Shown here piece after piece: positions 1 through 64,000 of a stretch of 64,000 nt of DNA. Source of the DNA: Cunninghamella blakesleeana (Eukaryota; Mucoromycota; Mucoromycetes; Mucorales; Cunninghamellaceae); NCBI GenBank assembly GCA_017871115.1, contig JAFCIZ010000006.1, positions 1,364,001-1,428,000 on the forward strand, written 5' to 3'. Each line of letters begins with the position of its first letter. Within the stretch, counting starts at the first letter, position 1. The notes beneath the pieces were generated by a model. That model was not told the DNA's origin. It was given only the letters and a program-made list of their open reading frames with translations, and did no database searches. A program made the position numbers and the translations under genes.

Positions 1-1
1 A

Positions 2-85
2 GAGCATATACTACTTAAACAACACAATCCCTGCGCTTCTTCTTTTACATCATTTAGTAAAGTATTAGGTGCAAAATATTGTTAA
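2..85 (+). CDS. possible C-terminal end of a protein-coding gene (partial)
   Basis: An open frame enters from the left edge and ends at a TAA at 83-85, giving 28 codons that end in SKVLGAKYC. Codon choice looks like that of the real genes in the window, and AT-rich DNA typical of a 3' flank follows directly. The opposite strand is also open over much of this stretch, so strand and reality are uncertain. I do not recognise the protein. Confidence 0.3.
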   Translation, partial: EHILLKQHNPCASSFTSFSKVLGAKYC

Positions 86-831
86 TGCTTTATTAGAGGG
101 TACTGTTTTTTTATTTTGCTTTATTTTACTTTGTAAACTATCGGAAAGACAATTTTTATTGCAATATAAAATTTTTATTATTTTTTACTCTAGTTAATTC
201 ATACATTTTTAGTAATAAATTACATGGATTTGAACATAAAAATACATGAAGAAATAAAATAAAAATTAAAGAAAAATAAATTTAAAGCGGCAGAAATAAA
301 AGCACAAAAAATTTAAAAAATCCCGGACGATGGAGTTTTAATATTTTCAGACAATAAAAGCTATTTTATTTAATTTACAAAGTAACTTAAGTCCAATGCA
401 TCCGGTGCGGAAGCGGAGTTTATTTTTTCGCTCAAGAAAAAAAATAGGTTATAATCATTCTTTAAGTAATTTATAGAACGGCCTCTTTTTTTCCCTTCGT
501 AGGACATTTAAGTACGTATAAAATAATATAGCATCATCAATATGTATATATATCATCATCATCGTCAAACAACACACATCAATCACTATACATAAAAATC
601 TATGGATACGAAATCCTTTTTGATACAAATATTTTTTGAAGGATGGATGGATTATATACGTTTTTTTTTAATACAACAATCTCGATTTATTTTTGGACAG
701 AAGAATTTATGTGTAGTGTTATTGAATGATATGGATGAATGATTTTATATATAAATAATAATAATAAATATAATATATATGTATATAATTAAAAAAAATG
801 AACAAGGCTATTGAAAGAAAAAAAAAGAATA
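86..831. other. intergenic, AT-rich
   Basis: No convincing gene is visible. The stretch holds A/T homopolymers and short ATC/AT microsatellites around 540-600 and 740-790. It should contain the upstream promoter of the eL13 gene and perhaps the 3' flank of the fragment at the window edge. Confidence 0.5.
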
Positions 832-917
832 TTTATATATAAAAGAAATAAAATAGCTCTCTGACCTGACTTTTTCCTTTCGCTTTACTTTTTATAAAAA
901 AACTCACCTTATAGAAA
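832..917 (+). promoter_or_regulatory. candidate core promoter and leader of the eL13 gene
   Basis: A TATATAAAAG-like element at about 836-845 lies some 75 bp before the start codon. It is followed by a pyrimidine-rich stretch (about 868-890), which is common around transcription starts of ribosomal protein genes. This is inferred from position and composition only. Confidence 0.35.
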
Positions 918-1805
918 ATGGTATTGAAACACAACAATCAGTTGCCTAACCAACATTTCCGTAAGCAATGGCAACGCCGTGTCAAGACCTGGTTTGACCA
1001 AGCCGGTCGCAAGAAGTCTCGTAGAATTGCGCGTGTTCAAAAAGCTACTACCGTTGCTCCTCGTCCCGTTGATGGTCTCCTTCGTCCTGCTGTTCGTTGC
1101 CCTACTCTTCGTTATAACATGAAGTTAAGATCTGGTCGTGGTTTCACTCTTGAAGAACTCAAGGTAATTTTTTTTCTATATACACTTATATATAATTATT
1201 TAAAATAATCATAATTTTTTGATATGTAATGATTAATTTTTTATTTTATTTTTTTAATATAATCATAATTTTTATTATTCTTTATATTAAATAGGAAGCC
1301 GGTCTTACTGCTAAGTATGCTCGTACTGTTGGTATTGCTGTTGATCATCGCCGTCGTAACAAGTCTCAAGAATCTCTTGAACTTAATGTCCAACGTTTGA
1401 AGGCTTATCAAGCTAAGCTTATTGTCTTCCCTCGTAAGGCTGGTCATCCTAAGAAAGGTGACTCTGAAGTAAGTGATTTATATAAATAGAAAATATATGA
1501 TATATTTTATTAGAAATAAGCAAAGAAAGGAAAGATAGATAATGAAAACGATATTAATTATTATTTTTTATTTTTTAAAAAAACAATAGGCTACCGAAGT
1601 TGCCTCTGCTGTTCAACTCAAGAGTGCTCTTTTCCCCATTGAACAAGTATCTAATGCTCCTGAAGCTCGTGCCATCACCGCTGATGAAAAGAAGGTTAAT
1701 GCTTACATGAAACTCCGTTATGCTCGTTCTGCTGCTCGTACTCTTGGTGCTCGTGAAAAACGTGCTCGTGATAAGGCTGAAGAAGAAGCTAACAAGAAGA
1801 AATAA
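918..1805 (+). CDS. RPL13: 60S ribosomal protein L13 (eL13)
   Basis: Three exons, join(918..1163,1295..1468,1590..1805), give a 211-residue protein, the usual eukaryotic eL13 length. The N-terminus ([18 protein letters not shown]) and the following basic region are typical of eL13, a structural protein of the large ribosomal subunit. Both introns are phase 0, with GTAATT and GTAAGT donors and TAG acceptors. The codons are noticeably biased (CGT, GCT, AAG, GTT) compared with neighbouring genes, as expected for high expression. The next gene, a GGT-family gene, is convergent, with its stop 385 bp further on. I see no snoRNA in either intron. The identification is secure; splice sites are inferred from phase and family continuity. 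Confidence 0.96.
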
Positions 1806-2190
1806 ATGTCTTGATCTCATCATCATCTCTGTTTTTTTTTTATATTATTCAACTATCTTCTTTTTTTTGTCATTATCATCATTTTTCTCTCTTTTTGTTA
1901 TATGTTGTTTGGGAAAAAAAAATAAACTTTAATCCTTTTTATTAATGAAGTTTAAAAAAAATAGAGTAGTAGATGTAAAAAAAAATATAAATTAAAATGA
2001 TCATTTTTAAGTGAAATGATTTTGTAAATATGAATTTATTTTAAATTTTTTTAAAAAAAATATATTTTTGATTCTGTAAAATAAGGTTATACATATATGT
2101 TTATTATTTAAATAATGCATTAATTGGAACATTAATAATAATAATAATAATAATAATAGTAATTTCTGACAGGTAGAGAGATTAGTTTTT
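1806..2190. other. convergent 3' intergenic region
   Basis: This AT-rich region lies between the stop codons of the eL13 and GGT-family genes. It contains a (TAA)n-type tract at about 2130-2158 and should hold both 3' UTRs and poly(A) signals. No gene is visible. Confidence 0.5.
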
Positions 2191-5100
2191 TTACCATCCT
2201 GATGAATATCCATCACCACGTGGGTCTGATCCTGCAATTAATACACGTTTACCAGTTCGTTCATCTTTTTTGACACGAATTACTTGGCCACGACCCATCA
2301 TTGATCTACTATGCCCATTCAATTGATAACAAACATGGCCCAAAGCTTCCAATTCTTCGATAGCTTTGTCTGTAATACCACTTTCTAAATAAACTACAGA
2401 TTGAGAGACATCTTGGAAAGAATAAGCGGCGCTATCCGATTTTTTAACATTTCCTTTAACTGGTGGAGGAGCAATACATAAACGTGGTAAATCTAACGAG
2501 AGTTGAGGATTTTCTAAATAACGTAGCATATTCAAAATAACCTGCACTTGTCCTTGTGGTTGCATAAAAGCACCCTAGGTTTTTTTTAAAAAAAGAGAGT
2601 AAATAAAAATAAAAAAAATAAAAAATAAAAAAACATAATATTTTTTATTGATACATACCATCACTATTAATAGGTTGGTTCAATTTTGTTTGTTTTATAG
2701 GATAAAAATAAAAATAAAAAAAGTGGACAAGTATAATGATATTAATACACCAATCATAATAAAAATACTTCATAAATAAATGATTTTATTAAATTACCTC
2801 CAAAACAGGCTTCTAATTCATGTTGACCATTTTCCTGCTTTCTTGTGATCATAGAAGGAATAATAGTATGATATGGACGTTTACTAGGAGCAATACAATT
2901 AGGGTGATTGTCAATTAATACAAAGTTGCAGCCACGATTATGTAGAGGAAATCCACATTTTTCAGGAATAATACATGACTTTATATATAATTTGAAAAAG
3001 ATAAAAAAATAAAAAAGATAAAAAAAAAATAAAAATTAATCTAACGCTACTAATACAATTCCTTATATTTTTTGTTTTTTATTGATGTTACTATTTACCC
3101 CAAAGCCCATAAAAGTAGAGTTCTAAACATTAATATTATTTAAAAGAAAGAAGAGAAAAATAAATCAATTTTAAACATAAAACACTTTTTACTCTATTTA
3201 TTTTTAATATATATGTACATGTATCATTTTATCAACTTACAATAAAACTACAAGCATTTCCTTCTTCATCCACTACAGAGAAATATACAGTATTACCCAT
3301 TGTTTCAGGATATCCTTTTTGAATATTACTATTACGATGATCCAAATGAATTAATTTTGCCCTTTCACTTAAATAGTCCTTATAAAGATAAAAATAAAGC
3401 ATAAAAATAAAAAAGAAAATAATGAGTAAATTTTTAATTAAATGAGTATAAATAATATCAATATAATCATTATTATTATTTACTTTGCTTAATAATTTTT
3501 CCGTAGGTACATAAATAACATCCGGATCACCAACGTAATAACGAGTATCAGCAAAAGCAAGACGTAAAGCCTCAATCACCACATGAAGATATTCCGAAGA
3601 ATTATGTTCCAAATGTTTAAAATCAATAGACCCATTCTTTTCCAAGGCTTCAATGATCCCTAAAGCCATTAATGCTGTAATGCCTTGTCCATTTGGAGGA
3701 ATTTCCCATACAGTATAATCATGATAATCAATAGAAATAGGCTCTACTTTTTGGCTTGAATGAGCTGCTAAATCCTCCAAGGTCATCACACCGCCACGCT
3801 GTTGTATTTCTTCTACAATGGCTTGACCAATTTCTCCTTGATAAAATCCGACCTTTCCTTCTTTTGCTAAAGTTTTATAAGCCCTATAATGATTATATTA
3901 ATATATATATATATATATATATACTGTCGTTGTTTAGTATGAATAATATTATTAAAACTTATTTATTTATTGAATATTAATCTTACTTGGAAAGTGTAGG
4001 TAATGACATAATTTCACCTTCTTCGGGAGCACGTTCACCATCAAATAAATATTCCACTTTTTTCCCAGGATTGGCTTCGATTAAGCTTTTTTCTTGAGCT
4101 TTCCACTAGTAAAAAGTTATTATTATAATTCGTTTCAAAAAATAAGTAAAAAAGTAAAAATATTAATAAACATATTACTATTGTTCTTTTTCTTATCTTT
4201 TTATTTTTTTTTTTAAAAAAAAAAATTATTACAGAATGAGCGGCAACTTCGGCTACGGGGAAACTATAAAATATAGAAATATAATAAAAGTTTAATATAT
4301 AAATAATTAAATATATAAAATTATATACATCAGTATATATTACCCATTTTCTGCTAAATCAATGGCTGGTTGAAGAATGGTAGTTAAATCAAGTTTTCCA
4401 GAACCAAACCATTCAACAGTATCTACCCAAGAAGCAGCAGCACCAGGTACAGTAACAGCATGAATACTACGAGGTGGTAAACCTTGACCTTCAACACCAG
4501 ATTCTCTTACTATATCAAGTGTTAATCCAGCTGGTGTTCTATGATTAATTAGAGAAAAGGGAAAAAAATATAATTCATATTATTAATTCAATTTACTTAT
4601 ATATACATATATATAGTCTTAAAAAGAATACCTTCCAGAACCATTCAATCCTTTGACGGTTTTTTCTTTAGCATCATAAAATAAACAGAATGCATCACCA
4701 CCAATACCTGTAGATGAGGGCTCTATTATTTTTTTAAAAAAAATAAATAATAGGAAAAAAATACATAATAGCATAAAATATATTTTTAATCTGAAACATT
4801 CATCAGTCATATTTTATTTTATTTATGCAACAAAATATGATAATTACCAGTAACACCAAGTGCAGCAGCTATTAAATATATATATATATATATAATATAA
4901 TGTAATATAATATAGTATAAGAATGATAATCAGCCCAAGATAATAAAAATATGAATTATTTTTTTAAATGAATTATGATAATTAATATTCTATTCAACAA
5001 CTTACCAACAGCCACGGCAGCATCCTTTCAGGAACAACATTATTATTATTTAAAGTGAATCCTTCGTTCCTTATTTTATTTTATTTTATTTTATATATTT

Positions 5101-5369
5101 ATTTTTTTATATATTTTACTAAAGGATAACGATATTAATACTTACAGCAGCGTTTCCGCCTTTTTTTAATACTTCAATACCAGCTTGAGTAGCTAAAGGT
5201 TGACTATGTACATAGATATTAAAAAAAGAAGTAAAAAGCTAATTCGACTAGATTGACATTATAAAAGTATATAAAAGATCTCTTTTGCTTACGTGCTTGA
5301 TACCATAGCATGAACACCATATACAGCAGAGCGTCTTGAAATAAACCGTAATTCTTTTTCAATAGTCAT
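2191..5369 (-). CDS. gamma-glutamyltransferase-family (Ntn hydrolase) protein
   Basis: Fourteen exons in plus coordinates: 5293..5369, 5146..5203, 5006..5024, 4848..4868, 4632..4722, 4344..4538, 4233..4263, 3987..4105, 3484..3883, 3241..3378, 3099..3122, 2798..2978, 2659..2663 and 2191..2574. All phases agree, giving 580 residues. The N-terminal [16 protein letters not shown], the STGIGGDAF block, the [10 protein letters not shown] segment with the expected nucleophile Thr367, and the C-terminal MQPQGQVQV and [10 protein letters not shown] blocks are hallmarks of the family. These enzymes are made as one chain and self-cleave before the Thr. Canonical members transfer or hydrolyse gamma-glutamyl groups, e.g. 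from glutathione. The exact substrate is not certain, because this sequence resembles the YwrD/GGT-like branch more than classical GGT. No signal peptide or membrane anchor is seen. Exon 13 is only 5 nt long. Confidence 0.9.
2659..2663 (-). other. 5-nt microexon of the GGT-family gene
   Basis: Minus-strand exon TGATG is flanked by an AATAG acceptor and a GTATGT donor. The previous exon ends with one base (G) of a codon and the next begins GGT, so the microexon completes GTG and adds ATG. The result is the family-typical reading [13 protein letters not shown]. Without it the frame is lost and the two conserved residues are missing. Confidence 0.85.
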
Positions 5370-5938
5370 ATTTGTATTATTATTAAATAAGAATAATAAT
5401 TTGTATTTTTTAGAATAAAAAAGAAAAGAAAAGTGAAAGAGAAATGAAAAAAAAAATGCTTTTTCTAAAAAAAATATATAAGAAATCCGGAGTTCAAACC
5501 TTTTTTTTCTTCGATGTAAGGATTCCGTAAGTTCGATATTAAAGATAATTGGCTAATGTATAAAAAAGTTTACATGACACATAAAAATGTAACAATTTCT
5601 GTTATTTATTGTGAATAGGATAAATTAGAATAAGAATAGTTAAATAAAATCAAAAAAGTATAATATATATATATATATATATATATGAAAAATGGATATG
5701 ATTTTTTTTTGATAATAAAAAAAGAAAAAGGTCATATATATATATATATATAGACAAAGAAAAATATATCAAAAATAAAAAGAATTATAATTAATATAAA
5801 AATGAAATTGAGTATAAAATGATGTTATGAAAATATGACATGAAGGATTAAAAAATAATGAATGTATGTATATATATATAATGCAAATAAATAATAACAA
5901 AAAATGAATATAATGAATATAATAAAGAGAGAAATAAT
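5370..5938. other. intergenic: promoter side of the GGT gene, 3' flank of the acidic-protein gene
   Basis: AT-rich, with (AT)n tracts at about 5660-5685 and 5735-5752. No coding signal is visible. Both flanking genes are on the minus strand. Confidence 0.5.
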
Positions 5939-7889
5939 TTACATAATATCAATTTCTTCATCTTCATCATCTTCATCATCGTTATTATTCATTATGATGG
6001 GTTGTGATACAAAAGATTCAGTCGTGGGAGAAGTGGTAGTTGAAGGTTGGTGTACAATGGTTTGATTTTCAACTACACCAAAATCCATCTGCTCATCACT
6101 ATAAACAATTAATACTTCATGATCTACTGTTGCTGTTGTTTGTGCCAATGTAGTTGTGGTTGTTGTTATTACTGTATCATCATTTTCATCATCAGAAGGC
6201 ATTAATAAAGTTTCTTCTAACATTCTACGTTTGTGTAAAGCTGCTCTACGTTTAGGACGAGTGGAGGCTATACTAAGAGGGTCTTGTTTAACATGAATAG
6301 ATGATGAAACGGATGTATCTTGCTGTCTTTTTCTTATTCTTCTTCGACGTTTTGAGTTTACACTATTATTATTGTTTTGTTCAGGTTGATGATGTTTACT
6401 TGAAGGAGGTTGCTTTTTGGTAGTACGAGTTCTTTTTGTTAAAGCAGCCATAGAGATAGGACCATCAATAGGGGTTGCTGGTTTATTGTTACTTTTTCTT
6501 TTTCTTTTTTGTCCAACTTGATTACTATTATTACTATTGACTTCTACAAAAGTATCTTTTTCATCATCTTCATCTTCATCATCGTGACGAACATCCTTTT
6601 TTAACACAGATGTAGCCTTTGGATCTTTGACAATATAATTAGCAATCTTAACTGAAGGACCACCCTGTTGTTCATCAATACAAGCATCCACATATAACAT
6701 GACACGAACCAATTGTTCACGAACCAAAGAAGAAAGATCAATTTCAACTTCTTCTTCGCGTTGATCACCATCATTGGAAGCAGAGACAATGGAAAGGATG
6801 CCCGGTAATTTATCGGCGTGTAATCGATGAGTAATTTTTTCTAATAAGGCTTCTTCAATTTGTCGTTTAGGTAAATACATATAGCTAGTTGTTCTTACAT
6901 CTACAACACCATTTCCTTCATCATCAGAATCATCATCATCGTCATCATCGGAGGAATCAGCAGCTTGAACATCTTCTTCATCTTCGTCAGAAGAAGATCC
7001 GCTTAATTCATCATCATCATCTTCACTAACGACTTGTTCATTAGAGATATCCTGCTGTGTTGATGGTAATAATACATTATCATTTTGTGGAATCACTTCT
7101 TCAAAAGCTTCTTCTTGAACTATACTTGGTGTTGATAAAGGAGAATTATCAGTTGAAGGTTCTATATAAAAATTACAAAGAAAACAATGATAAGAGTAAG
7201 TATTATTAATACATTCTTTTTTTAAAATAAAATTCAATATAATATATATATATATATATATATTATATATTTACCATATGTTAATTCATCATATAATAAA
7301 GCAGATTGTGCAACTTCATCTAATTGTTCAAAATTGATTTCTTGACCAAATAAACCATCTAATTGTAATGATTGAGCTAATATTTGTGGATCCAAGCCTT
7401 CCAAAGGATCATTATTTTTATTACTAAGTGTAGTATCGTTTGTATCAACCCAAGGCAACCAAGACATGGATTCTCTATTTTATGCAATAGTAAAAAAAGA
7501 AAAAGGAAGAAAAAATTAATATTAGTTATCATATATCAAAAAGTTGTATATAATAAAAACGTAAACTGTGACTTATAAGATTTTTTTTCATACACTTATA
7601 TATATATTATTACCTTAATAATAAATCTTGCACTTCATTAGTCAAGTCTTCCACTGGCCAGTTATGAGCCGATTGTAATAATTCATCCATAGTAGGAGTA
7701 CTATTAAGTTGTGTTGGATCAGTATTAAAATTTAAAAAGGAATCATTGTTATTTTTTGCTATTTGAGGTGCAACAGTTATTCTATTGGGATTTTTTTTAT
7801 AGGGTAAAAAAAAAAGAGAGAAAGACAAGTAGAAGAAATAAAGTAATATTAGAATCATATAATCATTCCCTTTTTTAAAAAATAAGGCA

Positions 7890-7929
<40 letters not shown>

Positions 7930-7946
7930 GAAATTTACCCGCCCAT
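5939..7946 (-). CDS. acidic nuclear-type protein with a NET-like motif
   Basis: Four exons (7939..7946, 7614..7781, 7275..7474, 5939..7161) give 532 residues with consistent phases. The first coding exon is only 8 nt (ATG GGC GG). I do not recognise an ortholog. Residues about 174-210 form a long Asp/Glu/Ser tract. Residues about 226-290 contain a leucine-rich helix, KLPGILSIV, an acidic spacer, EIDLSSL and a helix ending YVDACI. That order resembles the NET (extra-terminal) domain of BET proteins, which binds short basic peptides on chromatin regulators. Beyond this the protein is rich in basic KRKRK/KRRRR stretches, likely nuclear localisation signals, and ends in another acidic tail. The N-terminal 125 residues contain Trp- and Leu-rich patches (WLPWVD) that could be an activation or interaction region. 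A role in chromatin or transcription is inference. Confidence 0.75.
7939..7946 (-). other. 8-nt first coding exon of the acidic-protein gene
   Basis: The sequence ATGGGCGG is followed by a GTAAAT donor. The next acceptor (AATAG at 7786-7782) joins it to A-ATA-ACT, which keeps one long frame of 56 codons. An alternative is that translation starts at an internal Met of exon 2 (MDELLQSAHNW) and this short exon is not used. Confidence 0.6.
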
Positions 7947-9667
7947 TGTTTCTTGTTTATATGAAGATCAGAGTTTTTTTAAAAAATGGAATGATTAGAG
8001 TATAGAAATATAATACAAAAAAATCAAAGCGTGTAAATATGACTTGTATAAATGAAAAAAGACTTTTTTTTCAGTACACTTTCGACAAAAAAGAATGTCA
8101 AAATAAATGGTGCACTTGGAGAACGTAAATGGGTTTAAAGGAAAAGAAAAAAAAAAAAAGGTAAGGAAGAGGTTGAAAGGGAATATATTTAAAAAAACCA
8201 AACTTGAGTAGAAGAAAAAACAAAAAGTGAAAGAAAAAAAAGTGAATAAAAAAAAAAGAGAGTTTAAAAAAAAAAAAAAGGCTTTTCATAGAAATTTAAC
8301 AGTCCATAGTGCAAAAAAAAATTTCATTTGTTGAATCTAAAAATTTTTTTACCCCGCTTTTTTTTTTTTTCTTGAAGAAAAAAAGTTTTTAATACTTGTA
8401 ACAATTATTATTTTAACTTAGTATAGCTATTCTTCTTATATATGATGAATGTTATTATTTTTACTTATTTATATAAAGCTATGAAAAAGATGTATAGTAA
8501 AAGATATAGAAGAAAGGGAGGACGCCCATAAATTAATATATTTGTTTGTTTTTGGATATCAGTTCTAAACTAAAGAAATTGACAATAATATTCAGAGTGG
8601 TCATACTTTACCACCTGATGTCAGTATATACTTTACATATTTCCTTTTTTGTCACCATCGTCAGAGACGAATAAGTTGATTCAAAGTTTGATCACTACAT
8701 TTTATTTATTAATTTTTCGATATAAGAAAAAGATAAACATCAATAAAATAAATGAAATGAATTAGGAAAGATTTTTTAAAAGCGGCATCAAGATCTATTT
8801 CCTTTTAAGTTCGTGTTTTTTTTTAAAAAAAAAGTATATATATATATATATATATTTACATAAAAAAAGGTATCATATAGACACCGCTTTATAATATTTA
8901 CCGAAAAATAAATCAAAAAATAATATTGACAGTATAAAAAGAAAACCGAAGTATATGTGATATTATATCCGCTATTTCAAAAATTCCGTTCCTGAAAATT
9001 GGTTATTATTATTACATACGTAAAAGAAATTATATTTGTTATTGCTGTCTGCTTATTTATTTATATAAAAAATAAATAAAAGAGTTTTATCTGTAAATAA
9101 ATATTTATTTCAAAAAAGGTTAATTGTAGGTTAAAATTGGTGCAATTTAATTAAAAATAAAAACAAAAAAATAGAGATAAACCAATTTTAATAGACAAAA
9201 GTTTACATTGCGTAAAAGATATTCATTTATATATCAAGTAAATATAACAACAATGAAAACAATATTGATAATAATCAATGATAGATATAGAATATACTTT
9301 TGTCTATCATCTGTATTCAAAAAAAAAAAAATAATGGATTTATATATAATGGATTTTTGATAGGTGAAATAAAAGATATAAAAAGAGTAAAAAGTTGGCG
9401 TATTAATTGCTTTTTATAGTGTAGTTATTTTTTTATTTTAATTATATATAAAAGAAAAAAAAATGGCGGGTTTTAAAATTTCAAATGCGCCTTTTTCCCT
9501 TTTTTTTTTAATTTCATCTTCACCTTTTTTTTCTCTCTCTCTTTCCCTTTTTATCATTATTATTTTTTCATCATAAATTTAACTTCATTATAGATATTAT
9601 ATTAAATATTCATTTCTATAATCACTTTATAATAATATAGTATTGTATTTTTATTGTTATTGTTATT
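7947..9667. other. divergent intergenic region, about 1.7 kb
   Basis: This lies between the acidic-protein gene (-) and the F-BAR/RhoGAP gene (+), so it should hold both promoters. It is extremely A/T-rich with poly(A)/poly(T) blocks (8090-8280, 8340-8380) and an (AT)n tract near 8830-8855. A pyrimidine-rich stretch at about 9485-9550 precedes the RhoGAP start. I see no RNA gene. Confidence 0.5.
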
Positions 9668-11072
9668 ATGAATCGAACGAGAGGCCGAAGTGTTTCTCTT
9701 TCACAAGACGATGTAGTAAGTTAAAATGGGATATATACATATTTTAGATATAAAAAAAGAATAAGAACCTTATTTTTATCAAATATATATATATATATAT
9801 ATATTTGTATATGTATAATTAATTCTTAATATGTATAAAAAATAATGATAGATAGTTAATATTGATTCACATCTGGATTTTGTAAAAAAAGTATTTAAAT
9901 GGAACATCAATGATTTTGAACGGTTTATCACTGTATTAAAAGCAAGGTAAAAAAAGAAAAAAGATTGTATAAAAAGAGTAATAGTGTCTATTTTTATACA
10001 AATTTATATTTTAAAAATAACTTTTTTTATTTACTTTAATAATATTAATATTCTTATTAAATCATTATTATAATACATATATATAATCATTTATATATTC
10101 TATCTATATGAATATAGGATAGCAGCAGAAGAAGCATATGTTGCCTCATTATCAAAGTTAACCAAAACAACTGAAAGTACTCCTTTATTTGGTGAAAAAC
10201 AGCCTTCATTTTTAATGGCCACTTATTATTATGAGCAAAGTATTGATAAAATTATTCAACAAAGAAAAGAACTTATTCATAGTTTAAAAACTGAAGTGGA
10301 CAAATTGAATCATATAAAAGAACGCCAGGAACAAAGAAGAAGGTTAGTAAAAACACATCAAGGTGATAAAAATACAAACTATTCTACTTTTCGAACAACT
10401 GAGCTAGTAAAGGTAATTGAACCCTTTTTTTTTATTGTTTTATATTATTAAATATTATTAAATAAAATAAAAAGTCAGATATTAATTTTTTCCCCCTTTT
10501 TTATATTAAAATCTAGCTCAAAAAAGCATATAATAAAAAATGTACTGATTATGAAACAGCCCAACAACAGTTTGAAGAACTTCAACATCAACAACAATTG
10601 CAACAACAGCAACAACAGCACCAACAACAGCACCAACAGCACCAACAACAACGTCAGTATCATGCTTTTGACGATCAACATTACATGAATGACCCACATT
10701 ATCCACCTATATATTCAGGGCAACAGCATAAAACATTTGAAGATGTAAAAAGGTTATCATCAGATAGTCTTGATGGTGATGCATCTTCTATTAATTCACA
10801 ACAAGATAGTAGTGCTTATAAAAAAGGAATGGCTAATTTCATGGCATCTATGGCACAAGTACGTACTCAATTTGCTAACGTGACTCAATCGGCTGCGGTA
10901 CCTGATGTTTCCAAACAAAATGCTCGCTTTGCTAAATTTAAAAAAGAAATCACGGAATCAGATCAAGAGTATAGAAAAGGAGTACGTACTTTAGAAAGAT
11001 TAAGAAAAGAACAAGTGATTGCTACTCATCAAACAATGAAGGTATAAAAAGAATAAAACATAAAAAGAAGAG

Positions 11073-11126
<54 letters not shown>

Positions 11127-13587
11127 CAATATTAATTAATCCTATATTCTTCTTATATCTGTACTATAATTTTAGCATCTTGAGGTTGCCATTCTGGATA
11201 AAGCTGAAGTAACCTTCTCTGCGCTTAATTGTATTCTTGAAAAAGAAAGATCTGTCTTGACAAATGAACTTAAAGTAAATATTGGTTAAAAATATTAATT
11301 ATAATAATAAATACAATGAATATATATTCTTAAAACTAATAAATTAAATGCTTATTTTTATTATTATTATTATTTTAATCGAATAGACTAATGAAATTTG
11401 CCAACAATATACAACAAACATTGATTCTAAAACAGATTATAATTCATTCAATAACTATTATAAAAAGTTACCATTCAGATCACCAGAACCATTACCCTAT
11501 ACCAATTATTATTTGGGAACATGTAGATGTAAGTGTGTATATTGATTTGAGGTTTATATATATTATATGGAATTTTTTGGGGGAGTGAATATGAAAATGG
11601 TTTTATTTATTAAATGATTCATTTTTATTTAGATATTCTTTTTGGAGGTTCATTAGAAGAGTATAGTATGGAATTCAATAGAAATGTACCATTAATAGTA
11701 ACAAGATGTATTGAAGCAGTGGATAGCATGGGATTACAAAAGGAAGGCATCTATCGTGTATCAGGGCGTCAAAGCAATATTGAAGCTTTAAAACATGCCT
11801 TTGAAGAAAATGAAGATATGATTATTGATAAAAAGTATGATGTATTTACTATTGCTACCGTACTGAAAATCTATTTAAGGGAATTAGAAGAACCTTTATT
11901 AAAAATTGATATGCAAAAAAGAGTACAATACTCTGGTAAGTTTTAAATTAAAATAATGATAATAATAAAGATAGTTGGTATAGGTGATATATATATGTGC
12001 ATGTGTGTATATGTGTGTATGTGTGTATGTGTGTATGTGTATAAGTGTGTATTTATAATTTATAGTTTTCTCACCCATTTTTTCTTTTTTTTTTTTTTTT
12101 ACAAAAAATTTATACCCAACATATATAAATAGAACTCAAAGATAAACAACGTCAATTATTATTTTTACAAACCATATTATCCGGATTACCAAAATCTCAT
12201 AGAGATACCCTTTATGTTGTTATTCGCCATTTATCAAAGTAAGTGGATAAATAAATAAAAAGATAATGAATTAATATAGTATTTATATATATATATATAT
12301 AAGGGTAATAGTTATTTATTAATCATTTTAACTTTGTTTTTATTTATGTTTTTATATAGTGTAAATGCAAATAGCACAGTAAATAAAATGAACTTGCAAA
12401 ATCTTAGTGTTATTTTTACACCAGCTATCTTTCATGATTTTAATCAAGCAGAAAATCCTGGAGAATGGCATGCAGATACTGTTTTTGAAGATTTAGTAAC
12501 CTATTATGAAGCACTCTTTCAACAAGCCGAAATTCAATCTCGTGGAGCAACAGGACCTCAGCCACCTATTAATACACAAGAGTATCAAAACAATAGTGGA
12601 GGTAGCTTATTACTCACAGCACCTATGGGGCCACCACCAGTTATTGCAAATGAGCCACCTACACCTACCGGAGCACGGTCAGCCTCTTTAGCAGCTCTAT
12701 CCAGATCAGGCTCTTTAAGACCTTCTCCCTCATTAAACCATCCTACACCATTAAATCAACAATATAATAATAATAATAATAACATTCAATATCAACAGCC
12801 ACAACCACAACAACATTATAATCAAGGTGTAGTAGAGAATGCATATCCATATCATCAACAGTATCACCAAACACCGCCATCATCAACGCCACGACAACCA
12901 CCACTTCCAAGTCATACACAGACGTACCAACCTTATTTATCACAATCTAAATATGAACAAGAAACTGTATCACCATCACCTTATTCTTCTTATACAACTA
13001 GTATACCAGATGTTCCCATCAACAAACTAACTATTAATACCGATACACCTCGATTTGAATTAACAGATGAAAGTGAAAAAATCATGGATGAAAGTAGCAT
13101 ACGATCACCTTTAACAGCAACAGATGAAGGATCTTTAATGCGAGGAGGAGGAAGTAATAGTAATTTAAAGAACATTGCACCACCAAGACAAGATTCATTA
13201 CGTACAACAGCAAAAGGAAATGGAGGAAATAATAATAATAGTAGTAATAATAATACTACAGCATCGTCATCATCAGTTATGAATCATTCAACAAATAGTA
13301 GTACATCTAGTCTAGCAGCAGCAGTGAATCAAGCAGCTACTCAAGCAGCCAATGTAACGTCTTTGCAATCACCAACATCTTCCTCCTCTTATGGTCACCA
13401 TCATCTCCCACCATCCTCAACTTCTTCTTCTACTACTAATTTAACTATTACGACCAATGCCATGTCAAGACATCAAGCTTCTCCTTCACCAACAGGATCA
13501 GGTCATCAACCTATTCTCATAGAATCTCAACATCATCATCATCTTCCTTCAAGTGCTCAAATTATATCAACTGAAAAACATATATAA
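9668..13587 (+). CDS. F-BAR / RhoGAP-domain protein (Rgd1-like)
   Basis: Nine exons (9668..9715, 9852..9946, 10118..10412, 10517..11041, 11176..11274, 11387..11528, 11633..11935, 12133..12238, 12360..13587) give 946 residues with all phases consistent. Residues about 18-370 look like an F-BAR coiled-coil region (DFVKKVFKWN, EEAYVASLSKL), interrupted by a Gln/His-rich insert at about 163-193. Residues about 402-560 form a RhoGAP domain with the arginine finger in EGIYRVSG (Arg443) and the KMNLQNLSVIF block. The C-terminal half is low complexity, rich in Ser, Thr, Asn, Gln and His. Such proteins bind curved plasma membrane and switch off Rho-type GTPases at growth sites. The family resembles yeast Rgd1; the target GTPase is inferred. 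The CAA/CAG-rich insert could vary in length between strains. Confidence 0.9.
11995..12053. repeat. GT/TATG-rich microsatellite in a RhoGAP intron
   Basis: Repeated gtgtgtat-type units lie between exons 7 and 8 of the F-BAR/RhoGAP gene. The tract is intronic and has no effect on the frame. Confidence 0.8.
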
Positions 13588-15424
13588 TAATAATAATCAT
13601 AATTAATATTCATAATTATCTATCCATCTATTTATCATTTATTCCACTTTTATTTAAAATAAATAAATGTATTTTTAAAAAAAGAACACTTGATGACTTT
13701 GGTTATGGATTAAAGTTTTTTTTTTTTGACATATGGTTTATTTAAAATAATAATCATAATAATCGAAATAATCATAGTAATCAAAATAATCAAAAATAAT
13801 CGATAATAATCAATAATAATCAATAATAATCATAGTAATAAAAATAATAATAGAAATTATTTCCAAAATACGTAAATATAAAATAAAAAAGGTTAATCAT
13901 AAAAAAAAAAAATTGAACTGAGCTTAAAGATTATTGGTTTTTTTTTTTAATTATCATATGGGTTAGCATTAACTGTGTTTCATGAGCAAATAAGCTTAAT
14001 ATTTAAATAAATATGTAGGTAAATGGTATGACCTATATATATGTAAATAGTTAATGTGCAAGTTATTTTTATAAAATAATAATAATTATTATAATTATAA
14101 TAATTATAATTGTTAACAATAGTAATAATAATAATAATAATAAAGAAAAAAACGTTTTTTAATAATCATAAATGTAAGTGAAAGATGATCAATATATTTT
14201 GATGATCAATTACTAAATTCAGTTTTAATTGTGTATATGTTTGTATGTATGTGTAATTTTTTTTTTTTTTTTTTTTGTGTACAAATCATCTTTATTTTTA
14301 AAAATAAATATAAATGAATGAATGAGTGAATGAATGAATGAATGAATGATTGATCATTTATTTATTTAATTTACCCCAAAATATATGACAATTAAGTACA
14401 TTTTTTAAGAATATATTAATTCCTTAATTATCCACTCACTCTTTTTTTTCTCTCTCTCTGTCTGGGCCACTCTTGATCACCCTTTTATTTTTATTTTTTT
14501 ACTTGACATTCAGGGGAAAAAAAAAAAAAGAAGGCTAAGGAAGAAAAAAAAAACCTTAACCAACTTAAAAAAACGAGGTAAAAGTGAATGGATGAATGGA
14601 TGGAAAAAGGTTGACAGAAATAATAATTCTATTTTAATAAATAATAAATAATGAAAAGGGTAAAGTATCCGAAAAATAAGAAATAAAAAAGATGAATACA
14701 CATGAGAATAAGCTTATTATGGTAAAATCTTTTTGTGTACCAATAAAGAAAATAATAAAAAGTATATACATAATAATCCTTTTCATACATAAAAACGAGT
14801 TCCATCTTTTTTTTTTTATATATCCGCGCTCCAAAAATTTAAAATAATTAAATAATGAAAATTAATAAATATCAATTAAAAAAAGAAAAAATCCCAAGAA
14901 TCATTGATGCTTTTATTGTTATAATTATTGCATTTATATTACTCTAAAAGTGATATTGTTATGATGATTAAATATACTTTTTTTATATTTAATTGATTAA
15001 AAACTATAAAAAAACCGTTTCACAAATAAAAAAAATAAAAAATAAAAAAGCTTAGATGATGAGTATATTTTTAATTTACTGTGTTACTTTCCTTAGAAAG
15101 CGTTAACGGGGCTTGCCCACCGCGTTTATCGGGGAGTCATAAAAAGGGGTTTGTGCGTGGTTATAAAAAAGAGGGGTAACGGCGTAAAAAAAAAAAAAAG
15201 ATATATATTTTGAGATTTAATTTTCTCTCTCTCACTCTCTCTTACTCTCTCTCTTTCTTTCCTTCTTTCTCTCTTTTTTTTCTTTGTATTTTTTCGCTTA
15301 TTACTTATTTATATATATATATATATAACACATACATCCATACTTTCATAAATACATACATACATTCACTCATCTATTACAACAACATAAATAAAAATAT
15401 ACATATATACACACAACAATATAA
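13588..15424. other. intergenic, 1.8 kb, repeat-rich
   Basis: This lies between two plus-strand genes. It contains the AATAATC repeat block described separately, a long T run at about 14258-14276, an (AATG)n tract at about 14313-14348, and a less AT-rich patch at 15095-15185 that may belong to the promoter of the PH-domain gene. A CT-rich stretch (15222-15285) precedes that gene. No coding region is supported. Confidence 0.5.
13746..13855. repeat. degenerate AATAATC tandem block
   Basis: About 110 bp are built from imperfect 8-12 bp units of the type aataatcaataataatca. The block lies 160 bp after the stop codon of the RhoGAP gene. It is probably simple-sequence expansion. Confidence 0.75.
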
Positions 15425-16819
15425 ATGAAAGAACAACCTACTTTACAAGGATGGTTAATGAAACAAAAACACGGTTTATGTAAATCTTGGTCAAAACGAT
15501 ATTTTGTACTAAGTGGAAAACAATTATATTATTATCGACAAGAGGTGAGTGAGTGTAAATAATAATACTAATAGCAATAAAAGAAAAAATCGAATAGAAA
15601 ACAATAGAAAAATAAAATAAATATATATAAAAACTAATAATCACACAATATTTACCTCTCTCTCTCTCTCACTTTTTCTATTTAGTTTGATACTACACCA
15701 CAAAACATCATTGAATTGGATTATTATAGTATATCCACCACTAAAAAACATATGAAACGACAATGTACCTTTGTATTAGCAGCCGATGAACATCGTATGT
15801 TACCCGATTATTATTTACAAGCTGATTCTGAAGAACAATTAGAAGCATGGCTATATCATTTAAAACAACATATGACAACTGGAAGTGTATTGGATAAGTG
15901 GTTGGAAAAAATCACTTCACAAGACGACATGTCATCATCATCATCACCAACTTCTACTTCTTTGTCACAACACCATCATCACCATCATCCCCATCATCAT
16001 CATCCTCATTTACAAGAAGTACAACATACTTTACGTACTCATCGATCCGTCGAATCCATTTGTTCTCTTCCTATTATGGCTCATCGTGCTTCTTTTACAA
16101 ACGATCGACGCCCCTCTTATCAATCCACCCATAGTAATACGAGTTCAACTAGTCATACTAGTACTTCCTCTACTTCTCACCCATTAAAAAACCACAAGCT
16201 TTTTTCTACCCGTCTGTTTACTACAACAAAAAATAAAAATAATAATAACGATAATAATAATAATCAATTAACGGCCCCTAGTAATATGGATGTGGCTACA
16301 ATATCAACGCCTTCTTTATCCATTTTAGCTACTACTACCACCTCTTCCTCTTCCTCTTCAGTTTCAACGACTCTAAATTCATTTGATTTGGATTTTAATG
16401 ATCACTCTTCTACTACAACTACGAAAAAGAAGAAGGAAAAAAATAAAATAAACAGAAGAATTAGCTTTCACCTAGATCATTTTAAACACCATAAAACTTC
16501 CATTGATTCGGATACGTTATTAATGGAGCAACAAATAAAACAAAAACAACAACAACAAAAAGACCTATACTATACTACTACAACCCCTACCTCTTCTTCT
16601 TTTGATTCTTCTTCATCTTCATCTAATTCTTCAAATACTTCTTTTAATAATAATAATCACTCCCTTCTTGTTACACCTATTATTCATCCAAGCGAGTATA
16701 ATCATGATGATGATCCTGAAGAACGTTACAAGTTACGCCAGCAACAACTCCAACAACAACAACAACAACAACAAAACGAATTAAATAACGTTTTATCTCA
16801 TCCTCTTTCATCAAACTAA
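15425..16819 (+). CDS. PH-domain protein
   Basis: Two exons (15425..15544, 15686..16819) give 417 residues. Residues about 7-108 form a pleckstrin-homology domain: LQGWLMKQ at the start, WSKRYFVLSG for strands 2-3, and the invariant C-terminal-helix Trp in EEQLEAWLYHL. PH domains bind phosphoinositides or proteins and place their hosts at membranes. The remaining 300 residues are low complexity, with His-rich, Asn-rich, Ser/Thr-rich and a Gln-rich segment near the end. There is a basic patch (KKKKEKNKINRR) in the middle. No second domain is recognised, so the function beyond membrane or phosphoinositide binding is unknown. The intron is phase 0 with a GTGAGT donor and TTTAG acceptor. Confidence 0.88.
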
Positions 16820-17276
16820 TTTATTTATTTTATTTATTTTTTTTAAAAAAAAAAAAAAAAAGTTGACTAATAATACAGCTATTATTATCATTATTATTAT
16901 TATTATTATTATTATTTTACATTTATGGATATATCTAATTGTTATTTTTAATCATCCATTTTCCCTTTATGCTGTGAATATTCTCTCTTATTTATTTATT
17001 TATTTATTTTTTATATATCCATCTCTTTTATATTATCCCTAATATATGCTTTTTTCCTTCATAAAACTCCTATTCCTTTTTCTCCCTTACCCATTTACAA
17101 GTTTTTAAAAGTTTTTTTTTATTATTCTATTACTATTATTACTAGATTACTATAATTGTATATCCCTTTATTTTATATATATATAGTTATATATATCCAA
17201 AATTCTTTATTCCCCCTCCCTCCTCCCTTTTGTTATTTTATTATTGTCAGTATTATCATTCTTCTAATATTACTAT

Positions 17277-17321
<45 letters not shown>

Positions 17322-17640
17322 GTATTCCTTTTTTTTTTTTAATATTCAATGTGATAAAAATAAAAATTGCCTTATTTTTTTTTTTAAAAAAAAAAAACAA
17401 ATTATTCAATTGACTCTTTTTATTATAATGAATATAATTCTATAAAGTGATGATGATGAAATATAATAATTATAAAAGCGAATTCTAAAAATAAAAGATA
17501 TTTTTGATGATTATATCTATTAACTAATATCTAATTGTCATATTATACATAGTTTAATTTAATTGATTGTTGTTGCTTTTGTTGATAATAACAATAAATA
17601 AATAAAAAAGATAATATTATATGTATTTGAATGGTAATTT
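16820..17640. other. convergent 3' intergenic region
   Basis: This lies between the PH-domain gene (+) and COX11 (-). It contains (TTA)n at about 16889-16915, (TTTA)n at about 16990-17010 and an (ACT)n tract at about 17272-17320. No gene is visible. Confidence 0.5.
17268..17320. repeat. (ACT)n trinucleotide microsatellite
   Basis: An almost uninterrupted run of about 16 TAC/ACT units lies in the noncoding region between two convergent genes. Confidence 0.9.
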
Positions 17641-18471
17641 TTATTTCTCTTGTTGCTGTGATGGTGGTGATACTGGAAGAGAAGGTGTAACAGGAGCCAG
17701 ATGAGGAGCATGTTTTGCATTAAAGAGTGTATAACCCAATGTAATGGTTGTAACATCTTTCATATAGGGATCATTAACAAAATCAGGATCAATAAAAAAG
17801 AAAACTGGCATATCAACATCTTCTCCAGGACTTAGACGTTGTTCTTCAAAACAAAAACATTGGATTTTATTAAAATAAGGTCCAGCACGATAAGGTGTAA
17901 CATTATAAGTAGCAATCCCAACCACATCTTCTTTTTTAGCATTGGATTTCGCTTTATAAAATGTTAAAGCAGTCTCCCCTGGTACTACATATAATTCTCT
18001 AACTTCAGGCTTAAATGTCCATGGTAATGCATCCGATGTATTACTTTCAAACGTGATACGAATTCTTCGTAAATTACTATTATCATTTGCTGAAAGAGGT
18101 GTTAATCGATCAGGTGTAAATTTGGTTTTATCTGTTTGGACTGCTCCACTATACCCTGTACTGGCACAAAATAAACGATATAAAGGCACCGCCGCATACG
18201 ATAATCCTAACATACCAATAAATAATGCTGCTGTATACATTCCTGCTGATACATTACTATTGTCCTTTTTAGTATTGGTGTTTTTTTGATGAATCATACG
18301 TCGACATGACAATAAGGCTGTTGTTGTTGTTGTTATTGGTTTATTATTATTATTATGTATAAATAAATTGTTAATTAAACGATTCTTACTATTATATAAA
18401 TGAGATTTACTATATATAATATTAGTATTGGATCGTTTTAGTGGTAAAGATATACTACGTAGATAATTCAT
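17641..18471 (-). CDS. COX11: cytochrome c oxidase assembly protein Cox11
   Basis: One intron-free frame of 276 residues starts at the ATG at 18471; the frame is open four codons further but without an ATG. Residues 1-60 are basic and Ser/Asn-rich, fitting a mitochondrial presequence. A single membrane helix spans about 78-97 (MYTAALFIGMLGLSYAAVPL). It is followed by the conserved LYRLFCASTGYSG (Cys102) and the copper-binding CFCF motif (Cys205, Cys207) in an immunoglobulin-like domain. Cox11 sits in the inner mitochondrial membrane facing the intermembrane space and delivers copper to the CuB site of Cox1. The residues required for copper transfer are all present. It is the only intron-free conserved gene in the window apart from the transposon frame. 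Confidence 0.96.
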   Translation of the reverse strand: MNYLRSISLPLKRSNTNIIYSKSHLYNSKNRLINNLFIHNNNNKPITTTTTALLSCRRMIHQKNTNTKKDNSNVSAGMYTAALFIGMLGLSYAAVPLYRLFCASTGYSGAVQTDKTKFTPDRLTPLSANDNSNLRRIRITFESNTSDALPWTFKPEVRELYVVPGETALTFYKAKSNAKKEDVVGIATYNVTPYRAGPYFNKIQCFCFEEQRLSPGEDVDMPVFFFIDPDFVNDPYMKDVTTITLGYTLFNAKHAPHLAPVTPSLPVSPPSQQQEK

Positions 18472-19741
18472 GGCTAGATACAAAAAAAATCGTTTATGTT
18501 GCCAAAAAAAAAAAGCGAGAGAGAAGGAAAAAAAAATAACAGGGCTAAAAACAATGAAATTGTTTAAAAAATCGGAATTTCAATTCGTTCCATTTTTATA
18601 AAAATTAACTTTTTTGGTTCAATTTTTTTATTCACTTTTCTTTTTATTTTATAAATGCTATCCTTTTTTATAAACCTTAATAATAAAAATTTTAATGAAA
18701 ATATCAAACAACGAAAAGTATCCTATTACATTAATGGAATATTTGTTTATTCCAGCAAGTTAATTCTTTGTAAACAGTAAAGCTATCATTATTATTATTA
18801 TTATTGCTTGTATAATTATATTATATTCACATTTTGATAGTAACGTTTGATAATGTTCATTAATGTCTCTCATCTAATATAATATAAACAGTACTCTATC
18901 TATGTTCATTACTATATAAATTACAAAATATATACATATATATAATTATATTAAAAATCTAGTCCTCATCTACCTTGAATAAAAACGTAAAGTAAAATAA
19001 AATTTAGGCAAAATGTTTACAACGTATATAATTTATAGTTAAAATAATCAATTTGGCAATTGCAGTTTTTTTTTAAAAAAAAGTATTCAATCGTTGGATT
19101 CTCTCCCCAACAATCATTACTATACCTTTCTAAATTTTAGTATCTCACGGCCCTGATCCATAAACTAAAATGAAAATATCAACATAATCATATTATACTA
19201 TCAACTCAAAAATAAACAGGTAAAAATTTTTTATAACTGAAACATCCTTGTTTATCACAATTAGTCGAATTTGAAAATAGAACAATTACCCAATTTATAT
19301 ATTAAATACAATGTACAATCTACCAATTTGACGAAATCTTTTAAAATTGAAAGCATCATCGTCTTATATTTATGAAATAGGGAGTATATTATGTAACATG
19401 TATTTATTTAATAATATGAGTATTAGTAGGAAAAAAAAAAAAGAATGTCAATATTTGAATAAGTACTTGGTAGTGTACCTTTGGAGTTTTTATTATAGGT
19501 ACAACTTGTGAAATAGAGTGATATAATTGGTTAGAATGGTATGCTGCATGAATTTTTTTTAGAGCATATACATATTTTTTCATCCATCTATTGTTTAACA
19601 TATATAAACTTGAAAATAAAAAATATTTAGTATGAAAATAAGCATAACTTAGAAATTACTATATAATAAAATACATGGCTGTGAATTACGGTATTGGCAA
19701 ACATATATTCTCTTTTTTATTGGATATTATCATGCTAAATA
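18472..19741. other. intergenic, 1.27 kb
   Basis: This lies upstream of COX11 (-) and of the Hsp70 pseudogene (+). I searched it for the missing ATPase part of the Hsp70 copy and saw nothing convincing. Otherwise it is AT-rich noncoding DNA. Confidence 0.45.
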
Positions 19742-21024
19742 AATAGTGTTACACTACCAATTGACGATGGTATTTTAGAAGTGAAAGCAGCTGCTGGAGG
19801 TACCTACTTAGGTGGTGAAGGCTATGATCAACATCTTGTAGCTCATTTTATTGATGAATTTAAACAAAAACTTAAAAAAAAAAATTTCTCTAACAATTCT
19901 TGTGCTCTACGCCGTCTTCATACAGCTTGTGAACGTGCTAAACAAGCTCTTTTCTCTTCAGTTCAAATAACTTTGGAAATTGATTCATTATTTGAAGGTA
20001 TTGGTTATTATACTTCCTTAACCCGTGCAATATTTGAAGAATTAAACCAAGACTTATTTAGAGCAACTTTGGATCCTATTGAAAAACTATAAAAGGATGC
20101 TAAAATGGATAAATCACAAGTAGATGATATTGTTTCAGTTGGTGGTAGTACTCGAATTCCTAAAATTCAAAAACTGGTCTCTAATTTCTTTAATGGAAAA
20201 GGATTAAATATATCTATTCATTCCAATGAAGCTGGAGCTTATGGTGCTGCTGTCCATGCTGCCATTTTAACTGAGGATACTTCTGAATAGACTAATTTAT
20301 TATAATTATTGGATGTAACACCTCTATCTTTAGGGATTGAGACAACTGGTGATATGATGTCTACTTTGATTCGATATAATACAGTAATACCAACTAATAA
20401 ATCAGAAATATTTTCAACTTATTCGGGTAATCAACCTGGTGTATTAATTCAAGTCTATTAAGAAGAACGTACAAGAACAAAAGATAATGTTTTATTAGGT
20501 AAATTGAATTAACGGGAAATTCATCATCTCCTCGTGGCGTACTTCAAGTGGAAGTGACATTCGATGTAGACGAAGACGAGATTTTGAAAGTAAATTCTTT
20601 GAATAAAACAACAGGAAAATCAAATAAGATTACTATTACGAATGATAAAGGAAGTCTTTCAAAAGAAGAGAATGAACGGATGGTTAATGAAGCAGAAATA
20701 ACCAAAATAGATGATGAAGAAGCGGTTCAACGTATTCAAGCTAGAAATAATTTGGAAACTTATACTTATCAGCTTCGTAATAATTTACAAGAACATGGTG
20801 ATAAATTAAATAATGATGAAGATAAATAAAAAGTAACAAATATAATTGATGATATAATTCAGTGACTAGACATCTCCCAACATGCTTCCAAAGAGGAATA
20901 TGAATTAAGGAAAAAGAAATTGGAAGATGTAGTGGATCCCATTATGGTGAAATTTTACCAACGAGGTGATGCAAACATATATAATATGAATCGTGATGAA
21001 CCTTCTGTTGAAAAATTGTATTAA
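19742..21024 (+). pseudogene. decayed, 5'-truncated cytosolic Hsp70 (Ssa-type) pseudogene
   Basis: Translation matches Hsp70 from the middle of the ATPase domain ([22 protein letters not shown]), through [55 protein letters not shown] and [14 protein letters not shown], to the C-terminal lid (ASKEEYELRKKKLEDVVDPIM). It ends where normal genes end with EEVD, but here reads VEKLY. The first roughly 190 codons of an Hsp70 are absent. In-frame stops occur at about 20090, 20288, 20459 and 20827, among others, and one base is missing near 20506, where a normal gene would read KFELTG. There are no introns in the copy. It cannot make a working chaperone. It could derive from a truncated retrocopy or from decay of a duplicate; I cannot tell which. 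Confidence 0.92.
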
Positions 21025-22068
21025 AATAATAATAATAATAATAATAGAATACATCTGTATATTTTATCCTTTATATATATTTATAATTTATAATTAGTGT
21101 ATTATTTATATCTTTATTTAACAAGTAGTCTTATGCATTATTCCATTATTATTTTGGATACAATTATCATTTATTTTAACTAAATATCTTGTTCATCTGC
21201 TTCTATTTCATTCTTTATTTTAAAATTAAAAAAAAAAAATTATTAAGTTGATAAAGTATTCACCAATATATTAAGGTTAATAATAATTAAAAAAAAAAAA
21301 ATCAACTACCAATAGCTTTGTATTACCTTTTTTAAAAAAATTTTTTTTTATCTTTTAAGAGTTTTATTATCCGCACCCTATATACTATTAGATTTTTTTG
21401 AACTACACGAAAGGAAATTCACTCATTATATATATACACGTTTATATATATTCAAACAAATAATACTGAAGGTTACGTATTTTTTTTACGGAAAATATTA
21501 TTTTTACCATTTTATATTTATTCTTTATTTTTTCAATATGATTTTTTAATGATGTAAATAAAAAATGAAAGAATTGAAAAGAATAAAGAAATATAATCAA
21601 ATTATTATATTTAATATATATATATATATATATATATTACGAATATATGAAAAAAAATCAATAAAAAAAAGTACAGGCACTACAAAATAACCACTTTTAA
21701 AATTCGAATCACCTTGTTCTCATTCATGTTTTATTTAAATAGTGTTAATAGTAAAAAAAAAAAAAATAAGCATTTCTTGTCCTATATTTTTTAAAAATAA
21801 AAAAATATTATATTTTTAAGAAATCCCAAAAATCATGTGCATTTTTTTTAAATGACATATATTTTTTTTCTCGATTTGATTAAATTTTAAAAAAAATGTG
21901 GGGAAGCCTGCGGGGTTTTATTTTAGTATTTGCATATAAAAAAAAAAATTACTCCCACACCTTTTTTTCTTTCACTTTCACTTTTATTATTATTACCTTG
22001 TATTATTTTATTTTATTTCTTTCTTTCCCTTTCCTCCCTTTTATATATATATTTAAACCATTTTTATT
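21025..22068. other. intergenic, 1.0 kb
   Basis: This AT-rich region lies between the Hsp70 pseudogene and the P450 gene. It has an (AT)n tract at about 21616-21638 and poly(A)/poly(T) blocks. A pyrimidine-rich stretch (21960-22040) directly precedes the P450 start and is probably its promoter or leader. Confidence 0.5.
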
Positions 22069-24010
22069 ATGGACAAAGATTTAGTTATATCATTATTACA
22101 AACTGCAAAAGGTTTAATGAAATCGCCAGCGGGTAGAAAACAGTTGTTGAATCTTATAACTACTCAAGGATCTTTACTTGTAAAAACGCCAGCTTTTAAA
22201 CGTGCCGTGGTTCGATTCTTATTGAAATTAACTTTGATTTATATTGTTAGCAAATATTTTGTTTATCGTTTATTCCTTCACCCTGCAAATAAATTACCTG
22301 GTCCTCCTCCCGATTTATTTGCTCCTTTCCTTGGAAATATTAGACAAATCTTATCCACAGACGTAATACTCTCATTCTATTTTTTAAATAATAATAATAA
22401 TAATAATAATAACCTTTTATAAATATACTTTTTTTTAATATTACCATTATATTTAAATAGGCTGGTGTGATTCATCGTCAATGGGCAAATAAATATGGAC
22501 GAGTTTTTAGATATTTTGCTGGTGGAAATCATCCAAGAATTTTAATCACAGAACATGAATTAGTGAAACAAGTTTTGACAACTGAAGAGTTTGAATTTAT
22601 TAAACCACCAGAAACCAAACAATTTTTATCTCTTTTCCTTGGTGATGGTATATTAGTAACAGAAGGTAATATACACCGGTACCAACGAAAAATGTTAAAT
22701 CCAGCCTTTGGTCTTAGTGCATTACGTGAAATGGTACCTTCTATGGTTTTACCTACTCTTCAATTAAAAGAGTTATGGCAACAAAAGTGCTCTTCGTCTC
22801 GACCTGTAGAAATCATTGTATCAAAAGATTTAGGATTGCTAACATTGGATATTATTAATTCAAGTGGATTTGGTATTCAAACCAATTGTGTCAAAGATCC
22901 TTATTCTTCTCCTCTTAGTCGTGCTTACATGGATTTATTAGCCGGTGATGATCCAATAGCTTCCATGATAGCAATGATGTTTCCTTGGGTACATAAAATA
23001 CCGGTGAAACGTGCAATACAAGTAAAGAAAGATATGGCTTTATTAAAAGAAGAAGCTGGCCGTATGGTGAAAGAAGCTGCTCAACGATCCGATTTACATG
23101 AAAAAAAAGATTTATTGGCTTTAATGATGCGTCAAGTGGATGATGAAACAGGGAAAATGCTGACTCCAAAGGAATTACAAGATCAATGTCTTACTTTTTT
23201 GGCTGCAGGTAATGAAATAAAAATAAGAATAAAAATAATATATTTCTATAAATAAAAATAAATAGATGTTGGAATATATATATATAATTATTCATTTTTA
23301 TTTATTTATATTAAAAAAAAAAGGTCATGAAACAACCAGTACAAGTCTCTCTTGGACCCTTCATACATTGGCTCACCATCAAGAAATTCAAGATGAATTA
23401 AGAAAAGAAGTACAATCATTATTTGGTGGCGATATGAATGACTATCCCACTTATGAACAAATCAATCAATTACATTTGCTTAATAATGTATGTAAAGAGT
23501 CAATGAGATATACTCCACCTGTGCCTTTTACTAATCGTATCTCGACAAAAGAATTTGAATTCCATGGTAAAAAATTCCCTCAAGGAACACGTGTGGTATT
23601 GGCACCTATTGTTTCTCATTTCGATAAAGAGCTCTGGGGTGATGATGCTGATGCATTTATTCCATCAAGATGGGATCATGCTCCAGCAAACAGTATTAGT
23701 CCTTATATATATATGCCTTTCTTAAATGGTGCTAGACAATGTATAGGTATGTATATAATATATACATGTTTGAAAAAAAAAAAAAAATTAAATAGTATTT
23801 TATATATTTCTTTTACTCATTTTTTATCATTTTATTTTATTTTTTATATAATTAGGATATCGATTTGCTATTTTAGAATTCAAGATTGCATTAGCTATTT
23901 TGATCAGTAATTTTAAATTCACACCTAAACCTGGATTCAAAGTTCGTAAAGGTATTCAAATCACTCTAAGACCTTTACCCAATATGACATTAATGGTTGA
24001 AAAAGTGTAA
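22069..24010 (+). CDS. cytochrome P450 monooxygenase
   Basis: Four exons (22069..22362, 22461..23208, 23324..23746, 23856..24010) give 539 residues. A hydrophobic segment at about residues 47-65 (FLLKLTLIYIVSKYFVY) anchors it to the ER and is followed by the Pro-rich hinge KLPGPPPD. The oxygen-binding I-helix motif AGHETTS lies at about 347-353, the ExxR motif ESMR at 406-409, and the heme loop PFLNGARQCIG, with the iron-ligand Cys487, near the C-terminus. Every catalytic hallmark is present, so it is likely active with an NADPH-P450 reductase. The overall look is of the CYP4/CYP52-like microsomal clan, but I cannot assign the CYP family or substrate. The phase-1 introns split the I-helix and heme-loop glycine codons. 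Confidence 0.94.
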
Positions 24011-24393
24011 ACATTTCTATTTATGCATTTTTTGCTCCATGTACATATTTTTTATATAACTGATAGTTTCTTTATAATTATTTATTTTTGAATATATGAC
24101 CTCTTTTTATTTTATTTTTTTACCCTTATTGATAATCCTATTATTGATGTGATTATATATTTATGTAATCATATAATTATATAAATAAATAAGTTGGTGA
24201 TACATATATATTTAAAAAACAAAAAAAGAAGAGATGTGTATAGATATATTTATATATGTATATGTGTAAATACATTTTTTTATTATTACTATTGCAAGAT
24301 GATGATATTATTACATGTTTTATTATTATAATTATTTTTGTGGTTGTTGTTTGTTGATTATTATATACATGTTTTAATATCTACATATATAGT
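24011..24393. other. convergent 3' intergenic region
   Basis: This 383-bp AT-rich region between the P450 (+) and the eIF4E-family gene (-) should hold both 3' UTRs. No other feature is visible. Confidence 0.5.
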
Positions 24394-25945
24394 TCATCGG
24401 AAAACATCAGTATTTCTAAAACTTGAATTATCTCTAAGAGCAACATTATGAGATTTGTATTCCATGGTGGTATCTTGAGGTAAATTCAATACTCGTTTAA
24501 TTGTGTCTCTATAATAGAAATCTATGAGTACGAGGTTTTTTTTTTTTTTTTCTTAAATGTGTAATCAAAAGGTTTTACATATTTTTTCTCTCTTACCTAA
24601 TTTTTAAATTGATTCTTCCATTTGAAGCAGTTTTATTCCAAACGGATATAATATCTTCAGAATTACGAATAGATAAAACAGCACCGCAAATTTCATCTTG
24701 TACATCAAATTGATCACCAATCATAGCCAAAACTAAGTCTTCCCAATAACGACTAGCCAACCCCTTTTTCAAACGAACAATCCATTTCCCACCTTGAATA
24801 TTTGTATCATCTTCCCACATTGGTCTTATTCCATGTTTAAAAAGGTGATAATCACTGATGGTAGGTAATTCATGTGGTCTTTTTAAATGAGAATACACTG
24901 CCCAAAACTCTTCAACCTAAATAATAAAAAAATAACAAGAATAATAAATGAAGAGGAGGATGGTTAATGGAAATTTATTTTTTAAATCATTTCCCCCTTT
25001 TCCTTGAAAAGAAAAATGTAAAGAAAAAAGCTCTTTTTTTTTTTAATGATCATTCTTTTTATTATGTATATACATATACATATACATATATATATATTAT
25101 GTTGCTATTCATATTGCTACTATTAAAGTTGATGAAGATAATGTTGCTATTGCTGGAGATGTAGATGATTTTTCTTTATAACTTTCCTTTACTCCCTTTC
25201 CCACTCTACCTCCTTATTTTCCTCGTTCTCTAACCTTTTTATTTTAATAATCATTATTTTTCTTCTCTACTCTTGTATAAAGTTGTCGTATATTGCTATT
25301 ACTTCTGTTGGTGATAATGATTAGATGATATCTTTTTTGTATTTTATTTATTATTTCTCTACTTGTAATTATTTTCATTAACATTCACTGCTTTTTTTTT
25401 CTTTCCTTCTACTACCGCCACTGCTACTGCTATTACTGGTAGTGATGGTAATAATAGTAATGGTAGTAGTGGTAGCGGTGATAGTGATGGTGATGGTGAT
25501 TAGTTTATGCTCTTTGTTTTTTATTATCATCTACTTTTATATCATTTTCCTGCCCTTCCCATTTTTTTTTTCCACTCTCACTTTGCTATTATATATAATA
25601 AGTTGACAGTGATTGTTTTTCCATAATACAAACATATATTACATTGTTGTTCTTGTTGTTGTTGATTATGATGATTTTTTTTTTCTTTTGTTATAGGTAG
25701 TATATATGATCATTTTTTTTTTCCTATTGTATTTGATATTATCCTTCCTATATATATAAACTTACCGATGAAAAAGTAGAGATTTGTTTCATGTTGCCTT
25801 CATAGTTTGTTATTTTAGATCCAGGTGATCGATGCATAAACCAAAACACCCAAGAATAATGAAGTAAATGTTGTGATGTGGTGGTAGTATCTTTTTTATT
25901 GTTGTCAAGGTTTGTAGAAGAGGATAAAGCTGTCATAGGACTCAT
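24394..25945 (-). CDS. eIF4E-family cap-binding protein, class II (4EHP/eIF4E2-like)
   Basis: Three exons (25766..25945, 24597..24916, 24394..24508) give 204 residues. The order HLLHYSWVFWF, MKQISTFSSVEEFWAVY, GIRPMWEDD, GGKWIVRLKKG, WEDLVLAMIGDQF and ICGAVLSIR is that of eIF4E. Details such as the LNLP and MEYKSH ending match class II members (4EHP, plant nCBP) better than the general initiation factor. These proteins bind the m7G cap of mRNA and usually repress translation by competing with eIF4E. Cap-stacking and phosphate-binding positions appear conserved. The first intron is 849 nt, several times longer than the other introns in the window. Assignment to class II is from sequence memory, not an alignment. 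Confidence 0.92.
24917..25765 (-). other. unusually long intron (849 nt) with trinucleotide inverted repeat
   Basis: The intron lies between exons 1 and 2 of the eIF4E-family gene, at a boundary that is continuous in the protein family (TFSS/VEEF). It contains a stretch at about 25407-25503 of ACT/TGC-type trinucleotides followed by their approximate complement (GGT, AGT, GAT units). The two arms can form an imperfect hairpin. No additional exon or snoRNA-like element is evident. Confidence 0.6.
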
Positions 25946-26863
25946 TAATGTTTATTTATGGTATATAGTTTTATATATAAATAACTTGAAAAAAAAACGT
26001 TGTTTTATATGTATATGTAAAATTGTTGTTGTTGTTGTTGTATATATAAAGCGTTGTATGTATGATTTAACTATTAAAAAAAAACCAGCTATTGTTCAAG
26101 AAAGAAAAGAGAAAAAGGAGAAAAATATTTAGCACTTGATTTTTTTTTTTTTCCATCCGTAATTTATTTTATTATTTTTATGATTGTCTAAATCTTTTAT
26201 AGCTTACAGTATAAATAAATGGATATAAATATATATTATAAAATAAAACAATATATATATATATTATACTTTTTTAAGAGTAAAAAAAAAAAAAGAAAGA
26301 AACGAGTGGAAAAGGGCAAAGAAAAAAAAGCTCAGAAGGTATTTAAAATAAAGTAGTTTTAGTAAAAGCAGTCAATACAAAAAAAAAAAATCATTTTAAA
26401 TCAAGATAATAAATTAAGGTATATGCAACATTAAAATAAATAAACTTTTATTATTATTATTATAAATAAAATATTAAAATGGATGATGATGATGATGATA
26501 ATGATAATGATTAAAATTAAATAAAGATATATATAAAAAAAAATAAAAAATGATCATAAAAAAGTAGGCATATTTTTATATTAAATGGAATAAATTATAT
26601 TAAAAAAAAGAAAAGAAAAAAAAAGATAGAGGAATAATAAAAAAAAAGAAGATATATAATTTTTTTTTTTTTTGGTTATATATATTTTTAATTTTTTTTT
26701 GCAAGTGTCTTTCTTTTTTTTTTTTTTAATTAATTAGGGTATAGACAAAATATAAAAAAAAAAAAGGTGAAATAAATATAAAAAAAATGTACAAATAAAT
26801 AAAAAGAATAGAGGAGGGGAAGGGGAATATAAAGATATATATATATATATATATTAAAAAAAA
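25946..26863. other. intergenic, 0.9 kb
   Basis: This is the promoter side of the eIF4E-family gene and the 3' flank of the coiled-coil gene, both on the minus strand. It holds (GTT)n at about 26020-26041, (GAT)n at about 26481-26512, and many A/T homopolymers. No gene is visible. Confidence 0.5.
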
Positions 26864-27565
26864 TTATTGGACAAATAAAGAAGGATCAACGCAAGTATCT
26901 TGAGAAGGATAATAATAAAAAGAATCCATTAAAAAGAGGTCATTAGGATCAACAAGTTGTTGTTGTGGTGGTTGAAAAAAATCCATACATTCAAAAAAAG
27001 AATCTTGAGGAGAGTTAAAAAAAGAAGTTTGATGAGAAGGAGGGGGAGAAATGATTAAAGAAGAATTAGTGGTAGCAATTGAAGAAGTAGGTGAAGAAAC
27101 GGTCATTAAGGTGGGAGAAGAAGTAGGAGAAGAGGTGTTATTTCTTAATTCAGATAATCTTGCTTCTAATTTTTTAATTTTACGATCCAAATGAACAACT
27201 TGTAAACCAAGATCATCGTAAGCAGCCAATAATTCTTTTTCTTTTGGGGTTAAGCGAGTAGCAGAATAGTCCTTATCCAAGTCAGGTTTGCTTGAAGTGT
27301 AGGCCAATTGAAGACTGTCGAAATGAACAATGATGGTAGCTAAAGAATCATAGGTAAATTGCAACTCAGATGATAAACGTTCCATTTCATCTTTTTTAGG
27401 TTCCGTCAATTTCTTTTTTTGCTGTTGGTGGCTAAGTTTGTCGGAGTATGTTTTGCTTTGAACTTTTTGAATTTTTCCATTTTTACGTGGTGATCGTTGG
27501 ATAGCCCATTTTAATGTTTTAGATTGATTTTTAGAAGAAAGGGTAGTAGTAGTAGTAGAAGGCAT
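26864..27565 (-). CDS. unknown protein with central coiled coil
   Basis: A single open frame of 233 residues with no intron. I do not recognise it. Residues 1-60 are basic with a Thr run near the start. Residues about 60-140 are predicted helical and heptad-like (EMERLSSELQFTYDSL, DLGLQVVHLDRKIKKLEARL), suggesting a coiled coil or dimerisation segment. The rest is Ser/Thr/Pro-rich, ending in an aromatic and Asp-rich tail (SFFECMDFFQ, DLFLMDSFYYYP). The mix of a basic start, a coiled coil and an acidic-aromatic tail would fit a regulatory protein, but that is speculation. Codon use matches the neighbours and the length is well above chance for this AT-rich DNA. A TATATAAAA-like element lies about 140 bp upstream on the minus strand (near 27703-27713). 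Confidence 0.7.
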   Translation of the reverse strand: MPSTTTTTLSSKNQSKTLKWAIQRSPRKNGKIQKVQSKTYSDKLSHQQQKKKLTEPKKDEMERLSSELQFTYDSLATIIVHFDSLQLAYTSSKPDLDKDYSATRLTPKEKELLAAYDDLGLQVVHLDRKIKKLEARLSELRNNTSSPTSSPTLMTVSSPTSSIATTNSSLIISPPPSHQTSFFNSPQDSFFECMDFFQPPQQQLVDPNDLFLMDSFYYYPSQDTCVDPSLFVQ

Positions 27566-30500
27566 TATTATAATAATTAAAATTTAAAAAAAAAAGGTAT
27601 AAATATAAAGTTATATAAAGTATTAAAAAAAAAAATAGAAAAAGTGTGTTGTTGAAAAAAAAAGGGAAGAAAAGAAGAAAGAAATGAAAAAAAAAGGTTC
27701 GCTATTTATATAAAATCAAAAAAAAAAAAAGGGAGGGAGTTTGTTACACAATTGTTACTCCCAAAATATATATTTTTTATTTTTTTTATTTATTTTTTTC
27801 ACTTATGACCTAAAAGGCAACAACCCGATATATGAAGTCATTCTTGGCCAAGATTTTTTTATTTTGTCATCATTTCTCCCCACAGGTTTAAAAATACACA
27901 TACATTTAAGCGGACATTTTTTTTTTCTCTCTCCCTTTCATTTTAAAAAAAAAAAAAACTACGTCATATCGTTTTAACATTTTTTATACTTTACTACTTT
28001 ATTCTTTTTTACTTTTGTTTTTACTTTAAAGACACTTTTTTATTTTTAATAGTTTATTTTAATCCGATCCGAAGTTGTCCGTTTAGAGTTGTACATTTGT
28101 GTAATGGAAAGAATAAAAGTGTTTTTCCATATATTTAAATTTGTCATTCAATTACCTAATTGATGATCCATTTAAGGTTTAAACTTTAACTTATAACCTT
28201 AATATAAAAAAAGATGATCTCATAAAAAAAGAATTTTTATTTTTTGCCATCCTCCCTTGAATGTATTAAAAAAAGAATTTCCATCCTATTTTTATTCTTA
28301 AAAAAATATAAAAATAAATATATTTAATAAAAGAAAAAAATATAAATGAAAAAGAAACATAAAAAAATTAAAAATAAATACAAGAAACAGATTGATATAA
28401 AAAGCTTTTTTTACAAGATTTCTTGGTAGGTGGTACAATTTAAAAAAAAAAAAATTGTAAAGTTACCATAACGGAACATGCTTTGAGGTATCGGCTTAAC
28501 TTTTGATTGGTTCTTTTAATTTTGGTCGGCTCTTTTCCAATACAGGTTCGATCATCATTATTTTTTCTCATCATCATCATATTGTCATCATTTAAAGTGT
28601 GATGTAACTATCCAAATATAGAAATTCATTGGAAAAAAAATTTAGTAATTGATTTTTTTATGAACAATAAAGGGTCTTTTTCTCTTTTTCTTTTTTTGTT
28701 AATTGACCACCATTTTGTTAATATCACGATTAATTTAAAAAAATACTTGGCCTGTTCTCTCCTTATTTTTTTTTTTTTTAAAAAAAAAAAGGAAAATCCA
28801 GTTTATTGGTAAAAAGACTTTTTTAATAAAAAACCCTTTTCCACTTTTTTTTTTTTTTTTTTTTTTCTACTGTGGCTTGATATTCCTTGGTTTTTTTTTT
28901 TCTTGGTATTTTTATTTTTATCTTTTTTTTTTTAAAAAAAAAGGTATAAATATGATTCTTTATAACTTTTATTTCTTTCTTTCTTTCTTTTTTTTTTCTT
29001 TTTGCTTTTTTCCATACTTTACTTGTACTTTTACTTTTTTTCATACTTTACTTTTTTTCATACTTTACTTTTACTTTTCATATTTTACTTGTACTTTTTC
29101 ATATTTAACTTGTACATTTTCATATTTAACTTGTATTTTTTCTTCTTTTACAAGCTCTTTTTTTTATGATTTTGAAGTCTTTATTTTATTTTATATAAAA
29201 AAAAATAAAGCATCGTCAATTTATAATCACTATAATACTTATAGTGATGATATTATATAGTATATACTATTGTTGAGTTGAATATATGTATAGTATGGTT
29301 TTATCAAAAAAAATACTTTTTTTTTTTTTACTTTGTTCTGACTGCCAAGCAGTGATAAAAATAGAACTGACGTAAATATCGATTTTTAAGTATGATATCA
29401 TCCTTACTATATATGGGCATATGCCTATATAACAAGTCCATGATGTATAAAAATGGTTGCACCCGAGTGTTATGGTCGTACCCGGGGACTTTATAAATAC
29501 TTTTCCCACGTGTAACCTACTTTTGGTAACGAACCGATACTTTTTCTTTTTTCCCCAATCCCCAACCATTTATTTTTGCTCCTTAAAAGAAACTCGTTTT
29601 TATAACGATTTTCTTCTTGATTGACATAATAATGTTCTTATATTATTATTGACTTGCATCATTATTTTCTTTTCCTCTCCTTTTTCTTGTCAACAACAAT
29701 AACAACGTTTGTTTTTACATGTTTTTTTTTTTTTAAAAAAAAAAACGTGTACAACCACCGATGATAAAATGACGACATGGTGCTGTCGTAGGAGTTTTAA
29801 AATAGGTGATGTCAATACACTTTTTTAATTTCATACGTCTCTTGGTATTTACGTACTTTTGTAAAATGAAATGACGTTTTATACATACATAATACAATAT
29901 CATTATATCATCATATCTTTTTATGATAAAACATTTTAGCCATTTTTTTTTATAAACATTTTATTTTTTAATATTTTGTATATTTTTCAAAAAGTTCATA
30001 TTATTTCTTTATTGTATTACAAATTGAAAGGATTTGTTGTTTATTTTTATTAAAAAAGCATAGTAATAATAATAATAATAATAATATTAATACTAATAAT
30101 AAAAAAAAAAAGATTTACCAAACACACGGATCACCATGATTGTATTTTAAAATAGATAAAGTTTATTTTATTTTTATTTTTATTAAAAAAGAAAAAGAAA
30201 AAAAGAAATAATATGTATAGAAAGAATTCTTTCTAAATAAAGTATATAAAATAAACTCGCAGTCTCCAAAAACTTTCTTCGGTGATTAAATGTTTATTAC
30301 CAAACTACGTAATCGAAAATAAATAAAAAATTTGTTACTCTATTCCCTAGTGATTGTTGTTTTTTATTTTGTATTGGTTATGACTTCATACTTGGTAATA
30401 GTGTCTTATCGTTTTCTATATGTAGATTAATTTATGACATTGATGAAAATCATTCTTTGCTAAACTTTTTTTTTTTTAATGTCTTCATTTTAAAAGTATC

Positions 30501-30835
30501 AGATTGTCATTAAAAATATATATACATATGATTATCGTTTTTAAAAGATTATCATTCTAAAATAGGAATATCTGATAAAGATGAATTCTATTTTGCCAAT
30601 CAAATTAAATTTTTTATTTTGAATGAGAAAAAAAATAAAAGGTAAATAATATTAACTAAATGTGTAAAAATAAAAAAAAAGAAAACTAGGAAAAAAAATT
30701 GATATAAAAATGATCTAATTTATACATACATATATGATTTAAACAGCAACAAAAAAAAAAAAAAAAGGATAGGAAAAATAAACTACAGTATATATATAAT
30801 TTCATTTTTTTTTATTTTTTTCAAATCCACTTTTT
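27566..30835. other. 3.3-kb gene-poor stretch
   Basis: This is the largest interval without a supported gene. It is dominated by A/T homopolymers. Several less AT-rich islands stand out: about 28055-28110, 28470-28560, 29330-29570 and 29740-29810. I tested these by eye for tRNA A/B boxes, U snRNA signatures and conserved protein translations and found none. A tandem T-rich repeat is listed separately. The right end contains the 3' flank of the GGC1 gene. Confidence 0.5.
29012..29142. repeat. tandem repeat of CATA(C/T)TTnACTTGTACTTTT-type units
   Basis: About six or seven imperfect units of 18-21 bp lie head to tail in a pyrimidine-rich stretch. The later copies (29090-29140) are most alike. 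The block translates into a Phe/Thr/Cys-repeat frame, but this is a by-product of the repeat rather than a gene. Confidence 0.7.
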
Positions 30836-32198
30836 TTAAGCAATGATTTCTTGTTTTTCACCCTTAATCATACGATCAAATACAGGAATTAATTGTTGAG
30901 CAACAGTGAAACTGAAAATTAATTTAGGACCAACCTATAAAAGTACAATAAAAATAAAAATTAGATTATGATCATCTTTTTTCACTTTTTTTTTTTAATA
31001 GTATCATCTATCTATCCATCTAATATGTTTTCATAAAAAAACTTACCACTAAAATCTTGGGAGTCAAACCTTTAAAGAAGCCACCAAAACCTTCTTGTTT
31101 AATTAAATTCTTGATGATATTAACACCGGATTCAGGGTTATCAAAGTTACGGTTTTGAATACGAGTTTTCACTACATCCAAAGGAGCAGCTACGGTAATA
31201 GAAGCCACAGCACCACCAATAGAGGCACAGAAGTTTTGGAAAAAGGTAGCTTGGTTATAATTATCTAAATGGAACATGTATTCTTTTACAAAAGCAGAAC
31301 CACCGAATAAAGCAAAAGAACCAGGTGCATTACGAGCAGCAGTCCATCCAGCACCACGATATAAGCCCATACCTTCATCACGAACAATAGTTAAGAAACC
31401 ACGACCACGGAAGGCTTCGGGATTGGTTTGTCTTTTAATTTTTAATACATCTAAAGGTAAAAGAGCAATTTCACCAATACCTACTAAACTACCAGCTGTG
31501 GCACTCATGATGGTTTTTCCAGTCTTTTCTCCAAAGGCATTGCTAAAGACGGATTTATGGTGCTTTTCTAAATAATCTCTTACAAAAGGTTGTCCTCCAA
31601 ATTTATATACTCGTTGTGCTACTTTATACCCTGCTGCAAATCCAAGACCAGGGAATAATGATGCATATTTTTTTAAAAAGGCTTTATTGGCAGCATCCTA
31701 TTATAATATAGTATATGAAAAAGATAAAGGGAAAATTATTAACGAGTATGAAAAATATATATTGTATATATATACATACATATATACATATATTTTCTTT
31801 TAATATTTATATTACCTTGAATACAACAACTTCCATAGCTGCCTTATTTTGAGAAAAAGTATTTCCAGGAAGGAAGATCTGTATTAAAAATAAAATAGCC
31901 GTAAAAGATTAATCAATGAATAATTATATTTTTTTATTTACATACACAAATACTCCTAGCCATATATATATATATATATGTGTGTGTATACGTTCTTCTC
32001 TCTCTTTCTCTCTTTCTCTCTTCCTCTTGTATACTTATTATTATTATTATCATTTACCTTAGTTTGGTTACTCATAAGACGTTTAGCAACAGTATCAACA
32101 GGATGGAAGAGGAGTAATTCTAAAATACCTGAACTACCACTACCAAGGAAACGAGCAGTACCTGATTCAGATTTACCAGTAGAAATAGGAGGTGACAT
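30836..32198 (-). CDS. GGC1: mitochondrial GTP/GDP carrier (Ggc1/Yhm1)
   Basis: Four exons (32058..32198, 31816..31878, 31047..31697, 30836..30934) give 317 residues, close to the yeast length. The three mitochondrial-carrier signatures are FHPVDTVAKR, LLPLDVLKIK and AAPLDVVKTR. Between them lie blocks typical of Ggc1: LFPGLGFAAGYKVAQRVYK, TAARNAPGSFALFGG and RIQNRNFDNPESG. Ggc1 sits in the inner mitochondrial membrane, imports GTP in exchange for GDP, and is needed for mtDNA maintenance and iron balance in yeast. All introns are phase 0 with standard boundaries. The gene is followed on the same strand by nothing for 3.3 kb. Identification is firm because the Ggc1 blocks are distinct from those of other carriers. 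Confidence 0.95.
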
Positions 32199-32824
32199 GA
32201 CTTATAATTATTTTCTAGTTAGTGGTATGGATTATTTAAAATAAAAAATAAAAATAAAAAAAGAGAAAGAAAGGGGAATAAAAAAACAATGTCCCTGGAG
32301 TGGTTAAAAAAAAAATTTTTTTTCAATGCGGAGATTTAACCCCGCTATTTTTTGACGTTTTGAATTTTTTTAAAAAAAATAAATATATAAAAGTTTGATA
32401 TAGTTGAATCAATATAGTTTATTTCATATCTATAATTATTTTGTTATTGTTAATAATTTTTAGAATTATATAATTACATATATATATGTTTAAGCATTGT
32501 ATTTATTTAATTTTTGTTTTTGTAAAGATAAAATGACTCACATATAATTGAGGTTATTTTAAATGGCGCTTATCTTTTCGTAACACTAACCAACAAAAAA
32601 AAAATCAAACGATCAAAAAAATAAAAAATAAATAGAAACTTCAAAGTAAATCAAATTTGTCAATTTAGTATAATATTTAAACTATGGAAAAAAAACATTC
32701 TCACTCACACTCTTTTCTTTTCTTTTTCTCTCTCTCTCTTTTTTTTTTATTGTTAGTTTTTTTATCAATAGCATTTTTTTTTATCATTAGCACTTTTAAA
32801 AAAAATTGTGATGATAAACAAAAG

Positions 32825-32859
<35 letters not shown>

Positions 32860-32955
32860 AATTGGAATAAATAGATTTTTTTTAAAAAAAAGTAAATGTT
32901 ATATTTATGTGTGTACATGAAATCATATAGTATATTGTGAATATATATTTATAAT
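32199..32955. other. intergenic, 0.75 kb
   Basis: This lies between the start of GGC1 and the stop of the nitronate monooxygenase gene, both minus strand. A/T-rich, with an (AT)n tract at about 32829-32855. It should include the GGC1 promoter. No gene is visible. Confidence 0.5.
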
Positions 32956-34534
<1,579 letters not shown>

Positions 34535-35250
34535 GTTTAATTATGAATATATATTATTTAAATGCGATAAAGTAATAAAAAAATAAAATTAGAAGAAAAG
34601 AAAAAGAAAAAAAAAGGAATGTGGGGTAATTTAAAATAAAAAAATAAAAATGATACACGGCAATTCAAGTCGAATTGCCGTGCTCCATAAACGGGAATAA
34701 ATTTATAAACTCAGCTCAAAGAAAATTTATGACTAATGGGTTTCTGAGCGGACAAATCTTTTTATTTTTGAACCTCTGTTAAAAAGGGTAATATTATGTA
34801 TTAGTGTATTATGTTTTTTTATTTTTATTTTTTTATTTTTAAAGTAAAAGGTATCAACTATAGGAATATTAACAATCGTCTTCCCGCATAATTTTTTTTT
34901 CCTTTTTCCTTTTTTCCATTATCTCGAAAAATAATTTAAATACTCTGACTTTTTTAAAAATTGTAAAATAAATGGTAATGGTTTAAACCTCAGTCATGGT
35001 TGTCTAGTTTTTGAAATAATTTTTTTTTCATCGTGGTTGCTTTGGAATCCTTTGAAAATATACATATTTATCATTATTCTACTATATAATACTTTTTAAA
35101 TTAATAACTCAAACATTTTATATTTTATTCACCTTAAAACAAAAATTGAATTACACGTAGTTCAAATACATATATTTTTTATTCATATTTTTTTAATAGA
35201 TAGGAAAAAATAAAAAAAGGGTAGATAAATAGGTAGGTATTTCATAATAT
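34535..35250. other. intergenic, 0.7 kb
   Basis: This lies between the nitronate monooxygenase start and the aldehyde dehydrogenase stop. At 34664-34683 there is an inverted repeat (acggcaattc / gaattgccgt separated by aagtc), which could be an operator-like or hairpin element about 130 bp upstream of the nitronate monooxygenase start. Otherwise it is AT-rich and featureless. Confidence 0.5.
34657..34683. promoter_or_regulatory. 25-bp inverted repeat upstream of nitronate monooxygenase gene
   Basis: The arms acggcaattc and gaattgccgt are perfect 10-bp complements separated by 5 bp. The position about 125-150 bp before the start codon, and its higher GC content than the surroundings, suggest a binding site for a dimeric regulator or a short hairpin. 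No known fungal motif is assigned. Confidence 0.4.
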
Positions 35251-37433
35251 TTAAATGTCTCTGTTGATGTTGATCTTGACAGATTTGACCTAAATTAAAA
35301 AGTATTAAAAGGAAAATAATTAAGATTAATATTGATAATTAATTTTGCAAAATATATGTATATGTATATAAAAATATTTATTTATTTACCTGGAGATAGT
35401 TTTGTAATGCATATTCACCATTTTCACGGCCAATACCACTTTGTTTGTAACCACCGAAAGGTGTGTTGTAGTCCAATTCATTATAACAGTTAACCCCTAC
35501 ACAATAAAAAGAAAAAGGAAAAAAAAAAAAAACAGATTAGAGCCCGTTTTTTTATTTTTTTTACATGCATTATATATATATATATATATTAAAAGAATAC
35601 TTACAGACGGTACCAGCTTCAATCTTATCAGCAACTTCAACAGCACGAGTAACATTTTCGGTAAAAATAGCAGCGGCTAAACCATAAGTAGTATCATGAG
35701 CTAATTCAACAACGTGATCAATATCCTTGAATTTAGAAATAACAACGACGGGACCAAAGATTTCTTCTTGAACAATCTTCATTTTAGGAGTAACATCAAG
35801 GAAAACAGTGGGTTCAATGAAGTAACCTTTATCACCGAAACGTTTACCACCAGCAGCAACGGTAGCACCTTCAGATTTACCGTGTTCAATATAACTCATG
35901 ATACGATCGTATTGAGTTTGAGAGATTTGAGGACCTTGGTAACTATATCATTTTTTTAGAAAAAAAAAAAGAAAAAGGTAAGTAAAAAAAAGAAAATAAA
36001 AATTGTTTAATAATAAAATTAAGTATATGAATAAAAAACTTACGTAGTTTCATCAAGAGGATCACCAACGCGAGTCTTAGCAGTGAGTTCCTTGAATTTT
36101 TCTACAAACTTATCATAAATACCTTCTTGTACATAAACACGAGAACCAGCACAACAACATTGACCATGATTGAAGAAGATACCATGATGAGCCCATTTGA
36201 CAGCTTTGTCAAGATCAGCATCATCAAAGATAATATTAGGAGATTTACCACCAAGTTCTAAAGTAACCTTCTTGAGATTGGTTTCAGCAGCAGCCTTCAT
36301 GATCAAACGACCAACAGCGGTAGATCCAGTGAAAGCAACTTTACCTACTTTAGGATGGCGGGATAAAGCATCACCGGCAATATGACCATAACCAGTAATG
36401 ATGTTAACAACACCCTAAATAAGTTTTGAAATAATAAAAATGAGTATAAATTATATTGTTTAATACTCGTATAGACGAAAATGATGATGGTTACTTACAG
36501 GAGGGAAACCAGCTTCTTTAATAAGAGAAGCAACCTTAAGTGCTGATAAAGGAGTCAATTCAGAAGTCTTGACAACAATGACGTTACCAGTACATAAAGA
36601 AGGACCAAGTTTCCATGCAAGCATCATAAGAGGGAAATTCCATCTATAATTTTAATAAAAGCAGTAAAGAAAATGAATGGAAAGAACAAGAAAAAGAGCT
36701 GCTGTATTTTTCTTTTATATTTAATTTTTTATTTAATATATGTGGTCACTTACGGGATGATAGCACCACATACACCAATAGGTTCGTATCTAGTATAACT
36801 AAGAGCACCAGGAGTAGGGATAGTTTTACCATGGATCTTATCACAGAAACCGGCATAGTAACGAAGAGTAGTAGCTAAACCTTTTACATCAACAAAACGA
36901 GACATGGAGATACCTATATTTATTTATTTATATATTTATATTATGAGAAAAATAAATAAATACAATTATTATTATTACTATTTTCAAAGCCTAATATTAT
37001 TTTATTTTTATATAAATTATTACCTTTTCCGTTATCCATGGTTTCAATTTGAGCTAATTCTTCAGCGTCACGTTCAATTAATTCACATAACTTTAATAAT
37101 AAACGTTGTCTTTCTAAAGGAGTGGTCTTCTTCCATACTTCATTATAAGCTTTTTCAGCGGCATCGACAGCGATATCAACTTGTTGTTTTTCAGCTATTT
37201 AAAAAAGATAATGATACAGAAATAAAATATATATATTAATAATTATAATGCTATTTATCTTATTATGTACAACTAAAACTTACCGGCTTGAACAGCACAA
37301 ATAACTTCACCAGTAGCAGGGTTGACGGTATCAATGGTATTGGCACCAGCAACAAATTCATTATTAATGAAAAGACCAGTTTGTACTATTTAGTAAAGAC
37401 AAAAAAAAAAAAAGATGAGTATACATCGCGTAA

Positions 37434-37475
<42 letters not shown>

Positions 37476-37553
37476 ATAAAAATAAAATAGAATAAACTTA
37501 CATTTGAGATTATAACCCTTAGCAGTAGTAACGTCAGCAACGAGATTAGTCAT
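35251..37553 (-). CDS. NAD(P)-dependent aldehyde dehydrogenase
   Basis: Nine exons (37502..37553, 37284..37385, 37024..37194, 36754..36913, 36499..36643, 36044..36414, 35605..35942, 35390..35496, 35251..35289) give 494 residues, the normal size of the ALDH1/2-type family. Visible motifs: [23 protein letters not shown] for the cofactor site, the general base Glu263 in [10 protein letters not shown], the nucleophile Cys297 in GQCCCAGSR, and [13 protein letters not shown]. It oxidises aldehydes to acids. The lack of a clear presequence suggests a cytosolic enzyme. Codon use is more biased than in most neighbours, suggesting good expression. The start region is divergent to VPS34 and the intervening promoter DNA is interrupted by a retrotransposon. 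Confidence 0.95.
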
Positions 37554-38687
37554 TGTTTTATTATTATTTATTGTTAGTTAAAAAAGTAAAATTAAAGAAA
37601 AGAAAAAAAAAAAAGAGCGTTGGGTTTTTTGGGAAATTTTTTATTTTTAAAATAAAATTTTCGTGTATCTATAATATGGCATAAAGGCGTTTCAATTGCT
37701 CTTAAAATTTTAAACTAAAATCAGCCAATGAAAATCTAATAAAATTATCCGACTTACATTTTTATTTTTTTATTCACACGGGGGCAATAGCCGTAAAAGC
37801 TTATACACACACGCTCACAAACACTTTTCTTAAAAATGAGAAGTAAACTAATTTTTTATATATTAAATAAATAAATAAATATTTATATATTTATTTACTA
37901 AATATAAAAAAAGTTTCAGATATATCTGATCATTCATTTAATCGTTTTCTTTTTTTTCTTTTTATTGAATTTATATGAGTTTAAAAAAATAGATTATTCA
38001 GTTACAAAAAAGTACAAATATATTTTATATAATATAATATAATAAAGAGAATCTATTACCAGAGTAATTTAAAGAGACACGGATATAAAAAGCCGATATT
38101 TTATATTATTATTAATTCTCTTTCTCTCGCTCCTTTTCTCATCAGGTGCTTTTATATATGTGTATATGCATAAGTGTGTGTGTGTGCATTGACGACTAAG
38201 AGTTAACTTAAAAATGTTTACCAATTATAAAATATTTGTTGAACATACCCACACCCACACACTCATTTACGCATAAAAATAAAAATAAAAATAAAAATAA
38301 AAATAAAAATAAAAATAAAAATAAATAATGAATAATAATAAAGAGTTTATTTATGATGATCTTAATCTTCATTGTTTCAATCATTGATATCGAACCACAA
38401 ATAGAATGATGCCCTTTATCATTATATTTTATATATACGTACATTCATTTACCATTCACATTTACTATTTCAAATATATATTTATTTAATCTTTATTTTT
38501 TTTTTTCTTTCTATCAAAAAAAATCAAGATACGTATAAAGTCTCTCTTTATTTTTTCCACTTTTGTCTATTCCATCACTTTGTATCGAAAATCAAGATAA
38601 AAAAAAAATTTGTTTTTCTATTCAGTTAAATTTCATAGGTGGATGATTGGCATAATGATATTTTTAAAACTCCGTTTTTTTTTTTAA
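37554..38687. other. intergenic between ALDH and retrotransposon, 1.1 kb
   Basis: Before the transposon arrived, this and 44277-44326 formed the region between the divergent ALDH and VPS34 genes. It therefore probably holds the original VPS34 promoter as well as that of ALDH. It contains a CAC/TG-rich patch (37800-37830, 38160-38190, 38245-38275) and a TAAAAA repeat. Confidence 0.5.
38274..38324. repeat. (AAAAAT)n hexanucleotide microsatellite
   Basis: About eight near-perfect copies of aaaaat lie in the ALDH/retrotransposon intergenic DNA. Confidence 0.9.
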
Positions 38688-38691
38688 AAGA
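38688..38691. repeat. target site duplication, left copy (AAGA)
   Basis: AAGA directly precedes the TG that opens the left LTR and is repeated directly after the CA that closes the right LTR (44273-44276). A 4-bp duplication fits the Ty3/Gypsy integrase range of 4-6 bp. Confidence 0.8.
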
Positions 38692-38989
38692 TGTATTGAA
38701 ATCCTTAAAAAGATCCAAATTACGAGGATTTATAAGGATTAACTGGATAGTTTGACTTATTAACAAACCAAAATAAAGATTAATATTATAGATTAAATAA
38801 TAAAAAGTTTCGTTTATCGAAAAATTAATAAATATGTTCAAAATGTTAGAAAAATTGTATATTCGAAAGAGCCCGTTTTTTTATTAGAGTTAAAATTTAT
38901 GAAGATTTTTATATATGAGCTGAATTTGGAAAATGGTTGAACATAAAAAATAACTTTTTGGTTTTTTTGTATTTTTCAAACCCAACACA
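38692..38989 (-). repeat. LTR (3' LTR of the minus-strand element)
   Basis: A 298-bp direct repeat of 43975-44272. Reading base by base I find no difference between the two copies. The repeat boundaries are exact: the flanking bases on both sides differ between copies. Confidence 0.95.
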
Positions 38990-39044
38990 TAATCCCAGCA
39001 CCATCATAAAAATAAAAAAAAATAAAAGTATTATATTTTTTTTT

Positions 39045-42000
39045 TCATTTCCTTTCATAATATTTTTTTAATTGCCTTAGGTTGACTAAACGTTTTGCTT
39101 CCTTCATACGAACACAATCCCAAAGTTTAGCAGTACCGTTATCGTATATAGTAAGTATACGGAAAAGATGGTCTTTATAGGCTGGTTCTAATTTATGTTT
39201 ATGGTTTTGATATCTTTTCATAACCATATCACCAATTTTAAAACCGTCTAACTCGTATACTAACTTCCACTCTTTCTGTTGTAAGATAGATTGGTCCTTG
39301 CCAGTTAGTTGCTTATCAGTACTAGCGGTTTGTCTAATACCCTCGACATAGTGGGCACCTAGCTTGCGCAACTGGTCTTCGTCATAGGGACGAGGTGGAA
39401 CACCAAAAAGAGCCTCGTAAGGTGAAACACCTAGCTTATCATTAACTTTGGTCCTATGTGCGTATAATACAGCATACAAAGCACTATCCCAATCATCAGG
39501 TCTATTTAACACTACTTTCTTCATGGAAGTCACCAAGACACCATTCAAATGTTCAACCTTACCATTTGTTCTTGGGTTATACGGAGTGGAGAACTTGTGG
39601 TTAACATTGACAAGGCTGATAAAGTTAGCAATACCTTCACTAATGAATTGTTGACCATTGTCAGAAATAAGTTCAGCAGGGGGTCCAAAGATGGAAAACA
39701 CGTCAAAATAGAGGAAGTTCATAACCACGTTGGCAGTAGCAACAGCACAAGGTTTGGCGATAGCCCAATTGGTGAAATATTCAACTGCCACCAAGATATA
39801 CTTGTTTCCAGCCCGTGTTTGATGTAAGGGTCCAACAAAATCTATGCCAAATCTTTCAAATACATAATAAGTATTAATTTTATTATAATTTGTTATTTTG
39901 ATTTTCTTTTTATCAAACAGTTGACATTCGTGACAAGAGCTGATATGCTGGTCTACATCTTTAAAACAACTTGGCCACCAATAATAATGACATAAGCGAC
40001 TCCATGTAGCTTTTCTTCCAAAGTGTCCCATACCTTCATGAACTTCTTCAAGTACTTTATGTCTTTCTTGAATAAAAGGGACTTTAGAAAGTGCGTCACC
40101 AACCTTTCTGTACAGGTGGTCTTCTTTAATAATATAGTATTTGGATAAATTTCTTACTTTGGCGGAAGCACCATTAATATTACCATCCAAATATAAGTAA
40201 ACTTCATAGAGATAATCTTCATAGATTTGTTCTTCCTTTACCACATTCATACACCATAAATTATCTTCATCATTAGATTCAATTTCTTCAATATTGACTG
40301 GATATCGTGACATAACATCAGCGATAACATTATTTTTACCTTGGATATGATGTACTTCGAAATCAAATTCTTGGAGCAACACCAACCATCGTTGTAATCT
40401 ACTACTGGGATCTGATCGGTGTAGTAAATACCTTACGGCAGAATTATCGGTGTACAAATGGATATGTTTATCTAAAATATACTTTCTAAGTTTAGAAAAC
40501 GCATACACTACGGCCAATAATTCAAGTTCAACAGTAGGATAGCGGATTTCAGCACCTTGTAATTTACGGGATAGGAAGCAGACTGGACGTTCGCCAAAAC
40601 CATCACTTGTAATAGTTAATGTAGCGCCCAATCCTACGTTAGAAGCATCAGTATAAATCTTATAGACTCCATTTTCATTGGGAAAGGCTAGCTCAGCAGA
40701 ATTGTAAAGTGCAGTTTTTAAATTATCAAATGATTTTTGTTCAACACCAGACCAACTAAATTTAATTTTACTGGAAGTCAGTTTGCTTAATGGAGCAGCA
40801 ATATCTGCAAAACCTTGTACATGACGTCGGCAAAATCCACAAAGATTTAAAAAGGCACGAACATCGGTAGTATTCTTGGGAATAGGGAATGCATTTATCT
40901 TATTAATTTTTGATCTATCAACTTTAACACCAGAGTCAGACACAATAAATCCTAACACATTAATTTGACTTTGATACCATTGGCACTTTGACGGTTTTAT
41001 CTTCATATTAGTCTCAATAATTCGTTTCAATACTTGATCAATATGATTCAAATGATCACCTTCATCTTCAGAATGGATTGTTATATCATCAATATAAGTG
41101 GTTACAAAATCGCCCAAGAAGGGTTGCATAGCAAAATAGATAGCTCTTGAAAAAGTACTAGGACCATTTTTAATACCAAATGGCATTACACGATAAGAAA
41201 AATTACCCCAAGGCGTAGCGACTGTCAACTTTGGAATAGATTCTTGGTTTACTCTAATCTGGTTAAAACCTTTCAACAGATCAATAGCAGAGAAGAATTT
41301 AGCATCAGCAAAACTGTCCAATAAATCTTGAATCCGAGGTAATGGCCATGTGTCTTTCCGAGTAATATCATTTAATTTTTGGAATTGGATACACAGTCTT
41401 TTATCACCGTCTTTCTTCTTAACATATAGGGCAGGAAAACCCCAACCACTATTACCGTTATTATACATGGAAGGCTCTAAAATACCATTATTCACCATTT
41501 CTGTGATTTCAGCTTTCAGCAACGTTTGTTCAGAGTAGGGCATATGATAATTTGGTCTTAATGCAATGGGCGAATGATCACCAGTATCAATATTCAACTC
41601 AACCAAATTTGTAGTCTTAATATCAGCATAATTAATTCCAAAAGCTTCACGATTTTCTATTAATATCTTCTTTAAATCGTCACTTAATTCTTTGATTAAT
41701 CCAGCTCGATCAACACTAGAAGAAATAGCAGCAGATAGGTCATCAATATTGGTATTACTACATAAATCATCACAACCAGAAGCATCATTGTCAACTATAC
41801 CACAGTCATTTGAATAGTCTGACATTATCAAATAGCTAAGAGCAGCAGAATCATCATCCGTACTATCATTATCACTTGAAGGACTATATGAGTCTGAATA
41901 AGAAGTTGACTCTTCAATTAAAGTCGGTTTTAAACGTGAATGGTATTTAACAGTAAATTCTCGTTCAACGTGACCAGTCCTAATAATCCATTGATATTTA

Positions 42001-43655
42001 TCATAATCAGTTATCACACCTAACTTATGCAGAAGCGGTCTTCCTAATAAAAGATCAAAGTCGATTCCATCTAAAACTTCAGCCTCAATAGTAGAATAAA
42101 CACCATGAAAGTCCACATTAATAGTAACTTGTCCTAAAGGTATGACAGCTCTACCATCAGCAACTTTGATTGTTCGTCCACCACTTCTCATTCTGTTTTT
42201 TAGATCCATAAACTTAATCAACTTCTTACTTATGATATTAATACCAGAACCACCATCCAAAATAGCACCAACTTTGCAATACTTGTTTAACACCACCTCA
42301 GTACTAGGTGCACCAAAACTTGAATCACCATCACTTTCACTATCATCAATTTGTGCTAACAGCGACGTATTGTTTTTATTTTTATTTTTGTGATTTTTAG
42401 TCAACTTACGTTTCGCTAGAGTCCTAAAGGTTGGAGAAAGAGTAGCCAATTCGTTTAATGATATGTTAATAGAAGCATGATCCATTAATTTATCAACAAC
42501 CTTGTCAGACCAGGTAGCAACTGCTTTCTTTTTATGTTTATTATGACCTTCGTCTTCTACTACTTCGTCACCACCGTCATTATTAACAGGTAAAGAGTCA
42601 GCATGTCTTGTATTGGGACGTTTAATAGATTTTTGGTTATTGGTATCTGATTTACTGTTATCATCAGAACCTCTAGTACGTCGTGTACGTTTAGTGGCAT
42701 AACACTCAGTAACTAATAAAGTCGACGAAGCATTATTACTATTAGACAGCACTGGTGAATTAGATGCATTCGATTTTTTTGACCTATACAACCTGCACCG
42801 GAAATATGGATGGTTTTCATTACACAATTTACAGGGCTTATCACAAAGTTCCGCGAAGTGACCCACAGTTTGACAATTGTAACACCTTTTTACAAACGCT
42901 TGTGTCACCGGCTGGTTTGTTTGACCTTGCACCAATAACGTCAACCTTTCGATACCTTTAGTCAATGATTCGATGGGATCAGCACCAGTCTCTTTAAATT
43001 GCTTTTTACTTTTAGATCTCTCGACGGACTTATCATCATCGGAATCATAATCACTATTGGATGACTCATCTGAATCACTGTCATCAAGAATTTCCTTCAC
43101 TAATCTTCTTACACCCTTTAAACTACTTGGTTTGGCACTTTTAATTGTATGTCTTAGTGTTGCGGGGCGTAGTCCTTTAATAAATCGTTTTAATAGTTTG
43201 TCTTCAAGGTCATTATCATTATACAATCCTTCATAGCCATCATCTTTGTCTTCATCTTTAGACTCATTAGTATTATTAAGGCTCTGTGGTTTTTTTGACG
43301 TAATCTTGACTAACATACGGTATTTACTTCTTAAAGCCATGACACGATCATAATAATCATCAATAGATTCATCTTTTTTCATTTTTATGTCAAGTAGTTT
43401 AATTTGTAAATCATCAACATCTAGTTTGTCACCATAACGTTCGACAAATTCTTCCATGAATTCATTCCAATTAGAAAAACCACTAGCATAGAACCAATTT
43501 TTTTGTTTAGACTTTAAATAGCTGGGTACACATTGTAATTTTTCTTTAGGCGTTAAGCCCATGACGTCTGTAGCGTCATTGAAGCTTTGTAGCCAAAAGA
43601 TAGCATTATCCTTTCTTTCGAATAGCGGGATCTTTATATTACGACTTGAAGACAT
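39045..43655 (-). CDS. Gag-Pol polyprotein of Ty3/Gypsy retrotransposon
   Basis: A single frame of 1536 residues without stop or frameshift. Domains in order: Gag capsid-like region (about 1-200, VPSYLKSKQKNWFYA); a CCHC zinc knuckle (about 258-272, CYNCQTVGHFAELC); aspartic protease near 466 with DGGSG in place of the common DTG/DSG; reverse transcriptase about 740-900 with the catalytic YIDD near 853; RNase H about 990-1110 starting at YTDAS; an HHCC integrase zinc finger about 1205-1245; and the DDE core with Asp in GIDFVG (about 1269), Asp in SDNGQQF (about 1333) and Glu in VEHLNG (about 1367). The C-terminus has a GPY/F-like remnant and no chromodomain. Gag and Pol are fused in one frame, so no programmed frameshift is needed. 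All catalytic residues that I can place are present. Confidence 0.96.
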   Translation of the reverse strand: MSSSRNIKIPLFERKDNAIFWLQSFNDATDVMGLTPKEKLQCVPSYLKSKQKNWFYASGFSNWNEFMEEFVERYGDKLDVDDLQIKLLDIKMKKDESIDDYYDRVMALRSKYRMLVKITSKKPQSLNNTNESKDEDKDDGYEGLYNDNDLEDKLLKRFIKGLRPATLRHTIKSAKPSSLKGVRRLVKEILDDSDSDESSNSDYDSDDDKSVERSKSKKQFKETGADPIESLTKGIERLTLLVQGQTNQPVTQAFVKRCYNCQTVGHFAELCDKPCKLCNENHPYFRCRLYRSKKSNASNSPVLSNSNNASSTLLVTECYATKRTRRTRGSDDNSKSDTNNQKSIKRPNTRHADSLPVNNDGGDEVVEDEGHNKHKKKAVATWSDKVVDKLMDHASINISLNELATLSPTFRTLAKRKLTKNHKNKNKNNTSLLAQIDDSESDGDSSFGAPSTEVVLNKYCKVGAILDGGSGINIISKKLIKFMDLKNRMRSGGRTIKVADGRAVIPLGQVTINVDFHGVYSTIEAEVLDGIDFDLLLGRPLLHKLGVITDYDKYQWIIRTGHVEREFTVKYHSRLKPTLIEESTSYSDSYSPSSDNDSTDDDSAALSYLIMSDYSNDCGIVDNDASGCDDLCSNTNIDDLSAAISSSVDRAGLIKELSDDLKKILIENREAFGINYADIKTTNLVELNIDTGDHSPIALRPNYHMPYSEQTLLKAEITEMVNNGILEPSMYNNGNSGWGFPALYVKKKDGDKRLCIQFQKLNDITRKDTWPLPRIQDLLDSFADAKFFSAIDLLKGFNQIRVNQESIPKLTVATPWGNFSYRVMPFGIKNGPSTFSRAIYFAMQPFLGDFVTTYIDDITIHSEDEGDHLNHIDQVLKRIIETNMKIKPSKCQWYQSQINVLGFIVSDSGVKVDRSKINKINAFPIPKNTTDVRAFLNLCGFCRRHVQGFADIAAPLSKLTSSKIKFSWSGVEQKSFDNLKTALYNSAELAFPNENGVYKIYTDASNVGLGATLTITSDGFGERPVCFLSRKLQGAEIRYPTVELELLAVVYAFSKLRKYILDKHIHLYTDNSAVRYLLHRSDPSSRLQRWLVLLQEFDFEVHHIQGKNNVIADVMSRYPVNIEEIESNDEDNLWCMNVVKEEQIYEDYLYEVYLYLDGNINGASAKVRNLSKYYIIKEDHLYRKVGDALSKVPFIQERHKVLEEVHEGMGHFGRKATWSRLCHYYWWPSCFKDVDQHISSCHECQLFDKKKIKITNYNKINTYYVFERFGIDFVGPLHQTRAGNKYILVAVEYFTNWAIAKPCAVATANVVMNFLYFDVFSIFGPPAELISDNGQQFISEGIANFISLVNVNHKFSTPYNPRTNGKVEHLNGVLVTSMKKVVLNRPDDWDSALYAVLYAHRTKVNDKLGVSPYEALFGVPPRPYDEDQLRKLGAHYVEGIRQTASTDKQLTGKDQSILQQKEWKLVYELDGFKIGDMVMKRYQNHKHKLEPAYKDHLFRILTIYDNGTAKLWDCVRMKEAKRLVNLRQLKKYYERK

Positions 43656-43699
43656 TATCGGTTAGCCTTAGGATTAATTAAGGTAAATAAGTTAAATTG

Positions 43700-43786
43700 G
43701 GAAAATAAAATAAAATAAAATAAAAATAAAATAGAAAAATATGATAAAATAAAATAAAATAAAATAAAACTAGTAAAATAAATAGG
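43700..43786. repeat. (AAAAT)n-rich leader of the retrotransposon
   Basis: Pentanucleotide repeats of aaaat occupy part of the untranslated stretch between the 5' LTR and the Gag-Pol start (43656-43974). Such a block can differ in length between copies of the element. Confidence 0.75.
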
Positions 43787-43948
43787 ATAAAAATTTTATA
43801 TGAAAGAGATATAAAATTATAAACACTTTGAAATGGGGGGTAATAAAGATCAAAATGAAATAGAGTAAATTATAGGGGTAGTTTAGGTTAAAACAGAAGG
43901 AGATCCTGTAATAATCGTTGATTTATTAGACGAGCGTACAAGAATCTA

Positions 43949-43968
43949 CCTTCTGGCAGAAGGCACCA
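43949..43968 (-). other. candidate primer-binding site with self-complementary core
   Basis: On the minus strand, six bases inside the 5' LTR, the sequence TGGTG is followed by CCTTCTGCCAGAAGG. TGG would pair with a tRNA 3' CCA end. The 15-bp core is a perfect inverted repeat around one central base. I could not match it to a particular fungal tRNA. Self-priming is an alternative. Confidence 0.5.
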
Positions 43969-43974
43969 AATTAT

Positions 43975-44272
43975 TGTATTGAAATCCTTAAAAAGATCCA
44001 AATTACGAGGATTTATAAGGATTAACTGGATAGTTTGACTTATTAACAAACCAAAATAAAGATTAATATTATAGATTAAATAATAAAAAGTTTCGTTTAT
44101 CGAAAAATTAATAAATATGTTCAAAATGTTAGAAAAATTGTATATTCGAAAGAGCCCGTTTTTTTATTAGAGTTAAAATTTATGAAGATTTTTATATATG
44201 AGCTGAATTTGGAAAATGGTTGAACATAAAAAATAACTTTTTGGTTTTTTTGTATTTTTCAAACCCAACACA
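43975..44272 (-). repeat. LTR (5' LTR of the minus-strand element)
   Basis: A 298-bp copy that I read as identical to 38692-38989. In this orientation it should drive transcription away from VPS34 and towards Gag-Pol. Confidence 0.95.
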
Positions 44273-44276
44273 AAGA
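44273..44276. repeat. target site duplication, right copy (AAGA)
   Basis: This matches the four bases before the left LTR (38688-38691). It lies 50 bp before the VPS34 start codon. Confidence 0.8.
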
Positions 44277-44326
44277 AATGAATCACCAGCTTTTTTTCTT
44301 CCTTGTAGTGATATATATATTTAACT

Positions 44327-44771
44327 ATGGATTTTTCATATTGTTTAACTAAAGATGTGAAGTTACCAGTTTCTATTAAAATGTATTACATTTATCATTA
44401 TCATTACTATTGCTGTATATAAACTATTATTTCAATCGATTTAATTAACCATGTAATAATATTAATACTATTATTATCTTTTATATGTATATATATAGTT
44501 CAACTTTAGAAGGATCTTTACAACGTCATACTTTTACAACAGAAAAAGCAATGTATGTTTATATAAAGAAAAAAATATAATGATTAAAGTTTTTCTATTC
44601 AGTTTTTTAACTCGATTTATTTATATATATTTGTTTTTACAGTGATCATCCTGATTATTATGTATCCGTTCAACTTTTTGGTGATAATAAACCTTTGACT
44701 TTACCTATATCTACAACTTATAAATCTTTTTCAAATCACTGGAGGTAAACATATGTTTATTATAACATTTT

Positions 44772-44812
<41 letters not shown>

Positions 44813-46377
44813 GAAAAATAGTTTATGTCCAGAACTAAACTATATATATTATTCTTTATTATTGTTATTATTTCATAGATGGAATGAATGGTTAAGTTTG
44901 CCTATAAATTATTGTGATATACCTTCTTCAGCACAGTTTGCTATTACAGTATGGGATACTTCAGAACCAAGGAAATTAAAGCCTTTTGGAGGAACAACTA
45001 TGAAAGTTTTTGGTAAATATAGGTAAGGAATTATTGTCGATTCATTTTAGTAATTAAATGAGTCAAGTAAAGAGAAAGATTATAATATTATGATATGAAT
45101 ATAAAATGAATATACTCTCTCTCTATATATGTATATATCCGTTGTTTGATAAAAATATAGTACACTTCGTAAAGGAAAGCATAAATTATATCTTTGGCCA
45201 GGCAAAGAGGCTGATGGACAAACTAATACTTCTACTCCAAGTAAAGTAAAGGTTGCTGATGATATGGATAAACTTGAAAAGGTAAAAACAACACATCATT
45301 ATAACCATAATCATGATAGTGTGTAAAAAAAAGAAATACATAGATTTATTTTAAATTGATTTTTATTGCTTGTTCGTTTTTCTTTGTCTTATAGTTAGTA
45401 AAAAGGTACGATTGTGGTGATATTCAACCTGTACGTTGGTTAGATAACCTGGCTTTTAGACAAATAGAACAAATTCATAAGGTATTGTTTTTATTATTAT
45501 TATACGTGTATATATTGAAAATAATAATAATAATGTACTGATCTGGACTATATTAATACTTGATATATATATATTAAAAAAATAAATAGAAAGCATCCCA
45601 ATCATCAACTGATTTTGCATTATATGTTGAGCTACCTAAATTTGATTTTCCTGTAGTGTTTGGAGATAAGGTAATTTATAGAAAAAAATAAAATACACTT
45701 CTCTCAATAAATATAGACTATTAATATTTGTTGGTATCTTTTATTGTATTTTTTTTTATTATTATTATATTTATTATAAACCAGGAATATACACCCATTA
45801 TTAATTCAGCATCATTTATTCCTGATCATAATGTACCTCCACCACAAACAAAAACCGCAATTGCTAATGCTATGAATCAACCCATGTATGGAGACCATCA
45901 TAATGAAGCAAATCGTTTGTCACAGCATCCGACTGAAACGTTGGTTACCCATTATTCTGTCGTATTAGATCCTGATATTCATCGTGATAATCCTGTAGAA
46001 GCAAAACATCGTCGTCTTGTACGTAGCCATCGAAACGGACCTTTAGATCGCGATTTAAAACCAAACCCTAAAACTAGAGATGAATTAAATGTAATAAAAG
46101 GGAAAAAAAATATGTCTAGTAAAAAATAGAGAAAAAAAAAATTATGATTTATACTCACCTTCTATTTTATCTTATTTATTTTAATACATCTATATTTATA
46201 AAGAGTATTATTTTATACCCACCTACACAAGCACTTACAACAGAAGAAAAGGATTTAGTATGGAAATTCAGATTTTACCTTACAAGGGATAAACGGGTAA
46301 GTGTATATATATATATATGTTTATACTTTGATATAGGAAATAAAATTATACTTAATATTTTTAACTAATCATTATAT

Positions 46378-46423
<46 letters not shown>

Positions 46424-48636
46424 CTTTAGGCATTGACTAAATTTTTGAAATGTGTTGTTTGGACAGACCCTACTGAAGTAAGACAAGCAGTGGATTTATT
46501 GCCATTATGGGCTGATATTGATGTAGACGATGCACTTGAATTACTTGGAAAAGAATTTGAAAATCATTCTGTAAGATCTTATGCCGTCAATCAATTAAGA
46601 AAGGCTGATGATGATGTAAGTTATTGAAAAATATACAAGTAAAATTAATTGAAAGAGATGAAAAAGTGTATTTCATTAAACAATATTTTATTACTAATGC
46701 ACACACTCTTTATTTATATTTATTAGGATTTATTGCTTTATCTATTACAATTGGTACAAGCCCTTAAATTTGAGCATTTTAATGATAAGGACACAAATTC
46801 TTCTTTGGTTCAATTTTTGATTGATCGTGCAACCCAAAATCCTGTACTTGGTAATTATTTTCATTGGTATCTTATGGTAGAATGTGAAGATAAAGTAGTT
46901 GGAAAAATGTATGCAAAAGTTGCCTATCATTTCTTTAAAGCTATTTTAGAGGTAAAAACATTTACTCTTTTTTTTTAATATAAATATTCATCATTTTTAC
47001 AAACTTTTTATTTATTTATATTAATTTAATTTTATAATCAAAACAATCTAGATGCCTAATGGGCACCAACGACGTGATACATTAAGACAACAAGGCGAAT
47101 TAGTTCAATATCTCTCTCGATTATCAAAGGAAATTCGTGACGTTAAAGATACTAGGGCTAAAAAGGTAAAGTTAAAAAATAAAAGAATATAGAGCAAACA
47201 AATAAACAAACGAAAGAATGTTTATACATACCAAATAACAATAAACTATCTACTTTTTATTTATTTATTTATTTATTTATATAGGTGGATAAATTACGAT
47301 CGACTATAACAGATCCTAAAGGTACCTTACACTCCATACCTTCTTTACCTTTACCTCTGGATCCAACTAAGAAAGTATGTAGCGTGTTGCCTGAAAAATC
47401 TGGTATTTTTAACAGTAATTTACAACCTCTTCGTTTGGCATTTGTTTGTGAGGACGATTCTGAATATCCAGTAAGTTTATATTAGAAAATAAATGAAAAT
47501 ATAAATAAATAATAAATATAGTTTTTTGACTAACTTTTTTATATGCTATATTTTTTTATTTTTTATTTTTTTCTAAAAAAAGGTTATTTTTAAAGCTGGG
47601 GATGATTTAAGACAAGATCAATTGGTTATTCAAATTATTACACTAATGGATAAATTATTAAGGAAAGAAAACTTGGATCTTAAACTAACACCTTATAAAG
47701 TACTTGCTACAGGGACTGACCATGGGTTAGTTCAATTCATTTCTTCTAAACCTTTGGCTGCCGTCTTAGATGAACATCAAAACAATGTTTTAAGTTATTT
47801 CAGACAACATCATCCTGATTCTAGTCCCAATGGTATTTATGGCATTGATAGTCAAGTGATGGAAACTTATATCAGAAGTTGTGCTGGATATTGTGTTATT
47901 ACATATTTGCTAGGCGTAGGAGATCGCCATCTTGATAATTTATTATTATCACCAAGCGGTAACTAGAAAAAGAAAAAGAAATGAAAAGACACAAAAGCAA
48001 TTCAATATATAGAAGAGTATTAATTTAATTTTTATATTGTCTTTATATCATCTTTTTTTCTTCTTCTCTTTTTAATATACGCAGGCCATTTGTTCCATGT
48101 TGATTTTGGATTTATACTTGGAAGAGATCCTAAACCTTTCCCACCACCAATGAAACTTTGTAAAGAAATGATTGAAGCAATGGGTGGAGCTGATTCTCCT
48201 CATTATAACAAATTTAGACAATTTTGTTATACAGCTTTTACAGCCTTAAGAAGAAATGCAAATTTGATTCTTAACTTATTTGCTTTAATGGTGGATGCTA
48301 ATATACCTGATATTAAAATTGAACCCGATAAAGCTGTTTTTAAGGCAGGTTTTTTTTCTTCCTTTTTTTTTTTTTTTTTTAAATATATATATATATATAT
48401 ATGATTAACAAGTATTAATATAATATGCATGAAAATCATTAATAATATGGTTGATTTTTTAACTTATTTTTATTTTTATTTTGTTTATTAAATAGGTACA
48501 AGAAAAATTTAGATTGGATTTATCAGAAGAAGCCGCAATCGCATACTTTCAAGGACTTATATCAGAAAGTGTCAATGCATTGTTCCCACAGATCATGGAA
48601 ACTGTACATAAATGGGCTCAGTATTGGCGTAAATAG
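44327..48636 (+). CDS. VPS34: class III phosphatidylinositol 3-kinase catalytic subunit (Vps34)
   Basis: Sixteen exons (44327..44382, 44499..44552, 44643..44744, 44879..45022, 45161..45281, 45395..45481, 45590..45670, 45785..46090, 46204..46296, 46430..46615, 46727..46951, 47052..47165, 47285..47470, 47583..47958, 48085..48344, 48496..48636) give 843 residues, all in phase. Order: C2 domain ([26 protein letters not shown]), helical PIK domain (about 310-500), and lipid kinase (586 on) with [12 protein letters not shown], the catalytic loop GDRHLDN at 698-704, DFG at 717-719, and the C-terminal helix ending WAQYWRK. It makes PI3P from PI on endosomes and phagophores for vacuolar sorting and autophagy. 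The last intron uses a GC donor. A Gypsy retrotransposon ends 54 bp before the start codon, so expression may be altered. Confidence 0.96.
44774..44811. repeat. poly(T) tract of 38 bases in a VPS34 intron
   Basis: A perfect T run in the third intron of VPS34. The length may be affected by sequencing or assembly. Very long polypyrimidine tracts near an acceptor (about 65 bp further) could influence splicing. Confidence 0.9.
46379..46420. repeat. (AT)n microsatellite in a VPS34 intron
   Basis: About 20 AT units immediately upstream of the pyrimidine tract and acceptor of VPS34 exon 10. Confidence 0.9.
48345..48495 (+). other. non-canonical GC-AG intron in VPS34
   Basis: The exon ends TTT AAG, the intron begins GCAGGT, and the next exon starts GTA CAA GAA after AATAG. 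Phase 0 is required: exon 15 is 2+258 nt and exon 16 is 141 nt. The protein joins as [12 protein letters not shown], matching the family pattern. The nearest GT, four bases later, would bring a stop (ATT TAG) in the next exon. Confidence 0.85.
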
Positions 48637-49272
48637 ACTTTATCCATATATATATATAATACACGTATATAATAATAATATTTTATACAATAAAATGGGG
48701 TACTATCAAACGTATATTATATTACTTTGAATAATAAATATATTTAATCAAAATGAGACAAAAAAAAAAAATGTGATATAAAAAAGTGTAAATCTAACGG
48801 TAATAACATAGCCGGCGGATAATTACACGGATTTTTTTTTTTTTTTAAAAAATGGATAATTTAAATGAGCTAATATCGCGTACCTCACACGTACTTTTTT
48901 TTAACACTTTAAAATACGCTCTCTATCTTATCTTAGATACTAGGACTTTTGATTTCTTATAATGAATATAATAGATACCAACGAATAAACTGAATTTAAT
49001 AAGAATAGTAAAACCAAATTTTGTGTGGGAAAAATAATAAAATACATTATACTATCGTTATAAAAGTATACTGTAATAGTAAAAAAAGGGTTTATATTTT
49101 CAGTGATCACGTTATTAATATAACACGTATATTCATTATAGTGACAAAGTATGATTACATTGATTGAATCTCCGTTTCTATTATAAAAAGAAACTGTTTC
49201 TTTTTTTTTTCGTTATTTTTCCTTTTTTCTTCTTTTACTACTACCAATTTTTTTAAAAAATAGCTATAAACT
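48637..49272. other. intergenic, 0.64 kb
   Basis: The 3' flank of VPS34 and the promoter of the LOG-family gene. A less AT-rich patch at 48795-48825 contains gtaataacatagccggcgg. No gene is visible. Confidence 0.5.
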
Positions 49273-50400
49273 ATGGGTTTACCTCCATTAGAAAATCCTG
49301 CTGACACACCTAAAGAAATTAAAAACGTATGTGTATTCTGTGGTTCTAAGGCTGGTGATGAAATATATGTAAACCACGCTAAAGGTAATAAATACGATAA
49401 TGAAAAATAGAGGGATATATCATGAATCATAAAATAATAATAGTATTAGAAAATAAAATAGTATTAAATAATTGAAGCTCATTTTTTTTTCTTTTTAATA
49501 TAAATAGAAATAAGCTCCCTTTTAGGTAAAAATAATTATGATCTTGTTTATGGTGGTGGATCAGTTGGTGTAAGTATAAAAAAAATGAAAAGAATATATA
49601 GGAAAAAAAAAAAGAAAGGTAATGAATTAAAAGTTATTATTATTATTATATCTAGATTATGGGTGTGGTGGCTCAAGCATTTTTAGATGAAGGTAGACAT
49701 ACACGTGCCGTTGTGCCTGAGCCTTTACTTAGACATGGATCCAAACAAATTGCTACTACTGTGGATGTAGTTCCAGACATGCATACTCGTAAACAAACGA
49801 TGAATAATCATGTAAGTCTATATATACAATCGGATAGAGTTTTGTTTAAATTGAAGTGATTTTAAATTTGATTGTTATTTTTTAATAGAGTCAAGCTTTT
49901 ATTGTTTTCCCAGGAGGATATGTAAGTTTAAAGTGATAAATTTGATCGAAAAAAATAAAACAAAATAAATAAACGGATATTAAATTTCAATCTCTATTTT
50001 TTTTTTTTAAAAAAAAAAAAAGGGAACTCTCGAAGAAATGCTTGAAATTATTACTTGGTCTCAATTAAACATTCATTCTAAGCCAATTATTTTAATTAAC
50101 ACTAATGGATTTTTTGATTTATTTGTACAATGGGTAGATTTAATGATTAAAGGTAATATATGAATTTATAATTGTCTAAAAGTAAAAAATAGTAGAAATA
50201 ATTATTTATTGATGATATGTATATATATTGTTATTGTTATTATTATTATTACTATAGAAAAATTTGTTCAAGAAGGGAATCGAAATATCTTTGTTGTTTG
50301 CGAAACTGGAGAACAAGTATTAGAAGCATTAAAGAACTATAAAGCACCAACTAGTAGATATGGCTTAGATTGGATAAAATCAGATCCTATTGCACCTTAA
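49273..50400 (+). CDS. LOG-family nucleoside 5'-monophosphate phosphoribohydrolase
   Basis: Six exons (49273..49384, 49508..49569, 49656..49811, 49889..49921, 50023..50152, 50258..50400) give 211 residues. VCVFCGSKAGD at the N-terminus, YDLVYGGGSVGIMG, and the signature PGGYGTLEE at 118-126 define the LOG family, long misnamed lysine decarboxylases. Members split the base from ribose-5-phosphate in nucleoside monophosphates; in plants and some fungi they activate cytokinin ribotides. Whether this one works on cytokinins or on ordinary or damaged nucleotides cannot be told from sequence. The Arg and Glu residues that bind phosphate and water (MHTRK, GTLEE) are present. The 33-nt fourth exon encodes the first half of the signature motif. 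Confidence 0.93.
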
Positions 50401-50621
50401 CTTAATCTCATCATTTTTTAAAAAATAAAAAAATAAAAAAACATGTTTATAAATATATATACTTTATTTTACATATGGAAATAAAAAAGGGGAGAAGGTG
50501 GGAAAGGGATATCTTTTAAAATAAGAATAAAAATAAGGGTATAAAATAAACAACAATCATAGATGGTTTTTTTCTCTTTTTTTTTAAAAAAAAAAATACA
50601 ACTAGTAATAAAATGTCATTT

Positions 50622-51584
50622 TTAAGAAATAGTTTGGGTTGGTGATGTATATTGTTTAATAGGATAGAAATCCATTGCTGTTGTAAAGTCATTAATTTCA
50701 TAATCATCATCATTAATAGGATAAGAATGCTGCTCTTGTTCAAATTCATATAATAATTTTTCTATTTCCCCGCTTTTCATTTCTTGTTGTTTTTTTTGAA
50801 GTTGCTGATATAATTTTGATTTTTCTTGATCATAATGAGATTCATAATGATTGATTTTTTGTTGCTGTTGTTGTTTAACTTTATTAATTTTTTCATCATG
50901 TTCTTGAATTGTTTTTTCTATTAATTGTTTTTGTTGTTGGATTTGATATTCTTTTTCAATTAAAGTTTGTTGATATTGTTTAAGTTGCATATCAAACTGT
51001 AATTGATTGGCCTATAAAAATATATATTAATGTAAATAAATACGTATGCAACCAAATAATAAAAAGAGCGGGGTTTTCATTTTATTAGCATGATTTTCTC
51101 TTTTTTCTATTTTCTCTATTTCACTTTATATAATTATATATTACAGCTAGCTGTTTCGTTAAAGCTTGAATTTGTTCAAAAATGGATTCCTTTGATTGAG
51201 TATAGACCTATTTATTAAAGAATTAAAAAATTAAAATAAAGATATCACGTATTTATTTTTATTATTAATACATTGTAATATATACATAAACATATAGAGA
51301 GGTGTAAACAAATACCTATAAAACCATTTATTACATACCTGTGGTTGATTTTCTTCGGTAGATTCATTATCACTTAAAGGTAAAATATGATCGTCCTAAA
51401 GAAAAGAAAAAGGTGGCGGATAAAATAAATAAAAGAACCATTATTATTTTATTATGATCTTTCTTATTAAATATAAACAGTACAAAAAAAAAATGTGTAT
51501 TATTTTATTTTTTATTTTTACTTTTTCATGGAATAAATCAAAAGCTGTTGTAGTTGTCGTATTAGATTCGAGATCCATCATCAT
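50622..51584 (-). CDS. unknown Gln-rich coiled-coil protein
   Basis: Four exons (51522..51584, 51339..51395, 51145..51207, 50622..51011) give 190 residues, all introns phase 0. Three consecutive ATG codons open the frame. I do not recognise it. After an acidic N-terminus (DDHILPLSDNE), residues about 60-145 form a long Gln/Lys/Glu heptad-like helix (LIEKEYQIQQQKQLIEK, DEKINKVKQQQQQKINHY). The last 40 residues are acidic and aromatic. It is probably an elongated coiled-coil protein; no domain points to its role. The exon series is supported only by continuous phase and standard splice sites, so small exons 1-3 are less sure than the last. Its end converges with the LOG-family gene, only 221 bp apart. 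Confidence 0.65.
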
Positions 51585-52012
51585 TATAAAAGAAGTTAAA
51601 GTTTAAAGTTTTGTATTTTTGTATTGAATTAAGAAAAGAAAAGAAAAAGAAAGAGAAAAAATATTATTTTTTTTAATTTTATATTTTATAACGCCATGTT
51701 TTTGATATTCAGGAGTAGGGTAATATATATAAAACAATAAAACAATTAGAAATAGATAGTTAATAAATAATTATTAAGGGGGGAATAAGAGAATGCTTTT
51801 GATAATAGTATACATATATATATATATATATATATATCAAGGAGAAATACATATAATATATTTATATAAATATAGAAAGCATGGTGGCAACTTTTATACC
51901 AAGAAAATACGTAATAATACTAAAAATACATTTATACATCTATCTATTTAAAATAAAAAAAAATTTTATGTGTCTAGTTTGACATTATTTAATATAGTTA
52001 TATTTAAATCCT

Positions 52013-52043
<31 letters not shown>

Positions 52044-52683
52044 CTGTTTTGTAATAAACTAATCAATATAATTAAATTTTATATTTATATAATTATTTAT
52101 TTCTAAAAGGATGGATTTTTTTTATCTAATCTTGGCTTTCCCTTCTGCATGTATGTAAATTCTTATTTCCATTTTAAGAAACTTGTATATATGGGTTGCC
52201 TCGGTAATAAGTTGCCTCGGTAATAAATTGACAATGTCATTTTTTAGTATATATATAACAAATCCAATAGAGCCAAATAATATATATATATATATATTAT
52301 TATCAAGTACTTGAAAATGAATATATTCTTATAACTAGTTGTTAAATATATATGTATATATTATACTTATATTTTGGAGGGTAGTTCACTTTTCGGTTGA
52401 ATAATAAAAAAAAATTGATATTTATATTCATTTTTTATTTAGACAATACCTTTTATTATTTACAAGATCGTTGTTATTATTGTTTAGACTAACTAGTACT
52501 ATTATTATTATTGTTATTATCAATATACAATCATAGCATTAGTAAAAGGTTTTAAAAGAAAAGAAAAAAGGCGGGTGTTAAAATTAACTTTTTTTTTTAT
52601 TTATGATTAATTTTTTTTCGACACCCTTCCTTTTTTTTCTTTCTCTCTATTATTTTTTTTTGAAAAATAAATAAATAAATATT
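51585..52683. other. divergent intergenic region, 1.1 kb
   Basis: This lies between the coiled-coil gene (-) and the small membrane-protein gene (+). A 14-bp direct repeat ggttgcctcggtaataa/agttgcctcggtaataa occurs back to back at about 52194-52228. There are (AT)n tracts at about 51812-51836, 52018-52042 and 52282-52298. A C/T-rich stretch precedes the small gene. No coding region is supported. Confidence 0.5.
52194..52228. repeat. short tandem duplication GTTGCCTCGGTAATAA
   Basis: Two adjacent copies of gttgcctcggtaataa (16-17 bp) lie in an otherwise AT-rich promoter region. Their higher GC content makes them stand out as a possible duplicated protein-binding site. Confidence 0.6.
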
Positions 52684-53133
52684 ATGCCAAAAACAGTATC
52701 ACTTTTAGCTGGACTCGTTGTAGCCTCTGCTATTGTATATAAATTAAATGAAGAAAATAAATTTGATACACGTCAAATTCAACAAAAACTCTCTACATCT
52801 ACTGATGTTTTGGAACATAAACTTGATAGAGAAAACGTATCTATACACAATGCCTTAGAAAACTCTCAGCAATATGTTAAACAACGTTTAATACCTTCAG
52901 GTGAATATTAATACTAATAATAATAGCAAAATTATTTTTATTACGTATTTGTTTCTGTTTTTCTCTTTTATTAATATACATTATTTCCTTTTGTTTTATT
53001 AGTAAAAGCATCTTGGAACGATCATATTACTTCTCTTACACATAAATTAATCGATTCTGATCTTCCAACTCAAGCTAAAGGTTATTGGGATAAAAATGTT
53101 CTTGGTATTAAAGAATCTAAAAAAAATGAATAA
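52684..53133 (+). CDS. small membrane protein, possibly MICOS Mic12-like
   Basis: Two exons (52684..52900, 53003..53133) give 115 residues with phase 1 joining. An N-terminal hydrophobic helix (VSLLAGLVVASAIVYKL, about 4-20) without a cleavage-type site suggests a single-span anchor. It is followed by a charged helical stretch and a C-terminal block with ASWNDHITSLTHKL. The size, the N-terminal anchor and the WN-containing helix recall Mic12/Aim5, a subunit of the mitochondrial cristae-organising MICOS complex, but the similarity is weak and from memory. The gene itself is well supported by frame, splice sites and codon use. The next gene, 530 bp downstream, also looks mitochondrial. Confidence 0.72.
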
Positions 53134-53665
53134 TATATTTAGAATAGATTGTCGTCATCCAATGTTATTTTCCGTACATAAAACAATAAATATAAATATG
53201 ATTTTATGATTAACAGCTATTAATAAAAAAAAAAAATGGAAAAAGAGCATCATTATCATCATCATCATCTTAAAATAATAATTTGGATTGCTGGTTATAA
53301 TGAATAAAAATATCAATATTATGATTTTATATTTTGTAGTTGATTATATCAATTTATTTAATAGAAAAGAGAAGGTTTGAATTGATCACCATCATTATCA
53401 CCAACATATCTTTTATAATAATGTTAAAAGAAAAAAAAATTGAATATAAAAATTATTATTTTATTTTTTTCTAATGATTATATAAGTTAGTTGGATTTTA
53501 TGATTTAATAAACTTTTGCATTTTGATGGGTTACATTCGCTATGTAGTTAAAATCAAATTGGAAATGATTTTTTTTTTTTTTGGAACGTCTGAACTTTAA
53601 AATAAAAAAAATATTTATTCTTTTCCTTTTATTTATTTAAATAAATTTACTTTTTATAACCAAAT
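53134..53665. other. intergenic, 0.53 kb
   Basis: AT-rich DNA between two plus-strand genes, with a (CAT)n tract near 53249-53270. No feature beyond 3' and promoter sequence is visible. Confidence 0.5.
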
Positions 53666-55038
53666 ATGATTAATCGTTTTAACAATATAGCAAAGAGGAA
53701 TTGGCCTAGAGGTAAGAATAATAGATATTATAATTTTTTATATTTATTAAATAAAAAAGTATTAAAAGATTCATATTTTTAAATACTCTTTATTTATTAT
53801 TATATACATACTATATATATTATATACATATACATATATTTGTTATATTTTGACAAATAGATCGCTGTGTATGTCAAATAAAAACAAGCTATTATAAAAG
53901 ATATACAACGTCAATTGAATCCGCTGATAAAAAAGAGAATAAAAATTTACATGATATTTTAGAGGAAGATAACTTTTGGGAACTTCCTGACTCGGAACCT
54001 AATAAAAAACCAACAAAACCAACAGAGGAGTTTACAGATTTTTCAACTCTTTTAGAAATATTAACGAAGCATAATAATAGCAGCAGTAAGAGTAATAGTA
54101 ATAATCGACACGATAGTGATAAGGATAATAGAGAGAAAACATTAATAAGAGAAAGCCAAGAAAAGGAACATGGGGTGCTTGAAGCTTTAGCAGAAAAGAT
54201 GAATCAAGACTTTGATAAAACATCAATAGCTACAGAAACAGAAATGGAAACAGCAACAGCAGCAGAAAAAAGAAAAAAACGAGCACCTACCATCATTGAA
54301 CGACAACTATTAGAATTAGTATTAAAAAAAAAGAAAATTTTTAAAAGTACAGCACCTTTACCAAGAAGTTTGATGCCTGCTGTGTATGGAAAAGATACAT
54401 CCATGGATAATCTTTCCTCTTCCTATTCACCATCATCGCCAATTAATGAAAGAGCAAAAGAAACAAAAAAAGGGATTATGGGAAATAAAAAGATTCAAGA
54501 ACAGGACGAAGAAGTTAAAATCATGAATGATGTATCATCTACTACAACTAAACAAGAATTGTTAAGTTTATTTACCGGATTTTTAAATAAATATCATCCT
54601 TCCCAACAGCAACAACAGCAAAAACTACAAGAATTATTTCCGACTTATTATGCCAAAGTGATCGACACCGCCATTAAACATGCTTATACCGAATTTGGAG
54701 ATCCTTATTTAGCCATTGCTTTATTTGAACAATGTAAGTTATTAAGTACAGAAAGTTATATTCAAGGATGTACAAATGAGGTATATACAACAGTTTTAAA
54801 GGTAAGATGGGATGCTTGGAAAGATATTTACGGAATGTTGGATTTAATGGAAGAAATGGCTTTGAATGGAATCGCTTTTAATCGTGCTTCTGCAATGCTG
54901 GTTCGAAAAATTTCAGATGAAATGGAAGGACAAGTCATGACTGATGATGAAAGTGCTCAAGTGAAAATTTGGTCACCCGATGATATACGATCTACTCAAT
55001 TGATGAAAATGTTGGTTGGAAAATGGTTATTTAGATAA
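53666..55038 (+). CDS. Mtf2/Nam1-like mitochondrial protein
   Basis: Two exons (53666..53711, 53861..55038) give 407 residues. The N-terminus is Arg/Asn-rich with few acids (MINRFNNIAKRNWPR, then CQIKTSYYKRYTTS), fitting a mitochondrial presequence. A long low-complexity charged region follows. The C-terminal 130 residues contain LFEQCKLLSTESYIQGCT, VYTTVLKVRWDAWKDIYG and LDLMEEMALNGIAF. This order is the conserved block of fungal Mtf2-like proteins (yeast Mtf2/Nam1), which couple mitochondrial RNA polymerase to RNA processing and translation. The block is recognised from memory; the rest diverges freely, as it does in the family. The short first exon is supported by phase and by the presequence it provides. 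Confidence 0.8.
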
Positions 55039-55466
55039 TTATTATTCAAGTGGATATATCATAATTAGTATTGTAAAAATAATTATAATAAATGTATGGT
55101 TAAATAGATATAAATAATATAGATATATAGATCTCACTCTTTTTTTTTAAAAAAAAAATAGTTAATGATGTTGTAATTATAATAAAGAGATAAATAAATG
55201 AAAATATAAAATAAGTTTCTTTTTTTTTTAATAAATAAAATAAAATAAAATAAAACCAATGATGTTATAATTATAAATAAATAAAATAAATAATTAACGA
55301 ATGGATGCAAAATGATTATAGTTGTCTTTTTTTAATGAGCTTGAAAAAAAAAAAACTAAAAAATTTAAATTTTTTTGAATCGCCTATTTTTTTTTTATCT
55401 CTTTCTCTTTCACTTTTTTCTTCTTCCCTTTCTAAAGATAAGAACATATTATTTTATTTTATACTA
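55039..55466. other. intergenic, 0.43 kb
   Basis: This lies between the Mtf2-like gene and RAD16. It contains (AAAAT)n at about 55234-55255 and a pyrimidine-rich leader at about 55385-55435. The RAD16 frame stays open upstream to 55305, but the likely start is the ATG at 55467. Confidence 0.5.
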
Positions 55467-57642
55467 ATGACTCCACCACGTCGCTCAACAAGAATTAAAA
55501 AAGAAATTACTACTACCTATCCTATGGTAGTGCTTAATCCAACAACAGTATTGAAAAAAAGAAAAGCTTCAAGAAGTTTTTCTACCTTCACTACCAATAA
55601 TTCAGAATCTGATAGCGAATCCAGTGATCTAGAAAAAGCAACAGAACAAGAAGTTAAGGACAGTAATAGTGACGACGATAACGATGATTTTCAACCAGTA
55701 ATTAAATTCACAACTAGAAGAAAGCAACGTATTTCTGCCACACCTGCTAAAAAAATCAAAATGGAAAATGACATTATTAACTTTTCTACTTATTCTTCTT
55801 CTACTTCAACACCTGCTTTATCTATTGAAACAAGCTCGATCGCTTCCTCATCCACCGTTACCACTCCACCTGATCATGATGATCTTGATTTGGATACAAC
55901 AGCAGCAATTAACAATGGTAAATCTCAAAAACGCAACGTTGGTACGAAACGTAGTACAAAAAAAACCGTTCCTAAACGCGAAACACGTTCATCCGCAGTA
56001 GCAACTTCTACGCCTGAATCTTATCCTATGGTGAAAAAGGAAAAAGACCAAAAAGAAAATAAAGAACCAATCAATAAAGGAAAAAATAAAACCTTAAACT
56101 CGGCTACTACTTCCTCTATTGATACTGAAACTAAAGGTAATAAATAGTGATAATCGTAATAATAATTATAATGATAAAAAAGAAGATTATGAATAGTTGA
56201 AGCATGATTCGGAGACTCAATTATATTTTTATTATCTTCTCCTTTTTCTTTAAATGTATTAGAGAATGATGATGATAGTGACGAATCAAATGGTGCTAAT
56301 AGTGATGAAGCAAATGATGATTCTAGTGATGATGATGATTATTATTCAGCAGATGGTTCTGATAGTGAGCTTGAAAATGATGAACCAATCCGTAATAACA
56401 ACACAAATACTACTCAAGTTTCTAGCACAACAGGTGAACGAGCAGGATGGGTAAGATATATATCTGTTAATACCTATATATATGAGATATCCAATATTAA
56501 TTGTTATATATATTAATAGAATAAACGTGTTAGTCAAAAATTAAGTGAACGACATAATGAATTGGCTACTGTATGGGATGATTTAAAGGCTATAGAAAAC
56601 AGCACTATAGTACCTATTGAACAACCTGAAAACTTGTTATTATCTCTACTTCCTTTCCAAAGATATGGTGTTGCTTGGATGATACAACAAGAACAATCAG
56701 AAAAAGTAAGTTATTTATTTCTATTTATATTTTTTTTAAAAAAAAATGATATTAATACATTAACATATGAGCGTATTATTAATCATATATAACATTGTAT
56801 TTTAATTTTAATTTTTTCGTTTTATTGTTTTAGTTCAACGGAGGCATTCTTGCTGTAAGTCATGATATTATATAGCTCTACTTTTTTTTATTGTATTTTA
56901 TTTTGCATTATTTTAATTTGTATATAAATATATGTTAATTTTAATTTGTAGGATGAAATGGGTATGGGGAAGACTATTCAAACGATTTCTTTACTATTAC
57001 ATGATAATTGTAAAAAGAATTTGGTGATTGCTCCTGCTGTAAGTAAAAAGAGAATATATGTATAATTAAATGGAATTGTTTTATTTTGTTTCATTAATTT
57101 CAAATAATATATATATATATGTGGTTTATGATTTATTGATATTTATAGGTAGCAATTTTACAATGGAAAAAAGAAATTGAATCTCATACTAAAAATAACA
57201 TGAAGGTTCATATTTTCCACGGTAATAATAATGCATTTTTGCTTTAATCTATTGAGTAATTATTTATTATTCTTACTAACTTCTTGTCTTCTTTTTATAA
57301 ATATATAGGTCCAAAGCGTGCAACTTCGGTTGAAGAACTTGAATCCTTTGATGTTGTTATAACTACTTGTAAGTAAATTGAATATAATAAATATACTTAT
57401 TAAAATCAATAACTTCATTCTAAAATTAATATAATTATAAATATATATATTTAGACTCTGTAATGGAAACAGCATTTAGAAGGCAAGAATATGGCAGTAA
57501 ACAGAGTGGTCTTCTGGTGAAAGAAAAGTCGTTATTGCATAAAATCAATTGGCACCGTATAATTTTGGATGAAGCTCATAATATTAAAGACCGTTCCTGT
57601 AATACTGCTCGCTCTGTGGTAAAACCTTAATAATAGTTACAA

Positions 57643-57673
<31 letters not shown>

Positions 57674-59699
57674 CAACTCTAATTATTTATTTTTTGCTTA
57701 CTTTTTTGCAATTTTGTAATTTAATTTTAGTTCAATTTAAATGGAAAATATAAGTGGTCTTTAACCGGTACACCCTTACAGAATAGAGTTGGTGAACTTT
57801 ATTCTTTGATTAGATTTATGCAAGCTGGTAAGTTTATATGATTTTTCTATAACCACTATAGTATTATTTTTAAATTTTTATAATGATGACTAAGCATTAT
57901 TACTATTGTTATGTCTGTATTATTATTAGATCCATTTGGTTATTACTTTTGTAAACAATGTGATTGTAAAAGTATTAGTTGGGCATTCGCAAATAAAAAA
58001 ACTTGTGATCATTGTAATCATACACCTATGGAGTAAGTATGAAGTTATAACAATAATACTTTTTTATAGTTATATATATATTAAATTTTTATTTATATTT
58101 CTCTCTCTCTCATTTAATATTATCATTAAAACAAATCAGTCACGTATGTTGGTGGAATAATGAACTTTTAAAACCTATTCAAAAATTCGGAAATAGTGGT
58201 GATGGGCGGGAGGCTATGGAAAAACTAGTACTTTTATTAGATAAGATTATGCTTCGACGTACAAAATTGGAATGTGCAGATGACCTTGGCCTACCACCTA
58301 GAACCGTCATTGTCCGACGTGATTTATTTAATGAAGAAGAAGAAGATGTATATCACTCACTTTATTCTGATACTGCTCGAAAGTTCAATAATTATGTAGA
58401 AGAAGGTAATATATAATGCATATACATGTAAAAATATATAAATATATCCTTCATCTCATTAATATTATTATGGTTATTATTTTTTTATTTTTATTTTTAC
58501 TTTTAGGCTCTGTGCTTAATAATTATGCAAACATCTTTGAACTGCTCACTAAAATGCGACAATCCTGCAATCATCCTGATTTAGTAACAAAGAAAAAGGA
58601 TGTATCTGATAATAAACAATTAGTTTGTATGCTCTGCAACGAACCGCCTGAAGTAAGAATAATAAAGCTCATAATAATAATAAAAATTAAAAATCCAATT
58701 TCATGTCAAAAAGTAAAATACTAATACATATCCATCTCTTTATTAATATTATTATTATTTTTTAAATAGGATGCAATATCAGCTGGTTGTAAACATACAT
58801 TCTGTCGTGAATGTTGTATTCAATATGTGCAAAGTTTTGATGGATTAAGTAATGGAGAAAAACCTAAGTGTCCTATCTGTTTTGCTGATTTCTCTGTTGA
58901 CTTATCACAGCCATCATTGATACTCGATTATGGTCAAGGTACTCATGCAGCTTTCTCAAAATCTAGTATTGTTAATCGTATCAATATGAATCAATGGCGT
59001 AGCTCTACAAAAATTGAAGCTTTGGTCGAAGAGTTATCGAGGTTACGCACCAATGATCGTTCTATCAAAAGGTAAAGATATTAATATATAGTTAAACAAA
59101 AATAATAAAAATAATAAAACAAATACTCATTCTACTATTATCAATTTATTTTACTTTTTATTATTTAGTATCGTTTTCTCTCAAGTAAGATGATAATGAT
59201 AATACATACATATATATATATGTATGTATGTATGTATGTGTGTAAGTGTGTAAATTATTTACTTATTACTGCTATTACTTTTCTTTTTCTTTTTCTTTTA
59301 TATGTTTATTTGTTTAGTTTGTAAATTTCCTGGATCTTGTCTATTGGCGTTTATCAAAGGCTGGATTTCAATGTATTCGTTTAGATGGAACAATGACCCC
59401 TCAACAAAGAGATGCTGCTATTAAACAGTGAGTTATATAGATATTATCTATAAACATATGATTATACATGTATATATAATGAGATTATTTGGCTAATATT
59501 ATAATATGTTTTATATCAATTTATTTAGCTTCATGACTAAACCAAGTGTAACTGTATTTTTAATCAGTCTTAAAGCAGGTGGTGTTGCATTAAATCTTAC
59601 TGAAGCTAGTCGTGTATTTATTTGGTAAGTTATTGCAAATCTAGTTAAACAAATCCGTATATATATATAAATGTTACATATATCAATACTAACTATCAC

Positions 59700-59739
<40 letters not shown>

Positions 59740-60298
59740 CGATCCATGGTGGAATCCTGCTGCAGAATGTAAGTTAAAATAAAAATAAAATATAATTTAT
59801 AATATATAGCTTATAAATAAATACCAAAATTAATATTATTTTTATTTCTTCCCTTTTCTTTTATAACCATCTTTTAGTACAAGTATGTATTCCAAGTTAT
59901 AATTACTATTATTGCTATTATTGCTTTGTTTGAAAAAAAAATTGGATTACTAAATTTATGTATTATATTTATTTTATTTTATTTTAAGGCTATGGATAGA
60001 ATTCATAGATTAGGTCAGCATCGACCTATTCGAATCACGAGATTAATTATTGAAAATAGTATTGAAAGTCGTATTGTTCAATTACAGGAAAAGAAAACAG
60101 CTTTAGTAAGCTCTACAATCGGTAATATTAAATAAATAATAATAATAGTAGTATAAAATATATATTTTATTTAAAATCATATACACTAATTCTATATTTA
60201 CATTATTTTATTTTATTTTGCATTGTATTATAGACAAGGACCTATCTGCTATGGATCGTCTCAGTGTTGATGATTTTAAATTTCTTTTCCTCATGTAA
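55467..60298 (+). CDS. RAD16: nucleotide-excision-repair SNF2/RING ATPase Rad16
   Basis: Twenty exons (55467..56136, 56263..56450, 56520..56705, 56834..56854, 56952..57038, 57149..57221, 57309..57368, 57455..57618, 57731..57827, 57930..58032, 58140..58405, 58507..58652, 58770..59071, 59169..59184, 59318..59427, 59529..59624, 59740..59768, 59878..59882, 59989..60121, 60234..60298) give 938 residues, all in phase. A charged N-terminus of about 290 residues precedes the SNF2 core: [15 protein letters not shown] loop GMGKT at 359-363, DEAH at 467-470, a zinc-rich insert (CKQCDC..CDHCNH), a C3HC4 RING finger (about 679-735) and the helicase C-terminal part ending [11 protein letters not shown]. 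Rad16 works with Rad7 in repair of silent DNA and as part of a ubiquitin ligase. One exon is 5 nt and another 16 nt. Confidence 0.95.
59705..59737. repeat. (AT)n microsatellite at a RAD16 acceptor
   Basis: About 16 AT units run directly into the TTAG acceptor of exon 17, leaving almost no pyrimidine tract. Confidence 0.85.
59878..59882 (+). other. 5-nt microexon of RAD16
   Basis: The exon TACAA lies between a TTTTAG acceptor and a GTATGT donor. The preceding exon ends GAA T and the following one begins GCT ATG GAT, so it creates TTA CAA. The protein then reads [16 protein letters not shown], matching the spacing of Rad16 orthologs (E-x-Q before the DRxHRxGQ motif). Skipping it would shift the frame. 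Confidence 0.85.
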
Positions 60299-61163
60299 TT
60301 AATGATTAACCAATTTATAATATTTTCATTTTATTTAAAAAATCCTTTTCCATATATATACATACACACTTATATATATAATTTGCATTTTATTCATATA
60401 CATATACATTCAATTAAAATTACAATTTCTTTTTCTTTTTTAAAGTAATACTGTTTCTATAATATCACCTTTTTTAAATAACAAACAATGATAAAAATAA
60501 GAAATAAAATATGACAGCATTTATTAAAATAAAAATATACAAATTAAAATAATCGATCCTTGATATATACCATATAAATTTTTTTTTTCAGGATATATCA
60601 TCAGTTATTTTTTTACAATTTAGTAAGGAAACTTTTAAAGTTTATAATGCGTTTTGGGACGGAGATATAAGTTAGCAAGATTATCTTTACTCTTTTTATT
60701 ATTATCTTGAGATATTATATAATGACTTAAAGCTGTATTAAACATATTTTTCTTTTAATTATAAAATTCAAAATATATTTTATTTTATTAAAAAAATATT
60801 ATTATCGCTATTGGTTATTATTTTTAGTGTCAAAAGAGATAAAATGAGATTTTTTTATAAATATAAATATAAAGTTAGTCATTAAAACAATGATAATCTA
60901 TGATTATTTCACTTTTTCTTTTTCTTTTAGATCTGGGTTTTAAAAGAAAATCAAAAATCTATTTCCATATTTAGTTGAACGGCATATAAAAATATCCTTA
61001 ATTTTTTATAAAAAAATCTTTCTTTCTTTCTCTTTTCTTTTTTTTTTTCGTTTTTATTATTTTTTTAATATTATTTTGTATATAATTAATCAAAACCAAT
61101 AAATACTAAACATAAATATATATATATAAATATATAATATATAAAAAATAAATAATATTCATC
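60299..61163. other. intergenic, 0.87 kb
   Basis: The 3' flank of RAD16 and the promoter of LYS2. AT-rich, with a pyrimidine-rich stretch at about 61015-61055 before the LYS2 start. I did not recognise a Gcn4-type TGACTC site. No gene is visible. Confidence 0.5.
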
Positions 61164-62932
61164 ATGGTAAACGCTATACAAGAAACAACAAATACTACTA
61201 CAACTTCAGAAAGGCTACAAGGTTGGAAGAAGCGATTATCTAATTTGGCAGATTTACAAGTGCCAACGGATTATCCACGTCCTTTACATACACGCACTGT
61301 TGAAGAAGTTCAAACCTATGAATTGCCAGAAAAGACTCTTTTAAGTATTTTACAATTATCTATGAACGATCAATTGAAAGCAACTCCCTTTTCTATATTA
61401 TTGGCCGCCTTTGCTGTTTTATTACAAAGGTATACTGGTGACGAAGAATTTGCTGTTGGTTCTTCTTCAACAACTGGTAATCCTTTAGCTTTACGCCTTA
61501 GTGTAGATCCTACCAATACATTTCAGCAGGTTGTTCAAATGGTTCAAAAGGTAATTTTAATACTTTTTATAAATTAATAATAGCATACATATATTAAGGG
61601 AAATATAAAGAATAAAGAAAAAGAGAAAAAGTAGAAAGAATAATGAAAAAAAGAGATTTAAAAATAATAATAAAAGTACATAATAACAATAGTGAATAGG
61701 GAATATTTTTTTTAAAAAAAAATACGCGCATAAAAAACATTAGGATATTTTTATTAATATATATATTTATTTATTTAATATTATTCAGATTGAACAAGAA
61801 TCTTTAGAAAATGAAGTTCCTTTTGAAAAATTAGTAGACTTGATGAATGAAGGTGTAGATCCAGATAGTAGAAGACCTATATTTCGTGTATGTTTTTATA
61901 ATGAAACTGATACACCATCACAAACCCAATTATCATATACATCTACCAATGCAGATCTTACCGTCTTTATTACATCCGATACCTCAAGTTCTTTAAGAAC
62001 ATCCTTTTTAAGACCTATTACCATTCGTATTGTTTATAATCAAATATTATTTACATCTATTCGTATCCAATACTTATTATCTCAAATCACTATCATATTA
62101 AATGAAGCTGCATCTTCTTCTTCTTTGGCTGTTGGACAAATCTCATTAGCTGATACAAATGAAAACTCACCTTTACCTGATCCTACAACTGATCTTCATT
62201 GGTCCTTATGGCGTGGAGCTATTCCTCATATTTTTGCTGCCAACGCTAAGTCTCATCCTGAACGTCCTTGTGTAATTGAATCTTCTGATCATGGCGATAC
62301 TACAACTTATACTTATCGGCACATTCACCATGCTTCCAATATGATTGCTCATTATTTAATTGAAAAAGGTATTCGTCGTGAAGATGTTGTTATGATTTAT
62401 GCTTATCGTGGCGTTGATTTGGTCATTGCCATTATGGGTGTTCTTGCTGCTGGAGCTACATTTAGTGTTATTGGTAAGTAAATATATATATATACAAAAA
62501 AGAGTAATAATAGATATATTTTTAAAAAAAGAAGGATTGTGTGATATGATTATAACATTGGTTAATTTCCTATTTTTTTTAAAAAAAAAATATAGATCCT
62601 GCCTATCCTCCTGCAAGACAAGAAATTTATTTATCTGTTGCTAATCCTCGTGGTTTGATTGTCATATCTGAAGCAGGTAAAATTGCACCTTCAGTACGTG
62701 AATATATTAAAAAGGAGCAAGATATTATTTGTGAAATACCTGGACTCAAAATTGGCCATGATGGATCTCTTTGTGGTGGTACTTTACCTGATTCTCTTAA
62801 TGATGTTCTCAATAGTGTACGTGGTAAAGCTTCTCAAGATGTAGATGTAGTTATTGGCCCTGATAGTATAGGCACTTTAAGTTTCACCAGCGGGTCTACT
62901 GGTATTCCTAAAGGTATAGTATGCAAAAGATT

Positions 62933-62964
<32 letters not shown>

Positions 62965-64000
62965 ATGCTCAAATTAATTAAACTTTATTATTTTCAATTT
63001 TTTTTATTTATTTTTTTAAATAGGCGTTCGTGGTCGTCACTTTTCTTTAACTCATTTCTATCCATGGATGGGAGAAACATTTGGTATTTCTGAAAAGGAT
63101 AAATTTACTATGCTTTCTGGTATTGCTCATGATCCTATACAACGTGATATTTTTACACCTTTATTCTTTGGCGCAGAATTATATATCCCTACTTCAGAAG
63201 ATATTGGTATTCCTGGAAGACTTGCTGAATGGATGTATCGTACACAAGTAACTATTACTCATTTAACACCTGCTATGGGTCAACTTTTATCATCACATGC
63301 TCAAAATGAAATTCCAACATTAAAAAATGCATTTTTTGTTGGTGACATCTTGACTAAGCGTGATGCTGCTCGTATCCAAAAATATGCACCAAATGTCTCT
63401 GTCATTAATATGTATGGTACTACTGAAACGCAACGCTCTGTCTCTCATTTTATTGTACCACCTCGTTCTTCTCATCCTGCCTTCCTTAGTTCTCAAAAAG
63501 ATGTCATCCCTGCTGGTACTGGTATGGTCAATGTACAATTATTAGTTGTCAATCGCCATGATAGAACAAAAATGTGTGGTGTGGGTGAAATTGGTGAAAT
63601 CTATGTTCGTGCTCCTGGTTTAGCAGAAGGCTATTTAAGATTACCAGATGCTACAAATGAAAAATTCATTCCCAATTGGTTTGTAGAAAATCCCTATGAA
63701 GAGAATAGTAAGGTAGATGAATCTTTAGTAGAAGGCGATGCATGGAAAAAATATTGGTTTGGTAAACGTGACCGTATGTATCGATCTGGTGATTTAGGGC
63801 GTTATTTACCTGATGGTACTGTTGAATGTACTGGTCGTGCTGATGATCAAGTGAAAATCCGTGGGTTCCGTATCGAATTAGGAGAAATTGATACTCATCT
63901 TTCTCAGCATCCTATGATTCGTGAAAATACTACTTTGGTTCGTCGTGATAAGAATGAAGATCAAACTTTAGTTGCTTACTTTGTACCTGTACAAAACTTG
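61164..64000 (+). CDS. LYS2: alpha-aminoadipate reductase large subunit (Lys2), 5' part
   Basis: Four exons are visible (61164..61550, 61789..62473, 62596..62913, 63024..64000, open at the window edge), giving 789 codons of a protein that is normally about 1400 residues. The N-terminus ([20 protein letters not shown]) and condensation-like region are typical of Lys2. The adenylation domain follows, with core motifs [37 protein letters not shown] and [19 protein letters not shown]. The carrier-protein and NADPH-reductase domains must lie beyond 64000. Lys2 activates alpha-aminoadipate with ATP, loads it on its phosphopantetheine arm and reduces it to the semialdehyde, a fungus-specific step of lysine synthesis. 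It needs activation by the transferase Lys5. No break is seen in the visible part. Confidence 0.96.

What the first reader, a model, noticed from the sequence alone, without database searches (positions are those of the whole stretch)
38688..44326. Apparently very recent intact Gypsy insertion 50 bp upstream of the VPS34 start codon
The two 298-bp LTRs read as identical, the Gag-Pol frame is unbroken, and a 4-bp AAGA duplication flanks the element, so the insertion is young and the element may still be active. It separates VPS34 from the DNA that was probably its promoter (37554-38687) by 5.6 kb. The original region was a divergent ALDH/VPS34 intergenic segment. VPS34 must now use the 50 bp left, an antisense-LTR promoter, or the insertion must be polymorphic in the culture.
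Basis: partly seen in the sequence, partly recalled or inferred. Interest (0 to 1): 0.75.

Follow-up and report, generated by a model that had tools for sequence, protein, structure and literature searches.

The report
Promoter-motif-homing Gypsy retrotransposon beside VPS34
A very young jumping element sits just in front of the VPS34 gene of a Cunninghamella-like mould, and its sister copies suggest that it did not land at random: the family tends to insert at a nearly fixed distance and in one orientation beside a short promoter-like DNA motif.

Summary
A 5,581-bp Ty3/Gypsy element lies at 38692-44272: identical 298-bp LTRs, AAGA duplication, open 1,536-aa Gag-Pol, tRNA-Thr primer site. It ends 54 bp before the ATG of the only VPS34 gene found. 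The host is a Mucorales fungus close to Cunninghamella echinulata. Three other full copies are at least 99.89% identical and six unique solo LTRs are identical, so the burst is recent.

In 12 of 18 unique loci (LTRs 82-100% identical) a CCG/CCA core ends 15-18 nt (mode 17) from the LTR; in 14 of 18 a T-run ends 5-8 nt away (background 3.2%). A matrix trained on 8 sites found the motif at 15 of 29 other LTR edges (1% expected) and at 0 of 21 mirrored flanks. The motif is native: AAACYCCGNNTTTTTT occurs 77 times in the genome, its reversed control once. No tRNA or Rfam gene was found nearby.

Best reading: a host factor on this motif tethers the integrase. Position resembles Tf1/Sap1; orientation resembles Tj1, the only wild-type LTR element its authors knew with fixed orientation. 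The effect on VPS34 is unknown.

The parts
35251..37553 (-). Aldehyde dehydrogenase gene, divergent neighbour (start and stop read by eye)
   Evidence: Pfam Aldedh on 36040-36414; sequence
38662..38684 (+). Target motif TTTTAAAACTCCGTTTTTTTTTT, core CCG ends at 38674, 17 nt before the LTR
   Evidence: matrix score 24.6, leave-one-out 23.3; the only exact AAACYCCGNNTTTTTT match inside the window
38688..38691 (.). Left target-site duplication AAGA
38692..38989 (-). LTR (3' LTR in element sense)
   Evidence: 100% identical to the other LTR
38990..39044 (-). Region before the 3' LTR; no clear polypurine tract
   Evidence: by eye
39045..43655 (-). Gag-Pol frame, 1,536 aa
43167..43517 (-). gag domain (Retrotrans_gag)
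   Evidence: Pfam E 1.1e-6
40941..41423 (-). reverse transcriptase (RVT_1)
   Evidence: Pfam E 4.9e-29
40365..40655 (-). RNase H (RT_RNaseH)
   Evidence: Pfam E 2e-28
39915..40070 (-). integrase zinc-binding domain (Integrase_H2C2)
   Evidence: Pfam E 2.2e-16
39573..39845 (-). integrase catalytic core (rve)
   Evidence: Pfam E 1.7e-10; PFV and Ty3 integrases
43951..43968 (-). Primer-binding site, 18 nt, complementary to the 3' end of tRNA-Thr(AGT) plus CCA; 6 nt from the LTR (by eye)
43975..44272 (-). LTR (5' LTR in element sense)
44273..44276 (.). Right target-site duplication AAGA
44276..44298 (+). Second, weaker motif match left beside VPS34 (core ends 44288, 38 bp between it and the ATG)
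   Evidence: matrix score 12.6
44277..44326 (+). 50 bp of VPS34 5' flank left; contains an out-of-frame ATG at 44278 and a 3'-splice-site-like TTCTTCCTTGTAG
   Evidence: by eye
44327..48600 (+). VPS34 (PI3-kinase) gene; first exon 44327-44382 inferred; end approximate
   Evidence: Pfam PI3K_C2, PI3Ka and PI3_PI4_kinase on its exons; no other kinase-exon match above 36% identity

Best explanation
The feature is a recently inserted Ty3/Gypsy LTR retrotransposon of a family whose integration is directed to a host promoter-like motif. Shown: most young insertions of the family lie at a nearly fixed distance from the motif (CCG/CCA core ends 15-18 nt, mode 17, from the LTR, so about 13 nt from the duplicated 4 bp; T-run ends 5-8 nt from the LTR), with one LTR orientation relative to it, no mirrored case having been found; and the motif exists independently of the element. 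Inferred: a sequence-specific host DNA-binding protein sits on the motif in nucleosome-poor promoter DNA and holds the integrase complex in one orientation, so that the cDNA ends are joined 4 bp apart just beyond the T-run, with element transcription running towards the motif. At VPS34 this split a promoter with two motif-like copies: the strong one is now 5.6 kb upstream, the weaker one remains next to the ATG.
For: Leave-one-out matrix: 12 of 18 unique loci (LTR 82-100% identical) score >10 on the motif side (all at offsets 15-22), 0 of 18 on the mirrored side; the same in a fixed offset range of 12-24, where 0.25% of background positions score >10. Train/test split: trained on 8 identical-LTR loci, 15 of 26 other LTR edges exceed the background 99% level (binomial p 7e-24, treating edges as independent), mirrored 0 of 21; with three edges first left out it is 15 of 29. 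T5+ run ending 5-8 nt before the LTR in 14 of 18, background 3.2%. CCR followed by T5 in 12 of 18 against 5.8% of random positions chosen to have a T-run. 4-bp TSD exact in 14 of 18. The motif is native: AAACYCCGNNTTTTTT 77 against 1 in the reversed control; TTTWAAMYCCGNNTTTTT 43 against 2. Of 40 of those 43 sites, coding sequence within about 430 bp downstream was called on the same strand at 11, the opposite strand at 1, none at 28. Likely genes start 54, 58, 68 and 72 bp from the LTR end at VPS34, a TRM5-like, a short-chain dehydrogenase and a CoaE gene (starts by eye).
Against: 6 of 18 loci fail the leave-one-out threshold, including two with identical LTRs: L031 has a T-run but no CCG core at the usual place; L022 has the core at 17 but no T-run. 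L026 passes with its core at 22-23 nt. 14 of 29 test edges do not pass, mostly older ones. Not all targets are clear promoters: L026 lies between convergent genes, and at several loci the nearest downstream coding sequence is antisense. No binding factor is identified. A motif copy in the LTR, which would parallel Tf1, is weak (8.8) and not conserved in older LTRs.
Confidence: 0.73

Rival explanations
1. The integrase itself prefers the DNA sequence or bend of a CCG plus T-tract, with no host tether.
For: The T-run end (n=15) is a tighter ruler than the core (n=14): sd 1.6 against 2.6, as direct contact might give.
Against: The core lies about 13 nt outside the duplicated 4 bp and on one side only, whereas an integrase complex with like ends should show a symmetric preference (inference); the motif is strongly over-represented in the genome without the element, which suggests a host-bound site.
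Confidence: 0.14
2. General preference for nucleosome-free, T-rich promoter DNA plus loss of harmful insertions; the motif is only a passenger of promoters.
For: Targets are T-rich and in four loci lie within 54-72 bp of a likely start codon.
Against: Among random positions chosen to have a T-run only 5.8% have CCR plus T5, against 12 of 18 here; selection would hardly set a 15-18-nt ruler or one orientation.
Confidence: 0.07
3. Ty3/Tj1-like targeting through the RNA polymerase III machinery at unrecognised Pol III genes.
For: Tj1 has fixed orientation at Pol III genes (PMC4600332, passages read); T-runs resemble Pol III terminators (recalled).
Against: ARAGORN found no tRNA in the window or in any of 20 flank loci; Rfam gave no hit at gathering level in those 20 loci or the window. 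Tools could miss an undescribed Pol III gene.
Confidence: 0.06

Closest known systems
Tf1 of Schizosaccharomyces pombe (Sap1-directed)
   Same: LTR element that integrates at Pol II promoters at fixed positions from a DNA-binding protein's motif (-9 and +19 of the Sap1 motif; PMC5741268, passages read); Sap1 shapes nucleosome-poor regions (PMC5371812, passages).
   Different: Different motif as far as recalled; one-sided, one main offset; primed by tRNA-Thr (Tf1 self-priming is recalled); no chromodomain found (that Tf1 has one is recalled); no conserved motif in the LTR, whereas Tf1/2 LTRs hold a conserved Sap1 site.
Tj1 of Schizosaccharomyces japonicus
   Same: Fixed orientation; its authors knew of no other wild-type LTR element with this (PMC4600332, passages read).
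   Different: Tj1 targets Pol III genes; no Pol III gene was found here.
Ty3 of budding yeast
   Same: Same class of element; the integrase piece matches the Ty3 chain 7q5b.
   Different: Ty3 is targeted by TFIIIB and, through TFIIIC, inserts in both orientations (PMC5911963, passages read).
Gypsy elements of Rhizopus, Lichtheimia, Circinella and Choanephora
   Same: Closest named fungal RT relatives, 42-53% identity over the region (one Rhizopus delemar protein 57% over 42% of it).
   Different: Among the 120 of 126 hits listed none exceeds 60% identity; their targeting is unknown.

Membership tests
Ty3/Gypsy LTR retrotransposon | RT - RNase H - integrase order in pol, after gag | tested here: met
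Ty3/Gypsy LTR retrotransposon | paired TG..CA LTRs, short TSD, tRNA primer site | tested here: met
Ty3/Gypsy LTR retrotransposon | aspartic protease | tested here: inconclusive
   no Pfam protease hit in the three pieces, but my cut at residue 500 falls in the expected place; relatives bear PF13650/PF13975 (that these are gag-aspartyl proteases is recalled)
Ty3/Gypsy LTR retrotransposon | polypurine tract before the 3' LTR | tested here: inconclusive
   no clear tract by eye
Chromovirus (Tf1-like) | C-terminal chromodomain of integrase | tested here: not met
   no Pfam hit at E up to 10; the model ends in one small beta domain (pTM 0.40, so weak)
Tf1-type targeting | insertion at fixed offset from a host motif in promoters | tested here: met
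   offset; the promoter part only in part
Tf1-type targeting | dependence on Sap1 or a similar factor | not testable with these tools
   needs binding or genetic data
Tj1-type targeting | fixed orientation | tested here: met
   relative to the motif: mirrored 0 of 18, 0 of 21
Ty3/Tj1-type targeting | insertion next to Pol III genes | tested here: not met

The most novel reading that the evidence does not exclude
This is an LTR retrotransposon that integrates with a single orientation and a near-fixed ruler relative to a Pol II promoter element, bound by an undescribed general regulatory factor of Mucorales. It would be a second wild-type LTR element with fixed orientation beside Tj1, and one not tied to Pol III, and its insertions would serve as a footprint of that factor.
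Probability: 0.5. Interest if true: 0.75.

Novelty: new variant of a known kind. Interest (0 to 1): 0.6.

Why it matters
Fixed orientation is rarely reported for LTR elements and would show that the integration complex is held asymmetrically. The case also reveals a composite promoter-like motif in a fungal order whose promoters I found little on, and it makes the single VPS34 gene a natural test of what happens when such an element splits a promoter.

Tried and rejected
tRNA, 5S or other Pol III targeting: rejected, no tRNA or Rfam hit at the insertions (the tRNA-Thr genes, found at 4 of 7 scanned of 15 pattern places, are the primer source). LTR carries its own copy of the motif, as Tf1 LTRs carry a Sap1 site: present at 8.8 in the young LTR, but that 14-mer ranks 179th of 285 for conservation among 22 LTRs, so not claimed. 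Strict core-promoter element at the start site: not claimed, since gene orientation is mixed around insertions. A chromodomain as the targeting part: none found. Empty site in another isolate or species: not sought, no eukaryote genomes other than G000 were offered.

Dropped before the counts of 18: L027 (copy of L023); L033 (internal fragment, no LTR match); L034 (107-bp LTR piece); L042-L057 (LTRs under 82% identical or partial). Left out of the 26 and added: left edges of L034 (core at 17, no T-run, 6.5), L054 (4.9) and the second LTR of L037 (0.1, lies in LTR sequence); none passes 7.4. One search scored 40 of 42 candidates.

The matrix was built after seeing the sites and included six older loci chosen because they showed the core; others (leave-one-out; training on 8 identical-LTR sites) are the controls for that. 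The 8 training loci were the identical-LTR loci with a CCR at the usual offset, so L026 and L031 were put in the test set. The 12 loci with a core at 15-18 nt and the 12 passing leave-one-out differ by one: the first holds L022, the second L026. The reversed-pattern control keeps base content but not dinucleotide order. Confidence was lowered from 0.74 to 0.73 and one rival raised to 0.07 because of the three added edges.

Full report
What is there. The window comes from a 31.9-Mb, 12-contig genome. An aconitase frame of the same genome is 98% identical to Cunninghamella echinulata and 96% to C. blakesleeana, so the host is a Cunninghamella-like Mucorales fungus. The element is 38692-44272 (5,581 bp) on the minus strand: two identical 298-bp LTRs, AAGA on both sides, one open 1,536-aa frame with gag, RT, RNase H, integrase zinc-binding and integrase core domains, and an 18-nt primer-binding site matching the 3' end of tRNA-Thr(AGT) plus CCA (match read by eye). 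No clear polypurine tract was seen. VPS34 starts at 44327 (read by eye); its exons match PI3K C2, PIK and kinase families, and its kinase exon has no other match above 36% identity in the genome.

Age. The 5' internal piece gives 4 matches and the 3' internal piece 5, one a fragment of 552 bp. The three other full copies differ from the window copy by 1 mismatch plus 1 gap, 1 mismatch, and 4 mismatches plus a 2-nt gap; in all four the longest frame is 1,536 aa. Fifteen LTRs are identical over 298 bp; two lie in a duplicated block near contig ends (L023/L027), leaving 14 and an upper bound of 7e-4 changes per site. Six unique loci are solo LTRs with intact 4-bp duplications, so LTR-LTR recombination has probably been quick. 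Gene conversion could also keep copies alike.

Targeting. Lining up the flanks showed a common oriented pattern: TTTWAA-ish, then YCCG, one to three bases, a T-run, 5-8 bases including the duplication, then the LTR. Among 18 unique loci with LTRs 82-100% identical, 12 have a CCG/CCA core ending 15-18 nt from the LTR (7 of them at 17), two have one at 23-24 and four have none; 14 have a T-run ending 5-8 nt away against 3.2% of background positions; 14 have exact 4-bp duplications. Leave-one-out scoring gives 12 of 18 above 10 at offsets 15-22 and mirrored 0 of 18; with both sides and the background read in one range of 12-24 nt it is again 12 and 0 of 18, background 0.25%. Training on 8 identical-LTR loci and testing 26 other edges gives 15 above the 99% background level (p 7e-24, edges taken as independent), 12 above 99.8%, mirrored 0 of 21 (five edge-only cases have no mirrored side). 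Three edges that I had left out do not pass, so the full count is 15 of 29. A T-run alone does not explain it: 12 of 18 have CCR plus T5, against 5.8% of random positions chosen for a T-run. The background is the window and the insertion-locus flanks, not random genome.

The motif belongs to the host. AAACYCCGNNTTTTTT occurs 77 times, the reversed control once; TTTWAAMYCCGNNTTTTT 43 against 2; AAACYCCG alone only 977 against 405. I fetched 40 of the 43 sites: within about 430 bp downstream, coding sequence was called on the same strand at 11, opposite at 1, none at 28. The motif therefore seems to sit upstream of genes and to point at them, but most sites gave no call with my simple codon score.

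Genes at the insertions. From the LTR end a likely gene start lies at 54 bp (VPS34), 58 (TRM5-like), 68 (short-chain dehydrogenase) and 72 bp (dephospho-CoA kinase), that is 50-68 bp beyond the duplication (starts chosen by eye). At other loci the nearest downstream coding sequence is antisense or unclear, and L026 lies between convergent genes. So promoters are frequent but not exclusive targets.

Mechanism. The simplest account is a host protein on the motif that tethers the integrase asymmetrically. A polar replication-fork barrier bound by such a protein, as proposed for Sap1 (PMC5371812, passages), could also give one-sidedness. The integrase piece resembles foamy-virus and Ty3 integrases, with a small C-terminal beta domain and no chromodomain found (pTM 0.40, only local parts are trustworthy). 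The factor is unknown; direct sequence preference of the integrase is not excluded.

Comparison with the literature. Tf1 inserts at -9 and +19 of the Sap1 motif (PMC5741268, passages). Tj1 inserts in one orientation at Pol III genes, and its authors knew of no other wild-type LTR element with fixed orientation (PMC4600332, passages). Ty3 inserts in both orientations through TFIIIC (PMC5911963, passages). Searches for fixed-orientation LTR elements (1 paper, the Tj1 one), orientation bias with LTR integrase and promoter motif (1), LTR elements with Mucorales and promoter (4), Cunninghamella with Gypsy (3), Mucoromycota or target-site duplication with solo LTR (10 of 130 listed) and promoter motif with Mucorales (12 of 337 listed) showed no title or abstract opening that describes this; of the papers I saw only the listings, and most subscription journals are not held.

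VPS34. Joined flanks show a pre-insertion promoter with two motif-like copies 29 nt apart, scores 24.6 and 12.6. The insertion fell between them, 13 nt beyond the strong core. The weaker one remains 38 bp before the ATG; about 0.005 such matches are expected in 50 average positions. An out-of-frame ATG at 44278 would burden transcripts that start in the LTR unless the splice-site-like stretch ending at about 44308 is used (by eye). Whether VPS34 expression is changed cannot be told from sequence.

Noticed in passing
L044 (G000:C7:2974400-2975400): Two old LTRs lie side by side in opposite orientation; the plus one has the motif on its own outer side (14.2), the minus one only a weaker match (5.0), as the orientation rule would predict.
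   Followed up: partly
L023 and L027 (near the end of C8 and the start of C3): The same identical solo LTR with the same near flanks on two contigs: probably a subtelomeric duplication younger than the insertion.
   Followed up: partly
G000: 150 RVT_1 places scored of 247 candidates, many in sets with equal scores and long open frames: probably several other young retroelement families.
   Followed up: no
L033 (G000:C1:3763375-3763926): A 552-bp near-identical internal 3' fragment of the family with no LTR match in the fetched 9.9 kb.
   Followed up: no
L037, about 5182-5297: A second partial LTR begins 1 to 4 bp after the first: a repeated insertion at almost the same place.
   Followed up: no
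window 44278 and 44308: Out-of-frame upstream ATG and a 3'-splice-site-like TTCTTCCTTGTAG in the 50 bp before VPS34; a 5'-UTR intron is possible.
   Followed up: no
window 35546 (+): A motif-like AGAGCCCGTTTTTTT inside an ALDH intron resembles the LTR-internal stretch.
   Followed up: no
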